Part shown: positions 1-64,000 of the stretch, piece after piece | Layout: every line of letters starts with the position of its first letter | How positions within the stretch are numbered: the first letter of the stretch is position 1 | Assembly (NCBI GenBank): GCA_030830565.1 | Contig: JAURMR010000035.1 | Coordinates: 1 to 64,000 of the forward strand | Reading direction: 5' to 3' | Length of the DNA stretch: 64,000 bases | Source: Acidimicrobiales bacterium | Lineage (GTDB): Bacteria > Actinomycetota > Acidimicrobiia > Acidimicrobiales > Acidimicrobilacustridaceae | Notes under the pieces: generated by a model | Told to the model about the DNA's origin: nothing | The model's input: only the letters and a program-made list of their open reading frames with translations | Database searches by the model: none | Made by a program: the position numbers and the translations under genes

Positions 1-130
1 CGACCTCATCATCGGAATCGACAAACGGTCGCGAAAGTTCCTTGGCCACGCGGCGACCCACGGTGGACTTTCCAACGCCCATCATCCCGATCAGCACAAT
101 GTGAGCCGAACGAGTCGCCGCTGTGTTCAC
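1..130 (-). CDS. aroK: Shikimate kinase, N-terminal part (runs off the window)
   Basis: Partial gene; the first 43 codons are visible, starting at a GTG. The reading has the P-loop GMMGVGKST followed by GRRVAKEL and the acidic stretch DSDDEV, which is the nucleotide-binding N-terminus of shikimate kinase (ATP-dependent 3-phosphorylation of shikimate, step 5 of the chorismate pathway). The GTG start overlaps the aroC stop as GTGA, so the two are translationally coupled. aroC just upstream in the same operon supports the call. The rest lies outside the window. Confidence 0.9.
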
Positions 131-1392
131 GCTTTTGGCGCGTCGGCGCCGTCGGCGAACGCCTGACCGGCGTCCCAGTTCAGAGGAGTCGCATCGGGAT
201 CGAGTGCTGCTTCGGTATCGATACGAGCTGTTTGTTCACGAACCTGAGCAATGAAGGTGTCGTGGTTCCGCACGAATTCTTGCAACGAGTCTCCGCCGAA
301 CTTTCGAAGACATTCATTGGCCAACACAAGCGCGGCCATGGCTTCGGCGACAACGCCCATCGCTGGCACCGCAGTGACGTCCGTTCGTTCGCGGAATGAG
401 ACGCCCGCTTCTTTCGTTGCGGTGTCGACGGTGGCGAGGACCGGGCGGTTGAGCGTTGCGAGCGGCTTCATGGCGACATGAGCCACGAGAACTTCACCGG
501 TGGACATTCCGCCTTCGATGCCACCTGCATTGGCACTGGTTCGTCGATAGGTAGCGGCCACTTCGTCCCAGATAATCGGGTCATGTGCTTCGGAGCCGGG
601 ACGACATGCGACATCGAATCCGTCGCCGATTTCGACGCCCTTCACCGCTTGGATTGAGAGCAGCGCCTGGGCGAGGAGCCCGTCGAGACGACGGTCCCAG
701 TGGACATGACTGCCGAGACCAATCGGAACACCATGAGCAACAACTTCGACGACACCACCGAGAGAGTCGCCTGCCTTCTGAGCAGCCTTGATCTCAACGA
801 TCATCGCTGCTTCGGCAGCCGAGTCAAGACACCGAACTTCGGAGTCGTCAACCGGCGCAAAGCCCCCGGGGGCGGGACGTGCAGCTTCAGACGCGCGCAC
901 GGGACCGAGAGCAATGACATGGGAACCAACTTCAGTTCCAAGGTGCGAAAGCAAAGCTTTGGCAACGGCGCCGGCAGCGACACGAGCAGCGGTTTCGCGG
1001 GCAGAAGCGCGCTCAAGAACGTTGCGAGCATCGTCGAACGCGTATTTCTGCATACCGGTGAGATCAGCGTGACCGGGACGTGGTGTTGTGAGCTTTTGCG
1101 AGGTCTTGCCTGGATGCGGCGACATTTCCTCGGTCCACTTCTTTTCCCACTCGCTATTACCGATCTCAATAGCGACTGGCGAACCCAAGGTCAGACCATG
1201 GCGAACACCGGAGAGGATGGTGACCTCGTCGGCTTCGAACTTCATCCGGGGGCCGCGCCCGAATCCCAGTCGGCGGCGGGCCAGCTCGTTTCCGATCTGC
1301 TCAATGGTGATGGGTAAACCAGAAGGGAGACCCTCGAGAATGACGACGAGGGCCTTGCCATGGGATTCACCGGCGGTCAGATAACGCAGCAC
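127..1392 (-). CDS. aroC: Chorismate synthase
   Basis: 421-residue protein from a GTG start. It catalyses the last step of the shikimate pathway, 5-enolpyruvylshikimate-3-phosphate to chorismate, with reduced FMN. The family signatures are visible: the N-terminal [12 protein letters not shown], the central [10 protein letters not shown] and [20 protein letters not shown] segment and the later [11 protein letters not shown] motif. Length is slightly above the usual 360-400 residues because of a short C-terminal tail rich in Ala/Asp. It sits between the A24 peptidase/aroE genes and aroK, the same order as in mycobacteria. Confidence 0.97.
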
Positions 1393-1451
1393 CGGTCCAA
1401 TCTACCGGTGACTCCGACCCTCCCCCGAGCCAGTTTCTGCAAATTGCCGAT

Positions 1452-2138
1452 TCAGCCGACGAGCGCGCGGCTCAAAAGGACAGTGACAAGCGTGCCGAAT
1501 GCTAAGAACGGTCCAAATGGGAACGGCTGATTGCGCCCACGAATGACGAGAAGACCCAGTCCGCCCACGGTGCCTGCGGCGAAACCAATAAGGAAGAGCC
1601 ACAAGACGACAATCACGACATCGACCGCAGAACTGGCCTGAAACCCGACCATGAGTCCAAGGACTGCTGCGAACTTCACATCACCAAAGCCCATTCCCTG
1701 GGGTGAAATCAGATGAGCGATCAGAAGCACACCAAATGCGAGTAGTGCTCCAAGAAATGATGATCGGATCCGCCCGCTTTCATCGCCACTGACAGATATG
1801 AGCACCACGAGGACAAGCCCGGCTGCGAAGGTGGGAAGAACGATGACGTCTGGCAATCGGTATTCGGTGAAATCGACTGCGCTCGCCAGCAGTAAAGCAG
1901 AAAAGCCGGCGAGATAGGACAAGAGTTCGAGCCACGATGCATCGGCAAAGCGCCACGCCGTCAGAACAAAAACGACCAGTGTCAGCGACCCGATCAAAAT
2001 TGTTCGTTGCGAGACTCGGGGAGTCTCGGAAGGTTGGAAGAGCGGACGCTCCGTCACGAACGACGCTGAAAGCCGCGAAACCAAAACACCGCATGGCAGA
2101 GCGAGGACGATGCACACGAGAAGTCGAACCGTGTTCAT
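1452..2138 (-). CDS. A24 family prepilin peptidase, no methylase domain
   Basis: 228-residue polytopic membrane protein with about six hydrophobic segments. The two aspartates of GxGD-type aspartic peptidases are present: one in SAVDFTEYRLPD near residue 90 and one in GMGFGDVKFA near residue 150. The N-terminal cysteine-rich methyltransferase domain of full-length PilD is missing, so this is the short peptidase-only form. The family cleaves type IV pilin-like leader peptides at the inner membrane. Its place between aroE and aroC matches the mycobacterial Rv2551c-type gene. No pilin or secretion ATPase genes are nearby, so the substrate is unknown. Confidence 0.85.
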   Translation of the reverse strand: MNTVRLLVCIVLALPCGVLVSRLSASFVTERPLFQPSETPRVSQRTILIGSLTLVVFVLTAWRFADASWLELLSYLAGFSALLLASAVDFTEYRLPDVIVLPTFAAGLVLVVLISVSGDESGRIRSSFLGALLAFGVLLIAHLISPQGMGFGDVKFAAVLGLMVGFQASSAVDVVIVVLWLFLIGFAAGTVGGLGLLVIRGRNQPFPFGPFLAFGTLVTVLLSRALVG

Positions 2139-2147
2139 CGTCGGCTC

Positions 2148-2990
2148 TCAGCCGAGCTGACTTGCTACCGAAGCCAACATGACATCGATGGGAGCATCAG
2201 CCCCTGTCCAAAGTTCGAATTGCACCGCTGCTTGATGAGCGAGCATCGAGACGCCGTTAGCAACAGAGGCTCCCTGCGAGCGAGCGAGCGACAGCAACGG
2301 GGTCTCAAGCGGCATATAAACGATGTCGACCACAATTTGCCCCTCGTGCACAACCGATGCGTCGAAGGGAACATCGGTTGGGTCAGGTTCACCCATTCCA
2401 ACCGACGTCGCGTTCACGATGAGATCGGCATCGATGAAGTCGCTGTGTGCTCCGTCAAGTGCGACAACTTCACCTCGGTCGCCAGCCAATGCGGCAGCAC
2501 GCTCGGCGCGGCCCAAGGTTCGATTCACCACAACAATTTCTGCCGCACCCGCGTCAGCGAGAGCAAGAATGATCGATCGCGCAGAACCGCCGGCACCAAG
2601 CACAACACAACGCTTTCCGTCGGGTACGAACGAGAAATCGTGTTGCAGGGAGCGGACGAATCCCTCCCCATCGGTGCTGTGACCGGTGAGCACGCCACCG
2701 TTATTAACAATGCAGTTCACGGCGCCGAGGCGTTCGGCAGTTGGCGAGAGCTGGTCTGCGCAGGCCGCTGCACTCTCTTTATGAGGCATCGTGATCGAGA
2801 GGCCGTCGATACCTAAGGCGCGGACACCCGCGAATGCGTCAGGCAAACTCGTCGCCGCAACCTCGAGCGCAACATACGTCCAGTCGAGGCCAGAGGCGGC
2901 AAATGCGGCGTTCATGAGCGTCGGCGAAAGTGAATGTCGAACAGGGTCACCGATCACTGCGGCAAGACGCGTCTCCCCTGTTGGTGCCAT
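2148..2990 (-). CDS. aroE: Shikimate dehydrogenase
   Basis: 280 residues. It reduces 3-dehydroshikimate to shikimate with NADPH. Visible features are the substrate-binding HSLSPTLMNAAF near the N-terminus, the catalytic lysine in TMPHKESAA near residue 70, and a Rossmann nucleotide site (VLGAGGSARSI) near residue 130 followed by NRT. The ATG overlaps the mltG stop by one base (TGATG), so it is coupled to mltG. Together with aroC and aroK it makes this a shikimate-pathway operon mixed with cell-wall and repair genes. Confidence 0.95.
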   Translation of the reverse strand: MAPTGETRLAAVIGDPVRHSLSPTLMNAAFAASGLDWTYVALEVAATSLPDAFAGVRALGIDGLSITMPHKESAAACADQLSPTAERLGAVNCIVNNGGVLTGHSTDGEGFVRSLQHDFSFVPDGKRCVVLGAGGSARSIILALADAGAAEIVVVNRTLGRAERAAALAGDRGEVVALDGAHSDFIDADLIVNATSVGMGEPDPTDVPFDASVVHEGQIVVDIVYMPLETPLLSLARSQGASVANGVSMLAHQAAVQFELWTGADAPIDVMLASVASQLG

Positions 2991-4261
2991 CAGAAGACCC
3001 CCCGGGCTTTCGCGTCGGCAACTGCCCGATTGAAATCGGACAATGTGTTGGCGAAGTAATGGTGACCGTCTTTGTCAGTAAGCACGTAGAAGAGCCAATC
3101 CCCCGGCGCTGGATTCAGCGCAGCGTCAATTGACTTCTGACCTGGCGAATTGATCGGCGTCGGCGGGAGTCCCCGCTTCAGACGGGTGTTGTAGGGCGAA
3201 TCGGTCTTGAGGTCTGAATCGGTGAGGTTTGTTTTCCGCTTTTGCAACGCATACAACACCGACGCGTCGATTCCGAGGGATTCACCACGAGCGAGGCGGT
3301 TGTAAATAACGCGCGCGATCTTCGGTCGGTCTTCATCGACCTTGGCTTCGGATTCAACGAGCGATGCCACGATGAGCGCTTCGTAGGGAGAAATCGACTT
3401 CGTGCCAGCAACACCTTTCAGTTTCGCTGTTGCATCAGGCAAACCTTCGGCCTGCGAGACCCGATCGAAGGCCGCGATCATTTGATCAATGAGTTTTTGC
3501 GCGTTCCCAACATCTTGTTGCGCGATTTCGTACGTTGCGGGAAAGAGGAATCCTTCAAGATTCGTCGAACCTGCTGGCTGCATCGGAGGATGCGTGTTGG
3601 CTAACGCCGCATCCAACGCTGCGGGGTTCATCGTCGGAAACTTCTCGAGCGCGAGCTTCTTGAATTCCGAAATCCACAGACCTTCACGAACAAGGAACGT
3701 CACCGTCTTTGGCGGCGGTGGACCCGCTTTGAGTGTGTCGAGGACATCGCCCATTGCACTGTTTACGCGCAGGCCTTCGTAATCGCCGGCTTGGAACGGA
3801 GCGCCACCCTTCCACTTCACGTACCACTCAAAGACCGTTGCGCTCGACACGATCTTCTTCTCCGCAAGCGATGTCACAATTTGCGAAGTCGTTGCACCCT
3901 TCGTGATGGTGAATGCAACTTCTTCACCCGGTGAGCCGGGATCGATCTTTCCCTTCACCCAAAATCCGGCTGCAGCAAAGACAACAGCGAGAACGAGCAA
4001 CGGCACACCGAGAAGTAGCGCCCATCGACCACCTCGGCCGCCGCTTCCACCCCCTCCCTTCACCGCAACGAAGTCTCCGTCGTTGCCGCCGCCTGCACTT
4101 GCCGATGAGGCGACCACGCGAGCAGCCGACGAACTGTTCGGCGTCGCTGCTTTCGGGGAAGGCTGCGACGAGGCCGGAGGCATCGACGACGTCGGCGAGG
4201 ATGTGGATGACGATGAGGGCTCAAGCCCGAAAAGTTCGAACGGATCTGGTTGTTCGGGCAC
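2990..4261 (-). CDS. mltG: Endolytic transglycosylase MltG (YceG-like)
   Basis: 423 residues from a GTG. It is predicted to cleave nascent glycan strands and set peptidoglycan chain length. Residues 1-80 are a cytoplasmic low-complexity Ser/Pro/Gly-rich stretch, then one transmembrane helix (about 82-102), then the YceG domain. The catalytic glutamate lies in ASLVESEA, followed by ARVIYNRL and the conserved PYNTR and GLPPTPINSPG motifs. The long disordered N-terminal tail is typical of actinobacterial MltG. It lies between ruvX and aroE as in other actinobacteria. Confidence 0.95.
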   Translation of the reverse strand: MPEQPDPFELFGLEPSSSSTSSPTSSMPPASSQPSPKAATPNSSSAARVVASSASAGGGNDGDFVAVKGGGGSGGRGGRWALLLGVPLLVLAVVFAAAGFWVKGKIDPGSPGEEVAFTITKGATTSQIVTSLAEKKIVSSATVFEWYVKWKGGAPFQAGDYEGLRVNSAMGDVLDTLKAGPPPPKTVTFLVREGLWISEFKKLALEKFPTMNPAALDAALANTHPPMQPAGSTNLEGFLFPATYEIAQQDVGNAQKLIDQMIAAFDRVSQAEGLPDATAKLKGVAGTKSISPYEALIVASLVESEAKVDEDRPKIARVIYNRLARGESLGIDASVLYALQKRKTNLTDSDLKTDSPYNTRLKRGLPPTPINSPGQKSIDAALNPAPGDWLFYVLTDKDGHHYFANTLSDFNRAVADAKARGVF

Positions 4262-4282
4262 GGTTCGCTCTGTGTGTTGAGG

Positions 4283-4705
4283 TTAGGAGTTGTTCTGCGC
4301 TGCGAGGCCGTCGAGCCATGCTTGCAGCATCACCGCGGCGGCGACTTGATCGACCATCTGGCGCTGGGAACGTCCCGGCACCGCACCCTCCTGCAAGAGG
4401 CGGGTGGCCGTCACCGTGGTAAGGCGCTCATCGTAGGGAACGACCGGGATCGATGTCGCCGCGGCGAGTTCCTCGATTTCTGATCGCACCAATTGCGCTG
4501 CGGGCCCCTCGGACCCATCAAGGGACAAGGGAAGCCCGACCACGAGTGTGTCCACCTCCCATTCAGCAGCGAGCGCAAGGATTTTCCGATGATCTGTGGA
4601 GTGATCGCCGGATCGGTGGACCGTCTCGAGGGGCGAGGCGACAAATCCTGATGACAGCGCGATACCGATGCGGCGCTCTCCGAAATCGATGCCGAGAGCT
4701 CGCAC
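4283..4705 (-). CDS. ruvX: Putative pre-16S rRNA nuclease / Holliday junction resolvase YqgF
   Basis: 140-residue RNase H-fold protein. The family motifs are seen: GIDFGERRIGIALS at the N-terminus with the first catalytic Asp, VGLPLSLDGSEG in the middle, DERLTT, and a late DQVAAAVMLQ segment with the last acidic residue. The family matures the 16S rRNA 5' end; an older view is a Holliday junction resolvase. The GTG start overlaps the alaS TAG by one base (TAGTG). The alaS-ruvX-mltG order is conserved in actinobacteria. Confidence 0.93.
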   Translation of the reverse strand: MRALGIDFGERRIGIALSSGFVASPLETVHRSGDHSTDHRKILALAAEWEVDTLVVGLPLSLDGSEGPAAQLVRSEIEELAAATSIPVVPYDERLTTVTATRLLQEGAVPGRSQRQMVDQVAAAVMLQAWLDGLAAQNNS

Positions 4706-7278
4706 TAGGAGCGAACCGCTGTCCGAACCAGATCGAGGGCCTCATCGAGTGCTTCTGGATCTTTCCCTCCGGCCACGGCGAGATCAGCGCTCTTCCCGCC
4801 GCCACCTTTGACCTTTTTCGCCGCGTCGGCAATCAGTTCAGACGCATTGAAACCGGAGTCCGCAGCAACTGCGGCGACGATCGTTACACCGCCGCCTTCA
4901 GGAGCAGTGCCGAGAACAACGGCCTTGATGCCTGCTCGGTCACGCACAGCAACAGCGAGGTCGCGAATTCCGTCACGGTCAAGACCATCAACACGAGCGA
5001 TGACGACGCCATCGACGGCTTGATCGGCCAGTTCACCCGAGCGACCTGCCGCCGCCTGACGTTCGAGATCACGGATGCGGGTTCTGAGGTCTTTGACTTC
5101 GGCGACTCGGCGTTCAACAGCATCAACGAGCTCGTCGGTGGCAACACCCATCGCATCGGCGGCGGCTTTGATGCGTCGTTCGTCTTCACGAAGTCGTTCG
5201 AGCGGACCAGTTCCAGAAACCGCTTCGATTCGGCGAATGTTTGAGCCAATCGACGCCTCGCTAATGATCTTCACCGGACCTATGTCGCCAAGCGCCTTAA
5301 CGTGCGTGCCACCGCACAACTCTGTTGAATGCGGTCCAGCTTCGAGGACCTTCACAACATCACCATATTTATCGCCGAAAAACGCGATGGCACCGATTTC
5401 CTCGGCTTTGTCCTTTGTTGTCTCGTAATGACGCGCTGGGGAGTTCGCGAGGATGTCAGCGGCGACGAGGTCTTCGATCGCAATGATTTCGTCATCGCTC
5501 AAGGCTTCGTAGTGAGAGAAGTCGAAGCGAAGCCGGTCTGGCCCAACAAGCGAACCTTGCTGCTTGACGTGATCGCCAAGGGTTTCACGCAAGGCCCAAT
5601 GAAGAAGGTGCGTTGCGGTGTGATTGCGCTTAATCGCGTCGCGACGTTCACCATCGATGACTGCGTTCACCGTTTGGCCGACCTCTATGTCGCCTTCGAG
5701 AACTTCGAAGCGATGGCGCACAACACCGGGTGCGCCATAGACCGTTTCGACAATGCGAGCACGACCTGTCGGCGAGGTGATCACACCAGTGTCGCCAACC
5801 TGACCGCCCGACTCTGCATAGAACGGCGTATGGTCAAGTACGAGTGAATCTTCAGTGACTGCAAGCACATTTGCATCAAGCGAGTAGGTGTCGTCTCCGA
5901 GGAAGTGGGTCGGACCGTGTTCTGCCGAAACGGCGGCGAATACTTCGACGCTTTCGCCGCCTCCACCCTTGCGGGCGTCCTTTGCGCGTTGACGCTGTTC
6001 AGCCATTTCGACCGCAAAGCCGTCTTCGTCGACATCATGCCCACGTTCAAGCGCAATCTCGCGAGTGAGCTCAAGTGGGAATCCGTGAGTGTCATGCAAA
6101 AGGAAGGCGACCGATCCGCCGATCGTTGCACCTGGACCAAGACGGTCAAGTTCGGTGTCGAGAAGCGCGGTCCCTGACTTCAGCGTTGCGCGGAATCGTT
6201 CCTCCTCGCGTGCCACAACCGTGCGAACAAAGTCCTGCTGCTTCACAAGATCGGGGTAGGCCTCGCCCATGACTTCAACAGTTGTGTCAACAAGCGTTGG
6301 CGTCACGAGATCCGCGACATCAAGGAGGTACGCCTCACGGACCGCACGACGAATAATTCGGCGGAGCACGTAGCCACGCCCTTCATTCGACGGGAAGACA
6401 CCGTCGCTCACCAAGAAACTCATCGTGCGCGCGTGCTCAGCAAGGATGCGAAGCGAAATGTCTGAGCGTTCCCCCGCACCGAGTCGGGTATTCGTGACTC
6501 GTTGTGCAGTTTCGACAAGTGGAGCAAGGACGTCGGTTTCAAAAACAGAATCGACTCCCTGCAACACACCAAGGATTCGTTCAAGACCAGCGCCGGTGTC
6601 AATGTTCTTCTTCGGCAATTCGGTGTCATGGCCGTCGGTGTCACGAGCGAACTGCATAAAGACGAGGTTCCAGATTTCAAGGAAGCGTTCGTCGCTACCA
6701 GATGCTGGGCCACCATCGGGCCCGTAGGTAGCGCCCTTGTCGACATAGATCTCTGAACACGGGCCGCACGGACCAGGAGGACCACCCGGAGGGCCCCACC
6801 AGTTATCAGCGTCAAGGAACTGAATGCGATCGGGATGGACACCGACCTCGTCGCGCCAAATATCGGCTGCTTCTTGATCGGTGAGATGACAGGTCACCCA
6901 AAGAAGTTCGGGGTCGATCCCGAAAAGGTTGGTCACCATGTCCCACGCCATAGGGATGGCTTCATGTTTGAAGTAGTCACCAAAAGAGAAGTTGCCAAGC
7001 ATCTCGAAGAACGACAGGTGGCGCGCATCGCGACCAACCTCTTCAAGGTCAGAGTCCTTACCACCGGCGCGCACACACTTCTGCACCGTGGTGGCCCGAT
7101 TAAACGGAGGCGTCTGCTCACCGAGGAAATACGGCTTGAACGGCACCATGCCGGCCACCGTGAACAGGAGATCGGGATCGTGTGGGATGAGGCTGGCTGA
7201 GGGAACAATCGTGTGGCCTCGGGCCTCGAAGAACGAGGTGAAGGCGCGGCGCAACTCGTTCGCAGTCATTTGATTCAT
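4705..7278 (-). CDS. alaS: Alanine--tRNA ligase
   Basis: 857 residues, typical for a bacterial AlaRS. Class II aminoacylation domain at the N-terminus (SFFEARGHTIVPS, GMVPFKPYF, then RHLSFFEMLGNFSFGDYFK), central tRNA-recognition region, editing domain with the zinc/active-site motifs HTATHLLHWAL and CGGTH (about residues 560-670), and a C-terminal glycine-rich C-Ala domain (GGGGKSADLAVAGG). It charges tRNA-Ala and edits Ser/Gly mischarging. The ATG is preceded by a TAGGCT box nine bases upstream, suggesting it opens the alaS-ruvX-mltG-aroE transcript. Confidence 0.98.
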   Translation of the reverse strand: MNQMTANELRRAFTSFFEARGHTIVPSASLIPHDPDLLFTVAGMVPFKPYFLGEQTPPFNRATTVQKCVRAGGKDSDLEEVGRDARHLSFFEMLGNFSFGDYFKHEAIPMAWDMVTNLFGIDPELLWVTCHLTDQEAADIWRDEVGVHPDRIQFLDADNWWGPPGGPPGPCGPCSEIYVDKGATYGPDGGPASGSDERFLEIWNLVFMQFARDTDGHDTELPKKNIDTGAGLERILGVLQGVDSVFETDVLAPLVETAQRVTNTRLGAGERSDISLRILAEHARTMSFLVSDGVFPSNEGRGYVLRRIIRRAVREAYLLDVADLVTPTLVDTTVEVMGEAYPDLVKQQDFVRTVVAREEERFRATLKSGTALLDTELDRLGPGATIGGSVAFLLHDTHGFPLELTREIALERGHDVDEDGFAVEMAEQRQRAKDARKGGGGESVEVFAAVSAEHGPTHFLGDDTYSLDANVLAVTEDSLVLDHTPFYAESGGQVGDTGVITSPTGRARIVETVYGAPGVVRHRFEVLEGDIEVGQTVNAVIDGERRDAIKRNHTATHLLHWALRETLGDHVKQQGSLVGPDRLRFDFSHYEALSDDEIIAIEDLVAADILANSPARHYETTKDKAEEIGAIAFFGDKYGDVVKVLEAGPHSTELCGGTHVKALGDIGPVKIISEASIGSNIRRIEAVSGTGPLERLREDERRIKAAADAMGVATDELVDAVERRVAEVKDLRTRIRDLERQAAAGRSGELADQAVDGVVIARVDGLDRDGIRDLAVAVRDRAGIKAVVLGTAPEGGGVTIVAAVAADSGFNASELIADAAKKVKGGGGKSADLAVAGGKDPEALDEALDLVRTAVRS

Positions 7279-7287
7279 GGTGGGCTC

Positions 7288-7293
7288 AGCCTA
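7288..7293 (-). promoter_or_regulatory. -10 box (TAGGCT) of alaS operon
   Basis: TAGGCT on the minus strand ends nine bases before the alaS ATG. This TANNNT spacing recurs across the window and fits a leaderless or near-leaderless transcript. No clear Shine-Dalgarno sequence is present. Confidence 0.45.
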
Positions 7294-7318
7294 ATGACTG
7301 CCAACCACACCGACCGAT

Positions 7319-7585
7319 TCAGTCCCGATCCTCTGGTCTTTGCGAATCGTCCGACTCCCACGGCGGCGCGCCTGGCGTGTCGTAGTCAACGGGTCCGAGA
7401 ATGGTGAAACCTTCTCCATCCTCAATAAACCGTGGCTCCGGCAGCCGTGGAGGCGCTGGAGTGAGTGAGTCCGGCGCAAGCGACGTTGGTTCGGAGTTTT
7501 GCCTGCGATGACGGTTCGAGAGCGCGAGCTCAATCACCACGCCGACAACGAGCCCCACAAGAACCACAAGCACGACGATTGCCAC
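7319..7585 (-). CDS. Small single-pass membrane protein, unknown function
   Basis: About 88 residues. The start is placed at a GTG because a TAGCGT box lies six bases upstream; an in-frame TTG two codons earlier is the alternative. Residues 1-22 form one hydrophobic helix (VAIVVLVVLVGLVVGVVIEL), followed by a soluble, Pro/Glu/Asp-rich tail with no recognised domain. It is probably an anchored cytoplasmic or extracytoplasmic tail protein. It lies between alaS and the DUF6167/DUF948-like pair; no function is assigned. Confidence 0.6.
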   Translation of the reverse strand: MAIVVLVVLVGLVVGVVIELALSNRHRRQNSEPTSLAPDSLTPAPPRLPEPRFIEDGEGFTILGPVDYDTPGAPPWESDDSQRPEDRD

Positions 7586-7591
7586 AGACAA

Positions 7592-7597
7592 ACGCTA
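7592..7597 (-). promoter_or_regulatory. -10 box (TAGCGT) before the small membrane protein gene
   Basis: TAGCGT, then six bases (TTGTCT), then GTG on the minus strand. Leaderless-type spacing decides the GTG start at 7585. Confidence 0.45.
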
Positions 7598-7684
7598 GCG
7601 ACTCTCAAGAAACAAAACTTCTTCCTTGCCCGGGTGAAGCAATTCGACGCCGATCTAAGCGGGCCGTTTCAATGAGATTGGAAT

Positions 7685-7969
7685 TCAGAGACCAGCGCGT
7701 TCGAGCTGCTGACGCAGCACCGATTCGGCCTGTTTCCGGGTCTGCTTTGTGGTCTCGGCATTGGCTCGTACTCCGCCCACCAAAACAATCCCGCGATCAA
7801 TCGCCACACGCACCCCGGAATCGGCCAATTCGGCGGCTCGAACCGCAGCATCGGTCACGTTCTCGGGCAGATGACGTCGGGCCAGGTCACGTGCCCGGAG
7901 GTACCCAACCACCGTTCCGGTCACGCCAACTGCGGTACCAACGGTGAACCAGGTGATGCGTTTGAACAT
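7685..7969 (-). CDS. DUF6167-like small membrane protein
   Basis: 94 residues. It opens with MFKRITWFTVGTAVGV, one N-terminal transmembrane segment, resembling the DUF6167 proteins that sit beside alaS and a DUF948 gene in streptomycetes. The remainder is a charged, probably helical tail (RARDLARRHLP, then a Gln/Arg-rich C-terminus). The ATG overlaps the stop of the upstream DUF948 gene by one base (TGATG), so the two are coupled. The molecular role is unknown; conserved location suggests an envelope-associated housekeeping role. Confidence 0.7.
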   Translation of the reverse strand: MFKRITWFTVGTAVGVTGTVVGYLRARDLARRHLPENVTDAAVRAAELADSGVRVAIDRGIVLVGGVRANAETTKQTRKQAESVLRQQLERAGL

Positions 7970-8427
7970 CAGCTTGCCCGCCGTTCACGTCGTGAAGTGG
8001 TGTTGCGTGCATTGCGCGAACGACGCGAAACACTGCGAGTTCCGTTGGTAAGTGCAAGCGGTTCGACTGCGTCGATCTGTGCATCATTACGGGCAAGACG
8101 GCGTGCGTTTCGGTCAGTTGCAACCGACACGGAAGCCAACTTCACCAGCGGGTTACGCATGACCAACCACGCGAGTCGCGAGGTTGCTTCGACGCGTGCA
8201 CCTACCGTTTCGGCAGTGTCGAGCAATGAGTCGACTCGTTCGATTTCGCCATTAGCGAGAGCGACAGTTGCGCGAAGTTCCGCGACCGCCGACATCGTTT
8301 CAACGCGCAGGTCTTCCACAGTTGCGCGAAGAGAACGCAGCGTCGTGATGAGTGACTGCACCGCCATCGCCACGACCACGAGACCAACGATTGCGACCAC
8401 GATCAAAACGACAGAAATGGTGCTCAT
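7969..8427 (-). CDS. DUF948 family membrane/coiled-coil protein
   Basis: 152 residues. An N-terminal transmembrane helix (about residues 4-25) is followed by a long amphipathic helix with heptad-like spacing (LITTLRSLRATVEDLRVETM, AELRATVALANGEIERVD), as in DUF948/YtxG-type proteins. The C-terminal 30 residues are Arg/Asn/Ser-rich. The start overlaps the rarA stop as ATGA. It forms a coupled chain rarA-DUF948-DUF6167. Function is not established. Confidence 0.75.
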   Translation of the reverse strand: MSTISVVLIVVAIVGLVVVAMAVQSLITTLRSLRATVEDLRVETMSAVAELRATVALANGEIERVDSLLDTAETVGARVEATSRLAWLVMRNPLVKLASVSVATDRNARRLARNDAQIDAVEPLALTNGTRSVSRRSRNARNTTSRRERRAS

Positions 8428-9773
8428 GACTGAGGCTCCTGGGGCTGCATCTTGTGTTCGTCCATACGTTCTCGGACCTCGACTTCGGCTCCATGGGGGG
8501 ATGGCTCGTAATAGACCCGGCCCTCGAGTTCGGCCGGCCGGTACTGCTGGTCGACCCAGCCCTCGGGCTGCTCATGAGGGTACTCGTAGCCCTGTCCGTG
8601 ACCGAGGCTTTTGGCACCCTTGTAGTGGCCGTCGCGCAGGTGAATGGGCACTTCTCCCCCGGCTCGTTCTCGGACATCAGACTGCGCCCGACCGAGAGCG
8701 ACGGTGACCCGATTCGACTTCGGAGCGGTGGCGAGATGGACCACAGCGTGAGCCAAATTGAGCTGGGCTTCCGGTAGACCCACGAACTCCACAGCGCGGG
8801 CCGCAGCATCGGCCACCACGAGCGAATTCGAATCGGCCATACCGATATCCTCACTCGCCAGGATCACAAGCCGTCGAGCAATAAACCGGGCGTCCTCGCC
8901 GGCTTCAAGCATTCGGGCCAACCAATAGAGCCCAGCGTCGGGATCAGACCCACGGATCGACTTAATGAATGCCGAGATGACGTCGTAGTGATCATCACGC
9001 CCATATCGCAGCGCTTTCGTGCCGAGTGCTGCTTCGACGTCGGCAGCAGTGACCCGAATGGATTCATCGACAATCGTGCCCGATTCGTCTCTAGCCGCAT
9101 CGGGGTGTTCGTAGGCAAGTGCAACCGCTACTTCCAGACTGGTGAGCACATGACGGCCGTCGCCATTGGCCCGATCGACCAAAAGCTGGCGAGCGTCGGC
9201 GTCGATCGTTGCGCCTTCGGCGGCAAGTCCCCGATCAACCAGTTGACTGCACGCTTCGGCCGAGAGGAGATCGAGCCGAAACAACGTTGAGCGACTCAGC
9301 AGTGGCGGGTTCACTTCAAAGAATGGGTTCTCGGTTGTTGCACCAATGAGAACGAGCAGCCCACTTTCCACAGAGGGAAGCAGTGCGTCTTGCTGCGACT
9401 TATTGAAACGATGCACTTCGTCGAGGAAAAGGATGGTTCCCTGACCGCGCATCGCCAAGCGTTCTTGCGCGTTCGCTGCGACCTCACGGACGTCTTTCAC
9501 TGACGCGCTGACCGCGGAAAGCTGTTCAAACGCCTTCGAGGTTGTGCGGGCAATGAGCTGCGAAATTGTGGTCTTGCCTGTGCCGGGAGGGCCCCAAAGA
9601 ATCACTGACGAAAGCCGATCAGCCTCGATCAGTGCGCGCAACGGTTTTCCCGGTCCTAGAAGATGTTCCTGGCCGACGACCTCATCGAGATTCTTTGGCC
9701 GGAGCCTCGCAGCGAGTGGCGCCTGACGTGCGAGCCGATCTTCAGCCGCAGCAGCGAACAGGTCCTCAGTCAT
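8424..9773 (-). CDS. rarA: Replication-associated recombination protein A (MgsA/RarA AAA+ ATPase)
   Basis: 449 residues. Clamp-loader-like AAA+ ATPase acting at stalled replication forks. Visible: N-terminal [22 protein letters not shown], Walker [10 protein letters not shown] near residue 62, Walker [10 protein letters not shown] near 115, sensor 1 GATTENP near 140, and the C-terminal RarA-specific tetramerisation region ([20 protein letters not shown], then [19 protein letters not shown]). The start is supported by a TAGCCT box six bases upstream. It leads the cluster with the DUF948 pair; rarA-aspS-hisS-relA order matches mycobacteria. Confidence 0.96.
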
Positions 9774-9779
9774 TTCGCG

Positions 9780-9785
9780 AGGCTA
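9780..9785 (-). promoter_or_regulatory. -10 box (TAGCCT) of rarA, leaderless type
   Basis: TAGCCT on the minus strand, six-base spacer, then ATG. No Shine-Dalgarno sequence is present. Confidence 0.5.
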
Positions 9786-9814
9786 CCGGCCCCCTGAACC
9801 GGAACTCCGGAGGG

Positions 9815-11569
9815 TTAGTCGTTCTTCTTCGTCGGAAGAAGTCGCAAACCAAGTTCGTCGAGCTGTGCCGCATCGATCGGCGTCGGTGCATGTGTAAGTG
9901 GATCGGTTCCCGATTGCGTCTTGGGGAAAGCAATGACTTCGCGGATGTTCTCTTCGCCCGCAAGCAATGCAACAAGGCGATCGATGCCGAACGCAAAGCC
10001 CGCATGCGGTGGCGCTCCGAATCGGAACGCATCAAGCAAGAATCCAAACTTGCTCTGCTGCTCCTCGACACCAATGCCAAGAAGTTCGAACATGCGGCTT
10101 TGGATATCGCCGCGATGGATTCGAACGCTACCCGAACCGAGTTCCCAGCCATTGAGAACGAGGTCATAGGCCTGCGAGCGAACCTTCAGAAGATCCTGCG
10201 GATTTCCGGTGTCAAGCAATGCAACGTCTTCGGCATGGGGCATCGTGAATGGGTGATGTGCAGGAACAGGGTTGCCGGCATCGTCGAGCGATTCGAACAA
10301 CGGGAAGTCGACCACCCACAGGAACTGCAATCCGCCTTCGGTGACCGGTGGACGACCAAGTTCGAGCCGAAGGAGACCAAGCACATGGCAGACCTTCGGA
10401 CGTTCATCGGCAACGAGCAGAAGGAGATCACCGGTCTTTGCTCCGGTTGTTGCAACAAGGCCAGCAAGTTCTTCGGCCGAAAGGAACTTGGCAATCGGCG
10501 AATCGAGTTCGCCACCGTCCTTGACCCGCATCCACACAAGACCCTTGGCACCCCAACGCTTCGCCTTTTCGGTGAGTTCGTCGAGCTTGGATCGGGTGAA
10601 CTCGGCTCCCCCTTCGACGACGATGCCCTTGATGCAATCTGCCTTGAACGCATTGAACTCGGTGGAAGCAAAGTTCGGCGTGAGTTCGATCAGCTCCATC
10701 CCGAAACGGATGTCGGGCTTATCGGAACCAAAACGTTCCTGGGCCTCTTGCCATGTCATGCGAGGGACATCGCCCATCTTCTGACCCGTGACTTCTTCGA
10801 CGGCTGCGGAAACAGCCACCGAGATGAAGGCGAGAACTTCTTCCTGCGAGACGAAGCTGGCTTCAGCATCAAGCTGCATGAATTCGAACTGACGATCAGC
10901 ACGAAGATCTTCGTCACGCAGGCAACGAGCGATTTGGTAGTAGCGGTCGATACCACCAACCATGCACAGCTGCTTGAACAGCTGCGGACTTTGCGGCAGG
11001 GCGTAAAAGGATCCGGGCGAAAGACGGCTTGGCACCACGAAGTCGCGGGCGCCTTCCGGAGTCGATGCAATCAACATGGGCGTTTCGATTTCCACAAAAC
11101 CCTGTGAATCCATCGCCCGCCGGAGCGAGCCATTCACCTTGGCGCGGATTCGAAGGTTGCGCTGCATGCGCTCGGTACGCAGATCGACATAGCGATGGGC
11201 GAGCCGAACCATTTCGTCGACTTCGACTCGATCGTTTAACTGGAACGGGGGCGGTTCGGCAACGTTCAAGATCTCAACGGTGCAATCGCCGACTTCGATT
11301 TCGCCAGTAGGCATGTTTGCGTTGGTCGTGCCATCAGGGCGCTGACGAACCGTGCCGGTGATACGAACCACATACTCGGAACGGAGATCGGCAGCACCGT
11401 CGACGACACACTGGACCAAACCGGTGTGATCGCGAAGATCGATGAATGCCAGATGCTCGCCATGTTCACGACGGCGGGCGACCCACCCACACACCGAAAC
11501 CTCACGACCGATATCTGAGGCTCGCAGTGTTCCGCAATGGTCGGTGCGCATAGAAACAGAATCAGTCAC
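9815..11569 (-). CDS. aspS: Aspartate--tRNA ligase (AspRS, possibly Asp/Asn)
   Basis: 584 residues from GTG; an AAGGA Shine-Dalgarno lies six bases upstream, and a longer reading would overlap hisS. Domains: N-terminal OB fold for anticodon binding (VSVCGWVARRREHG, FIDLRDHTGLVQ), class II catalytic core with motif 1 (FVEIETPMLIASTPEGARDF), motif 2 (QIARCLRDEDLRADRQFEF), bacterial GAD insertion (about 270-400), and motif 3 (PHAGFAFGIDRLVALLAG). It charges tRNA-Asp; many actinobacterial enzymes also serve tRNA-Asn with GatCAB. It follows hisS with a 16-base gap. Confidence 0.96.
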   Translation of the reverse strand: MTDSVSMRTDHCGTLRASDIGREVSVCGWVARRREHGEHLAFIDLRDHTGLVQCVVDGAADLRSEYVVRITGTVRQRPDGTTNANMPTGEIEVGDCTVEILNVAEPPPFQLNDRVEVDEMVRLAHRYVDLRTERMQRNLRIRAKVNGSLRRAMDSQGFVEIETPMLIASTPEGARDFVVPSRLSPGSFYALPQSPQLFKQLCMVGGIDRYYQIARCLRDEDLRADRQFEFMQLDAEASFVSQEEVLAFISVAVSAAVEEVTGQKMGDVPRMTWQEAQERFGSDKPDIRFGMELIELTPNFASTEFNAFKADCIKGIVVEGGAEFTRSKLDELTEKAKRWGAKGLVWMRVKDGGELDSPIAKFLSAEELAGLVATTGAKTGDLLLLVADERPKVCHVLGLLRLELGRPPVTEGGLQFLWVVDFPLFESLDDAGNPVPAHHPFTMPHAEDVALLDTGNPQDLLKVRSQAYDLVLNGWELGSGSVRIHRGDIQSRMFELLGIGVEEQQSKFGFLLDAFRFGAPPHAGFAFGIDRLVALLAGEENIREVIAFPKTQSGTDPLTHAPTPIDAAQLDELGLRLLPTKKND

Positions 11570-11585
11570 AGAGGGTCCTTCGGGT

Positions 11586-12869
11586 TCAGGAGAGTCGAGC
11601 GGCAAGGACAGATGCTGCAGTCGATCGCTCGACAGCTTCTTGTCCGGTGTCGCCGCGGAGGTCACGGATCGTCACGGTGCCAGCTGCTGCTTCATCGTCA
11701 CCAATGATGCAAACGAATGCAGCGCCGGATTTATCGGCAGATTTCATTTGCGACTTCATTGAACGGCCATCGAATGCGCGCTCGGCGCTGATGCCCGCCC
11801 GACGAAGTTCAATCGTGAAGTCACGAGCGGCAGTACCGCCAGTGGTATCGACCACAAAAACATCTATTTCGCTGGCCGGTGCAAGAAATACGCCTTCGGC
11901 ATCACAGGTAAGGAGCACTCGTTCGATACCAGAGCCAAAACCGATACCTGGAGTTGAAGGGCCACCGAGCGATTCGATGAGACCGTCGTAGCGACCTCCG
12001 CCACCAATCGTTGATTGCGCAGCATCGAGTGCAGCGCTCACAAACTCAAAAGTCGTGTGTGTGTAGTAATCGAGGCCCCGCACCAATCGGGGTTCGACGG
12101 TGAACTCGATCCCGAGCGCCGTAAGCCCTGACTTCACTCGCTCAAAGCGTTCAGCAGCTTCAGGCGAGAGTCGGTCGGTGATCCGAGGAGCATCGGCGAT
12201 TGCCGTGATGGTGACCGGCCGCTTCGAATCGAGAACCCGCATGGGGTGATCGGCGACCTTTTCGGCATCTTTGGGATCGAGCGTGTCGAGACGCTCGTTC
12301 AGCCAGGCGCGAACATCTTCGATGTAGCGACGGCGGTCTTCGGCCGTTCCCATCGAGTTGATGAGAAGCGTTACCTGCTTGAGACCGAGAGAAACGTAGA
12401 AGTCGTGCAGCATCGCAATGACTTCGACATCGAGATCTGGATCTTCCGAGCCAATGGCTTCGGCGCCGAGTTGGTGGTGCTGACGAAAGCGACCCGCCTG
12501 GGGACGCTCGTAACGAAACGAGGGTGCGGCGTACCAAACCTTCCAGGGCTTGACTTCGCCCTGCGCGTGTTGGATCCAGGCGCGCGCGATTGATGCTGTC
12601 CCCTCGGGACGCAGCGCGATATGGCGCTCGCCCTTGTCGAGGAAGTCGTACATCTCCTTGCGGACAAGATCCGTGCCCTCACCCACTCGGGAGAACACGC
12701 CGATTTCCTCGAACATTGGGCTCTGTACAAGTCCGTATCCGGCACGGCCCACGTGGCCGGAGAAAAGGGCGAGAAGAGCCTGCCAGCGATCAGATTCCGG
12801 AGGCAGGACATCACGGGTCCCGGTCGGGGCCTTGAATGGCTCGATGCGGGGACTCGTCGGCTCGGACAC
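11586..12869 (-). CDS. hisS: Histidine--tRNA ligase
   Basis: About 427 residues. The start is placed at GTG because a TAGGCT box is eight bases upstream; an upstream extension lacks family similarity and would overlap the next gene. Class II HisRS features: FKAPTGTRDVLPPES at the N-terminus, YDFLDKGERHIALRPEGTAS (motif around the histidyl pocket), YAAPSFRYERPQAGRFRQ (motif 2), the HisA signature LVRGLDYYTHTTFEF, and GIGFGSGIERVLL (motif 3), then the anticodon-binding domain. It charges tRNA-His and is probably cotranscribed with aspS. Confidence 0.95.
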   Translation of the reverse strand: MSEPTSPRIEPFKAPTGTRDVLPPESDRWQALLALFSGHVGRAGYGLVQSPMFEEIGVFSRVGEGTDLVRKEMYDFLDKGERHIALRPEGTASIARAWIQHAQGEVKPWKVWYAAPSFRYERPQAGRFRQHHQLGAEAIGSEDPDLDVEVIAMLHDFYVSLGLKQVTLLINSMGTAEDRRRYIEDVRAWLNERLDTLDPKDAEKVADHPMRVLDSKRPVTITAIADAPRITDRLSPEAAERFERVKSGLTALGIEFTVEPRLVRGLDYYTHTTFEFVSAALDAAQSTIGGGGRYDGLIESLGGPSTPGIGFGSGIERVLLTCDAEGVFLAPASEIDVFVVDTTGGTAARDFTIELRRAGISAERAFDGRSMKSQMKSADKSGAAFVCIIGDDEAAAGTVTIRDLRGDTGQEAVERSTAASVLAARLS

Positions 12870-12877
12870 GACCGATG

Positions 12878-12883
12878 AGCCTA
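12878..12883 (-). promoter_or_regulatory. -10 box (TAGGCT) of hisS-aspS
   Basis: TAGGCT on the minus strand, eight-base spacer, then the GTG of hisS. It decides between candidate hisS starts. Confidence 0.5.
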
Positions 12884-12939
12884 CCGGTGCCCTCCCCTCG
12901 CTCACGAACCCTTTGATTCCCCGAGCGGGTCGGGATGAC

Positions 12940-13647
12940 TCAGCCCGGAAGTGGCGCAGGACCCGCCGTCGCTGCAATCAGCGCAGCGAGCGCCTCGGCC
13001 CCGGGAGTCTTGAGGTGAAGTTGGTCGTCGTAGGTGTATCCGGGAGTGCCCGCGATTGCGGCCCAATCGGCAATAACAACGTTGGGATACTCATTCGGCA
13101 ACGCCTTGATGACGGCATCGGCCGCACCCACCGCCGGAAGCCAAGGAACACAGGTCACCCAGACCACACGCTCAACGTTTTTGGCCGCAGCCATCAGTTT
13201 TACTGCAGCCGCATGAAAATCGCCCCCGCCCCAATTGGTGCACAGATGCACAACGAGCACACGAGCGACTGGGGCGGCCCGGGAACCAACGACGTCGACG
13301 CCTTGATCGATCCGTCGACTTTCCTTCGCGTCGTAGGTCATCCTCCACGAGGACAACGCTGCGGAAAGTTGAACCTCAGCACCGAGGGTGACCGAATCAC
13401 CGAGCACGTAGATCGTGTTTGTACCCGGCGTTAGTTGTGATCCAGCCACCGCACGCTTCATCGTTGTCGTGGTTGGTGGTGCTGTCGTTGTCGTTGAAAC
13501 CTCGGTGACATTGACGGTGACGACATCTGAGGCATTTTCTTTCGCACTTGCCGAACCGCACGCAGAGATCGCCACTGCAAAGACCAACGCAGCCAAAAGT
13601 GGAATCACGAGACGCACGGGTGATTCACACGGGACAGCGGGGGGCAT
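12940..13647 (-). CDS. SGNH-hydrolase-like lipoprotein
   Basis: 235 residues from ATG, preceded by TACGAT six bases upstream. A signal peptide ends in a lipobox-like AISACGS near residue 30, so it is probably a secreted lipoprotein. A Thr-rich linker (TTTTAPPTTTTM) follows. The SGNH pattern is visible: block I GDSVTLGAE, a block III-like HLCTNWGGG, and block V DDQLHLKTPGAEALA with the catalytic Asp-His pair. The domain resembles those next to acyltransferases that act on cell-surface glycans. The substrate is unknown. Located between relA and hisS. Confidence 0.75.
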   Translation of the reverse strand: MPPAVPCESPVRLVIPLLAALVFAVAISACGSASAKENASDVVTVNVTEVSTTTTAPPTTTTMKRAVAGSQLTPGTNTIYVLGDSVTLGAEVQLSAALSSWRMTYDAKESRRIDQGVDVVGSRAAPVARVLVVHLCTNWGGGDFHAAAVKLMAAAKNVERVVWVTCVPWLPAVGAADAVIKALPNEYPNVVIADWAAIAGTPGYTYDDQLHLKTPGAEALAALIAATAGPAPLPG

Positions 13648-13653
13648 CAACTC

Positions 13654-13659
13654 ATCGTA
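13654..13659 (-). promoter_or_regulatory. -10 box (TACGAT) of the SGNH lipoprotein gene
   Basis: TACGAT on the minus strand, six-base spacer (GAGTTG), then ATG; no Shine-Dalgarno. Confidence 0.5.
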
Positions 13660-13694
13660 GATGTGACGAAGACGGAGCCAATGACGCTTCGGCG

Positions 13695-15953
13695 TCAGGG
13701 ACGATCGTCGTGATCGCCATCGCCCTCGGATTCACCTTTGCCGGGAAGAACCCGATAGGCGTCGTAGATACCGTCAATCTTTTTAATCGACCAAAGAAGC
13801 GGATTGAGCTGGGAGACATCGCCAAGTTCAAAGTCGAACCGCATCGAGGAAATGCGATCAGAGCCGGTGATCGTGTTGCAGGACACGATGTTTACGTGAT
13901 GATCGGCCAGCGCAGAAGAAACGTCTCTGAGCAAACGAGAGCGATCAAGGCCCTTGACTTCAATCGAAGCAATGAATGTCGCAGCAATGTCGGTGTCCCA
14001 CTCGACGTCGATCAGTCGATCGGCTTGACCATCGGAAAGCGACATCGCATTTGCGCAGTCAGATCGATGCACCGAAACGCCGCGACCGCGAGTAACGAAA
14101 CCCATGATTTCGTCGCCGGGGACTGGAGTACAGCAACGCGACAAGCGCACCATGACGTCGTCGAGACCTTCGACGTGCACGCCGGATGGACTGCCTCCAA
14201 CTCGACCTGAGCGTCGTGGCGCCCGGACCGTGGTCGGCAATTGTTCTTCGCGCCCCGGTTCAACAGATTCGAGTTTGCGTCGGATTCGTTCCGCCACCGA
14301 CTGCGCCGACTGGTGCCCGCCACCAATCGCCGCATGAAGCGATTCGAGATCGGTGTAGTTGAGTTCGGTAGCGATCTCGTCGAGCACCCGGGATTGACGG
14401 ATCTTCTGCACAGGAAGGCCCTCACGCCGAAGAGCCTTCACGAGGTCATCGTTACCGTTCTCGATAGCGTCTTCGCGTCGTTCGCGCGAATGCCACGCCT
14501 TGATCTTGTTGGCCGCTTTGTGGGAGACGACGAACCGCAGCCAATCCTGCGAAGGGCCGCCGCTTTCAACCTTCGAGGTGAAGATCTCGACCGAATCCCC
14601 CGACTGAAGTTCCGTATCAAGCGCAACCAAACGGCCGTTGACACGAGCGCCGATACAGGAATGCCCGACATCGGTGTGGATCGCATAGGCAAAATCGACG
14701 GTGGTCGCCCCCAACGGGAGGGTGACGACTTTGCCCTTAGGCGTAAACACGAAGACTTCGTCTTGTTCGAGGTCGATCTTGAGATTGGCCATGAACTCTG
14801 AAGGATCAGACGTTTCGGTTTGCCAATCGACAATGCGGTTCAGCCACGCAAGATCTGCCGAACTTTCGTGATTGTCCTTGTAGTTCCAATGCGCAGCAAC
14901 TCCGAACTCAGCCCGGCGATGCATTTCGAGAGTTCGGATCTGCACCTCGAGCGACTTTCCACCCGGTCCGACCACTGTCGTATGCAGTGATTGATACAGG
15001 TTGAACTTCGGCATTGCCACATAGTCCTTGAACCGGCCCTGTACCGGCTTCCAGGTGGCATGGATAGAACCGAGGGCTGCGTAACAGTCCTTCACGGTTC
15101 CGACGATGACTCGGATCGCAACGAGATCGAAGATCTCATCGAAATCACGACCCTTCACCACCATTTTTTCGTAAATGCTCCAGAGATGCTTCGGGCGCCC
15201 TGTTACTTCAGCAGTGATGTGGAGTTCGCTCAGACGGCCTCGAACATCTTCAAGAACATTGGTGAGGTAGACATCGCGCTCGGGGGCCCGAGTCGCAACC
15301 ATGTGATCGATTTCGGCGTAACGCTTCGGATGCAACGACGCGAAACAAAGATCTTCAAGTTGCTGCTTGAGTTCCTGCATGCCCAAACGATGAGCAAGCG
15401 GCGCATAAATGTCGAGCGTTTCCTGCGCAGTGCGATGCTGCTTCCATGCGGGCATCGCTGCGATCGTGCGCATGTTGTGGAGGCGATCAGCCAGCTTGAT
15501 GATGAGAACCCGAAGGTCCTTCGCCATCGCAACGAGCATCTTTCGAACCGTGGCCGCCTGCTGTGCTTCTTTCGAATCGAACTTGATCCGATCGAGCTTT
15601 GTTACGCCGTCAACAATTCGAGCAACGTCTTCGCCGAATTCCTTTTCAACATCAAGCAGCGTCGCACCCGTGTCTTCAACTGCATCGTGAAGAAGAGCCG
15701 CAGCGATGGTGACATCGTCGAGACCAAGTTCGGCACAGATTTTGGCTACGGCCACCGGATGGGTCACATAGGGCTCGCCAGATTTACGCGATTGACCCTT
15801 ATGTGCTGCAGCTGCCCGGTCATAGGCCCGGGTGATGAGAGATGTCGAAGACCGTGGGTGGTGCTTCTGGAAAATCTCAACGAGTGGGGCGACCTCTTCG
15901 GATGGTGCAGCGGCGTGTCGACGCCACGGCAGCACACGATTGACGGTCGCCAT
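13695..15953 (-). CDS. relA: Bifunctional (p)ppGpp synthetase/hydrolase
   Basis: 752 residues. Long RSH enzyme of the stringent response. Order: HD hydrolase domain (YVTHPVAVAKICAELG; HD pair at residues 89-90 followed by ED), synthetase domain (VAIRVIVGTVKDCYAALG, then RFKDYVAMPKFNLYQSLHTT), TGS domain (VFTPKGKVVTLPLGATTVDFAY), zinc-finger-like RCCTPVPGDEIMGF, and a C-terminal ACT domain. The HD residues are intact, so hydrolase activity is expected. A stand-alone gene between secF and the SGNH gene, as in mycobacteria. Confidence 0.97.
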   Translation of the reverse strand: MATVNRVLPWRRHAAAPSEEVAPLVEIFQKHHPRSSTSLITRAYDRAAAAHKGQSRKSGEPYVTHPVAVAKICAELGLDDVTIAAALLHDAVEDTGATLLDVEKEFGEDVARIVDGVTKLDRIKFDSKEAQQAATVRKMLVAMAKDLRVLIIKLADRLHNMRTIAAMPAWKQHRTAQETLDIYAPLAHRLGMQELKQQLEDLCFASLHPKRYAEIDHMVATRAPERDVYLTNVLEDVRGRLSELHITAEVTGRPKHLWSIYEKMVVKGRDFDEIFDLVAIRVIVGTVKDCYAALGSIHATWKPVQGRFKDYVAMPKFNLYQSLHTTVVGPGGKSLEVQIRTLEMHRRAEFGVAAHWNYKDNHESSADLAWLNRIVDWQTETSDPSEFMANLKIDLEQDEVFVFTPKGKVVTLPLGATTVDFAYAIHTDVGHSCIGARVNGRLVALDTELQSGDSVEIFTSKVESGGPSQDWLRFVVSHKAANKIKAWHSRERREDAIENGNDDLVKALRREGLPVQKIRQSRVLDEIATELNYTDLESLHAAIGGGHQSAQSVAERIRRKLESVEPGREEQLPTTVRAPRRSGRVGGSPSGVHVEGLDDVMVRLSRCCTPVPGDEIMGFVTRGRGVSVHRSDCANAMSLSDGQADRLIDVEWDTDIAATFIASIEVKGLDRSRLLRDVSSALADHHVNIVSCNTITGSDRISSMRFDFELGDVSQLNPLLWSIKKIDGIYDAYRVLPGKGESEGDGDHDDRP

Positions 15954-16065
15954 TGCTCAGACCCCCGCTCGTGCGTGACCGGGTGGACACACACAGGAAG
16001 CGGTTCCGAACGAACTCATCATGGCTCCACGGTACAGGCGGTGAGCACCTGGACCGACGCGTTAC

Positions 16066-17187
16066 TCAACGCTTGCGCTGGTTTTTGCGCGGACGAGGCG
16101 GGATGACCCCCGACGGGGCGACAGTCGGTGCAGCCCCAGTCGTCGAACCGATCGCCTCAGTTGCGCTGGAGCCAACGCTCGTCGCCGTGGCAACTCCAGC
16201 ACCGACGAGATCAACACGGGGCGCAGCGTGTGACACATCAACGCCTTGAGATTGCAGACGTTCGCGGATCACCTTGAACTTCGACTGATGTTCTTTGAGC
16301 CAGACCAAGATCGGGGCAGCCACGAAAATTGAGGAATACGCGCCAGCCAAAAGTCCGACCGTAAGCGCAATCGAGAATTCTTCAAGTGTGACTGCACCCA
16401 TGATTCCGGCGCCGACAACCAGCAGCGCAATAACTGGGAGTAACGACACCACTGTTGTATTGATCGAACGCAATAGGACTTGGTTCATTGACAGCGAGGT
16501 CATCTGACCGTAGGTGAGACGGCCGGACTGACCGACGAGACGCTCGTTCTCGATGATCTTGTCGTCAACCACGATCGTGTCGTAGATCGAATAACCAAGG
16601 ATGGTTAGAAACGCAATGACTGTTCCAGGAGTGACTTCAAACTGAAAGACCGAATACACACCCACGCTGATAAGCACATCGTGAAACACCGCGACGAGCG
16701 CAGCCACCGCCATGCGCAACTCGAGACGGATTGACAGATAAATCAGAATCGCAATGAAGAAGAACACCAACGCGCGGATTGCCGACTTCGTAACGTCGCC
16801 ACCCCACGAAGCGCCAACCGTCGAGAAACTGATATTCGCTGGATCAGTGTCAGCGAGTTCCGCTAGCGCCTTCGTCACCTCTGCGGTGTGCTCGATCGTG
16901 CTTTCCGGACCTTGAACACGAATGATGTCGGTTCCGACAATCTGAATCTTGGCCGAACCCTCTCCCACCGCTTCGAGAGCAACTCGGGTTTCTTCAACCG
17001 AGACTCCCGGAGCACTGACCTCCCAGGAAACACCGCCCTCGAAATCAATTCCGAGGTTCAGCCCACGGGTGAGCAGCGAGCCGACGCTCACCACCATCAA
17101 GAAGACGGAAATGGCAATACCGATTTTCCACCACTTGAGGAAATCAATATTCGTTTCGCCCCTATTGAGACGTCCGAGCTTGCTCAT
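16066..17187 (-). CDS. secF: Protein translocase subunit SecF
   Basis: 373 residues. RND-like membrane protein that, with SecD, uses proton motive force to pull proteins out of SecYEG. It starts with the FLKWWKIGIAISVFLM helix; the SecF signature LGIDFEGGVSWEV follows near residue 50, then a short periplasmic P1 domain and five transmembrane helices with FLTILGYSIYDTIVV. The C-terminal 60 residues form an Ala/Thr/Ser-rich tail ending in basic residues. The start overlaps the secD stop by four bases. Confidence 0.96.
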   Translation of the reverse strand: MSKLGRLNRGETNIDFLKWWKIGIAISVFLMVVSVGSLLTRGLNLGIDFEGGVSWEVSAPGVSVEETRVALEAVGEGSAKIQIVGTDIIRVQGPESTIEHTAEVTKALAELADTDPANISFSTVGASWGGDVTKSAIRALVFFFIAILIYLSIRLELRMAVAALVAVFHDVLISVGVYSVFQFEVTPGTVIAFLTILGYSIYDTIVVDDKIIENERLVGQSGRLTYGQMTSLSMNQVLLRSINTTVVSLLPVIALLVVGAGIMGAVTLEEFSIALTVGLLAGAYSSIFVAAPILVWLKEHQSKFKVIRERLQSQGVDVSHAAPRVDLVGAGVATATSVGSSATEAIGSTTGAAPTVAPSGVIPPRPRKNQRKR

Positions 17188-18731
17188 TGCGACACCTCTG
17201 CGGTCGGACGGGTAGAAGCCTTCGCGTTGTTGCGCTCTTGAACTTTTTCAGCCGGAAGCCCGAGAATTCTTGGACGAGAAAGCAAGAACTTTGAACGGGT
17301 CGCCAGTTTCACAACCGGACGCATGTACGCCCAAGAGGTGATGAGATCAAGCGCCGTGGAAAGCCCGAGGTAGAAAGCGAAACCTCGGACCGGGCCAACT
17401 GTGAGCCACCAAAGAAGTGCCGCACCGATAAGCGATGCGACGTCAGCTTTCACAATGGTCGAGAACGCCGACACAAACGACTTGTCGGTTGCGCTGCGAA
17501 TCGAGCGACCGTGGTTGATGTCTTCCTTGAGGTGCTCGTAATAGACAACGTTCGAGTCGAGCGAAACACCGATCGAAACAATGATGCCCGTGATGCCAGC
17601 AAGCGTGAGGGCCAAACCGTTGTTGGCACCGAGCCAGGAAATAATCGACCAAAGCAATGCCGCTTCGATTCCAAGCTTCAGGACGGCGAACAGTCCAAGA
17701 ACTCGATAGAAGGCCATCATGTAAATCGAAACCGCAATAAGGCCCACGAGACCGGCGATTAGACCGGCGTGGAGGGCGTCTTTGCCGAGCGTCGCGGAAA
17801 CGACCTGAGCCTGCTGCTGCTCAAACTCAACGGGCAACGCGCCGTACTTGAGTGAGGTTGCGAGATCTTTCGCCGTTCGTTCAGTGAACGAACCCGAGAT
17901 TTCAATCTGGTCGGCCTGGAAACTGGCGCTGTTAATGCTGGGTGCTGAAAGCACACGACCATCAAGCACGATCGCTAATTGACCGGTGGGGCAGGTCGAA
18001 CCCTTCGAGAAACACTGACCTGCAATGGCGTTAAAGCCGCCGATGCCGTCATCGCCGCTCTTAAACGTTGGAGCAACTGTCCACTGGCCTGAATCGGCAA
18101 GGTTCGCTCGGGCAGTTTCAAGTGCGCTACCGGTGAGCGCAACAGGGCCAACCGCGTACGAACCAACGAGTAGTCCATCGGCACACTGTGGCAGTACGGC
18201 TTGTCCTGCCGCATTGATCTGCTCGGCAGTAAGTCCTGCGGTACACACATCGAGCGGAAGCCCACCCACAGTCTTGGTTGGATCAATCGTCGTCGAAGAG
18301 GTTGATGCCTCTGGAGCAACCGTGGTGGTGGTCGCAGCAGGATCCCCGCTTGTCGTCGTCGTCGCCTCCTGCGGATCAACTGGGACATTGGCCAGCACAG
18401 GGCGGAACTGCAGTTCTGCAGTCTGTCCAACAAGCTCAAGCGCCCGATCCTTGTCCTTCACACCAGGAATCTGAATGAGGATGTTGTTGCCTTGGCGAGT
18501 GATCTCCGGTTCGGCGACACCAATGGCATCGATGCGCTGACGGATGATGGCGATTGCTTGATCAATCGTGTCGTTGTCGACTTCCTGAACGGGCTTCAAA
18601 ACAACAGAGACACCACCTTGAAGATCAAGACCCAGCAGCGGCTTATTGCCCGCAACGAGCGTGTAGAGCAACACCGCTCCGGCAACCACGACGATCGCTA
18701 TGAGCGAACCAAAACCTCGGAAGCGCCTCAC
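17184..18731 (-). CDS. secD: Protein translocase subunit SecD
   Basis: 515 residues. N-terminal helix, the SecD motif LLGLDLQGGVSVVL near residue 35, a periplasmic P1 region, then a six-helix bundle ending with YLGLSTALDLITSW. Residues 121-155 are an unusual Thr/Ser/Pro-rich insertion within the P1 domain that looks like an exposed flexible linker. The GTG start overlaps the yajC stop by four bases, giving a coupled yajC-secD-secF operon. Confidence 0.96.
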   Translation of the reverse strand: MRRFRGFGSLIAIVVVAGAVLLYTLVAGNKPLLGLDLQGGVSVVLKPVQEVDNDTIDQAIAIIRQRIDAIGVAEPEITRQGNNILIQIPGVKDKDRALELVGQTAELQFRPVLANVPVDPQEATTTTSGDPAATTTTVAPEASTSSTTIDPTKTVGGLPLDVCTAGLTAEQINAAGQAVLPQCADGLLVGSYAVGPVALTGSALETARANLADSGQWTVAPTFKSGDDGIGGFNAIAGQCFSKGSTCPTGQLAIVLDGRVLSAPSINSASFQADQIEISGSFTERTAKDLATSLKYGALPVEFEQQQAQVVSATLGKDALHAGLIAGLVGLIAVSIYMMAFYRVLGLFAVLKLGIEAALLWSIISWLGANNGLALTLAGITGIIVSIGVSLDSNVVYYEHLKEDINHGRSIRSATDKSFVSAFSTIVKADVASLIGAALLWWLTVGPVRGFAFYLGLSTALDLITSWAYMRPVVKLATRSKFLLSRPRILGLPAEKVQERNNAKASTRPTAEVSQ

Positions 18732-19027
18732 GCGTCTGAGTCCTCTTCATCTGCGGTTTCGGCGCTCTCGGCAGCAACAGGTTCGCCAACTCTCGATGCG
18801 ATGGCGCGCCGAGCAATCTTGACTTCAACACCTGGAGCGACCTGCAACAAGACCGTTGCGTCACTGATCTCGACCAACGTCCCGTAGATACCAGAACCAG
18901 TCATGACTTCGTCGCCGATTGCGAGGCTCTCGACAAAAGATGCGTGTCGCTTGACTTCCCGTTGCTTCGGGAGGATCAACACGACCCAAGCGATAACGAA
19001 CAGAACGATGATGATGAGAAATGACAT
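18728..19027 (-). CDS. yajC: Preprotein translocase accessory subunit YajC
   Basis: 99 residues from the ATG of MSFLIIIVLFV; a TTG-started extension of 11 residues lacks family similarity. One transmembrane helix at the N-terminus, then LPKQREVKRHASFVESL and the YajC core GDEVMTGSGIYGTLVEI. The C-terminus is acidic (EEDSDA). It is part of the SecDF-YajC complex and first gene of the operon. Confidence 0.93.
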   Translation of the reverse strand: MSFLIIIVLFVIAWVVLILPKQREVKRHASFVESLAIGDEVMTGSGIYGTLVEISDATVLLQVAPGVEVKIARRAIASRVGEPVAAESAETADEEDSDA

Positions 19028-19123
19028 GGTTTCGAATGCACTCGTTCGTAAGGGTTCCAAGGCGGAAACCGGGCCACGTTAGCCCTCAATGCCCCCTCCC
19101 CTTTATTCGGCTCCCGGCAAGGT

Positions 19124-20257
19124 TCAGTCCCAGACCGCTGACACCGATGCCCGGAACTGGTCGTAGGTCCCCGCCGCAATCGCCGCCTGTGCCGCCTCCA
19201 TCAGGCGCAATAACCAGTGAACGTTGTGGATTGTGGTGAGGCGGGCCGCCGTTGGTTCACTCACCATGAGCAAATGGCGCAAGTAGGCCCGAGACCATCG
19301 AGAACAGGCCTCACAGGTACACCCTGGCTCAAGTGGCTCGGGGTCATCAGCGAACTTGGCATTGCGCAGGTTCATCCGTCCGAAGGAGGTCAGGATCGTT
19401 CCGTGACGAGCCAAACGGGTGGGCAGCACACAATCGAACATGTCAACACCGAGAGCGACCGCTTCAACGATGCTCGTCGGATCTCCGACTCCCATGAGGT
19501 AGCGAGGCCGATCCTTTGGAAGCACCTCGGTCACTGCTGCGAGCGCCGGGAGCATTTCATCTCGGGTTTCCCCCACCGACAGTCCGCCGATGCCGTACCC
19601 ATCAAACCCGATCTCAAGCGTGCGTTCCGCGCTCTCGGTACGCATAGCAACGTCGATACCGCCCTGCACGATGCCGAACTGGGCCTGTGGTGAGCCTTCG
19701 GCGCGAGCAGGTGCATGCGCGGCTTTGGCACGACCAGCCCATAACACCGAACGTTCAAGAGCTGCTCGCACGATCGCTTCAGAGGAAGGGAGGGGTGGAC
19801 ACACATCGAGCACCATCTGAATATCGGAACCCAACTTCTGTTGAACTTCGACGCTGCCCTCTGGACTCAGGTGGTGATAACTGCCGTCGTAGGTCGACTT
19901 AAACGTTGCGCCTTCGTCGTTGACCTTGGGCTCAAGCGAAAAGATTTGGAATCCGCCAGAGTCGGTCAACACGTGACCGTGCCAATCAGCAAAACCGTGA
20001 AGACCACCAAATCGATGAATCAGATCGGCACCTGGCTTCAACATTAGGTGGTAGGTGTTGCCGAGGATGACCTCTGCCCCAAGCTTTTCAAGATCAGCTG
20101 ATGTCAGCGTTCGTACCGCAGCACGTGTACCGACGGGCATGAAACACGGTGTGCGAAATGATCCACGAGACGTATGAACGACACCGGTTCGAGCAAGCCC
20201 GTCGGTTGCGTCAACCTGAAGTCGGAGGACGGTTTCAGTTGCGTTGGTGCTCAACAC
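19124..20257 (-). CDS. tgt: tRNA-guanine transglycosylase
   Basis: 377 residues from GTG, preceded by GGAG. It exchanges guanine-34 of GUN anticodons for preQ1 (queuosine pathway). Seen: general-acid Asp region LTDSGGFQIFSL, GGIDVAMR, GGLSVGE, nucleophile region GVDMFDCVLPTRLARHGT, and the zinc site CTCEACSRWSRAYLRHLL near the C-terminus. queA lies about 400 bases upstream on the same strand, separated by ppnP on the other strand. No preQ1-synthesis genes (queC-F) are in the window. Confidence 0.96.
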   Translation of the reverse strand: MLSTNATETVLRLQVDATDGLARTGVVHTSRGSFRTPCFMPVGTRAAVRTLTSADLEKLGAEVILGNTYHLMLKPGADLIHRFGGLHGFADWHGHVLTDSGGFQIFSLEPKVNDEGATFKSTYDGSYHHLSPEGSVEVQQKLGSDIQMVLDVCPPLPSSEAIVRAALERSVLWAGRAKAAHAPARAEGSPQAQFGIVQGGIDVAMRTESAERTLEIGFDGYGIGGLSVGETRDEMLPALAAVTEVLPKDRPRYLMGVGDPTSIVEAVALGVDMFDCVLPTRLARHGTILTSFGRMNLRNAKFADDPEPLEPGCTCEACSRWSRAYLRHLLMVSEPTAARLTTIHNVHWLLRLMEAAQAAIAAGTYDQFRASVSAVWD

Positions 20258-20326
20258 GGCTCCAGTGGCGTCAGAAAAAATTTGGAAGTGGGCTCCATGT
20301 CACCACAACTGGCCCGCTAGGAGCGT

Positions 20327-20332
20327 TATCGT
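20327..20332 (+). promoter_or_regulatory. -10 box (TATCGT) of ppnP, leaderless type
   Basis: TATCGT, seven-base spacer, then the ppnP ATG on the plus strand. Confidence 0.45.
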
Positions 20333-20339
20333 CGACGAC

Positions 20340-20627
20340 ATGTCAGACACCTCCCACAACACCTACTTCGAAGGTGGCGTCCAAAGCCTCGGCTTCGAAA
20401 CCGCAGCAGGCCGCGCCACCGTCGGAGTGATCGCCCCCGGAACCTACGACTTCACTACCGATGCGTCCGAACGCATGACGGTGGTCGCAGGTGTCCTTGA
20501 GGCAATCGTCGATGGTGAAAGCGACTGGGAGATCTACCCCAAGGGTTCGGGTTTCGAAGTTCCCGCTTCAAGCCACTTTCAAGTACGAGCAGATTCCCCT
20601 GCCGCGTACTTGTGTGAATTTCTTTGA
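20340..20627 (+). CDS. ppnP: Pyrimidine/purine nucleoside phosphorylase PpnP (DUF1255)
   Basis: 95 residues. A single cupin domain of the PpnP/YaiE family: YFEGGVQSLGFE at the N-terminus, VGVIAPGTYDFTTDASERMTV in the middle and GSGFEVPASSHFQVR near the end, then YLCEF. The family phosphorolyses several nucleosides. The start is chosen at MSDTSHN because the family begins there and a TATCGT box is seven bases upstream. It is the only plus-strand gene in the first 26 kb, between tgt and queA. Confidence 0.9.
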   Translation: MSDTSHNTYFEGGVQSLGFETAAGRATVGVIAPGTYDFTTDASERMTVVAGVLEAIVDGESDWEIYPKGSGFEVPASSHFQVRADSPAAYLCEFL

Positions 20628-20653
20628 GCCAGTCCTGACGCATCAGCGTCACT

Positions 20654-21694
20654 TCAGTGACGCGTTAACAACATCGCGTCGCCAAAAGACAGGAAGCGGT
20701 AGCCGTCGCGCAACGCGTCGGAGTAAAGGTCGCGCCAACGAGGCCCGATGAATGCATCGATCATCACGATGAGCGATGACTTTGGAAGATGAAAGTTCGT
20801 CATCATCCGATCAACGATGGCGAAGTCATACTCGCCATGGATAAACAGTTCCGTCCGGCCATCATTCGTTCCCAGCGCTGCAGCACTTTCTAAAGCGCGC
20901 ACCGCTGTGGTTCCGATAGCAACAACGCGCCCGCCATTCGCTTTCGTTTGCGCGCACGCGTCGAGCGTTGATTGCGGCACCCGAAAGTATTCGCCGTGCA
21001 TGACATGGTCTTCGATTTGGTCAGTCGCAATGGGTCGGAACGTGCCCAACCCAACAACTAACTCGACATCGGCCCGAGTGATGCCGCGCTCGGCGCAACG
21101 AGCCAGAACCTCTGGGGTCAGATGCAGACCCGCCGTCGGAGCGGCAGCCGAAGCGGGCCGCTGGGAAAAGACAGTTTGATAGCGCTCCTGTTCGGCCAGC
21201 ACTTCGGTGATGTAAGGCGGTAACGGCATCACACCAAAGTGTTCGAGAGCATCAAGCAACGGACCATCGACATCGATTGTGACCGCCCGTCGACCCTCGC
21301 CAAGGTCGTCGCCAATAACAACTTCGAGGCCATTGCCCTCTGCGGGACGAACGATCGTCCCCGGCGGAAGCTTCCTTCCCGGCCGAACCAATGCTTCCCA
21401 TCGGGACTGACCACTGTCAGACAGTGAGCCACCATCGAGCCGCTCAAGCAAAAGCACTTCAACAGCAGCGCCGGTCTCTTTGCGCAGCGCAAGTCGAGCT
21501 GGAAGAACGCGAGTGGTGTTGAGAACGAGGAGATCTCCTGGCTCGAGAAGATCGGGAAGATTGCGGACGATGTGATTCGTCGGAGGATTTCCAGCGCCTT
21601 GATCAACGAGCAGTCGCGCCGCATCGCGCTCGGCGAGGGGGTGCTGCGCGATTGCCGATTCAGGCAGTTCGTAATCGAAGGCAGCGGTTTCCAT
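20654..21694 (-). CDS. queA: S-adenosylmethionine:tRNA ribosyltransferase-isomerase
   Basis: 346 residues. It adds the epoxycyclopentane moiety from SAM to preQ1-tRNA to make epoxyqueuosine. Family motifs: N-terminal FDYELPESAIAQHPL, GDLLVLNTTRVLPARL, the GLHLTPEVL segment, VGLGTFRPI, and near the C-terminus TNFHLPKSSLIVMIDAF followed by YRFLSFGDAML. It pairs functionally with tgt downstream; their transcription is likely separate because ppnP lies between on the other strand. Confidence 0.96.
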   Translation of the reverse strand: METAAFDYELPESAIAQHPLAERDAARLLVDQGAGNPPTNHIVRNLPDLLEPGDLLVLNTTRVLPARLALRKETGAAVEVLLLERLDGGSLSDSGQSRWEALVRPGRKLPPGTIVRPAEGNGLEVVIGDDLGEGRRAVTIDVDGPLLDALEHFGVMPLPPYITEVLAEQERYQTVFSQRPASAAAPTAGLHLTPEVLARCAERGITRADVELVVGLGTFRPIATDQIEDHVMHGEYFRVPQSTLDACAQTKANGGRVVAIGTTAVRALESAAALGTNDGRTELFIHGEYDFAIVDRMMTNFHLPKSSLIVMIDAFIGPRWRDLYSDALRDGYRFLSFGDAMLLTRH

Positions 21695-21703
21695 AGCGGG
21701 ATG

Positions 21704-21709
21704 AGGCTA
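21704..21709 (-). promoter_or_regulatory. -10-like box (TAGCCT) of queA
   Basis: TAGCCT on the minus strand, nine-base spacer, ATG. The short leader leaves no room for a preQ1 riboswitch. Confidence 0.35.
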
Positions 21710-21723
21710 GAGCCTGACGAGTG

Positions 21724-22395
21724 TCAGGTTATTTCGACTGGCGGTTCACTCGTTGCAAGTACCGCCAACGCTCCTGTCAACAGAACACTCGCAACCAACA
21801 GTGGCCATCCGGCTCCGAAGCGGGTGAGGAATGCGCCAAAAATCGCTCCGACAAAGAAGATCACGATTGATCCTGATCTCCGCAGCCAGTGATGGTTATC
21901 GCCACCCACCACTTTCAATTCCGATAGCAAGCCCGTGAATGTCACCGTCATCAAGTTTGTTGCGACATCGGCAATTCCATGCCGACGCATCAGCGCATTC
22001 TGAATTCCCATCGCGCACGCCAAGAGGCTCACCACAACGTCACGACCCGTTCCCACCGGGCCTGCGTCGATCGCAAAAGCGAGGACCATCGCACTCACAA
22101 CAAGCACCAGTTCCACTGAGAAGCCAATCTTCCGCTCGAGTCTCTTGTCGGAACCACGCATCAGAAGCCCGCCGAGAAGTGCACCGCAAGCAAACGCCAA
22201 AATCGCCGCGAGGTAGCGCAACGGTGTTGCGTCACCAATTTGCTGGCCCGTTCCGATTCGAAACGCCAACAACAAGATGTTGCCGGTCATGATCTCAGCG
22301 AAGACGCCACCGAGTGCCAGGAAACACGCGGCATCGATGAGCCCGCACACCGCGGCGATCAGCAGGAGTCCACTGAGATAGGACGGTCGTCGCAT
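21724..22395 (-). CDS. YoaK/DUF1275 family membrane protein
   Basis: 223 residues, about six hydrophobic segments. The DUF1275 pattern is seen: AAVCGLIDAACFLALGGVFAE near residue 15, MTGNILLLAFRIG, a middle MGIQNALMRRH and DVATNLMTVTFTGLLS. The family is broadly distributed; the substrate or role is unknown. A TACGCT box eight bases before the ATG suggests its own promoter. It lies between ruvB and queA. Confidence 0.85.
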   Translation of the reverse strand: MRRPSYLSGLLLIAAVCGLIDAACFLALGGVFAEIMTGNILLLAFRIGTGQQIGDATPLRYLAAILAFACGALLGGLLMRGSDKRLERKIGFSVELVLVVSAMVLAFAIDAGPVGTGRDVVVSLLACAMGIQNALMRRHGIADVATNLMTVTFTGLLSELKVVGGDNHHWLRRSGSIVIFFVGAIFGAFLTRFGAGWPLLVASVLLTGALAVLATSEPPVEIT

Positions 22396-22403
22396 TGGTG
22401 GTG

Positions 22404-22409
22404 AGCGTA
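22404..22409 (-). promoter_or_regulatory. -10 box (TACGCT) of the DUF1275 gene
   Basis: TACGCT on the minus strand, eight-base spacer, ATG; no Shine-Dalgarno. Confidence 0.45.
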
Positions 22410-22446
22410 CCGTTCACCCACCTTGCTGCCCGAGTGGATGCACGAA

Positions 22447-23532
22447 TTAGGACTCGAACAAGCTCCGGGAAGGATCGGCGGTGAGTGGCGCACTGGCCGG
22501 AGCAACCATGCCGAGGTGAGCCCAGGCAGCGGGTGTTGCCACGCGTCCACGCGGCGTGCGCATCAACAAACCCTGCTGAATGAGGAAGGGTTCGTAGACA
22601 TCTTCCACGGTTTCTTCCGCTTCGCCAACGCTGATCGCAAGCGTGCCAAGCCCGACAGGTCCACCACCGAACTTCTGACACAGATTTGTGAGTACGGCGC
22701 GATCGACTTTGTCGAGACCAAGGTCGTCGACACCGAAAACTGCGAGGCCTTCGTGCGCAGTTGCTTGGTCGATCCGGCCATCTCCCCGAACTTCTGCAAA
22801 ATCGCGAACACGACGGAGGAGCCGGTTGGCGATACGGGGCGTTCCGCGGGCGCGACGCGCGATTTCAGATGCGCCGCCATCGTCGATGCCGATTCCGAGG
22901 ATGCCGGCCGCACGAGAAACGATCGATTGAAGTTCGTCGGCGTCGTAGTAGTCGAGCCGGGCAACAAGCCCGAATCTGTCGCGTAAAGGGCCAGTGATAA
23001 GTCCCGTACGAGTCGTTGCACCGACAAGTGTGAATCGCGGAAGGTCGAGTCGAATCGAGCGCGCTGCCGGACCTTTGCCCAAGACAATGTCGAGTTGGAA
23101 GTCCTCCATCGCGGGGTAGAGAACTTCTTCCACGTTTCGACTGAGGCGATGGATTTCATCGATGAACAAAACATCGCCCTCGCCCAAACGCGTGAGGATC
23201 GCCGCAAGGTCGCCGGCGCGATCGAGCGCGGGACCAGACGTGACATGCAGACCGACCTGAAGTTCGGCGGCCACGATTCCGGCCAACGTGGTCTTGCCAA
23301 GCCCTGGAGGACCAGCGAACAGAAGGTGATCGACCGCTTGCTCGCGGCGACGCGCTGCTTCGAGGATGATCCCGAGGTGTTCTTTCAGTTCACGCTGACC
23401 AACAAAGTCGTCGAGGTGACGAGGGCGCAATCCGCCTTCTTCGCCGATGAGGTCGGCACCAGAAGGACGATCGGAGAGAACCGGCTCAACATCATCGGGA
23501 GTCGGTTCAGGCGAAAGGAGTTCGTCTCGCAT
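22447..23532 (-). CDS. ruvB: Holliday junction branch migration ATPase RuvB
   Basis: 361 residues. AAA+ motor of the RuvABC resolvasome. Visible: N-terminal [19 protein letters not shown], Walker [12 protein letters not shown] near residue 78, Walker [12 protein letters not shown] near 128, sensor 1 VGATTRTG near 175, and the C-terminal winged helix ([20 protein letters not shown]). The start overlaps the ruvA stop, so ruvC-ruvA-ruvB is a coupled operon. Confidence 0.97.
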
Positions 23533-24134
23533 CAGGCGGCCAATCGTTGCAGAGCAAGACGCAGCAATTCAGCAGTGTCGTTTGAATCGGGAAGTTCCTT
23601 GACCGCTTCGGCAACCTCGTCGGGACCATAGCCAAGTTCGGCGAGGGCGGATCGGACATCGCCGAGAGAGGACGAACCCGACACATTGCCGTCGGCCGAA
23701 ACCGATGTCGCTCCAAGATCGAGACCAGGGATATCAAGTTTCGATTTCAGTTCGATGAGAAGCCGCGCTGCCGTCTTCTTGCCAACGCCGGGAACCAGAC
23801 ACAACGCATCGATGTCGTCGTTTGCGAGCACCCGAACCAATGAGGCCGGCGGATGGACACTCATAATTCCCAAAGCGAGTGCGGGACCAACACCGTGGGC
23901 AGACAGCAATGCTTCGAACACCATCCGTTGTTCGGAAGAGGTGAATCCGTAGAGGGTTTCGGCGTCTTCACGGCGGTGATGGTGCGTATGCAGGAAGACT
24001 TCGGAACCAGTTTCGCCAAGCGATGCTGCCGTTGATGGCGAAACAATGACTCGGTAACCAATTCCCGAAACTTCAACAAGAACTTCGCCCGATGGCAAAC
24101 GTTCAAGCAACGTGCCTCGAACTGAGCCGATCAT
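23532..24134 (-). CDS. ruvA: Holliday junction DNA-binding protein RuvA
   Basis: 200 residues from the ATG that overlaps the ruvC stop as ATGA; longer readings run into ruvC. N-terminal OB fold [20 protein letters not shown] and [10 protein letters not shown], HhH motifs around [16 protein letters not shown] and [18 protein letters not shown], and a C-terminal RuvB-binding domain [20 protein letters not shown]. It tetramerises on four-way junctions and loads RuvB. Confidence 0.96.
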
Positions 24135-24649
24135 TTCGCGCCCGCCTTCGAAACCGCTCTGTTCGCAGCGGCACGCATCGGGGCCATTGCGATATGACAC
24201 AAAGCAAGCGCTGCAGCGTCGGCCGCGTCGAACGGATGCGGTGGTTCCGCAAGGCCAAGGAGCGTCTGGACCATTTGCTGCATCTGCACCTTGTCGGCAT
24301 TGCCCCAACCAGCGACCGCAGACTTGACCTCGTTCGGCGAATACTGGACGACCTCGCAACCAGCGTTTACCGCTTCGACCATGGCAATCCCACTGGCCTG
24401 ACCAACCGACATTGCCGTACTTACGTTCACTTGGAACAAAACTCGCTCAACTGCCATAGCCGTCGGCGGAAACTCGGCGAGCAAACCACGAAGTTCCAAT
24501 TGAAGTTCGGCTAACCGAAGGTGCACTTCGTCGGAAGGCGAGGTGCGGATCACGCCCAATGCAACCGCCCGCGGCGACGCCCCATCGCGCACCTCAAGCA
24601 CGCAATACCCACACCGGGTCAGCCCAGGGTCAATCCCCACTACGAACAT
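24131..24649 (-). CDS. ruvC: Crossover junction endodeoxyribonuclease RuvC
   Basis: 172 residues. RNase H-fold resolvase. Acidic catalytic residues are seen: Asp7 in GIDPGLTRCGY, Glu68 in AVERVLFQ, and late Asp residues in DAADAAALALCH. It nicks Holliday junctions processed by RuvAB. First gene of ruvCAB, with a TAGATT box seven bases before the ATG. No yebC gene precedes it, unlike in many actinobacteria. Confidence 0.96.
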   Translation of the reverse strand: MFVVGIDPGLTRCGYCVLEVRDGASPRAVALGVIRTSPSDEVHLRLAELQLELRGLLAEFPPTAMAVERVLFQVNVSTAMSVGQASGIAMVEAVNAGCEVVQYSPNEVKSAVAGWGNADKVQMQQMVQTLLGLAEPPHPFDAADAAALALCHIAMAPMRAAANRAVSKAGAK

Positions 24650-24656
24650 GCGTACG

Positions 24657-24662
24657 AATCTA
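24657..24662 (-). promoter_or_regulatory. -10 box (TAGATT) of ruvCAB, leaderless type
   Basis: TAGATT on the minus strand, seven-base spacer, then the ruvC ATG; no Shine-Dalgarno. Confidence 0.5.
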
Positions 24663-24702
24663 TCCGTTCAGGCTCCGCAATCGATGCACCCGGAAAATGT
24701 GA

Positions 24703-24727
24703 GAACCCCGGCTCGATGCCGGGGTTC
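24703..24727 (-). terminator. Strong hairpin, likely intrinsic terminator downstream of the SDR gene
   Basis: A perfect 10-bp GC-rich stem (GAACCCCGGC/GCCGGGGTTC) with a 5-base loop. On the minus strand it is followed after a short gap by TTTTCC, so it best terminates transcripts from the SDR gene before the ruvC promoter. The T-run is short and offset by a few bases. Confidence 0.6.
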
Positions 24728-24734
24728 CCACAAC

Positions 24735-24868
24735 TGCCTCAACAGATGAGGCACGACCGAGAGGTCGGCCGTCTGCACCGGCGGGTGGCGCCGAGAGGAG
24801 GGCATCCACGCGCAGCGGGGCGAGCATGGATGTGCCTCTCGGTGACAGGACCCGTCGGCGCTGACGGC
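24735..24868 (+). ncRNA. Candidate structured RNA, unclassified
   Basis: Non-coding spacer with nested perfect or near-perfect stems: 24735-24741 with 24747-24753 (7 bp, 5-base loop); 24754-24758 with 24763-24767 closing a GAGA loop; then a rod of 24768-24773 with 24863-24868, 24778-24786 with 24850-24858, 24791-24798 with 24835-24842, and 24802-24808 with 24827-24833. The two non-Watson-Crick pairs in the rod are G-U on plus but A-C on minus, and GAGA is a GNRA loop only on plus, so I favour plus. The hairpin at 24703-24727 with its T-run favours minus. No match to SRP RNA, tmRNA or RNase P signatures was recognised. Confidence 0.4.
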
Positions 24869-24874
24869 CTCAGA

Positions 24875-25654
24875 TCACTTCGGGCCGAGACGAGCTCCAC
24901 CGTCGACGCGAATGGTCTGAGCGTTCATGTACGAGTTCGTTACGAGCTCAAGCACCATTGCGGCGAGTTCGCTGGAGTAACCAAGACGCTTGGGGAAGAG
25001 AACATCCTTCGAGAGGTTCGCCTTGAATGCTTCGCTGCCTTCACCTTCGCCATAGATCGGCGTGTCGATGAGACCAGGGGCAACGGTGTTCACACGGATT
25101 CCAACAACCGCGAGGTCGCGAGCAATCGGAAGGGTCATGCCAACAACGGCACCCTTCGATGCGGAGTAAGCGGCCTGACCGATCTGGCCGTCGAATGCAG
25201 CAACTGACGCCATGTTGACGATTGCGCCGCGCTCACCGTCGGCCGACACCGGCTCGGTACGACTCATGGCGGTGGCCACAAGGCGGATGCAATCGAATGT
25301 GCCAGTGAGATTGATGTCGATCACCTTGCGCCAGTAATCGAGGTTGAACGCTGAGTCATACGAGCCGTCTTTGCCGATTGTGCGGCTGGCGGCACCGATA
25401 CCCGCTGAGTTCACGAGGGCTCGAAGCGGACCCATTTCCTCGGCCATGCCAATAGCGGCCTTGATGTCATCGGAGCTGCACACGTCGACATGAGCAAATG
25501 CTCCACCGATTTCTGTCGCGAGTGCATTGCCCTTTTCGTCGTTGAGATCGGCGATGACGACCTTTGCTCCGCCTGCTGCGAGCTGACGTGCACATGCTTC
25601 ACCGATGCCGGAGGCGCCACCGGTGACGATTGCTGAGATTCCATTGATGTCCAT
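24875..25654 (-). CDS. Short-chain dehydrogenase (HSD10/3-hydroxyacyl-CoA dehydrogenase-like)
   Basis: 259 residues, classical SDR. TGGASGIGEA at residues 12-21 for NAD(P), an Asp at the end of beta-2 (VVIADLN) that favours NAD, NSAG near residue 90, catalytic YSASK near 160, and PGLIDTPIYGEG after it. The sequence resembles type-2 3-hydroxyacyl-CoA dehydrogenases (HSD17B10-like), suggesting a beta-oxidation step; the true substrate is not determined. TATTCT lies seven bases before the ATG. Its 3' side holds the structured spacer and terminator. Confidence 0.85.
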   Translation of the reverse strand: MDINGISAIVTGGASGIGEACARQLAAGGAKVVIADLNDEKGNALATEIGGAFAHVDVCSSDDIKAAIGMAEEMGPLRALVNSAGIGAASRTIGKDGSYDSAFNLDYWRKVIDINLTGTFDCIRLVATAMSRTEPVSADGERGAIVNMASVAAFDGQIGQAAYSASKGAVVGMTLPIARDLAVVGIRVNTVAPGLIDTPIYGEGEGSEAFKANLSKDVLFPKRLGYSSELAAMVLELVTNSYMNAQTIRVDGGARLGPK

Positions 25655-25661
25655 GGTTCAG

Positions 25662-25667
25662 AGAATA
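25662..25667 (-). promoter_or_regulatory. -10 box (TATTCT) of the SDR gene
   Basis: TATTCT on the minus strand, seven-base spacer, ATG; leaderless type. Confidence 0.5.
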
Positions 25668-25712
25668 CGGGGAGCGGCCCGGTCACACCGCATTTCTGTC
25701 CACAACGTCAGA

Positions 25713-26261
25713 TCAGAAGAGCGAAAGCTGGTCGTCATCGGGGTAGACCCGAGAATCGTCCACGATGCCCTGCGCCGATTCCCCTGTTCCAAAGGTGTCG
25801 GGAGGACCGAGAGTGGTTGGCGGCTGAGAGCCAGCCGCTTCCCTCTGCGTGGTGGCCGCTTCGACGGCTAACCGATCGACGAGATCGTTCATGGGATCGC
25901 CCCCATGACCTTTCACCCAACGGAACGTGACATCACCACGACTCAGGACGAGATCAATGAATGGCTCCCAGAGATCTCGATTCGCAACAGGCTTGCGCTG
26001 TGAGTTCTTCCAGCCCCGACGCTTCCAGCCGTCGTGCCAACGGTCGCGAAAACAATGAACCACATAGGTCGAATCGCTAACGACCTCGAGAGGTCCCTGG
26101 TGCGATTTCACCGCTTCAAACGCCGCCATGATCTCCATGCGCTGATTCGTTGAATGCGCTTCGCCCCCACTCGCATAGCCACCATCGACGCGCGCCCAGG
26201 CCCAGCCACCAGGACCGGGGTTTCCGCTGCACGCGCCATCGGTATACACGACTGTTGTCAC
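25713..26261 (-). CDS. rnhA: Ribonuclease HI
   Basis: About 182 residues from a GTG giving VTTVVYTDGACSGNPGPGGW; an upstream ATG at 26300 is an alternative, and neither has a clear ribosome site. Catalytic residues: Asp in YTDGAC, Glu in MEIMAA, Asp in VSDSTYV and the late WVKGHGGDPMNDLVD with the fourth acidic residue. It cleaves RNA in RNA-DNA hybrids. The 45-residue C-terminal tail (Thr/Pro/Asp-rich, ending DDDQLSLF) is not part of the core fold; the QLSLF end resembles a beta-clamp-binding motif, which is inference. Confidence 0.9.
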   Translation of the reverse strand: MTTVVYTDGACSGNPGPGGWAWARVDGGYASGGEAHSTNQRMEIMAAFEAVKSHQGPLEVVSDSTYVVHCFRDRWHDGWKRRGWKNSQRKPVANRDLWEPFIDLVLSRGDVTFRWVKGHGGDPMNDLVDRLAVEAATTQREAAGSQPPTTLGPPDTFGTGESAQGIVDDSRVYPDDDQLSLF

Positions 26262-26390
26262 CAAACCAGCGTCCCACAGGTCAGAGCAGACAACCGACAT
26301 ACACAATTCACGCAAAATCACCAGCACTGCGGTCCGAAAACTGATCATTTCCGGGCATCATGGTGAGACACAACGACAGAAGGGCGACTC

Positions 26391-29093
26391 GTGGACCTTG
26401 ATCAGTTCGTCAGCCAGCTTCCTGATTCCGATCCGGGAGAAACGGTCGAATGGCTCGACTCCCTTGACGCCGTTGTCAACACTGCCGGTAAGACCCGCGC
26501 TCGCTACCTCGTCTCACGCATCACCGAACGTGCACGCGAACTTCAGATCGGCACCCCAGCCGAGGTGTCCACTCCGTACATCAACACCATTCCAGTTGAG
26601 GAACAACCGTGGTTCCCAGGTGATGAAGAAATCGAAAAGCGCATTCGCCAGTACTTGCGTTGGAACGCAGCGATGGCGGTTGTGTATGCGAATAAAGAAG
26701 CCGATGGCATTGGCGGACATCTCTCTTCGTATGCGTCATCAGCAATGTTGCTCGAAGTTGGTTTCAATCATTTCTTCCGAGGCCGCGACGGTTCACTCGT
26801 TGGAGATCACGTTTATCTCCAAGGTCACGCTGCCCCGGGCATTTACGCACGCGCCTACCTTGAAGGCCGTTTGAGTGAACAGGAAATGGCAAAGTTCCGT
26901 CGCGAAATCGGCGGCGGCGGACTTTCCAGTTATCCCCATCCATGGCTCATGCCAGAGTTCTGGGAATTCCCAACAGTTTCCATGGGTCTTGGTCCGCTCA
27001 ATTCCATCTACCAGGCCCGCTTCAGCAAGTACCTCTACAACCGCCAAATCGACGATACGAGCGCGTCCAAGGTGTGGTGTTTTCTTGGTGACGGCGAAAC
27101 CGATGAACCGGAAACCCTCGGTTCGATCTCGCTCGCAGGACGTGAGCAACTCGACAATCTCATTTGGGTTGTGAACTGCAACCTGCAGCGCCTCGATGGT
27201 CCAGTTCGCGGTAATGGAAAGATCATCCAAGAACTCGAATCGGTTTTCCGCGGTGCGGGCTGGAACGTCATCAAGGTCGTGTGGGGCGCTGGCTGGGACG
27301 AGCTACTCGCTCGCGATGTCGACGGCGTTTTGCTTGCAAAAATGAACTCAACCCCAGACGGCGAATGGCAGCGCTATGCCATCGAAAGCGGCGCGTACAT
27401 CCGTGAGCATTTCTTCGGGCCAGACCCTCGCCTTCGCAAACTCGTCGAACATCTTTCCGACGATCAATTACGAGCACTTCCGCGCGGCGGTCACGACTAC
27501 AAGAAGGTCTATGCCGCCTACAAGGCCGCGGTTGAAACAAAGGGCGTACCAACCGTGATCCTTGCGAAAACGGTCAAGGGCTGGGCACTTGGTTCAACAG
27601 TTGAAGGTCGCAATGCCACGCACTCAATCAAAAAGTTGAGTCACGCTGAGATATTGGAATTCCGCGACCGCCTTCAACTCACTGATCAGATTCCTGAATC
27701 GGCGATCGATGCAGACGTTCCGCCGTTTTATCGGCCACCAGCCGCTTCTCCAGAGGCGATGTATCTCGCGCAACGCCGTGCCGCACTCGATGGTTTCGTT
27801 CCGAGCCGTTCGCTCGATATTCGTCGACCACTCACACTCCCCGATTCGTCTGTGTACGCCGAATTCGCTCAGGGGTCGGGCACCCAAGCGGTGTCGACGA
27901 CCATGGCGTTCACTCGCCTCCTTCGAGGTTTGTGCCGATCGGAAAACTTCGGTCCACGCGTCGTGCCAATCATCCCCGACGAAGCGCGCACTTTCGGCAT
28001 GGAGGTTTTGTTCCGTGAGCTCGGCATTTACGCTTCGCAGGGACAGTTGTATGAACCGGTTGATCACGAACTGCTGATCTCCTATGTGGAGTCGAAGAGC
28101 GGTCAATTGCTCGAAGAAGGAATCACCGAGGCCGGTTCGCTTGCCAGTTTCACCGCCGCCGGAACCAGTTACGCAACCCGTGGCGTTCCCATGGTTCCGT
28201 TTTTTACCTTGTATTCGATGTTCGGATTCCAGCGTGTTGGCGATCTCGTCTGGGCCGCGGCCGACGCCCAGGCCAAAGGCTTCATCATCGGCGCTACCGC
28301 TGGCCGAACGACGCTTCTTGGCGAAGGTTTGCAGCATCAAGACGGACATAGTCTCGTGCTCGCTTCAACGGTGCCTAGCTGTCAGGTCTACGACCCAGCA
28401 TTTGCCTACGAACTCGCCACAATCATCGAGAACGGGCTGCAACGCATGTACGGCGGACCAGACGGCGCTGGAGAAAGCGTCTTCTATTACCTGACTGCAT
28501 ATAACGAGAACCAGGTCATGCCCATTCGTCCTGAACACGTCACTGACGACGACATCATGAGCGGCCTCTACAAGTGGGCCGAGGCTCCTGATGGGCTCGA
28601 CGCCACAGCAACCATCGTGTTTTCCGGCACGATGAACCAGGGTGCTCGCGATGCTCAAACTGCACTGGCCGCTCGTGGCATTGGTGCCGAACTTTGGAGC
28701 GCGACTTCCTACAAGCGACTCCGCGAAGACGCACTCGAAGTTGAACGCTGGAATCGCCTGCACCCAACAGAGTCGCCACGCACCGCACAGGTGACCAATC
28801 AACTTGGCGCAGCACCTGGGCCGGTCGTCGCAGTCACCGATTTCATGAAGGCCGTGCCCGACCAAATCGCTCCATATGTTCCCAAGCGGTTCGTTTCGTT
28901 GGGTACCGATGGGTTCGGACGCTCCGACACCCGCGCTGCACTTCGTCGATTCTTTGAAATCGACGCAGCGCATATTGAGATTGCAGTGCTGTCAGCACTC
29001 GCAGGCGAAGGGGTAATTGATCCTTCGGTTGTTGCAAGTGCAATTTCGGATCATGGCATCGATCCCGATGCACCGAATCCGCTTCTGAGCTAA
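26391..29093 (+). CDS. aceE: Pyruvate dehydrogenase E1 component (homodimeric, AceE type)
   Basis: 900 residues from GTG, with AGAAGGG upstream as a ribosome site. Thiamine diphosphate-dependent decarboxylation of pyruvate. Motifs: N-terminal FPGDEEIEKRIRQYLRWNAA, GGHLSSYASSAML, HPWLMPEFWEFPTVSMGLGP, the ThDP motif GDGETDEPE near residue 230, then the transketolase middle domain and C-terminal domain. The alpha-only E1 is typical of actinobacteria. E2 and E3 genes are not in the window. Its stop is one base from the stop of the converging hydrolase gene. Confidence 0.97.
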   Translation: MDLDQFVSQLPDSDPGETVEWLDSLDAVVNTAGKTRARYLVSRITERARELQIGTPAEVSTPYINTIPVEEQPWFPGDEEIEKRIRQYLRWNAAMAVVYANKEADGIGGHLSSYASSAMLLEVGFNHFFRGRDGSLVGDHVYLQGHAAPGIYARAYLEGRLSEQEMAKFRREIGGGGLSSYPHPWLMPEFWEFPTVSMGLGPLNSIYQARFSKYLYNRQIDDTSASKVWCFLGDGETDEPETLGSISLAGREQLDNLIWVVNCNLQRLDGPVRGNGKIIQELESVFRGAGWNVIKVVWGAGWDELLARDVDGVLLAKMNSTPDGEWQRYAIESGAYIREHFFGPDPRLRKLVEHLSDDQLRALPRGGHDYKKVYAAYKAAVETKGVPTVILAKTVKGWALGSTVEGRNATHSIKKLSHAEILEFRDRLQLTDQIPESAIDADVPPFYRPPAASPEAMYLAQRRAALDGFVPSRSLDIRRPLTLPDSSVYAEFAQGSGTQAVSTTMAFTRLLRGLCRSENFGPRVVPIIPDEARTFGMEVLFRELGIYASQGQLYEPVDHELLISYVESKSGQLLEEGITEAGSLASFTAAGTSYATRGVPMVPFFTLYSMFGFQRVGDLVWAAADAQAKGFIIGATAGRTTLLGEGLQHQDGHSLVLASTVPSCQVYDPAFAYELATIIENGLQRMYGGPDGAGESVFYYLTAYNENQVMPIRPEHVTDDDIMSGLYKWAEAPDGLDATATIVFSGTMNQGARDAQTALAARGIGAELWSATSYKRLREDALEVERWNRLHPTESPRTAQVTNQLGAAPGPVVAVTDFMKAVPDQIAPYVPKRFVSLGTDGFGRSDTRAALRRFFEIDAAHIEIAVLSALAGEGVIDPSVVASAISDHGIDPDAPNPLLS

Positions 29094-29094
29094 C

Positions 29095-29868
29095 TCAATT
29101 TGCGCGCTCAGCCGCTGCCGCAGCGCGCTGTCGGTCTAGCCAACCGAGCAATACCGCGACCGCACGGGGATCGTGACGCAGTTGGTGCGCTCCACCTTCA
29201 ATGATGCGGAGATCAGCACTGCCGTGCGCGTCGGCAAGCACTCGAGCGTCATACACCGGGACAGTGTCGTCCTCTGACCCGTGCATGATGAGAGCCGGAC
29301 GGGGAGCAACATTTCGAATCGCCGTAACTGCGCGCACATCGCGAATTTCCTTCGCCCATGCATCAAAGTTCGGTGGAAATGATGGGGAGGGAATTATTCC
29401 GGTTTCTCGCGCGTGTTGCAGCAGCAAACGCGGATGATTCGCCCAATCGTCGAAATCTGCAGGTGACCCCATCGCGGCGACGCCACGAATTTCTAGGTCG
29501 AGGGCCGCCGCCGCGATTGAAAGCGATCCACCAGTTCCGTAACCGGCTGCCCACACACCGTGCACACCTTCGACCGTGCGCAGATAGGCAGCAGCAGCAA
29601 GGAGGTCGTCGCGCCAACCGTGCAGCGAAAAGTTGCCTTCCGAATCGCCGGCTCCGCGGAAATTGAAGACCAGCACCATCCAACCCATTTCGGTTGCGAT
29701 GCGTTCGGCGAGTTCAGGGAACGAACGAGCCGAAAGCGCGCCGCCCTGATTCAGGTTGGGGAATCCGTGACAGATCAAAAGGCCAGGCACCGACGTACCC
29801 GGAGCGATGCGGGGCCGGGCCAAGTGCCCCGCAAGTTCAATATCGCCAGACCGGAAGAGTTTCTCCAC
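29095..29868 (-). CDS. Alpha/beta hydrolase-like protein, nucleophile serine missing
   Basis: 257 residues from GTG. Alpha/beta hydrolase fold: oxyanion-side GLLICHGFPNLNQGG, FNFRGAGDSEG, the elbow GYGTGG, the acid HGSEDDTVPV and the base GGAHQLRHDP. In the elbow the pattern is G-Y-G-T-G, so Gly stands where Ser is expected; Asp and His are in place. Either activity is lost or another residue serves. It resembles dienelactone-hydrolase or peptidase-like actinobacterial proteins. Converges with aceE. Confidence 0.75.
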   Translation of the reverse strand: MEKLFRSGDIELAGHLARPRIAPGTSVPGLLICHGFPNLNQGGALSARSFPELAERIATEMGWMVLVFNFRGAGDSEGNFSLHGWRDDLLAAAAYLRTVEGVHGVWAAGYGTGGSLSIAAAALDLEIRGVAAMGSPADFDDWANHPRLLLQHARETGIIPSPSFPPNFDAWAKEIRDVRAVTAIRNVAPRPALIMHGSEDDTVPVYDARVLADAHGSADLRIIEGGAHQLRHDPRAVAVLLGWLDRQRAAAAAERAN

Positions 29869-29880
29869 GGTCCGAATCGA

Positions 29881-30102
29881 TCAGGCTTCTACGTCGACGA
29901 GACCGCTGCCATTGCCTTTGTAGGGCTTGTAGCAACGGTTGCGCGCTTCATCGACCGTGTCTGGTCCGAAGCAAATGAACGTTTCTGCTTCCATCAGTTC
30001 TTCGATGATGGACGGATCGTCAATGTTGTCGACGTCGTAGACGATCTGCGTGCGCTTGTCGCCAACCCAACGGTTGTGTTCGAACTTTGTCGGACGATGC
30101 AT
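29881..30102 (-). CDS. Small conserved-looking protein, unknown
   Basis: 73 residues; the start at MHRPTKFEHNRW is backed by TACGAT six bases upstream, a longer reading is not. Soluble, with no membrane segment. The composition is balanced, with an ordered core (VGDKRTQIVYDVDNIDDP, AETFICFGPDTVDEARNRC) and a Gly/Lys/Tyr-rich end. No domain is recognised. It lies 12 bases downstream of the hydrolase start region and has its own promoter-like box. Confidence 0.6.
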   Translation of the reverse strand: MHRPTKFEHNRWVGDKRTQIVYDVDNIDDPSIIEELMEAETFICFGPDTVDEARNRCYKPYKGNGSGLVDVEA

Positions 30103-30108
30103 GGCGTC

Positions 30109-30114
30109 ATCGTA
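30109..30114 (-). promoter_or_regulatory. -10 box (TACGAT) of the 73-residue protein gene
   Basis: TACGAT on the minus strand, six-base spacer (GACGCC), ATG. It supports the short reading of the gene. Confidence 0.45.
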
Positions 30115-30151
30115 GACGGCCGAGAACCGATGGACATTCTTTTGCCAACGA

Positions 30152-30604
30152 TTACTTGCCGGTTGGGTCTTCAGGCATCGGCAGTTGGCTACCGATTGCT
30201 CCAATTGCTTCGAGGTACTTCTCGTTGCCCTCAATGACTTGCACGACAACCACATCGTCAACTTCAAGACCGGCCTCGGTGGCTTTTCCGATCACGAACG
30301 CCAAGGCATCGTCTTCGGCTGCAACAAGTGGTCCACTAGCAACCCTGTCGACTCCTTGAGCCCGAGCCACACCGAGATCCTCCATGTAATCGAGGTGCCA
30401 CTGCAACAACGATGCGAGATCCTCGTACGTCAATTCAGCGGTCACATCGTCAGGAAGACGATCGGCAACAAAGTCGACTGCTTCAGCACGGTCATAAACC
30501 GCCGGACGAGGTTGTTCCGCGAGTTGGCCCGCGAGACGACCGACGGCAAGTAAGCCGATGACGAGAACCGCAATTGCGGAAAGGACAATGAAGACGACGA
30601 TCAC
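30152..30604 (-). CDS. Membrane-anchored protein of unknown function
   Basis: 150 residues from GTG. One N-terminal hydrophobic helix (residues 1-22) then a soluble acidic domain with YDRAEAVDFVADRLPDDVTAEL, LTYEDLASLLQWHLDYMEDLG and EVDDVVVVQVIEGNEKYLEAIG. No domain recognised. The 27-base gap to the upstream acyl-CoA dehydrogenase gene suggests cotranscription. Confidence 0.6.
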   Translation of the reverse strand: MIVVFIVLSAIAVLVIGLLAVGRLAGQLAEQPRPAVYDRAEAVDFVADRLPDDVTAELTYEDLASLLQWHLDYMEDLGVARAQGVDRVASGPLVAAEDDALAFVIGKATEAGLEVDDVVVVQVIEGNEKYLEAIGAIGSQLPMPEDPTGK

Positions 30605-30631
30605 GTTGGTCTCGTCGCTGTGATCAACAGA

Positions 30632-31747
30632 TCAGATGCCGATGCGCTGAGCAAGAAGCTCACGGTGATAGGTCGGATCACCGAAGAGAAGTTCCGAAGA
30701 CTTCGCACGCTTGAAGTACATGTGCGCCGGATGTTCCCAGGTGAAGCCGATGCCACCATGGATCTGAATGTTCTCGGCAGAAGCGTGGAAGTAGGCATCG
30801 GAGCAGTAGGCCTTGGCCAGTGACGCGACTGCAGGCAGTTCGTCGTTGAGTTCTGAGGCGCACCAGCCGGCATAGTACGCAGCTGACTTTGCTGACTCGA
30901 CCTCGAGGAGCATGTCGGCGCACTTGTGCTTGATGGCCTGGAACGAACCGATCGGACGACCAAACTGCACGCGATCCTTGGCGTACTGCACGGCCATGTC
31001 GAGGCACATTTGAGCGCCACCAACCTGCTCGGCGGCAAGGCCGACAGCAGCAAGGTCAAGAACGGTGGAGAGAACATCCCAGCCAGCACCATCGGTGCCG
31101 ATGAGCGTGCCTTCAACGTTGACGAATTCGAGCTTGGCCTGCTTACGGGTCTGGTCCATGGTGGCCAGCGCAGTGCGGGTGAGGCCGGCGGCATCGCCGT
31201 TTACCGAGAAGAGGCTCACGCCAGCAGAGGTGCGAGCGGCAACGATGATCACGTTCGCGGTGTGACCGTCGATGACATAGGACTTCGTTCCGTTGATCTT
31301 CCAAGTACCGCCGTCGTTGGCAGCGGTTGCTTCGATGCCTGATTCGTCCCAGCGACCATTTGGCTCGGTGAACGCAAGCGTTGCGATGGTTTCGCCTGAA
31401 GCGATACCGGGAAGAATTGCGGCCTTCGCTGCGTCGTCACCGGACTGCATGACGGTGTTGGCAGCAAGAACAACCGAGGAGAAGTACGGCGCACACAGAA
31501 GCGCGCGGCCCATCTCTTCAAGAACAACAATGAGTTCGACGTAGCCGTAACCCTGGCCACCAAACTCTTCAGGAATAGTGAGGCTCTGAAGACCAAGCTG
31601 CTCGGCCATCTGCGCCCACACGTCGGGGTCGTACCCGCGCTCGGTTTCCATCTGCTCACGAACATCGGCTTCTGAGGACTTGGCCTCGAGGAACTGACGA
31701 ACGATGTTGCGAAGCTCTTCCTGCTCCTCAGAGAAGGCGAAGTTCAT
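30632..31747 (-). CDS. Acyl-CoA dehydrogenase
   Basis: 371 residues. FAD-dependent alpha,beta-desaturation of an acyl-CoA. Standard three-part fold: N-terminal helices (FSEEQEELRNIVRQFLEAKS), middle strand domain (LAFTEPNGRWDESGIEA, NGTKSYVIDGHTAN), and C-terminal helices with DRVQFGRPIGSFQAIKHKCADM and IQIHGGIGFTWEHPAHMYF. The last segment resembles mycobacterial FadE proteins acting on bulky or steroid-derived CoA esters; substrate is inference. GGAGG eight bases before the ATG. Confidence 0.88.
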   Translation of the reverse strand: MNFAFSEEQEELRNIVRQFLEAKSSEADVREQMETERGYDPDVWAQMAEQLGLQSLTIPEEFGGQGYGYVELIVVLEEMGRALLCAPYFSSVVLAANTVMQSGDDAAKAAILPGIASGETIATLAFTEPNGRWDESGIEATAANDGGTWKINGTKSYVIDGHTANVIIVAARTSAGVSLFSVNGDAAGLTRTALATMDQTRKQAKLEFVNVEGTLIGTDGAGWDVLSTVLDLAAVGLAAEQVGGAQMCLDMAVQYAKDRVQFGRPIGSFQAIKHKCADMLLEVESAKSAAYYAGWCASELNDELPAVASLAKAYCSDAYFHASAENIQIHGGIGFTWEHPAHMYFKRAKSSELLFGDPTYHRELLAQRIGI

Positions 31748-31769
31748 GGTGGTGGCCTCCGGTCGCGAA

Positions 31770-31786
31770 CGGGGGTCGGTCCCCCG
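31770..31786 (-). promoter_or_regulatory. GC hairpin in the acyl-CoA dehydrogenase leader
   Basis: CGGGGG and CCCCCG pair around a 5-base loop, just upstream of the GGAGG ribosome site of the acyl-CoA dehydrogenase gene. It could modulate translation or be incidental; there is no T-run. The rest of the 31748-31875 spacer shows nothing else clear. Confidence 0.25.
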
Positions 31787-31875
31787 CCGGTTGACGTCTG
31801 CAGCAACTGCCGCAGGGGGTAGTTCTAGCCGACTTACCGCCAGCCCGGCACATCCTCGGGCCGATTCCTCGCGAC

Positions 31876-32844
31876 TCAGGGAACGAGGATCGCCTTACCC
31901 GCCACCTTGCGTTCTTCGAGGTCACTGAGCGCCTTCGCCGCATCGGCCAGCGGGTAGACCACGGGCTCGACAGGGTGGAGCCTGCCCGCACCGATCTCGG
32001 CCAGCACTTCAGCGACCAATTGATCATTGCGCTCGCCATTTCGAAGCGCCCAGCCACCCCAATCGACGCCGATGACCCGTCGGTTACGCAAAAGGATCTG
32101 GTTGGCCGGGAGGTTCGGAATGCCGCCGACGAAGCCGATTACGAGGTAGGCACCGTTATCGCCGAGCGCTCGGAGACACGTTGTTCCAAGTTCGCCGCCG
32201 ACCGGGTCATAGAGGACATCGACCGAACCACCGCCGAACTCTTTGGCTCGCTCCTTCACATCTTCGGTTGTCGAATCGATAACTGACTCTGCACCGCGAG
32301 ACAACGCCAGCTGACGTTTCTCCTCGGTTGATGCAACAGCAATAACACGGAGTCCGAGCATTACCCCGATATCGACCGCAGCAAGTCCGACACCACCGCC
32401 GGCACCAAGTACAAGAAGCGTTTGGCCTGCCTGCACCTGCGCTCGTTCACGCAGTGCGAACCAACCAGTGAGATAGCTCTGCGTAAACGTTGCGGCTTGT
32501 CCGTCGGTGATCGCGTCGGGCAGAAGCATCGTTCGTGACGCCGCAACCACAACTTCACTCACGTAACCACCAAGTCCGACATTCACGAACACTCGATCGT
32601 CGATTGCGCGTTCGGTGACCTCGGAGCCGATCTCAACGATTCGGCCGACAACTTCCATACCGGGAACGAATGGAACTGGAGGTTTGATTTGATACTTGCC
32701 CTGCACGAATAGTCCGTCGACGTAGTTGACCCCGCATGCGGTAACTGCGACACGCACATCCCCGGGGCCAACCGGAGCGCTTTCGCGTTCAACCAGTCTG
32801 AGTTCGCTTACCGGCCCAAATTGTTCGCAAACGATTACTTTCAT
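31876..32844 (-). CDS. Medium-chain dehydrogenase/reductase, quinone oxidoreductase type
   Basis: 322 residues. Zinc-independent MDR of the NADPH:quinone oxidoreductase group: N-terminal GroES-like domain (VTACGVNYVDGLFVQGKY, PFVPGMEVVGRI), Rossmann domain with VLGAGGGVGLAAVDIG near residue 140 and VYDPVGGELG. Catalytic-zinc ligands of alcohol dehydrogenases are absent. Reduces enones or quinones with NAD(P)H; substrate unknown. TACCGT lies six bases before the ATG. Confidence 0.85.
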   Translation of the reverse strand: MKVIVCEQFGPVSELRLVERESAPVGPGDVRVAVTACGVNYVDGLFVQGKYQIKPPVPFVPGMEVVGRIVEIGSEVTERAIDDRVFVNVGLGGYVSEVVVAASRTMLLPDAITDGQAATFTQSYLTGWFALRERAQVQAGQTLLVLGAGGGVGLAAVDIGVMLGLRVIAVASTEEKRQLALSRGAESVIDSTTEDVKERAKEFGGGSVDVLYDPVGGELGTTCLRALGDNGAYLVIGFVGGIPNLPANQILLRNRRVIGVDWGGWALRNGERNDQLVAEVLAEIGAGRLHPVEPVVYPLADAAKALSDLEERKVAGKAILVP

Positions 32845-32850
32845 GGCCGA

Positions 32851-32856
32851 ACGGTA
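32851..32856 (-). promoter_or_regulatory. -10 box (TACCGT) of the MDR gene, leaderless type
   Basis: TACCGT on the minus strand, six-base spacer (TCGGCC), ATG; no Shine-Dalgarno. Confidence 0.5.
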
Positions 32857-32891
32857 CCCCGCTGCGTCTGATCCCCTGCGAGACTGTTGGC

Positions 32892-33497
32892 ATGACGCTG
32901 CTACTTGCTGAAACCGGCTACGAAGTCCATGCCGTCGTAGTGGGCCCTATGGACAACAACGTGTTCGTCATCCGCTGCACCGAGTCCGGCGATGGCGTTC
33001 TCATCGATGCCGCCAATGAGCATGAGCGATTGCTCGAACTCTGCAGCGCTCTGGGCGTGCGCCGCGTCATCGAAACCCATGGTCACTGGGATCACATCCA
33101 GGCGGTGCCTGCGGTACGCGACGCTGGTTACGACGTAGCGGTCACCGCTGCAGATTCCGACATGCTCCCGTCCTACGACAGCATCTTGGAAGACGACAAC
33201 GTGATCGAGGTTGGTCGTCTTCGGCTCCGCACCATCGCAACACCTGGCCACACACGCGGTTCGATGTGCTTCGCCCTTGAAGGCAGCCCACTGTTGTTTT
33301 CCGGCGACACGCTGTTTCCCGGCGGTCCTGGCAACACCTCGTTCGAAGGCGGAGATTTCGCCACGATCATCGACTCACTTGATCAGCGACTCTTTACCTA
33401 TTCGGCCGACACGATCGTCCTTCCTGGTCACGGCAACTGGACCACGATCGGCGCTGAACGACCGCATCTTCAGGAATGGGTCGACCGAGGCTGGTGA
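32892..33497 (+). CDS. MBL-fold hydrolase (glyoxalase II-like)
   Basis: 201 residues. Metallo-beta-lactamase fold with the full metal set: THGHWDHI (HxHxDH) near residue 65, TPGHTRGSMCF near 120, SGDTLFPGGPGN near 140 and LPGHGNWTTIG near 180. Resembles hydroxyacylglutathione-hydrolase-like proteins, in actinobacteria possibly acting on mycothiol or bacillithiol-like thioesters (inference). It precedes sufC1 by 73 bases, but the suf operator and -10 lie between, so transcription of suf is probably independent. Confidence 0.85.
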   Translation: MTLLLAETGYEVHAVVVGPMDNNVFVIRCTESGDGVLIDAANEHERLLELCSALGVRRVIETHGHWDHIQAVPAVRDAGYDVAVTAADSDMLPSYDSILEDDNVIEVGRLRLRTIATPGHTRGSMCFALEGSPLLFSGDTLFPGGPGNTSFEGGDFATIIDSLDQRLFTYSADTIVLPGHGNWTTIGAERPHLQEWVDRGW

Positions 33498-33518
33498 TCC
33501 TTCTTGGGGACCGCCGGT

Positions 33519-33538
33519 AATTTCTCCTACGGCCGTAG
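33519..33538 (+). promoter_or_regulatory. Suf operator site 1, upstream of sufC1
   Basis: AATTTCTCCTACGGCCGTAG. The last 12 bases, CTACGGCCGTAG, are a perfect palindrome. The element lies about 20 bases upstream of the -10 box of sufC1, over the -35 region. It matches sites before sufD and sufB at 15 of 20 positions. Confidence 0.6.
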
Positions 33539-33558
33539 TGCGAATCCCTGGCAGGTCC

Positions 33559-33564
33559 TAGACT
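33559..33564 (+). promoter_or_regulatory. -10 box (TAGACT) of sufC1-sufS-sufU
   Basis: TAGACT, six-base spacer (GCAGGC), then the sufC1 ATG; leaderless type. Confidence 0.55.
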
Positions 33565-33570
33565 GCAGGC

Positions 33571-34320
33571 ATGTCCCCCCTCTTCAGCATCGAGGATCTT
33601 CACGTTTCAACCGCCGGTGAAAATCCTGTCGAGATCCTGCGCGGCGTCAACCTTGTCATTGGCGCCGGCGAGGTCCATGCCCTCATGGGGCCCAACGGTT
33701 CCGGCAAGTCAACCCTCGCCTCGGCACTTCTCGGCAGCCCTGAATACCAGGTCACCTCTGGTCGCATCCTCTTCAAAGGCGATGAGGTCACTGAGTGGCC
33801 GACCGATGTTCGTGCCAAAGCCGGCATGTTCCTTGCCTTCCAGTACCCGCAGGAGATTCAGGGCGTTTCCGTTCTCAACTTCCTGCGTCAGGCATGGTCG
33901 GCTCGACGCGGCATCGATCTCTCGATGCTCGAGCTTCGACTTGAGATCATGGACTGGATGACGCGTCTCGATATGGACCCGTCTTTCGCCGATCGCTACC
34001 TCAACGAAGGCTTCTCCGGTGGCGAAAAAAAGCGCAATGAAATTCTGCAGATGGCGATCCTGCAGCCCGATATCGCGATCCTCGACGAAACCGACTCCGG
34101 CCTCGACATTGACGCACTCCGAATTGTGGCCAAGGGGGTGCGCGAGGTTCTTGCTGCCCGACCCGAACTCGGAATCCTCGCCATTACGCATTACCAGCGT
34201 CTGCTCGACGAACTGAATCCTTCGTTCGTCCACGTCCTGATTAACGGACGCATTGTGGAGTCCGGGGGTCCTGAGCTTTCCCGCAAGCTCGAAGCTGAGG
34301 GATACGACGCATGGCTGTAG
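33571..34320 (+). CDS. sufC: Fe-S cluster assembly ATPase SufC, copy 1
   Basis: 249 residues, ABC ATPase of the SufBCD scaffold. Walker A GPNGSGKST near residue 38, Q-loop FQYPQEIQGVSVLNFLRQ, signature FSGGEKKRNEIL near 150, Walker B IAILDETDSGLDIDAL near 170, and H-loop ITHYQ. All motifs are intact. It is the first gene of sufC1-sufS-sufU; its end overlaps sufS by ten bases. A second complete SufC is encoded at 36383-37171, so the partner of this copy is uncertain. Confidence 0.95.
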   Translation: MSPLFSIEDLHVSTAGENPVEILRGVNLVIGAGEVHALMGPNGSGKSTLASALLGSPEYQVTSGRILFKGDEVTEWPTDVRAKAGMFLAFQYPQEIQGVSVLNFLRQAWSARRGIDLSMLELRLEIMDWMTRLDMDPSFADRYLNEGFSGGEKKRNEILQMAILQPDIAILDETDSGLDIDALRIVAKGVREVLAARPELGILAITHYQRLLDELNPSFVHVLINGRIVESGGPELSRKLEAEGYDAWL

Positions 34321-35558
34321 CCGCCGACCCCATTGATGGAACTCGTCTGAAAGAGCAGTTCCCGCTGCTTTCGCGAGATGTTCACGGCAAGAAGATCGTC
34401 TACCTCGACTCCGCAGCAACCTCACAGAAACCTCTTGCGGTTTTAGATGCGATGGACGACTACTACCGCACGATTAATTCCAATGTGCACCGCGGCGTTT
34501 ACATGATCGCCGAAGAAGCCACGAACCGAATGGAAATTGCTCGGGCCCTTGTTCGCGATTTCATCGGCGCTCGCTCGTCGTCAGAGATCATCTTCACGAA
34601 GAACGCCACCGAGTCGCTCAACCTGGTTGCACAAAGCTGGGGTCGAGCAAACCTCGTTGCAGGCGATGTCGTCGTGCTCAGCCACATGGAACATCACGCC
34701 AACATCGTTCCGTGGCACATGCTCGTCGCCGAGATCGGCATTGAGTTGCGTTGGATTCCTCTCGACAGTGAAGGTCGCCTCGATCTCACGAACCTCGACA
34801 CACTGCTCGAAGGCGCCAAGGTTCTCTCAGTCACCGCAATGTCGAACGTGCTCGGCACAATGAATCCCGTTCGGACACTCACCGATGCGGCTCGCAAAGC
34901 CGGGGCAATCAGCATTATCGACGGTTGCCAGTCAGTCCCCCATAGCGCCACGAATGTGCAAGAAATTGGCGCCGACTTCCTTGCGTTCTCAGGCCACAAG
35001 ATGTGCGGCCCGACCGGCGTCGGCGTTCTCTACGGGCGCGAAGAACTTCTCGAAGCGATGCCTCCATTCCTTGGTGGCGGCGAAATGATTCGCGACGTTC
35101 GCCTCGACGGGTTCACCACCAACGACCTTCCTTGGAAATTCGAAGCTGGCACCCCAGCGATTGCCGAAGTCATTGGCCTCGGTGCTGCAGTGGAATGGCT
35201 CAATGGCGTTGGCATGGACAAAGTTCGTGCCCACGAACTCGCTCTTACCGAGTACACAATCTCGACGCTTCATGAACGCTTCGGCGATCGCATCAACATT
35301 CATGGACCTTCGAGCCCCCTCGAACGTGGCGGCGTCTTCAGTTTCGATTTCGACGGCCTGCACCCGCATGACATTTCCCAGGTCCTTGATCAGCACGCGG
35401 TCTGCGTTCGCGCCGGACACCACTGCGCCAAGCCTCTGATGAAACTGCTTGGCATTGGCGCAACGGCCCGCGCCTCGGTCTACGTCTACAACGACACCGC
35501 CGATATCGATGCCCTCGCCGATGCACTTGATGCAACTGGCGCGTTCTTCACCCTCTAG
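34311..35558 (+). CDS. sufS: Cysteine desulfurase SufS
   Basis: 415 residues. Group II PLP-dependent desulfurase: NATESLNLVAQSW, HMEHHANIVPW, PLP lysine 230 in FSGHKMCGPTG, and the persulfide cysteine in CVRAGHHCAKPLM near residue 370. It supplies sulfur from cysteine to SufU. The ATG lies inside the end of sufC1 (ten-base overlap), giving coupled translation. Confidence 0.97.
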   Translation: MAVAADPIDGTRLKEQFPLLSRDVHGKKIVYLDSAATSQKPLAVLDAMDDYYRTINSNVHRGVYMIAEEATNRMEIARALVRDFIGARSSSEIIFTKNATESLNLVAQSWGRANLVAGDVVVLSHMEHHANIVPWHMLVAEIGIELRWIPLDSEGRLDLTNLDTLLEGAKVLSVTAMSNVLGTMNPVRTLTDAARKAGAISIIDGCQSVPHSATNVQEIGADFLAFSGHKMCGPTGVGVLYGREELLEAMPPFLGGGEMIRDVRLDGFTTNDLPWKFEAGTPAIAEVIGLGAAVEWLNGVGMDKVRAHELALTEYTISTLHERFGDRINIHGPSSPLERGGVFSFDFDGLHPHDISQVLDQHAVCVRAGHHCAKPLMKLLGIGATARASVYVYNDTADIDALADALDATGAFFTL

Positions 35559-35601
35559 TCCCCTACGCTCATTCAAACACCACGCACAGGGAGTGCCGCC
35601 G

Positions 35602-36075
35602 ATGCCCGGCCTCGAAGACCTCTACCGAGAGATCATCCTCGATCACTACCGCAACCCGCGTAACCGCGGCGAGCTCGAAACACCGCCGGCGCATCGCGTC
35701 GAAGGGTTCAATCCACTGTGTGGCGATGAAATCGTGCTGTATCTCGACCTCGATGCCGATGGTCGTGTGGCGGATATCCGCATTTCCGGTCAGGGCTGTT
35801 CAATCAGCCAGTCATCAGCCTCGATGATGTCCGCCGCCGTAAAGGGCAAGACTGTTGCGGAAATTGACGATCTCACACGCGCCTTCAAAGCAATGATGTC
35901 GATTCACGAAAATTCACTTGAAGGCGCCGAGACGACTGAGCCAATCGAATCACCTGATGTGAAGCTCGGCGATCTCGAAGCACTTCGCGGTGTTGTGAAG
36001 TTCCCGGTTCGCATCAAGTGCGCAACACTCGCCTGGAACACGCTCGCTCAAGGCATCGAAGAAGCCTCAGCCTGA
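35602..36075 (+). CDS. sufU: Fe-S assembly protein SufU
   Basis: 157 residues from the ATG preceded by AGGGAG. IscU-like fold of the SufU type: LYREIILDHYRNPRNRGE at the N-terminus, NPLCGDEIVLYLDLD with the first Cys, GQGCSISQSSASMM with the second, and IKCATLAWNTL with the third; the zinc-binding Asp is in CGDE. SufU accepts the sulfane from SufS in Gram-positive bacteria. Last gene of the unit; it converges with the PCD gene 15 bases away. Confidence 0.96.
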   Translation: MPGLEDLYREIILDHYRNPRNRGELETPPAHRVEGFNPLCGDEIVLYLDLDADGRVADIRISGQGCSISQSSASMMSAAVKGKTVAEIDDLTRAFKAMMSIHENSLEGAETTEPIESPDVKLGDLEALRGVVKFPVRIKCATLAWNTLAQGIEEASA

Positions 36076-36089
36076 GCAGTTTGTAGGCC

Positions 36090-36386
36090 TCAGCCTCGAA
36101 CAACTCCATCGATACCCTTCGCCAAAGCGAAGCAACGCTCGGTGGGGCCCCCACTGTCGTGACTGGTGATGTCGATCACCACGCTGTTCCAAACATTCGA
36201 CCAGTTCGGATGATGATCGAGCCGCTCAGCAATCGGAGCAACACGATTCATGAACGCCCAGGCTTCGGTGAAATTCGCGTAGGTGAGTTCGCGATGCAAA
36301 TGACCGTCGACCATCTCCCATTCCGGGATGGTCGCCAAACGTTCGGCAACTTCCTCCGGAGTCAGAAGCCGATCGCGAGGACTCAT
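36090..36386 (-). CDS. Pterin-4a-carbinolamine dehydratase
   Basis: 98 residues. PCD/DCoH fold: LTPEEVAERLATIPEWEM at the N-terminus, HLHRELTYANFTEAWAFMNRVA, LDHHPNWSNVWNSV with the catalytic His pair, and ITSHDSGG with the third His. It recycles 4a-hydroxytetrahydropterin or, in bacteria lacking aromatic hydroxylases, may act in molybdopterin or other pterin metabolism. The ATG overlaps the sufC2 stop (ATGA), tying it to the suf transcript. Confidence 0.92.
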   Translation of the reverse strand: MSPRDRLLTPEEVAERLATIPEWEMVDGHLHRELTYANFTEAWAFMNRVAPIAERLDHHPNWSNVWNSVVIDITSHDSGGPTERCFALAKGIDGVVRG

Positions 36387-37171
36387 GCGAACGGATCGGC
36401 AAAGGGGTCAGCGAACGGATCGGCAGCAGGGGCCGGCGCTTCTTCTTCAACCCATTCGGCATAGCCGGTGCGCTCAAGTTCATCGGCGAGTTCGGGCCCA
36501 CCCGAGGAAACGATTCGACCCTGCGCAAGCACATGAACAACATCGGGCTTCAACTCTTCAAGGAGTCGCGAGTAGTGCGTGATCGCCAGCACGCCGAGAT
36601 CGAACTCGGTCGTAGCCGCTTCGACCCGACGCGAACAGGCACGAAGTGCGTCGACATCGAGACCCGAGTCGAGCTCATCGAGAATCGCAAACTTGGGACG
36701 CAATACGGCGAGTTGCATCGTTTCATTCCGCTTCTTTTCGCCACCAGAGAGATCGACGTTTACGGGACGATCAAGGAGGCGAGTCGCCAATCCAATGCGC
36801 TCGGCTTCGGCAGCAACGGCGGTATGAACGACTGAAGCGTCGCGACCCTGCGCCGAAAGCGCTTCGGTGAGCAGTTCCTCGAGGCTGACGCCAGGCACCT
36901 CTACCGGATACTGCATTGCAAGGAAGAGACCAGCCTTTGCACGTTCATAGGTAGGAAGTGCGAGGAGATCAACGCCGTCGATCATCACTGATCCGCCCGT
37001 GACCGTGTAACCGGGCTTTCCCATGAGGACATGAGAGAGCGTCGACTTACCGGCGCCATTGGGACCCATCACGGCATGAACCTCGCCGGACTTCACGACG
37101 AGATCGACGCCATTGAGAATCTGTCGACCCGCAACCGCAGCAGTGAGACCTTGAATTCGAAGTTCACCCAT
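36383..37171 (-). CDS. sufC: Fe-S cluster assembly ATPase SufC, copy 2
   Basis: 262 residues from MGELRIQGL; an apparent longer reading overlaps the Rieske and sufD genes. Walker A GPNGAGKSTLSHVL, Q-loop MQYPVEVPGVSLEELL, signature LSGGEKKRNETM, Walker B FAILDELDSGLDVDAL, H-loop ITHYS: all complete. The C-terminus carries an extra acidic tail with three DPFA repeats. It follows sufD and the Rieske gene, the classical sufD-sufC order, so it is the likelier SufBD partner. Confidence 0.94.
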   Translation of the reverse strand: MGELRIQGLTAAVAGRQILNGVDLVVKSGEVHAVMGPNGAGKSTLSHVLMGKPGYTVTGGSVMIDGVDLLALPTYERAKAGLFLAMQYPVEVPGVSLEELLTEALSAQGRDASVVHTAVAAEAERIGLATRLLDRPVNVDLSGGEKKRNETMQLAVLRPKFAILDELDSGLDVDALRACSRRVEAATTEFDLGVLAITHYSRLLEELKPDVVHVLAQGRIVSSGGPELADELERTGYAEWVEEEAPAPAADPFADPFADPFA

Positions 37172-37172
37172 A

Positions 37173-37487
37173 TCAGTCGATCTCCACGTAAACAGCAGCG
37201 TCGTCGATGCGGACGACATAGGTCGGAACAGCTTTAGTCGCCGGAAGCGAATTCGGAACACCGGTTTCAAGCGAGAAGCAGCTGCCGTGCTTCGGACATT
37301 CGAGTTCACATGTTCCGGCGAGCAATTCACCCTCAGAAAGCGAAACGTCTTGATGCGAGCAGCGATCGCCAATTGCGTAGAACGCATCGCCGATATGAGC
37401 AACGGCGAGACGAACTGAACCGAGATCGAAGCTTCGGACTTCTCCGTCGGGAACGTCGTGAATGGAGCAAACACGCTCGAGTGTCAT
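37173..37487 (-). CDS. Rieske-type [2Fe-2S] ferredoxin, Suf-associated
   Basis: 104 residues. The Rieske motif is CSHQDVSLSEG followed by CPKHGSCFSLETG, giving two Cys and two His ligands. It resembles the NirD/biphenyl-ferredoxin-like Rieske proteins inserted between sufD and sufC in actinobacteria. Probably supplies electrons for cluster assembly or serves as a client. The start overlaps the sufD stop. Confidence 0.9.
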   Translation of the reverse strand: MTLERVCSIHDVPDGEVRSFDLGSVRLAVAHIGDAFYAIGDRCSHQDVSLSEGELLAGTCELECPKHGSCFSLETGVPNSLPATKAVPTYVVRIDDAAVYVEID

Positions 37488-38719
37488 CAGTTGACTCCTG
37501 CATCGAGTCGTTCGTCGATTGCTGCCGCAATCAACGGCACCGCAGCCGCGACGGGGAACTCTTCAAGTACTTCGTCGAAGAAGCCGGCGACAATCAGGCG
37601 TTCGGCAATTTCGGTCGGCACGCCTCGACTTTCGAGGTAGAACACTTGCTCTTCATCCACCGGACCAACGGTTGAAGCGTGACTGCACTTCACATCGTTG
37701 GTTTCGATTTCGAGATTGGGCACTGACTCCGCCCACGCAGTATCAGAAAGTTTGAGGTTGCGATTGGTCTGGAAAGCGTTGGTTCCCCGTGCTTCCTTTT
37801 CAACCCGGATGAGGCCGGTATAGACCGAGCGCGAATGGCCCCCAACAGCGCCCTTGAACAAGAGGTTCGAATTGGTGTCAGGAGCGTCGTGCTTCTGGAA
37901 GGTGCGGAAATCAAGTGTTTGAGAATCGTGACCGAAATACACGGCACTGAGGTTGCCGGTTGCCCCGCGACCGACAAGACGACAGTCGGTGCGCATACGG
38001 CCATAGTCACAACCAAGACCTGCATGCGACGAGGTCAACGTTCCATCGTTACGAACACGGCTCACCTGTGAGGCGATCTGCCACACCCGCGGGCCACGCA
38101 ACTGCACGTTGCCGTAGGACAGACGACCAGCACGATCAACATCAAGTTCAACCAGCGGCGCAATAAAGGCGGCAACATCGGTCGAACCGTGCCAATCGAG
38201 AACACGAACGTCGGCATCGGCACCAACACGCACAACCAGCCGTGGGTACACCGCTGCGCCTTCGATATCGATCCAGTCGATAATCGCGACCGGCGCATCG
38301 ACCGTGACACCAGCAGGCACATGCACGAGCACCCCATCGAGGAAGTTCGCGTCGTTCAATCGGCCGAAAACATCGGGACCACCATCGGCAACAACCCCGA
38401 GCGCAGACTCAGCATCAGGACCATCGACAATCGATCCGACATAAACGCCCTTGGCGGCGAGTGCGTCGTCGACTCGAGAGGCAACTACCGCACCGTTGCG
38501 AACAACCACGGCACCAGCTAGGTGGCCAAGCGACTCAAGGAGAGTGGCCGCTTCAGCCGGAACTCCCTCGGAACGGTCAGAGACGACCGTCCAATCGGTC
38601 AACTGAAGATCGGCAACGCGGCTATAACGCCACACCTCTTCATCGGTAGAGGGCATGACGAATTCGCCCGTCTGGGCGGCCGCGGAACGTCGATCAACAA
38701 GCCATTGGGGGGAAGACAC
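37487..38719 (-). CDS. sufD: Fe-S cluster assembly protein SufD
   Basis: 410 residues from GTG; TAGGAT lies seven bases upstream. SufB/D beta-helix domain: GVLVHVPAGVTVDAP, QLRGPRVWQIASQVSRV, FKGAVGGHSRSVYTGLIRVEK, AFQTNRNLKLSDTAWAESVPNLEIE, and CSHASTVGPVDEEQVFYLESRG near the end. Part of the SufBC2D scaffold. A suf operator overlaps its -10 box, so sufD-Rieske-sufC2-PCD can be transcribed separately from sufB. Confidence 0.95.
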   Translation of the reverse strand: MSSPQWLVDRRSAAAQTGEFVMPSTDEEVWRYSRVADLQLTDWTVVSDRSEGVPAEAATLLESLGHLAGAVVVRNGAVVASRVDDALAAKGVYVGSIVDGPDAESALGVVADGGPDVFGRLNDANFLDGVLVHVPAGVTVDAPVAIIDWIDIEGAAVYPRLVVRVGADADVRVLDWHGSTDVAAFIAPLVELDVDRAGRLSYGNVQLRGPRVWQIASQVSRVRNDGTLTSSHAGLGCDYGRMRTDCRLVGRGATGNLSAVYFGHDSQTLDFRTFQKHDAPDTNSNLLFKGAVGGHSRSVYTGLIRVEKEARGTNAFQTNRNLKLSDTAWAESVPNLEIETNDVKCSHASTVGPVDEEQVFYLESRGVPTEIAERLIVAGFFDEVLEEFPVAAAVPLIAAAIDERLDAGVN

Positions 38720-38726
38720 GGGAATA

Positions 38727-38732
38727 ATCCTA
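38727..38732 (-). promoter_or_regulatory. -10 box (TAGGAT) of sufD
   Basis: TAGGAT on the minus strand, seven-base spacer (TATTCCC), then GTG. Its TAG is the end of the operator core. Confidence 0.5.
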
Positions 38733-38749
38733 CCCGCATAGGAGAAATT
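38730..38749 (-). promoter_or_regulatory. Suf operator site 2, upstream of sufD
   Basis: On the minus strand AATTTCTCCTATGCGGGTAG. Core CTATGCGGGTAG is an imperfect palindrome. It overlaps the -10 box of sufD. Confidence 0.6.
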
Positions 38750-38758
38750 ACGGCCACT

Positions 38759-39103
38759 CTACGAGCGACGGAATTTCCTCTTCAGACGACCCATCCGACT
38801 GTTGGCCTTCCTCTGCTCGGCTTCGATCTCAGCGAGGATCTGCGGACCCACCGCATTCACGATGTCTTCCGCTTCGTCGAGCAGTTCAGCAATCCCCTCG
38901 GCCTCCGGTTCTGGCGGGGGCGGCGGCGCGATCAACGACCCATGCGTCCAGTCGACATCCACCAGCCGGAGTTCAAACTTCGGGCAATTGTCCGGACAAC
39001 GCCAAGGGGCCTCGGGAGCGAGGTCAAGGTTGCACTTGCGCACCGTTTCGCCGTTGGCATAGCTACGACTTTCGTACTGCTTGCATTCCTCACGCATAGG
39101 CAT
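38759..39103 (-). CDS. Cysteine-containing small protein in the suf locus, unknown
   Basis: 114 residues. Four cysteines at 7, 24, 36 and 40 within the first 40 residues, the last two as CPDNC, suggest a metal or cluster site. A Pro-rich hinge (APPPPPEPEAEG) follows, then an acidic helix (ELLDEAEDIVNAVG) and a basic C-terminus (MGRLKRKFRR). No family recognised. It lies between the EamA gene and sufD on the same strand; the sufD operator follows its stop codon. Confidence 0.65.
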   Translation of the reverse strand: MPMREECKQYESRSYANGETVRKCNLDLAPEAPWRCPDNCPKFELRLVDVDWTHGSLIAPPPPPEPEAEGIAELLDEAEDIVNAVGPQILAEIEAEQRKANSRMGRLKRKFRRS

Positions 39104-39126
39104 GTCGACAGTGTTTCATTTCGGGA

Positions 39127-40002
39127 TCACGAATCCAACGCGAGGCCGAGATCAGGCTTTCGTGAAAGTCGCCAGCGAGCGGCAGAAACAACCGCAGTGG
39201 CCCCCAGTGCCGCTGCCATAACGGTGCACACAAGACTCACAAACGTCACAGAATCGTTGAGCAGAAGGACGCCACCGATTGCAGTGAACAGAGCATTGAT
39301 TTGAGAACTCGCAGCAACAGCAGTGACACCGGCCGCAGGGAGAGCTGCGGTTCGCAACACACGTCCGATTGTGCCGAACAGGGCAACCGCGATTGCTGCG
39401 CCCAGCGCACCCCAAATCGTCCACGGCTGTTGCAGGGTCCCAAATGCGAGACCCATTGGAAGGAGGATGATGCTTCCGCTGATCATCGTCGAGGACACGA
39501 TCGTTGTTGGATTCAGGCCGTCTTCAACTGCAATTTCCGAAGTGCGCAGTCCGATCACTTCGATAGCGACGAACGCGACAGCAATTGCCGCGCCCGCCCA
39601 TGTCACGGTGTCGACGCCGCCTCCCCCGGCGGCGACCGTGAGTCCGATGATGGCCGCTAGGGACGAACCCAACGCTGCAAGCGTCGAGAATCGGCCGGCT
39701 CGATCGCGAACTAAGAGCGCAACTGCTGGCGTGCATGCCAGCGCAAGGCCAGCAAGAGGCCCATCAAGCGTTCGAAACATCGTTCCTGCAGCTACAAGGC
39801 CAACAACCTGAATACCAACTGCAATTCGACCAGAGCGAACGCGAAGAGGCTCTCGCCACGACCCCGCATGCTGTCGACGCGAAATGAGCACCGCGACGAT
39901 GGCTCCCATCGCAACGCGAAACCCAACAATGCCAATTGCGGGGCCACTTCCATAGCGCCACGCAATGTTGCAACCAGCAAACAGGACCGACGAGATGAGC
40001 AC
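39127..40002 (-). CDS. EamA/DMT-family transporter
   Basis: About 291 residues from a GTG chosen because it gives the usual ten-helix length; a longer reading overlaps sufB and adds a non-hydrophobic head. No ribosome site is evident. Repeated hydrophobic segments with two EamA halves: VLISSVLFAGCNIAWRYGSG near the N-terminus and ASSQINALFTAIGGVLLLND near the end. Drug/metabolite-type exporter, substrate unknown. It sits between sufB and sufD, so it may ride on the sufB transcript. Confidence 0.78.
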   Translation of the reverse strand: MLISSVLFAGCNIAWRYGSGPAIGIVGFRVAMGAIVAVLISRRQHAGSWREPLRVRSGRIAVGIQVVGLVAAGTMFRTLDGPLAGLALACTPAVALLVRDRAGRFSTLAALGSSLAAIIGLTVAAGGGGVDTVTWAGAAIAVAFVAIEVIGLRTSEIAVEDGLNPTTIVSSTMISGSIILLPMGLAFGTLQQPWTIWGALGAAIAVALFGTIGRVLRTAALPAAGVTAVAASSQINALFTAIGGVLLLNDSVTFVSLVCTVMAAALGATAVVSAARWRLSRKPDLGLALDS

Positions 40003-40081
40003 GTCGGCAACAGCGCGATGTTCGCGCCGGTTTACGAGTTGATTCTCATTCGTGTCGATGACTGAGCGTACGACGGCTGAA

Positions 40082-41485
40082 TCAGCCGACCGAACCTTCC
40101 ATCTGCAATTCGATGAGACGGCTCCACTCCACCGCGTATTCCATCGGCAAGGTGCGCGTGATCGGCTCGATGAAGCCATTCACAACCATGCCCATGGCCT
40201 GTTCAGAGGAAAGTCCACGACTCATCAGATAGAAGAGTTGTTCGTCAGCAACCTTTGAAACAGTTGCTTCGTGACCGATAACAGCATCACCCGAGCCAAC
40301 TTCCATGTACGGGAAAGTGTCGGAGATTGATTCGTCATCAAGGATGAGCGCGTCGCACTGCACGTGGCTCTTGCAGCCGTAGGCATCGTCCTCGACACGA
40401 ATCAGACCGCGATAGGAGGTGCGACCGCCATCTTTCGAAATCGACTTCGAGACGATCTTCGAGGTGGTCTCGGGTGCGGCGTGAACCATCTTTGAACCGG
40501 TGTCTTGATGCTGACCAGGGCCGGCATAGGCAACAGAAAGAACTTCGCCAGACGCCTTCGGACCAACCAGCCAAACCGCTGGGTACTTCATGGTGAGACG
40601 GGAACCAATGTTTCCGTCGATCCATTCCATATGGCCTTCGGCTTCGACTCGCGCACGCTTGGTGACGAGATTGAACACGTTGTTCGACCAGTTCTGAATG
40701 GTCGTGTAGGTGACGCGAGCGCTTGGCTTCACAATGATTTCGACAACTGCCGAATGCAATGAGTCGGAGGTGTACACCGGGGCAGAACAACCTTCGATGT
40801 AGTGAACCTGGCTGCCTTCGTCAGCGATGATCAACGTGCGTTCAAACTGACCCATGTTCTCCGCGTTGATGCGGAAGTAGGCCTGAAGCGGCATTTCGAC
40901 CGAAACACCAGGCGGCACGTAAATGAACGATCCACCCGACCACACTGCAGAGTTCAGTGCGGAGAACTTGTTGTCATTCGGTGGGATCACCGTTCCGAAA
41001 TAGGCGCGCACGATTTCAGGGTGTTCACGAAGTGCGGTGTCCATGTCGGTGAAGATGACGCCTTGGGCTTCAAGATCTTCACGGTTCTTGTGGTAGACGA
41101 CTTCGGATTCGTACTGCGCAGTAACGCCGGCAAGGTACTTACGTTCGGCCTCGGGAATACCGAGCTTCTCATAGGTTTCCTTCACCGAATCGGGAAGTTC
41201 GTCCCACGCATCGACCTGATGATCGGTCGGCTTGATGTAATAGAAAATGTCGTCGAAGAAAATCTCGGACATGTCTCCGCCCCAATTCGGCATTGGGCGC
41301 TTGAGGAAGTGGGCGTAGGACTTGAGACGGAAGTTCCGCATCCAGTCAGGCTCGCCCTTCATCCACGACATCTCTTTGATGATGTTTTCGTCGAGGCCAC
41401 GCTTTGGCTTGAAGACGTAATCCTCAGCATCGCTCCAGCCGAGTTTGTAGCGGCCGAGGTCAAGATCGAGTTCGGTGCTGGCCAT
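40082..41485 (-). CDS. sufB: Fe-S cluster assembly protein SufB
   Basis: 467 residues. Scaffold protein: [21 protein letters not shown] at the N-terminus, [68 protein letters not shown] with the conserved Cys, [26 protein letters not shown], and [26 protein letters not shown] lies about eight bases before the ATG, and a suf operator with a TACTAT box is 29-50 bases upstream. Confidence 0.97.
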
Positions 41486-41513
41486 GACGATGCTCCGGGA
41501 GGCTGGGCGGGGG

Positions 41514-41533
41514 AATTTCTCCTATGGCGATAG
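41514..41533 (+). promoter_or_regulatory. Suf operator site 3, upstream of sufB
   Basis: Read on plus, AATTTCTCCTATGGCGATAG. Core CTATGGCGATAG is an imperfect palindrome. sufB is on the minus strand, so the element is inverted relative to sites 1 and 2; it overlaps the TACTAT box and predicted start of transcription. Confidence 0.6.
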
Positions 41534-41535
41534 TA
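41530..41535 (-). promoter_or_regulatory. -10 box (TACTAT) of sufB
   Basis: TACTAT on the minus strand overlapping the operator edge, about 44 bases upstream of the ATG. sufB, unlike sufC1 and sufD, has a leader with a Shine-Dalgarno site. Confidence 0.4.
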
Positions 41536-41586
41536 ACAAATACCCCCGTCGGATCCACTCCTTGGGCCGGAATTCTCTGGACGTCG

Positions 41587-42537
41587 CTAGTTGGAACCGA
41601 GCGATGCCCTCAGGCGGGCGAAGCCTTCATCGAGCCCCACCGTTGGTTCCCATCCAAGAATCTGTCGGGTTTCACGCTGATCGAACCAATGCGCCACCGA
41701 AAGCTGACGAGCAGCGAAGTGTGTGAGCGGGGGCTCCGATCCTGGCCAGACCCGATCAATCAGTGAACCGAGAAGACCGGCAACAGGAGCTGGCACCGAT
41801 CTCGGCATCCGATCGATGCCGGCAGCTTCAAGAATGGACGACACCAGATCGCGCAGCGGCCGCGGTTCACCGCCGGTGATGACGAGCGGTCGTGTTGTGG
41901 CCTCGTCGCCGGCAATGCAGTGGTCGAGTCCCGCGACGATTCCAGAGGCCGCATCATCAAGATAGGTGGTGTCGACAAGCGCTCGACCCCCATCAGGCAG
42001 AACCAACTTCCCCGAGCGCGCACGATCGACAATTCTTCCGATGAGTTGGGTATCGCCCGGACCCCACACCAAATGTGGGCGAAGAATGACCGTCGGGATC
42101 GCTGATTCCGAGCGCACAACATTTTCGGCGAGAGCTTTTGATCTGGCGTAGCCATCGCGTCCTGTGTAGTCGGCCGCAAGGGCTCCCACGCCAACGCTTG
42201 CCTGATCGTGGAACGCCACAGATGGACTCGAGATATAAACGAAGCGACCGCCTGCGACCGCCGCATTGAGTGCGTTGCGAGTTCCCTCGACGTTGATCGC
42301 CACCATGTCGGCCCATAGCGCCTTAGGAGCAACAAGCGCGGCGAGATGGACTACAGCGTCGACGCCGTCGGCAGCCGCGATCAACTCGGCACGATCTCGG
42401 ATGTCTCCAAGAACATCAACAGCAGTTGAACCCGATGCGCTTCGCTGAAAGCAGGTTACGACGTCGCCCCGAGCAACGAGAAAGTTCGCAACTGTTCGAC
42501 CAAGGAGGCTTGAACCTCCGGTGACCAGAACCTTCAT
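41587..42537 (-). CDS. oleD: OleD-like NAD(P)-dependent 2-alkyl-3-ketoalkanoate reductase
   Basis: 316 residues, extended SDR. VTGGSSLLGRTV at residues 5-16, Ser near 104 (YISSPSVAF) and catalytic YARSK with Tyr130 and Lys134, as in the 3-beta-HSD/OleD group. OleD reduces the beta-keto acid made by OleA to a beta-hydroxy acid. Assigned as OleD because it directly follows oleA and an oleBC fusion; the start overlaps the oleBC stop (four bases). Confidence 0.82.
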   Translation of the reverse strand: MKVLVTGGSSLLGRTVANFLVARGDVVTCFQRSASGSTAVDVLGDIRDRAELIAAADGVDAVVHLAALVAPKALWADMVAINVEGTRNALNAAVAGGRFVYISSPSVAFHDQASVGVGALAADYTGRDGYARSKALAENVVRSESAIPTVILRPHLVWGPGDTQLIGRIVDRARSGKLVLPDGGRALVDTTYLDDAASGIVAGLDHCIAGDEATTRPLVITGGEPRPLRDLVSSILEAAGIDRMPRSVPAPVAGLLGSLIDRVWPGSEPPLTHFAARQLSVAHWFDQRETRQILGWEPTVGLDEGFARLRASLGSN

Positions 42538-44972
42538 CGTCCCGCCAAGAACTCTGATGCATTGACCGCAAGCACTTCGCGCTTGATCTTCGACTGATGG
42601 CGAATGTCGACGGGAAGTTCACCTTCCAAGACTGCAGCGATCTCGAAAACAGAACATTGCCGAACCTGCGCTGTCACCTCTGCGCTGGCAAGCCGAAGCT
42701 TTCCCTCCGCCTGGACCACAACCGCAATCACCTGCGTGCCAATGGGGCCAATCCCAACCGCAGCAACCTGACGACCGAGTTTGGTTGAGATCGGGTCTTC
42801 GACAAGAACACTCGGAACCGTTCGTGTTGCCATGAATAACGCGTGTTGCACCCGGCCAAGTTGGTGAAGGTTGCCATTGCCATCGATAAGGCCGAGATCG
42901 CCAGTGCGGTGGAAACGTTGCCCCTTCACCACGAGTTCAGAGCGCTGTTCGGTTCCCCATTGCTGGTCGTACCCATCGAACATCCAGGGCGCGTGCACCG
43001 CGAGTTCGCCCCACTCGCCGTTCGGCAGCGACTGACAGGTTGACTCATCAAGTGACAGCACCATGACCTCAGCGCCAGCAAGTGGCTTCCCGATGTTGGT
43101 TCCATCGACGACTGATGTTGTTGCGCCAACCCCATCGGTAATGGGCATTGCTTCGGTCATTCCCCATGGCGATCGAACGTCAGCGCTTGTCACCGCCGCA
43201 ATTGATGAGGCCAATTGGGTTGAAATAGGAGCACCAGCAAGCATCACAAGGCGGAGTTCGATCGTTCGTCCATTTGCGGTTTCAACGATCCGACGAGCAG
43301 ACGCCGGAGAAAGCCATGCGACATCCACTCGCGAAGATTCGATCACCCGAGCGAAACGGTCGAAATCGAGTTCGGCGGGCTTGCTGACATTGATATCGGG
43401 CAGAACACATGGCACACCAAGTGCAGGCCCCAACAAGATGAACGGTGCAAACGAAGTGAGGAAACCTTGCTCGGCCGACATCGTGAACGATTCAACAATT
43501 ACATTTCTTTGCGCGGCCAACGCACCATGCCGATAACGGACTGGCTTTGCCGGACCGGTCGAACCCGACGTATGCACAACTGCAGCTTCAAACTCGGGAC
43601 GAAGTTCGGGAAGATCCACTGCTGTTGACGACCGATGTGTCGTTAATGAAATCGCATGCGGGAATCGACTGGTGCAGATCATTCGTGCGCCCGGAGTCCA
43701 CCCCAACACTTTCGCAGCGGAGAGAGTTTTCGACGTTCCAAACACCCACTTCGGGTTTGCCCCCCGAAGCACCGTTCGAAGACCGCGCGCCCCCAGTCCA
43801 CTGTCGGCGACAATCAACACTCCACCGGCGAGCCACACGCCAAATGAAGCGGCGAGAAGATCAGAACTCGGTGACACGAGCATGGCGACTCGATCGCCGA
43901 CCGAGAGGCCAGCCCGCACAAGTGTGCGCGCTATGTCGGTGGCTTCATGGGCAAGCGACTTCCAAGAGACGGCACCATTGCGATCGGTGAATGCTGCTTC
44001 GTCGTCGTTGCAACGAGATAACAATCCGTTGGTGATGGCGACGAACGAATCGCTACCGGATGAATCTTCGGCTGGTTGCTCAGCAACTGAGTTAGAACGG
44101 AGCACGTTTTCAAGCCATGTCGATGCGATTGCAGCCATTGGTTCGTCGAGCGGAACAAGATGCGCGGCCTGAGGGAATCGATGAACGTCGGCATGAGGGG
44201 CCCGCTGCAAGAGATCCGCCAAGAACCGATCGTGGAACACACGATCTCGGCCACCCCATACAAGCAAAAGCGGAACATCAAGATTCGAGAGGTTGTTCGC
44301 TGACTTTTGAAGTGCGTTCCACGACACGTCCGCCTCTGAAAGCGGGATGTCGGCAACAAATTCGGCGACTGCTGTTCGACGTTTGGCTGATTGGTACGGA
44401 GCACGAAGCGCTTCGCGATGCCGCTTCTCTGTCATCGCTGCAGTCCCCTTCACAAAGACAGGACTACGCCGGCAGGAAAGATCGACAAACCGACGCGCAG
44501 TTGCGATAAGCGGCGGCATCGGAGTGCGCGCTGGAAGCCCAACACCGGTGTTTCCAAGAATCACGGCCTGCACGTCGAGAGAAGACACAGCGCCAAGGGC
44601 AACGGGACCACCCCAGTCGTGAGCGGCAATGACCAACGGGCCTGATGTGTGCTGTTCGCAAAACGCAACCAGCTCTGCGACGCGGGTCTCGAGCGTGCGC
44701 GGCGTAGATCGTTCCGACCAACCCATACCGGTTTGGTCAACAGCAATAACTCGCCACTCGGGGCTCAGGGTTTCAAGGAAGTCCTTCCAGAGGTAGCCCC
44801 AGGTTGGATTTCCGTGAACACAAACAATGGTTCCGCGTTCGCCAACACCGGTGTCGAGAATGCTCCATTCGACATCGACCGCATTGGGCCGCTCGATACG
44901 CACCATTCGGTGCCACGCCGGATCAATCCCCCACCGTTCCCAGTCAGCTGCGGACGGGGTGCTGATCGACAA
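42534..44972 (-). CDS. oleBC: OleBC fusion: beta-lactone decarboxylase plus beta-lactone synthetase
   Basis: 812 residues. Residues 1-290 are an alpha/beta hydrolase of the haloalkane-dehalogenase-like OleB type: CVHGNPTWGYLWKDFL, nucleophile Asp119 in AAHDWGGPV, acid in WGGRDRVFHD, His in FPQAAHLVPLDEP. Residues about 310-812 are an AMP-forming ligase of the OleC type: HTSGSTGPAKPVRYRHG, SPWGMTEAMPITDG, FHRTGDLGLIDGNG. OleC forms the cis-beta-lactone and OleB decarboxylates it to an olefin. Such fusions are known in actinobacteria such as Micrococcus. The start is six bases after oleA. Confidence 0.85.
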   Translation of the reverse strand: MSISTPSAADWERWGIDPAWHRMVRIERPNAVDVEWSILDTGVGERGTIVCVHGNPTWGYLWKDFLETLSPEWRVIAVDQTGMGWSERSTPRTLETRVAELVAFCEQHTSGPLVIAAHDWGGPVALGAVSSLDVQAVILGNTGVGLPARTPMPPLIATARRFVDLSCRRSPVFVKGTAAMTEKRHREALRAPYQSAKRRTAVAEFVADIPLSEADVSWNALQKSANNLSNLDVPLLLVWGGRDRVFHDRFLADLLQRAPHADVHRFPQAAHLVPLDEPMAAIASTWLENVLRSNSVAEQPAEDSSGSDSFVAITNGLLSRCNDDEAAFTDRNGAVSWKSLAHEATDIARTLVRAGLSVGDRVAMLVSPSSDLLAASFGVWLAGGVLIVADSGLGARGLRTVLRGANPKWVFGTSKTLSAAKVLGWTPGARMICTSRFPHAISLTTHRSSTAVDLPELRPEFEAAVVHTSGSTGPAKPVRYRHGALAAQRNVIVESFTMSAEQGFLTSFAPFILLGPALGVPCVLPDINVSKPAELDFDRFARVIESSRVDVAWLSPASARRIVETANGRTIELRLVMLAGAPISTQLASSIAAVTSADVRSPWGMTEAMPITDGVGATTSVVDGTNIGKPLAGAEVMVLSLDESTCQSLPNGEWGELAVHAPWMFDGYDQQWGTEQRSELVVKGQRFHRTGDLGLIDGNGNLHQLGRVQHALFMATRTVPSVLVEDPISTKLGRQVAAVGIGPIGTQVIAVVVQAEGKLRLASAEVTAQVRQCSVFEIAAVLEGELPVDIRHQSKIKREVLAVNASEFLAGR

Positions 44973-44978
44973 GGCCGA

Positions 44979-45992
44979 CTACCAGACCAGTTCGGCGACC
45001 GAACAGTTCAGCCCAGAACCGATACCCATAAGGAGAACACGATCGCCCGGCGACAGTCGATCGGCAGTTACCGACAACGTGTACGGAACTGCAGCGGGAC
45101 CAATGTTTCCGAAGTCAGGATAGGTAAGCGGCACTCGCGAGGTATCGATCGAAAGCAACTCACAAAGTTTTGTGGTGTGAACTGCCGAGACCTGATGGAG
45201 GATGTAGGTGTCGCAGTTCGACCATTTCCAACCTTCCGCAAGCGCATCATTAAAGGTCGCTTCCGCAAGGTCGAGTCCGGACTCGAGGAGTGCTGCAGTG
45301 TCGGTACGCATCTCATCGAGATCGCCAACACAGAGATCGTGGTACTTCGTTGCGGCGCGAGTTACTCCACCAAGAAACTGATGCGAACCTTGACGTGGTC
45401 CGCCCATCACCATCGCGGCTGCACCTGAGCCAAGCGTGAGTGAAGCGAACTGGTCGAAGACATCGCCCAAAGTCGAGGACGGATCCTGCAAGCGGGCAAT
45501 GGTCTGAGTCTGGGGTTGACGGCTTCCTTCACCATCAACAATCAGCACAACCTTCACCTGACCCGCATCGATCATCGACGAGGCAATCGTCATCGCGTTG
45601 ATGAAGCCCAAGCACGCATTGCCAAGGTCGAAGTTCATGGCGCTGGTTGAGAGCCCCAACCGATTGTGAACCGCACAAGCGATGCTGGGTTCAAGGTGAT
45701 GCTTACAAACAGACGTCGAAATCAGAAGATCGACTTCGCCCGGAGCGACTCCGGCCTGCTCAAGGGCAAGTGATCCCGCACGAGCGGCTGCATCATCGAA
45801 CGTGACTTCTTCAGGCCACCACCTCCTGGCTTTGATACCCGCGACCGATTCGAGAAGACCTGGTCGCACGCCGACGCGCTCGTAGGTCTCGGCCAATTGC
45901 TCATCGATCCAAGCCGAGGTGATGATCTCGGGAGCATCCACATGCGAGACCGACCACACATGGGATCGGGTGAACGTAACCGGAGAACTCAC
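44979..45992 (-). CDS. oleA: OleA-like head-to-head acyl-CoA condensing enzyme
   Basis: 337 residues from GTG. Thiolase-fold KAS III-like enzyme: LLISTSVCKHHLEPSIACAV, catalytic Cys127 in GNACLGFINA, His in YILHQVSAVHTTKL and Asn in FGNIGPAAVPYTL. OleA condenses two fatty acyl-CoAs to a beta-keto acid. Identified by these motifs plus the adjacent oleBC fusion and oleD; a FabH-type role is the alternative. Upstream TAGGCTAGGAAG could act both as -10 and ribosome site. Confidence 0.82.
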   Translation of the reverse strand: MSSPVTFTRSHVWSVSHVDAPEIITSAWIDEQLAETYERVGVRPGLLESVAGIKARRWWPEEVTFDDAAARAGSLALEQAGVAPGEVDLLISTSVCKHHLEPSIACAVHNRLGLSTSAMNFDLGNACLGFINAMTIASSMIDAGQVKVVLIVDGEGSRQPQTQTIARLQDPSSTLGDVFDQFASLTLGSGAAAMVMGGPRQGSHQFLGGVTRAATKYHDLCVGDLDEMRTDTAALLESGLDLAEATFNDALAEGWKWSNCDTYILHQVSAVHTTKLCELLSIDTSRVPLTYPDFGNIGPAAVPYTLSVTADRLSPGDRVLLMGIGSGLNCSVAELVW

Positions 45993-45998
45993 CTTCCT

Positions 45999-46004
45999 AG
46001 CCTA
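45999..46004 (-). promoter_or_regulatory. -10 box (TAGGCT) of oleA, or part of its ribosome site
   Basis: TAGGCT, six-base spacer AGGAAG, GTG on the minus strand. AGGAAG is also Shine-Dalgarno-like, so oleA could be read from a longer transcript starting at the LLM gene. Confidence 0.35.
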
Positions 46005-46032
46005 GGGCCGATTCTGCCCGTTCAAAGCCCGG

Positions 46033-46914
46033 TTAGCCCAACAGCGCAGGGGCAAGGCGTTGCCACGTCTCCCTCGGGATGGAAGTGCCGTCCGCTGGGA
46101 GAACTTGAATGCAGACGTGATCGGCACCAGCTTCGTGGTGCGCTTTGACTCGATCGGAAATCGCGGACTCATCTCCCCACGCCACGATCGCATCGACAAG
46201 ACGATCCGAGCCGCCATCGGCAATATCAGCATCGGTGAATCCGAAACGCTTCAAGTTGTTCGTGTAGTTGGGCAGCGTGAGGTACATCGCCATGTGGCCA
46301 CGAGCGATCTCACGTGCTTTCGTTGGATCGGCCTCAAGCACAACGGCTTGTTCCGGACACAACCAACCACGAGATCCCATGACCTCGCGAGCGAAAGCGG
46401 TGTGTTCAACGGGAATGAAATAGGGGTGGGCACCTTGGGTGCGTTCAGCCGCAAGTTCGAGCATTTTCGGACCGAGCGCCGCAAGAACTTTTTGTGGCGG
46501 AGCGGTCGGCGCAGCGGCGGTGAAGAGTCCATTGTCCATTGAGTCGAGGTACGCCTTCATCGCCGAGTACGGCTTCGAGTAATCGTGACCTCGAAGGCCA
46601 GAGACCATCACCTCGTGACTGACACCAAGACCGAGAAGGAATCGATCTGGGAACGCCTCGGAAACGGTGTTCCATGCTGAATTCGCACACAACGCATCAC
46701 GCGCATAGATCGATGCAATACCCGTTGCGACAACAAGGTTCTTCGTGCCCGAAAGGAGGAGCGTGGAACTCACGAACGATTCCCGACCAATCATTTCGGG
46801 AATCCAAAGCGCTCCGTAGCCGAGTTCTTCGATCTCGGCGGCGGTTTCCTGGGCCTGCGCCGAGGGAACGAGATCAAGTTGATAGGCCCAGAGGCCAACG
46901 CGTCCAAGGTTCAT
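46033..46914 (-). CDS. LLM-class F420-dependent oxidoreductase
   Basis: 293 residues from the ATG of MNLGRVGLWAYQLD; a TTG six codons earlier is unlikely since TAGTGT lies seven bases before this ATG. Luciferase-like TIM barrel: EIEELGYGALWIPEMIG, VATGIASIYARDAL, FLLGLGVSHEVMVSGLRGHDY, and a C-terminal AGADHVCIQVLP. Resembles the TIGR03620 group of actinobacteria that use F420. Substrate unknown. It lies 41 bases upstream of oleA. Confidence 0.85.
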   Translation of the reverse strand: MNLGRVGLWAYQLDLVPSAQAQETAAEIEELGYGALWIPEMIGRESFVSSTLLLSGTKNLVVATGIASIYARDALCANSAWNTVSEAFPDRFLLGLGVSHEVMVSGLRGHDYSKPYSAMKAYLDSMDNGLFTAAAPTAPPQKVLAALGPKMLELAAERTQGAHPYFIPVEHTAFAREVMGSRGWLCPEQAVVLEADPTKAREIARGHMAMYLTLPNYTNNLKRFGFTDADIADGGSDRLVDAIVAWGDESAISDRVKAHHEAGADHVCIQVLPADGTSIPRETWQRLAPALLG

Positions 46915-46921
46915 GGGCCGA

Positions 46922-46927
46922 ACACTA
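46922..46927 (-). promoter_or_regulatory. -10 box (TAGTGT) of the LLM oxidoreductase gene
   Basis: TAGTGT on the minus strand, seven-base spacer, ATG; leaderless type. Divergent from the DUF2752 promoter. Confidence 0.5.
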
Positions 46928-46960
46928 CGCAACGACAGTCGACTCAGGCGAGGCCAGCCC

Positions 46961-46966
46961 TAGACT
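46961..46966 (+). promoter_or_regulatory. -10 box (TAGACT) of the DUF2752 gene
   Basis: TAGACT, seven-base spacer, GTG; leaderless type, same hexamer as at sufC1. Confidence 0.5.
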
Positions 46967-46973
46967 TACATAT

Positions 46974-47447
46974 GTGCTGACGAACCCCGTCGATGCGACA
47001 CATCAAGACGCTCCCCCACCACCCGCAGAGACGACGCGGCCTCGCAGGGGCAAAGCAGGTCGCTGGATTGCCGGCGGTGTGGCTCTCGCCGGATGCGTCG
47101 CCGTTGGCGTCATTGACCCCAACACCACCAAGATCTTCCCTGCTTGCGCGTTCAAAGCAACAACGGGACTTGATTGCCCCGGTTGCGGAATGACCCGAGG
47201 GCTCCACTCGCTCCTAAACGGCGATATCACGCGCGCCCTCAGTCACAACATTCTCCTCGTCGCCATTCTCGCGACGACAGTTGTCTGGTTCGGCTGGAAC
47301 GCGATCGCCCGACGTACTGGACGACGCGAGCTTCATTTTGAGTTCAAACGAAACGCGTGGATCGCAATTGGTCTCGCAGTTGTCGCTTTTTGGGTCTTGC
47401 GAAATTTGCCATGGGCCCCGTTCGACTGGCTCGGTTCAGACGCATAA
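46974..47447 (+). CDS. DUF2752 family membrane protein
   Basis: 157 residues from GTG. A Pro/Arg-rich cytoplasmic head (about 1-35), then transmembrane segments and the DUF2752 signature PACAFKATTGLDCPGCGMTRG near residue 65, where the Cys-rich CPGCGMTR is diagnostic. About three helices in all. Function of the family is unknown. Converges with the carbonic-anhydrase-like gene at 15 bases. Confidence 0.85.
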   Translation: MLTNPVDATHQDAPPPPAETTRPRRGKAGRWIAGGVALAGCVAVGVIDPNTTKIFPACAFKATTGLDCPGCGMTRGLHSLLNGDITRALSHNILLVAILATTVVWFGWNAIARRTGRRELHFEFKRNAWIAIGLAVVAFWVLRNLPWAPFDWLGSDA

Positions 47448-47462
47448 ACGCCCAAATCGATT

Positions 47463-47984
47463 TCAGTCGATTCGGCGCATCTCCACTTTGTACAACTTGC
47501 CGCGCGCGGCGTAGTCGCGCACAGCAATCTCCTGCACAAACCCTTGATTTGGTCCAAGCTCACGCAATTTGGCGGGAATGCCCAACGCCATCATCCCCGT
47601 GGGGACTTCCATGCGGTTTGGAACAACGGCATTTGAACCAACGAGTGAGCCAGATCGAACGATTGCCTCGTGAAGAACAACGGAACCATTTCCGACGAGT
47701 GAGTTGCTTTCGATCGTGCAACCTTCAAGGTGAACGATGTGTCCGACCACGCAATCATCGCCAACGATTGTCGGGCGTGTCGGGATGCAGTGAATGACAG
47801 TTCCATCTTGAATAGACGTGCGCTCGCCTATGCGAATCCCACCGTTGTCGCCGCGCAGGACCGCGCAAGGCCACACGGTGCTGTCGGCACCAATGGTTAC
47901 ATCGCCGATAACAACGGCCTCGGGATGCACCCACGCGTCGGGATGAATATCGGGAACCATGTCGCCCAGCGCGTAGATAGCCAT
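47463..47984 (-). CDS. Gamma-carbonic anhydrase-like hexapeptide protein
   Basis: 173 residues. Left-handed beta-helix of hexapeptide repeats (HPDAWVHPEAVVIGDVTIGA, VLRGDNGGIRIGERTSIQDG) with the three zinc-type histidines in TVIHCIP and VGHIVHLEG. Family includes gamma-CA and PaaY/YrdA-like thioesterases; carbonic anhydrase activity is not certain. Preceded by the flavin reductase gene with a three-base gap. Confidence 0.87.
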   Translation of the reverse strand: MAIYALGDMVPDIHPDAWVHPEAVVIGDVTIGADSTVWPCAVLRGDNGGIRIGERTSIQDGTVIHCIPTRPTIVGDDCVVGHIVHLEGCTIESNSLVGNGSVVLHEAIVRSGSLVGSNAVVPNRMEVPTGMMALGIPAKLRELGPNQGFVQEIAVRDYAARGKLYKVEMRRID

Positions 47985-47987
47985 GAC

Positions 47988-48485
47988 TTAGAACGCCACC
48001 CGGCCGTACCCGCCGCGGAAGAACACAAGCGCTCCGCCTTCATGCTTCACATCAAGATCAGTGACCGCTCCAATGATGACGTCGTGATCGCCGCCGTCAA
48101 GAACGGAGTGAAGATCGCAGTCGATGTAGGCGAGAACTCCGTTGATGAGCGGTGCGCCATTACCCGAATGCTTCCAGCCAATTTCAGAGAACTTGTCGTC
48201 GGACTTTGAACCGAATACTCGGCTCACGTCTTCCTGATCGTCAGCAAGGATGTTCACGCAGAACTTTCCGGCATTGCGCAACTTGCCCCAACTGGCCGAG
48301 GTCTTCGTCGCACTAAAAAGCACGAGCGCGGGATCAAGGGACAACGACGTAAATGAACCAATCGCCATGCCTGCCGGGCCATCGTCAGTCATTGCGGTGA
48401 TCACGGTGACACCAGTAGGAAAATGGCCAAGAACCTGTCGGTACTTCGCGCCATCGAATGCGTTGATTTCAGAATTCTCGCTCAC
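47988..48485 (-). CDS. Flavin reductase family protein (FMN-binding split barrel)
   Basis: 165 residues from GTG. Flavin_Reduct domain: YRQVLGHFPTGVTVITAMTD at the N-terminus, IGSFTSLSLDPALVLFSATKTS, FCVNILADDQEDVSRVFG, and a C-terminal GDHDVIIGAVTDLD with the GDH motif. Supplies reduced FMN or FAD to a monooxygenase; no oxygenase partner is adjacent, though the LLM gene is near. TAGGAT lies nine bases before the GTG. Confidence 0.87.
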   Translation of the reverse strand: MSENSEINAFDGAKYRQVLGHFPTGVTVITAMTDDGPAGMAIGSFTSLSLDPALVLFSATKTSASWGKLRNAGKFCVNILADDQEDVSRVFGSKSDDKFSEIGWKHSGNGAPLINGVLAYIDCDLHSVLDGGDHDVIIGAVTDLDVKHEGGALVFFRGGYGRVAF

Positions 48486-48497
48486 AGATGCGAGATC

Positions 48498-49331
48498 CTA
48501 GGCGAGGGTGATGCTCAGGCCCTCGTAGGCGGAAACGATTGAGTGAACGCCGCAACTTTCGCCAGTTTTCCGAGCTCCGATGAGAAGTCGGTCAAGAGTT
48601 TCGTCGTCGTGCGAAGGGTCGTGGTGGAACAAAACAAGTTGGCCCACCTCAGCGCCAGCTGCGACGCGAACGGCGTAGTCGATCGTGCAGTGGCCCCATG
48701 TGGACTTCCCGGCGAATTCCTCGGGCGTGTATTGCGCATCATGAATGAGAACGTCAACTCCGCGACACAACTCAAGGACTGAAGGGGAAATCGAAACGCC
48801 ATCGAGTGGTTGTTGATGATCGCTGACATAAGCGACCGAAAAACCATCTCGTTCGATCCGATAGCCAAAAGTCGTGTCGGTATGAGGAACTTCGAGAGCG
48901 GTCACCTTTGCACCGGCGATCTCGTGAACACCCTCGGCGATGGTAGAGAAGACAATCTGACCCGGAAGATCTTGCCGAGTCACCGGGAAGAACGGAGGAC
49001 GCATCAGATTGTCGAACGCATCGGCGAAGCCAACGCCATCATGATCGGGCCCGTACACCGAGAGCGTTGAGCCGTCGACAAGGAGTGGCTGACAAAACGG
49101 AAGCCCTTGTACGTGATCCCAGTGCAAGTGGGTCACGAGGGCATGCGCGTGCAGTTGTGAACCTGCGCCTTGATCAACTCCGAAGTATCGGAGACCAGTG
49201 CCGAGGTCGAGCAGGATCGGTTCAAACCCTTCGCCTCGAAGCACAACGCTCGCGGTATTACCGCCATAACGCGATGTGCTCTCTCCGGCGCATGGCGTTG
49301 AGCCTCGAACCCCATAAAACGTGATCTCCAC
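48498..49331 (-). CDS. MBL-fold metal-dependent hydrolase (cyclic-phosphodiesterase-like)
   Basis: 277 residues from GTG with GGAGGAGG upstream; a longer reading adds 28 unrelated residues. N-terminal EITFYGVRGSTPCAGESTSRYGGNT is characteristic of this MBL group. Metal motifs: THLHWDHVQGLPF, EVPHTDTTFGYRI, and DAQYTPEEFAGKSTWGH. Resembles ribonuclease Z/PDE-like proteins that often fuse to two-component domains. Substrate unknown. Confidence 0.82.
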   Translation of the reverse strand: MEITFYGVRGSTPCAGESTSRYGGNTASVVLRGEGFEPILLDLGTGLRYFGVDQGAGSQLHAHALVTHLHWDHVQGLPFCQPLLVDGSTLSVYGPDHDGVGFADAFDNLMRPPFFPVTRQDLPGQIVFSTIAEGVHEIAGAKVTALEVPHTDTTFGYRIERDGFSVAYVSDHQQPLDGVSISPSVLELCRGVDVLIHDAQYTPEEFAGKSTWGHCTIDYAVRVAAGAEVGQLVLFHHDPSHDDETLDRLLIGARKTGESCGVHSIVSAYEGLSITLA

Positions 49332-49433
49332 TGCCCACCTCCTCCCAGTGCACGAATGGAGGGAGAACGCTACGACAAGAGTCAAACGAAGTGAAGAGAA
49401 AGTGACATGTCTCACACCTCACCCGAATCTCGC

Positions 49434-49439
49434 TACCGT
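49434..49439 (+). promoter_or_regulatory. -10 box (TACCGT) of the alpha/beta hydrolase gene
   Basis: TACCGT, six-base spacer, then ATG at 49446. It favours this start over an in-frame ATG 39 bases earlier. Confidence 0.4.
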
Positions 49440-49445
49440 CGCACT

Positions 49446-50318
49446 ATGCACATCGCTTCCATCACCGTGCCCACGAGAGAACTCACCTACGGGTGCCTCA
49501 CCATGGGAGATTCCGGCCCTCTTGCCCTTTGCCTCCATGGGTTTCCCGATACGGCTCACGGATGGCGTTATCTACTGCCGGCACTCGCCAATGCTGGTTA
49601 CCGAGCCGTGGCTCCATTCATGAGGGGCTATGCGCCAACCACGATTCCGGCTGATGGGCAGTACCACGTCGCAACTCTTGCCCGAGATGCGACGGCGCTC
49701 CACGAGGCGCTGGACGGTGACAGCGATGCGGTGATCATTGGTCACGATTGGGGTGCGCTCGCCACCTACGGGGCTGCGGCGTACGCGCCCGACCGCTGGC
49801 GTCGCGTCGTGACCGCTGCAGTTCCACCATCAGGCGCAATGGCGAACGCAATGACCACCTACGACCAACTCAAGCGTTCTTGGTACATGTTCTTCTTTCA
49901 GGTCGGTCTTTCCGATTTCGTTGTTTCGATGAATGATCTCGATTTCATTGAGCGACTGTGGGCAGACTGGTCGCCTGGACACGATGCAACCGTCGACATG
50001 CAACACATTCGCGACTCAATCGGAAGCACCCAAAACCTCGCTGCGGCTCTCGGTTACTACCGCGCGACGTGGGGAACAGTGCCGGTGTCATCCGAGTATC
50101 AAGACATCCAAGACATCCTTGGGTCTCCCCCTCCGCAACCAACGCTCTATATCCACGGGCGTAACGATGGATGCGTTGGAGTTGAGTTCGCGCAGAATGC
50201 TGCGCAAGAGCTGAGCCCAGGTTCACGTTCGGAGACCATCGAAGGCGCTGGACATTTCGCTCAAGTCGAGAAGCCAGAAGAGTTCAACAAACTCGTGTTG
50301 GACTTCATCCAGTCCTGA
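49446..50318 (+). CDS. Alpha/beta hydrolase, epoxide-hydrolase-like
   Basis: 290 residues. LCLHGFPDTAHGWRYLLPAL with the HGFP oxyanion motif, nucleophile Asp in IIGHDWGALATYG, acid in HGRNDGCVG, His in EGAGHFAQVEKPEEF. The Asp nucleophile points to epoxide hydrolase or dehalogenase chemistry rather than an esterase. Substrate unknown. Its stop lies three bases from that of mutY, convergent. Confidence 0.85.
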   Translation: MHIASITVPTRELTYGCLTMGDSGPLALCLHGFPDTAHGWRYLLPALANAGYRAVAPFMRGYAPTTIPADGQYHVATLARDATALHEALDGDSDAVIIGHDWGALATYGAAAYAPDRWRRVVTAAVPPSGAMANAMTTYDQLKRSWYMFFFQVGLSDFVVSMNDLDFIERLWADWSPGHDATVDMQHIRDSIGSTQNLAAALGYYRATWGTVPVSSEYQDIQDILGSPPPQPTLYIHGRNDGCVGVEFAQNAAQELSPGSRSETIEGAGHFAQVEKPEEFNKLVLDFIQS

Positions 50319-50321
50319 ACA

Positions 50322-51203
50322 TCAAGGAAGCGCAAGCGCACCGTCGCAGCGCTTGACGGCCAAGCCGTCGCGCACAAGCGAATCCGCAGCTCGCACTGCG
50401 TCAAGGGCACCACCATCACGGTCATTCCAGCCGCATGCGTTCTGAAACTGTTCGGGAGGAATTTCGATGCCCGTCCGAAGGACATCGAGCAATCGAGCAC
50501 GCCCTTCACGGAACGAACCAACGAACTTCGACTGACCTTTACTTACGGCAGCAGAGCCGATCGCAGGATCTGGTTCAATCGCTCCCCCGATCAGCCAAGC
50601 ACAAGTCGATGAAGTTGGGCAGACGTCGCACTTGGGTGCGCGCTTTGTGCACACCAATGCGCCTAAGTCGAGCATCCCCTGATTCCACGACCAACCCATT
50701 CCGATAGGAACAATGTCGTCAGCAAAGGTCTGTGCAACTCGCGCCGAAAGCCGCTCTCCTCGTTGACGGGCGAGGATGCGTCCGACATTCGTGTCGACAA
50801 CCGCCATGTCTTGTTCGTAGGCAAAGGCCAATACCGCACGTGCCGTGTAAGGGCCTAGCCCCGGCAGAGCAAGTAGCGCCTCGAGATCGTCAGGAACCAC
50901 ACCTGCGTAGTCGTTCGTCACGACAACCGCGGCGCGATGCAGATTCACCGCTCGTCGGTTGTAGCCAAGCCCTGCCCACTCGGTCACGACGTCACCGAGA
51001 GGAGCGTTCGCACAGGCTGGCGCAGAGGGGAACCGTTCGAGAAATTGATGCCACCGCGGAATCACCCGCGACACCTGCGTTTGCTGCAGCATCAATTCCG
51101 ATACGAGCACCGCCCACGGGTCACGCGTCTGTCGCCAGGGCAAATCATCGCGACGTCCCGCCGACCACGCGAGTACGGCCTCGACATCGGGCGAGCCAAG
51201 CAC
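50322..51203 (-). CDS. mutY: A/G-specific adenine glycosylase
   Basis: 293 residues from GTG. Removes adenine opposite 8-oxoguanine. HhH-GPD core: Glu36 in ELMLQQTQVSRV, ALPGLGPYTARAVLAFAY, catalytic Asp137 in VVDTNVGRIL, and the [4Fe-4S] loop with Cys spacing 6-2-5 (CTKRAPKCDVCPTSSTC). The C-terminal NUDIX-like 8-oxoG-recognition domain of classical MutY is absent; a short winged-helix-like tail replaces it, as in many actinobacteria. Four bases downstream of the MaoC gene. Confidence 0.93.
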   Translation of the reverse strand: MLGSPDVEAVLAWSAGRRDDLPWRQTRDPWAVLVSELMLQQTQVSRVIPRWHQFLERFPSAPACANAPLGDVVTEWAGLGYNRRAVNLHRAAVVVTNDYAGVVPDDLEALLALPGLGPYTARAVLAFAYEQDMAVVDTNVGRILARQRGERLSARVAQTFADDIVPIGMGWSWNQGMLDLGALVCTKRAPKCDVCPTSSTCAWLIGGAIEPDPAIGSAAVSKGQSKFVGSFREGRARLLDVLRTGIEIPPEQFQNACGWNDRDGGALDAVRAADSLVRDGLAVKRCDGALALP

Positions 51204-51206
51204 GAT

Positions 51207-51722
51207 TCAGTCTTCGGAGAAAACATCTTCGCTGTAGGGAAGTCCACGCGTGGGTGCGAACTCGGTTTTCCAGACCATGACGCGGCGGCGGAACTCGCAC
51301 ACCTCTTCACCACGCTGATTAATTCCCTTGGTTTCGACAGTCACGATGCCGCGCTTGCCATCAGAGGTTTCCTTCTTCGCGAGCACTTTGGTGACGGCAT
51401 AAATAGTGTCGCCATGGAAGGTGGGCTTCGCGTGTTTCAGCGACTCGACCTCGAGATTGGCGATTGCCGCACCGCTGACATCGGGAACACTCATTCCCAG
51501 CACGAGCGAATACACAAGGTTGCCAACGACAAGCGCCTGACCCATCGGAGATTCATTCTCGGCAAACCAATTGTTGGTGTGCGTTGGGTGATGATTCATG
51601 GTGATCATGCAGAAGAGGTGATCGTCGGCTTCGGTGATGGTCTTTCCTGGCCAGTGGCGGTACACGTCACCAACCTCGAAGTCTTCGAAGTGGCGGCCAA
51701 ACGGACGGTCGTAAACGGTCAC
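51207..51722 (-). CDS. MaoC-family dehydratase, likely mesaconyl-CoA hydratase
   Basis: 171 residues from GTG with GAGGAGAAAT upstream. Single hot-dog MaoC domain with the hydratase-2 motif TITEADDHLFCMITMNHHPT (Asp and His). Its company with methylsuccinyl-CoA dehydrogenase and two malyl-CoA lyase-type enzymes, and its length, match the actinobacterial mesaconyl-CoA hydratase of the ethylmalonyl-CoA pathway, which makes beta-methylmalyl-CoA. Other (R)-hydratase roles remain possible. Confidence 0.72.
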   Translation of the reverse strand: MTVYDRPFGRHFEDFEVGDVYRHWPGKTITEADDHLFCMITMNHHPTHTNNWFAENESPMGQALVVGNLVYSLVLGMSVPDVSGAAIANLEVESLKHAKPTFHGDTIYAVTKVLAKKETSDGKRGIVTVETKGINQRGEEVCEFRRRVMVWKTEFAPTRGLPYSEDVFSED

Positions 51723-51752
51723 AACATTTCTCCTCTACAGGTGACGCCGATG

Positions 51753-51758
51753 AGCCTA
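51753..51758 (-). promoter_or_regulatory. -10 box (TAGGCT) of the MaoC gene
   Basis: TAGGCT on the minus strand, about 30 bases before the GTG, leaving a leader with a strong Shine-Dalgarno site. Confidence 0.4.
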
Positions 51759-51772
51759 GGAGTTTCCGCAGG

Positions 51773-51778
51773 TAGATT
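51773..51778 (+). promoter_or_regulatory. -10 box (TAGATT) of the amidohydrolase gene
   Basis: TAGATT about 22 bases before ATG at 51801, divergent from the MaoC promoter; a short leader with AGGGGG. Confidence 0.4.
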
Positions 51779-51800
51779 CGACCCAAACACAGGGGGAACC

Positions 51801-53486
51801 ATGACTGATCTTCTGATTGCCGGCGGCACGATCGTCGATGGAACAGGCGCTGCTGCATACGTGGCTGACGTGCGCGTCCGGAACGGCGTCATCGTTGAAA
51901 TCGGGACTGACCTTTCGCCCGATGCCGAAACGATCATTGACGCCCGTGGTTCATACGTTGCTCCGGGAATCATCGACACCCACACCCACCTCGACGGTGC
52001 AATGTGGTGGAACCCCGAACTCGATCCGCTCCCGGCCTATGGCAATACCTCGATGGTGTTCGGTAACTGTGGAAACTCCATCGCCCCGCTGAAAGGCGAT
52101 CAGCGCGACGAGATCGTCGATTTGTTGTGCTTCCTTGAAGACCTCCCGCGCAAGGCCTTTGAACAAGAAATTCCGTGGTCGTGGCAAACATGGCCCGAGT
52201 ACATGGATGCGCTTCGCACTCAGCCCACATCGGTGCATGTTGCCGGCTACCTCGGACACCTTGCGTTGCGCACGTGGGTCATGGGAGTCGACGCATGGAC
52301 ACGAGCAGCCACCGCTGAGGAAATCGCCGCTATGTGCGCCGTCCTCGATGAAGGACTCGCTGCTGGCGCACTCGGACTCAGCGTGAATCACTTCGACCGC
52401 GACCGCACCCTTCGCCTCGTTCCGGGTTATTTCGCCGACGACACCGAATACCTTGCACTCTTTCGCGTCGTCGCCGACCACAAGCCGGCAACTGTTCAGA
52501 TGATTACGCGTTTCAACGACCCCGAGCTCTCAATCGCTGACGCCAAGCGCTTCGGTGAACTCGTCCGTGAAAGTGGTGTCCGAGCGCAATACACGGGCAT
52601 CCCGTTCAACGAGCGCGACAACGAACGTCGCGACGAATGGTGGTCCTTACACGAACGCCTTCAGGCAGACGGTGCCGACATGTGGCCCATGGTCAACTGC
52701 AAACCACTCGCCCCATTCTTCGGGTTCGAAAGTTCACTCGTGTTCCAGCGCGTTCCAGCATGGAACGAGGTCATCAACGGACCCGCCGACGTGAAGTTGT
52801 CCACTCTCGCTGATCCGGAATGGCGAGATCGTGCCCGCACCGACTGGGACACTCGGACGCGTTCAAGCCTTTCTCGTATCGATCGTCCCCACGAGATGAT
52901 CCTCACCATTTCCGAAACCGGCGCAGGCCCGCTTGGCATCTCCCTTCAGGATCTAGCCGATGAGTCCGGACTCCATATCTCCGACGCACTTGCCGACTGG
53001 GTCATCGCCAACGGTCTTGCCTCACAAATGATGGGAATTCCTGAGCGACTGAGCGAAAAAGATGTCGTGCGTGCCGTTCGCGATCCGCACATGGTGTTCA
53101 ACATCAATGACAGCGGTGCACATCTGCAACTTTTCTCCGCAGCCGGTGAACATCTTTACATGCTCACTCGCTACGTTCGAGATACCGGGATGCTCACAAT
53201 TGAAGAGGGAGTCCACACACTCACCGGCCGAACTGCAGAGTTCTTTGGCCTGTCGGATCGTGGAGTGCTTGCCACAGGCAAAGTCGCCGACATCATCGTG
53301 TTTCGTCTGGAGGAACTTGAACTGCGTCCCGAGGAACGGGCCTATGACGTTCCTCACGGCACATGGCGATTCACCCGCGCTCCCGCAGGGTTCCGCGCCA
53401 CGATCGCTGCCGGAGTTCCAACCTGGCTCGATGGCAAAAGTACGGGCGCTCGGCCCGGCCAGGTCATGCAGCCAATCCCCTCCTGA
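51801..53486 (+). CDS. Amidohydrolase, N-acyl-D-amino-acid deacylase family
   Basis: 561 residues from the ATG preceded by AGGGGGAACC; an apparent extension upstream is antisense to mutY and MaoC. Family signatures: MTDLLIAGGTIVDGTGAAAY, metal motif PGIIDTHTHLDG near residue 60, FGNCGNSIAP, GALGLSVNHF, and a C-terminal beta-sandwich GVLATGKVADIIVF. The group hydrolyses N-acyl-D-amino acids and dihydropyrimidine-like substrates; substrate unclear here. Confidence 0.8.
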   Translation: MTDLLIAGGTIVDGTGAAAYVADVRVRNGVIVEIGTDLSPDAETIIDARGSYVAPGIIDTHTHLDGAMWWNPELDPLPAYGNTSMVFGNCGNSIAPLKGDQRDEIVDLLCFLEDLPRKAFEQEIPWSWQTWPEYMDALRTQPTSVHVAGYLGHLALRTWVMGVDAWTRAATAEEIAAMCAVLDEGLAAGALGLSVNHFDRDRTLRLVPGYFADDTEYLALFRVVADHKPATVQMITRFNDPELSIADAKRFGELVRESGVRAQYTGIPFNERDNERRDEWWSLHERLQADGADMWPMVNCKPLAPFFGFESSLVFQRVPAWNEVINGPADVKLSTLADPEWRDRARTDWDTRTRSSLSRIDRPHEMILTISETGAGPLGISLQDLADESGLHISDALADWVIANGLASQMMGIPERLSEKDVVRAVRDPHMVFNINDSGAHLQLFSAAGEHLYMLTRYVRDTGMLTIEEGVHTLTGRTAEFFGLSDRGVLATGKVADIIVFRLEELELRPEERAYDVPHGTWRFTRAPAGFRATIAAGVPTWLDGKSTGARPGQVMQPIPS

Positions 53487-53517
53487 GCCTGATGAGAACA
53501 CCAAGGTGACCGCTGGG

Positions 53518-53523
53518 TAACCT
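53518..53523 (+). promoter_or_regulatory. -10 box (TAACCT) of the methylsuccinyl-CoA dehydrogenase gene
   Basis: TAACCT, seven-base spacer, ATG; leaderless type. Confidence 0.45.
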
Positions 53524-53530
53524 TCGGTCC

Positions 53531-55135
53531 ATGACCGCACCAGACGTCACCACTGCTGCTTCTGTCATCGATCTCGCCCACGGGGTGGTCGATGCAGGCA
53601 TCCGCCATATCGCCGCCAACGGCGGGCCCGATGTCAATCAGGTTGTGGCCTACGACATTGCTCATGCTGCTTCAGCGGTTGAAACCGGTCGGGCGATGCT
53701 CGTCTACGGCACGAAGGGCGAACTCGAAGCCAAGATCGCATGCGCATTTATTGCCGATGCAATCGGCGAACTCATTCCTAAATTATTCGGCCGTGAAGCG
53801 GACTGGAATGTCGATCCCGGTGTGCTCGACGGAACTCGCGAATTTGTCGCCACCTTCCGAGCACCCGAATTCCTTGCCTCGCTCGCTGACACCCCCGGGC
53901 CACGTCATCTCGACAGCGACTTTGAACTCGTACAGGACACCTTCCGTCGATTCGCGAACGAGAAGATCGCGCCGGTCGCCGAACACATCCATCGCGAGAA
54001 CGCCGACATTCCCGAAGACCACATTCAGGGACTCGCCGAACTCGGCGGCTTCGGCCTTTCCGTTCCCGTTGAGTACGACGGCTACAGCGAAGGTGGCGAG
54101 AGTGAATACATGGGCATGGTCGTCGCTACCGAAGAACTTGCAAAGGTGTCACTTGGCGCCGGTGGATCGCTGATTACTCGACCCGAAATTCTCACTCGTG
54201 CACTTTTGGCGGGCGGCACCGAAGCACAGCGTCGCGAATGGCTGCCCAAATTAGCCTCGGCTGAGGTGATGGCTGCTGTGGCAGTCACCGAACCTGACTA
54301 CGGCTCCAATGTTGCCGGCGTCAAAGCCACTGCCACGCCCACCGAGGGCGGTTGGCTCATCAACGGCGTGAAGACCTGGTGCACCTTTGGCGCTCGTGCT
54401 GATGCACTCATGCTTCTTGCTCGAACGAATACCGACAAGTCACTCACGCACAAAGCACTCACGATGTTCGTGGTCCCGAAGCCTCGCGGCGAAGGCCACG
54501 GTTTTGCCTTTGTTCAAGAAGGAGGCGCCGACGGTGGCGCACCTGGTGGCGGAAAGATGGAAGGCCGAGCGATCGACACCATCGGCTATCGCGGCATGCA
54601 CTCCTACGAAATCGCATTCGACAACTGGTTCGTTGCCGAAGCAAATCAGGTTGGTGGCGACGAAGGCCTGGGCAAGGGCTTCTACTACCAAATGGCTGGT
54701 TTCGAAAACGGCCGTTTGCAAACCGCCGCTCGCGCAGTGGGCGTCATGCAAGCTGCATACGAAGACGCTCACCAATACGCACGTGACCGCGTCGTGTTCG
54801 GCCAACCAATCGCCGAGTACCAACTCACCCAAGCCAAGCTAGGCCGCATGGTTGTCCTCACCCAAGCTGCTCGGCAGTTCTCCTATGAAGTCGCCAAGAT
54901 GATGGCGAATGGTGGAGGCATCCTTGAGGCGTCAATGGTCAAGGCGTACGTCTGCAAGGCCGCTGAGTGGGTCTCACGTGAAGCAATGCAGATTCATGGT
55001 GGCTTCGGTTACGCCGAGGAATACAACGTCAGCCGCTACTTCGTTGATGCTCGTGTGCTGTCGATCTTCGAAGGTGCCGATGAAACGCTGTGCCTCAAGG
55101 TGATTGCTCGCCGCATGCTCGATGCGGTGAAGTGA
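53531..55135 (+). CDS. mcd: (2S)-methylsuccinyl-CoA dehydrogenase (long acyl-CoA dehydrogenase)
   Basis: 534 residues, about 150 longer than ordinary acyl-CoA dehydrogenases. Residues 1-135 form a helical extension like that of Mcd. The dehydrogenase domain has GLAELGGFGLSVPVEYDG, AVAVTEPDYGSNVAGVKATA, INGVKTWCTFGARAD, YARDRVVFGQPIAEYQ and IHGGFGYAEEYNVSRYFVDA. Mcd oxidises methylsuccinyl-CoA to mesaconyl-CoA in the ethylmalonyl-CoA pathway. Neighbouring MaoC and malyl-CoA lyase genes support it. Confidence 0.75.
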   Translation: MTAPDVTTAASVIDLAHGVVDAGIRHIAANGGPDVNQVVAYDIAHAASAVETGRAMLVYGTKGELEAKIACAFIADAIGELIPKLFGREADWNVDPGVLDGTREFVATFRAPEFLASLADTPGPRHLDSDFELVQDTFRRFANEKIAPVAEHIHRENADIPEDHIQGLAELGGFGLSVPVEYDGYSEGGESEYMGMVVATEELAKVSLGAGGSLITRPEILTRALLAGGTEAQRREWLPKLASAEVMAAVAVTEPDYGSNVAGVKATATPTEGGWLINGVKTWCTFGARADALMLLARTNTDKSLTHKALTMFVVPKPRGEGHGFAFVQEGGADGGAPGGGKMEGRAIDTIGYRGMHSYEIAFDNWFVAEANQVGGDEGLGKGFYYQMAGFENGRLQTAARAVGVMQAAYEDAHQYARDRVVFGQPIAEYQLTQAKLGRMVVLTQAARQFSYEVAKMMANGGGILEASMVKAYVCKAAEWVSREAMQIHGGFGYAEEYNVSRYFVDARVLSIFEGADETLCLKVIARRMLDAVK

Positions 55136-55152
55136 TCTAGCAACCCAAAGAA

Positions 55153-56025
55153 TCAACCGAGCGCTGCAATCGCGTCGGCAACGGCGAGGATACGACGCGC
55201 ATTGTCAACGTGCAGATTTTCGATCATGCGACCGTCGACGGTGACGACGCCCCGACCTTCTGCCTGCGCTTCGTCGAAGGCCGCAATCACCTTGCGGGAG
55301 TGTTCGATCTCTTCGTCCGAAGGTGCAAACACTTCGTTGCATGGTTCGACCTGACTGGGATGGATCAGTGTCTTGCCATCGAAACCGAACTGCTTGCCTT
55401 GTCGCGCTTCGGCTCGAAATCCTTCGTCGTCCTTGATGTCGTTGAAGACGCCGTCGAGGATGACCTTTCCAGCAAGTCGGGCCGCCATGAGACATTTCTG
55501 AAGGCCGAACTGCAGCGGTGCACGTCCGGGCAAATGCTCGGCATAGAGCTCTTTGGCGAGATCGTTCGTACCCATCACCAATACGGTGAGGCGATCAGAG
55601 GCTGTTGCGATTGACTCGGCGTTGAGAATTGCAACAGGAGTCTCGAGCATCGCCCACAACTTCGTCGTTGCAGGTGCACCAGCTGCCTCGAATGCGGCAA
55701 CAAGTTGGGCAACTTCCTCAGCGGAGTTCACTTTCGGCACAACGATTGCATCGGGACCGGCAGCAGCAGCCGCAGCGATGTCGTCGGCGTGCCACTGCGT
55801 CCCGATTCCGTTAATTCGGATCGCGATTTCCTTTGCGCCGTACTCTCCGCTTGCCGCTGCGGCGCAGACCCGGGCACGCGCTTCTGGCTTGGCGTCCGGA
55901 GCCACTGCATCTTCGAGGTCGAGGATCAGTGCGTCGGCAGGAATGCCCTTGGCCTTTTCGAGCGCGCGCTCATTGGCCCCAGGCATGTAGAGAACGGAAC
56001 GTCGGGGACGAAGTGCTTCAGTCAT
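55153..56025 (-). CDS. CitE/HpcH-family CoA-ester lyase or malyl-CoA thioesterase
   Basis: 290 residues from MTEALRPRRSVLYMPGANER; a longer reading overlaps the preceding gene. TIM-barrel lyase fold: PADALILDLEDAVAPDAK, IAIRINGIGTQWHADDI, DAIVVPKVNSAEEV, and KTLIHPSQVEPCNEVFAPS. In ethylmalonyl-CoA pathway clusters a CitE-like paralogue acts as malyl-CoA thioesterase or as a lyase. The start lies 11 bases after the mcl stop. Confidence 0.82.
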   Translation of the reverse strand: MTEALRPRRSVLYMPGANERALEKAKGIPADALILDLEDAVAPDAKPEARARVCAAAASGEYGAKEIAIRINGIGTQWHADDIAAAAAAGPDAIVVPKVNSAEEVAQLVAAFEAAGAPATTKLWAMLETPVAILNAESIATASDRLTVLVMGTNDLAKELYAEHLPGRAPLQFGLQKCLMAARLAGKVILDGVFNDIKDDEGFRAEARQGKQFGFDGKTLIHPSQVEPCNEVFAPSDEEIEHSRKVIAAFDEAQAEGRGVVTVDGRMIENLHVDNARRILAVADAIAALG

Positions 56026-56036
56026 GATGAGAGTCC

Positions 56037-57086
56037 TCAGAGTCCGTAGGCAGCGGCGAGTTCGGCGTCGTCGGCAGCGAGCGAGGTCGCGAGTTCGACC
56101 ATGACGCGGCACTGCTTCACCGATGCATCGTCTTCCATTTTTCCATCGAGCATGATCGCTCCGGTCCCGTCGCCCATTGCTTCGATAACGCGACGGGCAT
56201 GGGCGACGTCAGCCGGATCAGGACTGAAGACGCGCTTAGCAATAGCGATTTGCACGGGATGAAGGCTCCACGCGCCTACGCATCCGAGCAAGAACGCATT
56301 ACGGAATTGGTCTTCACACGCAACGACATCGGCTATGTCGCCGAACGGTCCGTAGAACGGAAGGATGCCATTGGCCACACACGCGTCGACCATGCGAGCG
56401 AGCGTGTAATGCCAGAGGTCTTGCTGGTAGATCGTGCGGTCCCCTTCGATATTGCCATCCACTGGATCCTGCCGAACGAGGTAGCCCGGATGGCCACCGC
56501 CAACTCGAGTGGTTTTCATGCGCCGATTTGCGGCCAAATCCGCGGGACCGAGTGAGAGCCCCTGCATACGAGGACTCGCGCCACAGATCTCCTCAACGTT
56601 CGCAACGCCACGAGCCGTCTCGAGAATCGCGTGAACGAGAATCGGACGATCAAGTTTGGCTTTCGCTTCAAGCTGCGCAAGAAGGCGATCGACATAGTGG
56701 ATGTCTTCAGGACCCTCGACCTTGGGGATCATGATCACGTCGAGCTTGTCGCCAATTTCAGAGACAGCGGTGACGATGTCGTCGAGGCCCCATGGCGAAT
56801 CAAGCGAGTTCACGCGAGTCCAGAACTGGGTCTTGCCAAACTCGATGGTCTTTCCGACGTTCACAAGACCGGCGCGCGCTGCTTCTTTGTCCGTCGCGGG
56901 CACGCCATCTTCAAGATTGCCAAGCAGCACATCGACCGTCGGAACGATGGACGGGAGCTTGCTCACCATCTTTTCGTTCGATGGTGGAAAGAAATGGATC
57001 ATGCGGGCGGGCTTGACCGGGATCTCTCGCACCGGTTCGGGAGCGCCCACGGCAAGCGGGCGGAAGAAGTCCTTGGGATTTCGCAT
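56037..57086 (-). CDS. mcl: L-malyl-CoA/beta-methylmalyl-CoA lyase
   Basis: 349 residues, the same length as Chloroflexus Mcl. The sequence follows that enzyme from memory: [102 protein letters not shown], and [18 protein letters not shown]. It splits malyl-CoA to acetyl-CoA plus glyoxylate and beta-methylmalyl-CoA to propionyl-CoA plus glyoxylate. TAGTTT lies six bases before the ATG. Confidence 0.9.
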
Positions 57087-57092
57087 CCCCTG

Positions 57093-57098
57093 AAACTA
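57093..57098 (-). promoter_or_regulatory. -10 box (TAGTTT) of mcl
   Basis: TAGTTT on the minus strand, six-base spacer (CAGGGG), ATG. It overlaps the stop codon of eutC, so mcl may have a promoter of its own. Confidence 0.45.
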
Positions 57099-57884
57099 TC
57101 GGCCGCCGGCCCCCGGCAGAGTCGTTGGCTGGGCAGATTCCTTCACCATGAAGCCGCTGCGCCCTTGAAGCATGAAGGAATCAATCAGACCGAGGATTCG
57201 CCGCACTGCATCCTCCGAACTCACGCCTGAGGGATGAATGTTTGAGACGAGGTTCCGCTGGGCATCGGTGTCGCCAGCCCCAGGGCGATGGGCCAGGTAG
57301 GCAGAGAGACTTTCTGCCGTGGCGAGCCCGGGACGCTCGCCGATCAGCAACACAACGTTTTGCGCATCGAGCGCGTCGCCAATGTCATTCATCACCCCAA
57401 CGCGACAGTGCCGAACGAAAAATGGTCGGCCAACGGTCCAACCGCGAGCTGTGGCGTGATCGATCAGTGGACTGAGCACCGCCGGAACCTGCGCGCTCAC
57501 CGCAAGTGGCGAAAGACCATCGCCAATCACAATCTGCACATCGATGCCGTTCGGGCATTCGCGACGCAACGTCTCCGCTACACCAGATGCCAATCGACGA
57601 CCCTTGTCGGGCCGAGCGAGGTACTCCTCGTGCGATTCGGCTTGCGTCGCCACTTCAAACAACCCGAAGCGATCTGCGAGTTCCGACATCGGAGAGGCAT
57701 CGAGCGAAAGTGACGCCCGGAGCGCGTCTCTCGCGAATGCATGGTCAGCTCGCAGCTGCAATTGAGTGGAGGTTCGATACGCACTGCCTGCACGCCCAAT
57801 CAACAAACGGGCGGGCGTGACATTCGAAGCCTCGTCCCCAACGTCGACGGCACTACGAATTGATTCGGGGAGTTGATCGCTCAT
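57096..57884 (-). CDS. eutC: Ethanolamine ammonia-lyase small subunit
   Basis: 262 residues. EutC fold: TPARLLIGRAGSAYRTSTQLQLRADHAFARDAL, VQIVIGDGLSPLAVSAQV, GRPFFVRHCRVGVMNDIGD, VLLIGERPGLATAESLSAYLA and RNLVSNIHPSGVSSEDA. Forms the B12 active site with EutB. The ATG overlaps the eutB stop by four bases. No eutA reactivase or shell proteins are seen. Confidence 0.94.
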   Translation of the reverse strand: MSDQLPESIRSAVDVGDEASNVTPARLLIGRAGSAYRTSTQLQLRADHAFARDALRASLSLDASPMSELADRFGLFEVATQAESHEEYLARPDKGRRLASGVAETLRRECPNGIDVQIVIGDGLSPLAVSAQVPAVLSPLIDHATARGWTVGRPFFVRHCRVGVMNDIGDALDAQNVVLLIGERPGLATAESLSAYLAHRPGAGDTDAQRNLVSNIHPSGVSSEDAVRRILGLIDSFMLQGRSGFMVKESAQPTTLPGAGGR

Positions 57885-59281
57885 CGATCTAACGCTCTAA
57901 GCGAATCGGCAAAAAGACGAAGCGAAGCAGGACCATTTGCCGACTCTTCCGATAAGCGGCCGCCAATAAAGATCCCCATTTGCTGAAGCCACGCTTCGAA
58001 TTCAGGGGCAGGTCGGGCACCAACAAGTTCACGAACACCAGCGGCATCGTGGTAACTCGTCGATTGGTAGTTGAGCATCACATCGTCCGAACCAGGAACT
58101 CCCATAACGAAATTGCAGCCGGCCGTCGCGAGTAACACGAGTAACTGATCAGTGGTGTCCTGGTTCGCATCAACGTGATTCGTGTAGCAAACGTCGATTC
58201 CCATAGGCAGCCCCAATAACTTGCCCATGAAGTGATCTTCGAGGCCGGCGCGCATGATTTCGGTCGAATCCGCGAGATATTCAGGTCCGATAAATCCGAC
58301 AACGGAATTCACCAAGAACGGATCAAACGCCCTCGCGACTCCGTAGGCACGCGCTTCACATGTCAGTTGGTCAACACCGCCGTGTCCTTCCACCGAGAGT
58401 GCTGTTCCCTGACCGGTTTCGAAGTACATAACGTTGTCGCCGATAAATCCGTTTCGGCTGTTATGTGAATCAAGCACTGCAGCTCGACCCTCAGCCAATC
58501 CCTGCAATGTCACACCAAAGCCAGCATTGGTTGCTTCGGTTCCGCCGATGCTTTGGAAGAGCAAATCAATCGGCGCACCGCGTTCGAGTGCGGCAAGTTG
58601 CGTTGTGTAATGAGCAAGTACGCATGATTGTGTCGGAGCATGGAGAGTGTCGATGAGATCGTGCAGTGCATTTTCGAGCGCAATCACGTTCTCGATCGAG
58701 TCACCGGCAGGATTCACACCAATCACTGCATCTCCGCATCCGAACATCAGACCATCAAGGGCCGAAAGCAAAACTCCGGCGATGTCATCAGTTGGATGAT
58801 TGGGCTGAATACGCACGCCAAAAACGCCGCGCTCGCCCATCGTGTTGCGACAACGAGTAATCGTCCGCAATGGCGCCGCAGCGGAGATGAGGTCGCGTGC
58901 ACTCATGATTCGAGCGAGCGCAGAAACAATTTCCGGAGTCAGGGCCCACTTCAGACCGCGTTCCCATTCGCCGACAAACTCGGGTGAAAGAACACGTTCA
59001 CGCAATTCGCCCACAGTGAGCGATCGAATCTGGGCAAATGCGTTTCGATCAAGCGAATCAAAAATCAGCCCGGTAACATCGTCTTCAAGCAGGGGCTCTT
59101 CGATGAAGTCGCCGAGCGCGACATCAGCCAGTGCCATTTTTGCCGCCACACGTTCGCGTTCAGAAGCCGCGGCAATTCCAGCGAGGCGATCGCCGGCTTT
59201 TGGTTCGTTGGCACTCGCCAAAAGCTGACGAAGATCCGCGAACGCGAAAGTTTCACCTCGGAGAGTGACTGAACGTTTCAT
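57881..59281 (-). CDS. eutB: Ethanolamine ammonia-lyase large subunit
   Basis: 466 residues. Adenosylcobalamin-dependent conversion of ethanolamine to acetaldehyde and ammonia. EutB pattern: ANEPKAGDRLAGIAAASERERVAAK, VFGVRIQPNHPTDDIAGVLL, GCGDAVIGVNPAGDSIENV, QSIGGTEATNAGFGVTL, YFETGQGTALS, QLTCEARAYGVARAFDP, FIGPEYLADSTEIMRAGLEDHF and GVPGSDDVMLNYQSTSYHD. Coupled to the peptidase gene upstream (ATGA) and eutC downstream. Confidence 0.95.
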   Translation of the reverse strand: MKRSVTLRGETFAFADLRQLLASANEPKAGDRLAGIAAASERERVAAKMALADVALGDFIEEPLLEDDVTGLIFDSLDRNAFAQIRSLTVGELRERVLSPEFVGEWERGLKWALTPEIVSALARIMSARDLISAAAPLRTITRCRNTMGERGVFGVRIQPNHPTDDIAGVLLSALDGLMFGCGDAVIGVNPAGDSIENVIALENALHDLIDTLHAPTQSCVLAHYTTQLAALERGAPIDLLFQSIGGTEATNAGFGVTLQGLAEGRAAVLDSHNSRNGFIGDNVMYFETGQGTALSVEGHGGVDQLTCEARAYGVARAFDPFLVNSVVGFIGPEYLADSTEIMRAGLEDHFMGKLLGLPMGIDVCYTNHVDANQDTTDQLLVLLATAGCNFVMGVPGSDDVMLNYQSTSYHDAAGVRELVGARPAPEFEAWLQQMGIFIGGRLSEESANGPASLRLFADSLRALDR

Positions 59282-60483
59282 GCACTCACCAGATCAGCAG
59301 GGACCACCTGTTCCGAGAGAAGGGTTGCAAACCGAGCAGGATCACCGCCCACCCAATTTCGACAAAGCGGCAACCCTTCGACGTAACACGAGATGTATGC
59401 ACGCCACGTCGGAGAGGTCAGAAACTCAATCGCCTTTGATGCACGCTCATGCGGGAGAAGTCCCCAGCGTTCGATGTACGCGACGACGTCATCGACATCG
59501 GCATCATCCTCATGAAGTAGCCATGCAGCATTGGCTCGAACCGCATCCATCGATTCACTCGCCACGCGCACCGCATGGGCGATTTCCGGATCAAAAGCGA
59601 CGCCGTTACTGCGGAGGTGCTCAGCGACGAGGGAATCAGGAACATCACCAGCGATGATTTCCAACGCGAGATCAGCCAGACCTTCAGCAATCAAACACTG
59701 CGGCGTTCCCACACAGAAAATTGATTCCTCTTGCCACCCACGAGAGCGAACCAGACCCGATTCTTTTCGCGAGTGTTCCGTGTGGTGTCCGGGATAGGCC
59801 TCGTGAGCAACGAGGTGTCCAATTGTGGTCGCTAGCACCGGCAAATCCGTATTGATCGCGACGCGACTTTGAAGATTGCCTTCGTAGTAGTTGAAACCAG
59901 ACCACGGCTGATTCGTGGCGAGTTCCCATACGATGTGTTCGCCTTCGGGCAACCCAAATTGCCGCTGCGTTCGTTCACGAAAATCCTCGGCGATCGAACG
60001 GAGTACCGCTTCAAGTCGTTCGACGGGAATTGCTTGCGCTTCTCGCCATTCGATGATGCGTTCTCGAATGGCACCAGTACCGGGCAAAACCGCATCGAGG
60101 CGGGCGTGGGCTGCCTCGAACTGGCTTTCGTCGCGAAAGGTCGGGCGAACGCCGTAACACCACTCGACCTCATCAACGTAGGTGATGTTTTCCCCCGCCA
60201 TCTTGCGGGCAGAGGTATGCATTCCTGTCACCTGAGCACGCAACCACCGCCGACGCGAAGCATCAAGAATGTCATCGTCAATTCCTGCATCGAGATCAAC
60301 GACGAGTTGTCCAGCGCTAGCGACCAGAAAATCTGAGGCTGCCACAGGCTCTGCGGAAACTCGTTGAGAAAGAGCGTCAGGGCCGTAATACGCATCGACA
60401 AACCCGTCAATGTGGCGGCCCATTCGCAACCCGAGTTCGAGATAGCGATCGACGATCGATGAATCAGTGATCGGAGCGCTCAT
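59278..60483 (-). CDS. DUF885-type metallopeptidase-like protein
   Basis: 401 residues. The DUF885 motif HEAYPGHHTEHSRKE (His-Glu-x5-His-His) near residue 235 with a downstream EGLADLALE as the third metal/acid site. N-terminal domain is helical (DRYLELGLRMGRHIDGFVDAYYG). No signal peptide, so cytoplasmic. The family is peptidase-like; substrate is not known here. The stop overlaps the eutB ATG and TAGTGT lies seven bases before its own ATG, so it heads the eut operon. Confidence 0.8.
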   Translation of the reverse strand: MSAPITDSSIVDRYLELGLRMGRHIDGFVDAYYGPDALSQRVSAEPVAASDFLVASAGQLVVDLDAGIDDDILDASRRRWLRAQVTGMHTSARKMAGENITYVDEVEWCYGVRPTFRDESQFEAAHARLDAVLPGTGAIRERIIEWREAQAIPVERLEAVLRSIAEDFRERTQRQFGLPEGEHIVWELATNQPWSGFNYYEGNLQSRVAINTDLPVLATTIGHLVAHEAYPGHHTEHSRKESGLVRSRGWQEESIFCVGTPQCLIAEGLADLALEIIAGDVPDSLVAEHLRSNGVAFDPEIAHAVRVASESMDAVRANAAWLLHEDDADVDDVVAYIERWGLLPHERASKAIEFLTSPTWRAYISCYVEGLPLCRNWVGGDPARFATLLSEQVVPADLVSA

Positions 60484-60490
60484 GACTCGA

Positions 60491-60496
60491 ACACTA
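60491..60496 (-). promoter_or_regulatory. -10 box (TAGTGT) of the peptidase-eutB-eutC operon
   Basis: TAGTGT on the minus strand, seven-base spacer, ATG; same hexamer as the LLM gene, leaderless type. Confidence 0.5.
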
Positions 60497-60504
60497 CCGG
60501 CGAC

Positions 60505-61305
60505 CTAGATGACGTCGCCCTTAAAGAGCTCTGTCGCGATCGGGCAATCAGTTCGACGCAACGCATCGGCCACGTCGAGTGGACCAGTGGGTCCGACGAT
60601 TTTGTCGACCATAGAGAGCGGGATTACTTCGTCGTCGGCATCCCACGGTTCGTCGGGAATGATTCGATCCCGAACGGGCTCCCACATGCGTTGAGGGAGA
60701 AATCGACCAACACCAGCCGCAGCCCATACCGGTACTTCGTGAGTCTTGGCCACCGCTGCAGCAGCTAATGAACCCGAGATGCCCAACCACTCCGTGGGCG
60801 CAACGGCCGATGCTTCGAGCAACACAAGATCGGCGTCGGCAACGGCGGCTCCCAGTCCAGCGAGCGGAACACCGATGGCGTTGACGTCGGCATCGACAAG
60901 TTGCATTACGAGTCCGCCGCCCTCTTGATGAACATCGACAACGAGAACTTCGATGTCACCTCGACGGGGCAATGCTGCCCCAATGAGTTCAGGCCAGCCC
61001 AAGACCACGATTGTGGCTTCGTCTGGAAGTGAGTGAGCCAGCTCTACAGAGGTGCGATCGCCATCGAGCTCCTCAAGGGCAACCCGGATCTCTGCATAGG
61101 GATCGCCAGCACACAGAACACGCGCGCAGAGCCAGACCAGCGGCGCTGAACCCGGCTGCCGTTGCACCATACGGCGACAGGCAGTGACCAGACCCTGAGG
61201 GTCGCTGGAAAAACTCGCAAGCGCTCGCGCCGTTTCAGAAACGATCACGCTTTGCGGGTAGCCCGTGGCCCGAGCCACGTATCGGAGTCGCTCAACTGGG
61301 TGCAT
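60505..61305 (-). CDS. eIF2B alpha/ribose-1,5-bisphosphate isomerase-like protein
   Basis: 266 residues. The C-terminal half resembles the IF-2B fold: ADLVLLEASAVAPTEWLGISGSLAAAAVAKTHEVPVWAAAGVG, shown here in parts, with the Asp/Glu of the family's substrate pocket in LLEASAV and a late KIVGPTGPLDVADALRRT. It lacks the full catalytic Cys-Asp pair of MtnA that I can recognise. Could be a sugar-phosphate isomerase paralogue or regulatory protein. 21 bases upstream of the peptidase gene. Confidence 0.55.
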   Translation of the reverse strand: MHPVERLRYVARATGYPQSVIVSETARALASFSSDPQGLVTACRRMVQRQPGSAPLVWLCARVLCAGDPYAEIRVALEELDGDRTSVELAHSLPDEATIVVLGWPELIGAALPRRGDIEVLVVDVHQEGGGLVMQLVDADVNAIGVPLAGLGAAVADADLVLLEASAVAPTEWLGISGSLAAAAVAKTHEVPVWAAAGVGRFLPQRMWEPVRDRIIPDEPWDADDEVIPLSMVDKIVGPTGPLDVADALRRTDCPIATELFKGDVI

Positions 61306-61314
61306 CAGAACCGC

Positions 61315-61320
61315 ACCCTA
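61315..61320 (-). promoter_or_regulatory. -10-like box (TAGGGT) of the eIF2B-like gene
   Basis: TAGGGT on the minus strand, nine-base spacer, ATG; weaker spacing than others. Confidence 0.3.
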
Positions 61321-61330
61321 CCGAGAAGGT

Positions 61331-61777
61331 TCAGACACCCGGCTTGAAAATCATGAGATACAGCATGACAACAAGAATGAGGTGACCGATCCCAGTCGCC
61401 ATCATGATGCGACCACGAGCTTCGACGTTCCCGTCACGGAAAGCTTTGATCGCTGGTCGTGCAACGAAGATCAGCACAGCGAGAAGCACGATCCAGAGCA
61501 CCGCAGCAATGGACAACCAGGTCTGCGACATCTTGAAGACCTTCTCACTCATTCCGGCGAGACCGAATCCCAAGATTCCGGCAATGCCGATCCCCGGGAG
61601 CGAGTAACGGAGGATGGAGACCTCAAGACCGTCAGCGGCGGCCTTGTCACCAGCAGCGGTGAGGCGAACGAGCACGGGTGTCAGCCACAACGGGGCAAAG
61701 CCGACGACCACAGCAAGAATATGAATGAGGAGGACGATCTTGTATCCGGTGCTGTTGAGTGCGGCGAGGACAACCAT
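61331..61777 (-). CDS. Multi-pass membrane protein, DUF2269-like
   Basis: 148 residues from the ATG with AGGAG upstream; a longer start adds only a hydrophilic head. Four hydrophobic helices; LLIHILAVVVGFAPLWLTPVL near residue 20 has the His-containing first helix of the DUF2269-type family, then SLPGIGIAGILGFGLAGM, LSIAAVLWIVLLAVLIFVA and IGHLILVVMLYLMIF. Possibly heme- or quinone-linked; not proven. It is divergent from the thioredoxin-like gene. Confidence 0.68.
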   Translation of the reverse strand: MVVLAALNSTGYKIVLLIHILAVVVGFAPLWLTPVLVRLTAAGDKAAADGLEVSILRYSLPGIGIAGILGFGLAGMSEKVFKMSQTWLSIAAVLWIVLLAVLIFVARPAIKAFRDGNVEARGRIMMATGIGHLILVVMLYLMIFKPGV

Positions 61778-61840
61778 GGTGACTCCTGGAGAAGTTCGCG
61801 GGCTCGTCGCCCGTGTGCGGTCCAAGCAATCTACTCGCGC

Positions 61841-61846
61841 TACCTT
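61841..61846 (+). promoter_or_regulatory. -10 box (TACCTT) of the thioredoxin-fold gene
   Basis: TACCTT, eight-base spacer, GTG at 61855; leaderless type. It favours GTG over an ATG upstream. Confidence 0.45.
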
Positions 61847-61854
61847 CTGAGACC

Positions 61855-62343
61855 GTGACTACCGATGTGCAGGCCGCCGTGGAACTGACCCCCCTGACCG
61901 GCGAAAGCCGTCCGATCTCGGAATGGACGACCAATTTCCATTTGGCGATCGTGGTCCTTGACCCCTACACAAACGAAAGTTCCTGGATTATCGACACCGC
62001 ACTCCGGGTCCTGCGCAGTTACTCCGAGGCCGACGTCCGCATCGCTCTCCTTGTCACCGCTTCAGAAACCGAAGTTCGCGACTACGTCGGCCCCCTCGCT
62101 TCTGAAATCTTGGTCTTCGTCGATCCCGAACGAGCGGCAGCAAAAGCATTTGGCCTCGAAACTCTGCCTGCATTCGTGCATATCAATCAGGCACACCAGG
62201 TTGAAGCATCTGCACAGGGATGGAACCCGGCCGAATGGGCAGCCGTTGCCGCCAACCTGTCTGCCCGAATGGACTGGACTGTTCCGCAGATTCCAGAAAA
62301 TGGCGATCCGTCCCCATTCGCAGGTACGGCGCTCAACGCATAA
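61855..62343 (+). CDS. Thioredoxin-fold protein lacking CXXC
   Basis: 162 residues from GTG. A central FHLAIVVLDPYTNESSWIIDTAL gives strand and helix of a thioredoxin fold, and GLETLPAFVHINQ is the cis-Pro loop and strand. The CXXC site is replaced by a region with no Cys (YTNESSWI), so no disulfide chemistry is expected. Role unknown. Ends one base from the substrate-binding-protein gene, convergent. Confidence 0.65.
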   Translation: MTTDVQAAVELTPLTGESRPISEWTTNFHLAIVVLDPYTNESSWIIDTALRVLRSYSEADVRIALLVTASETEVRDYVGPLASEILVFVDPERAAAKAFGLETLPAFVHINQAHQVEASAQGWNPAEWAAVAANLSARMDWTVPQIPENGDPSPFAGTALNA

Positions 62344-62344
62344 T

Positions 62345-63964
62345 TCAGCGAGCGAGCCACAACTGCGCCAGCGACACCGTTGCGTCGTCTTGGCCAAGGC
62401 CTCCTGAACCAGAACCACTCGACCAATTCGTGACATCACGCAACTTCGGCGTCGTCAGGACAACTTCGCGCACTTGCACGAGGAACAGATACGGGATGTC
62501 GATGGTGACCTGTTCTTGGATCGTCCCATAGTCATCAACTTGGCGAGTCATATCAACCGTTGAGCGCGCATCGGCAAATGCTTTCGTAACGAGCGGGTTG
62601 ATATAGCGAGTCGTATTGCCGCTAATCGCCGCTTGCTCTGCAGGAATTCCGCGGAAAAGCGGCTCGTAGGAATCCGGCTGCGAGGAATCAAAGCCGACCT
62701 GCAAGATCGCTTGAAACTGCCCGATTGCGGCGGCGAGCGAAAGAGTTGACGGTTCCACCAACTCAATCGCCATTTCGATTCCGGCATCCTGAAGTTGCCC
62801 ACGCCAAAGCGAGGCCACACGTTCAAGGGTGGTTCCGGGAGCAACGAGAAGTCGGAAGGACAACGGGAGTCCCGTTTCTTTCGTGTACTCCTCCACCTGC
62901 TTCTTCGCTCGCTCAATGTCCCGAGCGGGAGCTGAATGATCGACGAACCATGGAGAGGTATCGCTCACCATTCCACGAGCGATTGAACCCTGACCCGCAA
63001 ATGCCTTTGAAAGAATTTCGGCACGATCTGTGGCAAGGGCAACCGCTCGACGAGCGGTGATGCGATCAAAAGGAGCGCGACCGGTTTCGAAGGCGACATT
63101 GACTTTCGGACGTTCAGCATTTCGATCATCGTGAATCGTGATCTTGTCGTCTCGATTCTGGACACTTTCCATTCGCTCAAGCTGACGTGGTTCATCGACG
63201 GCGACCATTCCGACCTTGCCCTCAAGAGCTGCGGTCACACGATCAGCTGCCTCAGGAATTGGAAGAAATCGCACAGCGTCAAGGTGCGGCAGCCCCTTCT
63301 TCCAATAGGTGGGGTTCTTCACGAGGACGGTGATGCCCGCTTCGTCGACTCCTGACCACATGAACGGGCCAGTTCCGATTGGCCGAGGGTCAAATCCCAA
63401 GACCGTGAGCGGCGCTGCAATCGTCCCAATACGAGTGGTGAGCACGTCAGGAAATGTTGACCATGGCGTAAACATTGAAACGACAACGGTCTGGCTATCG
63501 GGAGTCGTGATCGCCGCAATCGGCGCGAGGAAATCTGCATTGGACGAATCGCCCTGTTGCGCACGCAAATTAAAAGCGACAACCTCAGCAGTAAGCGGCG
63601 CTCCATCGCTAAAGGTGACTCCGCTTCGGAGTGTGAGTGTCCACGAGGTGAAGTTCGAATTTGGCGCGGCCTTTGTGAGCAATTCCGGCACGGGTTGGTC
63701 GTTCGAATCTCGAACCATCAAGCGGTCGTAGACCGCTCGAGCTGCCTGCAATTCGTCGGTCGTCCATGGCCCCGAATTCGGCGCCCACTTCGCCGGCGCT
63801 GCGGCAACAGCGATGTCGAGGGTGCCGCCATCAATGGGTCCAGATGATGGAGCAACTGTGGAAGGCGTCGATTCAGTCGTCTCTGTTGGCGATTGCTTCG
63901 AACCCGAGCAGCCGACAACGACGAGAACCGAGAACGACACTGCAACTACCGCAGCAAGACGCAT
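62345..63964 (-). CDS. ABC transporter substrate-binding lipoprotein (family 5, peptide/nickel type)
   Basis: 539 residues from ATG at 63964; a TTG 11 codons earlier or a start beyond the window cannot be excluded. Lipoprotein signal ends in VVVGCSGS (lipobox). Family 5 periplasmic-binding pattern: KWAPNSGPWTTDELQAARAVYDRL, LTKAAPNSNFTSWTLTLRSGVTFSDGAPLTAEVV and a late GFDSSQPDSYEPLFRGIP. Binds oligopeptides, opines or metal chelates. Permease and ATPase genes are not in the window. Confidence 0.85.
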   Translation of the reverse strand: MRLAAVVAVSFSVLVVVGCSGSKQSPTETTESTPSTVAPSSGPIDGGTLDIAVAAAPAKWAPNSGPWTTDELQAARAVYDRLMVRDSNDQPVPELLTKAAPNSNFTSWTLTLRSGVTFSDGAPLTAEVVAFNLRAQQGDSSNADFLAPIAAITTPDSQTVVVSMFTPWSTFPDVLTTRIGTIAAPLTVLGFDPRPIGTGPFMWSGVDEAGITVLVKNPTYWKKGLPHLDAVRFLPIPEAADRVTAALEGKVGMVAVDEPRQLERMESVQNRDDKITIHDDRNAERPKVNVAFETGRAPFDRITARRAVALATDRAEILSKAFAGQGSIARGMVSDTSPWFVDHSAPARDIERAKKQVEEYTKETGLPLSFRLLVAPGTTLERVASLWRGQLQDAGIEMAIELVEPSTLSLAAAIGQFQAILQVGFDSSQPDSYEPLFRGIPAEQAAISGNTTRYINPLVTKAFADARSTVDMTRQVDDYGTIQEQVTIDIPYLFLVQVREVVLTTPKLRDVTNWSSGSGSGGLGQDDATVSLAQLWLAR

Positions 63965-64000
63965 GAAGCGAACGAAGGGGGAACGGGAAGCGTTCAAGGC

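Follow-up and report, generated by a model that had tools for sequence, protein, structure and literature searches.

Repression of suf genes by SufR-type regulators is known from both cyanobacteria and actinobacteria. SufR of Synechocystis represses sufBCDS and its own gene, and combines an N-terminal DNA-binding domain with C-terminal cysteines, according to the accessible part of the report (PMC8593673). The SufR proteins of Streptomyces avermitilis, M. tuberculosis (Rv1460) and Corynebacterium glutamicum are described as actinobacterial suf repressors in the accessible sections of two further reports (PMC6034842, PMC11995493). Rv1460 has three cysteine ligands spaced as C203-X12-C216-X27-C244, as given in the same sections (PMC6034842). 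Outside this family, RisR of Myxococcus xanthus, an Rrf2-family protein, is presented in the available part of its report as a repressor in its Fe-S holo form, acting on two assembly operons through shared operators (PMC9973013). IscR, another Rrf2-family protein, exerts feedback control of Fe-S assembly, as far as the partly accessible source describes it.

The locus analysed here lies in a 64-kb stretch of DNA (64,000 nt; hereafter, the window) on contig C29 of an Acidimicrobiales genome (G000; 2.0 Mb, 71% complete). Curated families identified the genes of its three units, each scoring over the cut-off of its family. The plus strand carries sufC1, encoding the Fe-S assembly ATPase SufC (33571..34320; TIGR01978), sufS, encoding a cysteine desulfurase (34311..35558; TIGR01979), and sufU, encoding a sulfur transfer protein (35602..36075; TIGR01994). 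On the minus strand lie sufD (37487..38719; TIGR01981), a Rieske-type [2Fe-2S] ferredoxin gene (37173..37487; PF00355) and sufC2, encoding a second SufC ATPase (36383..37171; TIGR01978), and also sufB (40082..41485; TIGR01980). The region 33571–38719 thus holds two sufC paralogues, one with sufS-sufU and the other with sufD and the Rieske gene; at a guess, they may serve separate SufB/SufD complexes.

The first-pass annotation of the window had proposed a shared 20-base operator ahead of sufC1, sufD and sufB. The three sites were found again at the same coordinates and in the same orientations, with an exact 13-mer, AATTTCTCCTAYG, at 33519–33531 (+), 38737–38749 (−) and 41514–41526 (+). A comparison by eye reproduced the 15 identical columns of 20, and the sufC1-site palindrome CTACGGCCGTAG is indeed perfect. 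The conserved unit reaches beyond these 20-mers: it is a 26-bp palindrome, ATT-N4-CTAY-N4-RTAG-N4-AAT, of which each 20-mer covers the core and a single arm. Operator 1, ahead of sufC1-sufS-sufU (33520..33545, +), matches this palindrome without mismatch. Operator 2, ahead of sufD-Rieske-sufC2 (38723..38748, −), has one mismatch in the outer AAT, and its centre lies about 17 nt ahead of the sufD GTG start. Operator 3, ahead of sufB (41515..41540, −), has one mismatch in the outer ATT. In an alignment over genes and genomes (202 rows, made up of distinct sites plus the reverse complement of each), the palindrome was often flanked by GG and CC.

Against the suspicion that such a motif might occur at random frequency, counts were well above chance and control levels genome-wide. 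The window contains three copies of the core CTAY-N4-RTAG, each at a suf promoter, versus 0.19 expected, and none of 100 shuffles of the window reached three. Within G000, TTCTCCTAYNNNNRTAG was restricted to the three suf places (reversed control, 0); in 41 genomes (G000 and 40 relatives), it gave 89 matches versus 5 for the reversed control in hand-summed counts. The full palindrome with at most one mismatch was present in 39 of the 41 genomes, at 123 places versus 7 for the reversed control (also hand-summed). A scan of the whole of G000 identified four sites above noise, namely three exact ones at suf and one with a single mismatch at mrp/sufR. When three mismatches were allowed, matches in G000 were noise (half-motif, 45 vs. 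73 in the control; palindrome, 75 vs. 76). An additional one-mismatch palindrome at C35:86293-86318 was considered as a fifth operator and rejected as a chance match, because it did not recur among the relatives' matches listed.

The fourth site lies outside the window (G000:C42:9328-9353; one mismatch), between mrp/apbC and a divergently oriented gene for a SufR-like regulator of 239 residues (G000:C42:9360-10076), and its sequence ATTTCTCCTACGGCGCTAGGTAGAAT ends 6 nt upstream of the sufR GTG start. A site between these two genes was recurrent in relatives. The gene divergent from sufR encodes an Mrp/ApbC protein (PF10609 and PF01883), and a class-V aminotransferase gene downstream of sufR (PF00266) can be read as a cysteine desulfurase. 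The same organisation is visible in locus L032 (1160–4249), where mrp/apbC (FeS_assembly_P and P-loop) is divergent from sufR and followed by an IscS/NifS-like aminotransferase gene. In two loci from outside the class (L149, L150), an Mrp-type motif likewise lies on the opposite strand next to the SufR homologue. A regulator-gene search of the genome at E ≤ 0.001 gave a single SufR-like match, on C42, and Rrf2 proteins were found on C35 and C27, consistent with the earlier observation that the window contains neither a SufR nor an Rrf2 gene.

Several features of the regulator point to the SufR family. A winged helix was recognised over the cut-off (PF12840, HTH_20) in a protein of a relative (G018) that is 95% identical to the G000 regulator. 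The cysteines of the latter follow the pattern C-X12-C-X33-C, and the three C-terminal cysteines were kept in all 40 aligned regulators as C-X12/13-C-X32/33-C, with a first spacing of 12 in 36 and 13 in 4, and a second spacing of 32 in 32 and 33 in 8. This pattern is close to that of Rv1460, as described in the accessible part of its report, with C-X12 in common and a second spacing of X32/33 rather than X27. Matches to the curated family SufR_cyano (TIGR02702) at E ≤ 0.01 were obtained for 37 of the 40 aligned regulators; scores of 29.5 bits (G000) and 32 bits (G018) were far below the cut-off of 178.8. A genome search with this family gave no match in G000; the same search matched 12 of 14 control genomes, only one of them over the cut-off. 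A Foldseek search with the regulator model (mean pLDDT 69) returned ArsR-type folds and unrelated TRAPP/BcsD matches, none below E 1e-3, and gave no information on the cysteine domain; a PDB sequence search with the regulator gave no match. For Rrf2 (PF02082), the G018 protein scored 12.9 bits, below the cut-off of 30.

Thus, like Synechocystis SufR, the regulator combines a DNA-binding N-terminus with C-terminal cysteines, and its sites predict suf targets and its own promoter. In contrast to cyanobacterial SufR, its gene adjoins mrp and a desulfurase-like gene rather than suf; and whereas Rv1460 heads its own suf operon, sufR here is apart from suf, with four dispersed operators. The DNA differs as well: the operator is CAAC-N6-GTTG for cyanobacterial SufR, CAAC-N6-GTTG for S. 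avermitilis and, by prediction, GAAC-N6-GTTG for C. glutamicum, and it is another sequence here. The known SufR box was sought as an alternative operator and is absent from the suf promoters: exact copies of CAAC-N6-GTTG in the window lie at 18845, 30063, 54622 and 55657, none of them at a suf promoter, and the copy with one mismatch nearest to a suf start lies inside sufC1 (33648). With up to one mismatch, this box occurs 61 times in the window versus 31 expected, a number that no shuffle reached, and the copies are spread throughout. The first-pass annotation was therefore right that the DNA does not resemble a cyanobacterial SufR box; the candidate regulator is nevertheless SufR-like, and this name was chosen because of the differing box and the missed curated score.

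Presence of the regulator gene tracked that of the operator among relatives. The two genomes without the palindrome, G028 (which has one strict half-motif match) and G040, have only remote best SufR homologues (E 3e-16 and 2e-9). Among G021–G040, all 17 genomes with SufR at E < 1e-60 have the palindrome, whereas of the other three, only G021 has it (72% complete; two matches; no close SufR). Across the class, at least 186 of 247 genomes surveyed have a SufR-like match. In 100 class genomes, the core was found ahead of sufB in 38 of 40 with a close SufR, 26 of 34 with a match at E 1e-60 to 1e-30, 4 of 9 with a weak match and 2 of 17 without SufR, i.e., with no SufR among the matches listed. The core is thus present in 64 of the 74 genomes with a SufR-like protein at E < 1e-30, and base shuffling of the sufB regions gave 1.6 per 100. 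The difference between genomes with SufR at E < 1e-30 and those lacking it gave a Fisher p of 6e-9, a value that ignores phylogeny. The 100 sufB regions were chosen by hand and omitted most genomes of the order with a known strict sufB site, so any bias in the rate for SufR-carrying genomes should be downward. The 17 genomes without SufR span seven families, and two of the 100 regions (L214, L231) are cut by contig ends. Exceptions occurred in both directions, namely G216 (89% complete), with a good site ahead of sufB and no SufR, and G026 and G210, with a close SufR and no core ahead of sufB.

The motif was also kept ahead of suf genes in both close and distant relatives. Of 53 strict sites (one per locus and genome, limited to those yielding a locus in the first-listed genomes), 52 lie within approximately 350 nt ahead of sufB, sufC1, sufD or mrp/sufR. 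The nearest genes were sufB (23), sufC1 (14), sufD (3) and mrp or sufR (13) in a test whose Mrp query began 11 codons upstream of its ATG. For the odd site, L063, the only nearby match is Mrp-like with 33% identity, and the mrp assignment is doubtful. The motif ahead of sufB in other families is close to GGGATTGTTACTATNNNNGTAGTGGAAATCCC. Because the motif was used to select the strict sufB and sufC1 alignment sets, left-arm conservation in them is inflated; a relaxed set was fairer, although also core-picked. The strict motif was detected in 61 of 247 class genomes, with hand-made counts of 36 of 71 in the order of the window (6 in the control) and 25 of 176 outside it (approximately 22 in the control), the latter rate being near the control level. 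Therefore, the exact TTCTCC arm is mainly a feature of the order, and the class as a whole shares the CTAY-N4-RTAG core with ATT/AAT. Of 83 sufR loci, among which some genomes are represented twice, 53 have the exact core at the sufR promoter and 30 lack it, including G000 and G019 with a one-base variant, indicating that sufR autoregulation is not universal.

A search of 18 loci that carry SufR homologues from outside the class (L133–L147, L149–L151) gave no CTAY-N4-RTAG, nor did the core occur where sufR and sufB are divergent in one lineage outside the class. Four of these loci (L136, L138, L139, L140) come from a lineage elsewhere in the phylum; in them, a SufR homologue with 32%–33% identity appears to be divergent from a sufB-like gene, the latter recognised by a short motif only, and CTAY-N4-RTAG is missing. 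Separately, sufR genes of the present kind occur in MAG records titled Bifidobacterium breve (L158, L159, L204), titles that look wrong.

These results strongly support the earlier proposal that one regulator controls the split locus, because a fourth operator lies at a regulator gene whose presence tracks that of the operator. We consider it highly probable that the four sites are operators of a single autoregulated, homodimeric SufR-like repressor. Such a regulon would resemble that described for RisR in that one regulator shares operators among Fe-S assembly units; RisR, however, is an Rrf2 protein with the core GAC-N7-GTC. A candidate for the co-occurring regulator recommended for search was found, and it is SufR-like rather than of the Rrf2/IscR type. 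An Rrf2/IscR-type Fe-S regulator encoded elsewhere in the genome could instead bind the sites, with sufR merely one target. Two Rrf2 proteins of G000 do exceed the Pfam cut-off, and one of them (L085; G000:C35:168819-169211) has a cysteine-bearing GACDHEGQC stretch. Fe-S-sensing Rrf2 proteins can carry such a stretch, and this protein is a possible second Fe-S sensor of G000. However, no site with up to two mismatches lies near either Rrf2 gene, whereas one lies at sufR, and where a close SufR homologue is absent, the operator is mostly absent too. Control by IscR or another member of this different protein family is therefore improbable.

The position of the sites relative to promoters bears on two other explanations. 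TAGAAT ends 6 nt ahead of the sufR GTG, TAGGAT lies ahead of the sufD GTG, TACTAT lies inside the sufB operator, where TTACTAT looks like a −10 element on the sufB strand, and the right arm of the sufC1 site is at approximately −35 distance from TAGACT. These hexamers were recognised by eye; a consensus scan found no sigma-70 promoter in the region (2.4 expected), and the overlap with promoters accordingly rests on inspection and analogy. Such overlap, including the start of sufR so soon after TAGAAT, could indicate that the motif is itself a core-promoter element of an alternative sigma factor. However, the motif is palindromic, occurs in either orientation with respect to the gene, at distances of approximately 17 to 100 nt from the start codon, and is missing ahead of sufB in 15 of the 17 examined genomes that have sufB and lack SufR, so that a sigma-factor element is highly improbable. 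For sufR, sufD and perhaps sufC1, we infer a start codon near the transcript start, i.e., leaderless transcripts. Because each unit has an inverted repeat close to its start, the palindrome might alternatively form an RNA hairpin in 5′ leaders, but it ends just ahead of the start codons of sufR and sufD and, with the promoters placed as above, would not be transcribed whole there, leaving this explanation barely credible.

Under control by the SufR-like repressor, the regulator would hold an Fe-S cluster on its three C-terminal cysteines when clusters are plentiful. The loaded form would bind ATT-N4-CTAY-N4-RTAG-N4-AAT, covering the −10 or −35 element of each promoter. As the palindrome lies over or beside promoter-like hexamers, the simplest mechanism would be a dimer that excludes RNA polymerase from the promoter, and the bound dimer would block the polymerase at sufC1SU, sufD-Rieske-sufC2, sufB and mrp/sufR-desulfurase. 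From the divergent mrp/sufR operator, sufR would be autoregulated. Upon cluster loss through iron limitation or oxidative or nitrosative stress, the regulator would be released and the four units would rise together. Repression by the cluster-loaded form and release upon cluster loss are predicted by analogy with SufR as portrayed in the accessible part of its report (PMC8593673). Cluster dependence should not be assumed, because M. tuberculosis SufR cysteine variants still repressed in a reporter test, according to the available text (PMC6034842).

SufR-type control of suf is already known; the new element, as read from the sequence, is an operator that differs from the published SufR box. 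A literature search for Acidimicrobi and SufR, covering titles and the beginnings of abstracts with few subscription papers, found no report on the two together and, among the records listed in wider searches, no description of this operator. Acidimicrobiia seem somewhat more likely than otherwise to possess a distinct SufR-like Fe-S sensor subfamily with its own DNA code, ancestral to the class, which would tie together a dispersed regulon of sufBCDSU, the Rieske ferredoxin, mrp/apbC cluster delivery and sulfur supply, with operator arms doubling as −10 elements. The findings suggest that the SufR box changed while the circuit stayed. For an entire class that is mostly uncultured, they provide a concrete candidate regulator together with an operator and a list of targets, as well as a handle for reading Fe-S stress in its transcriptome data.
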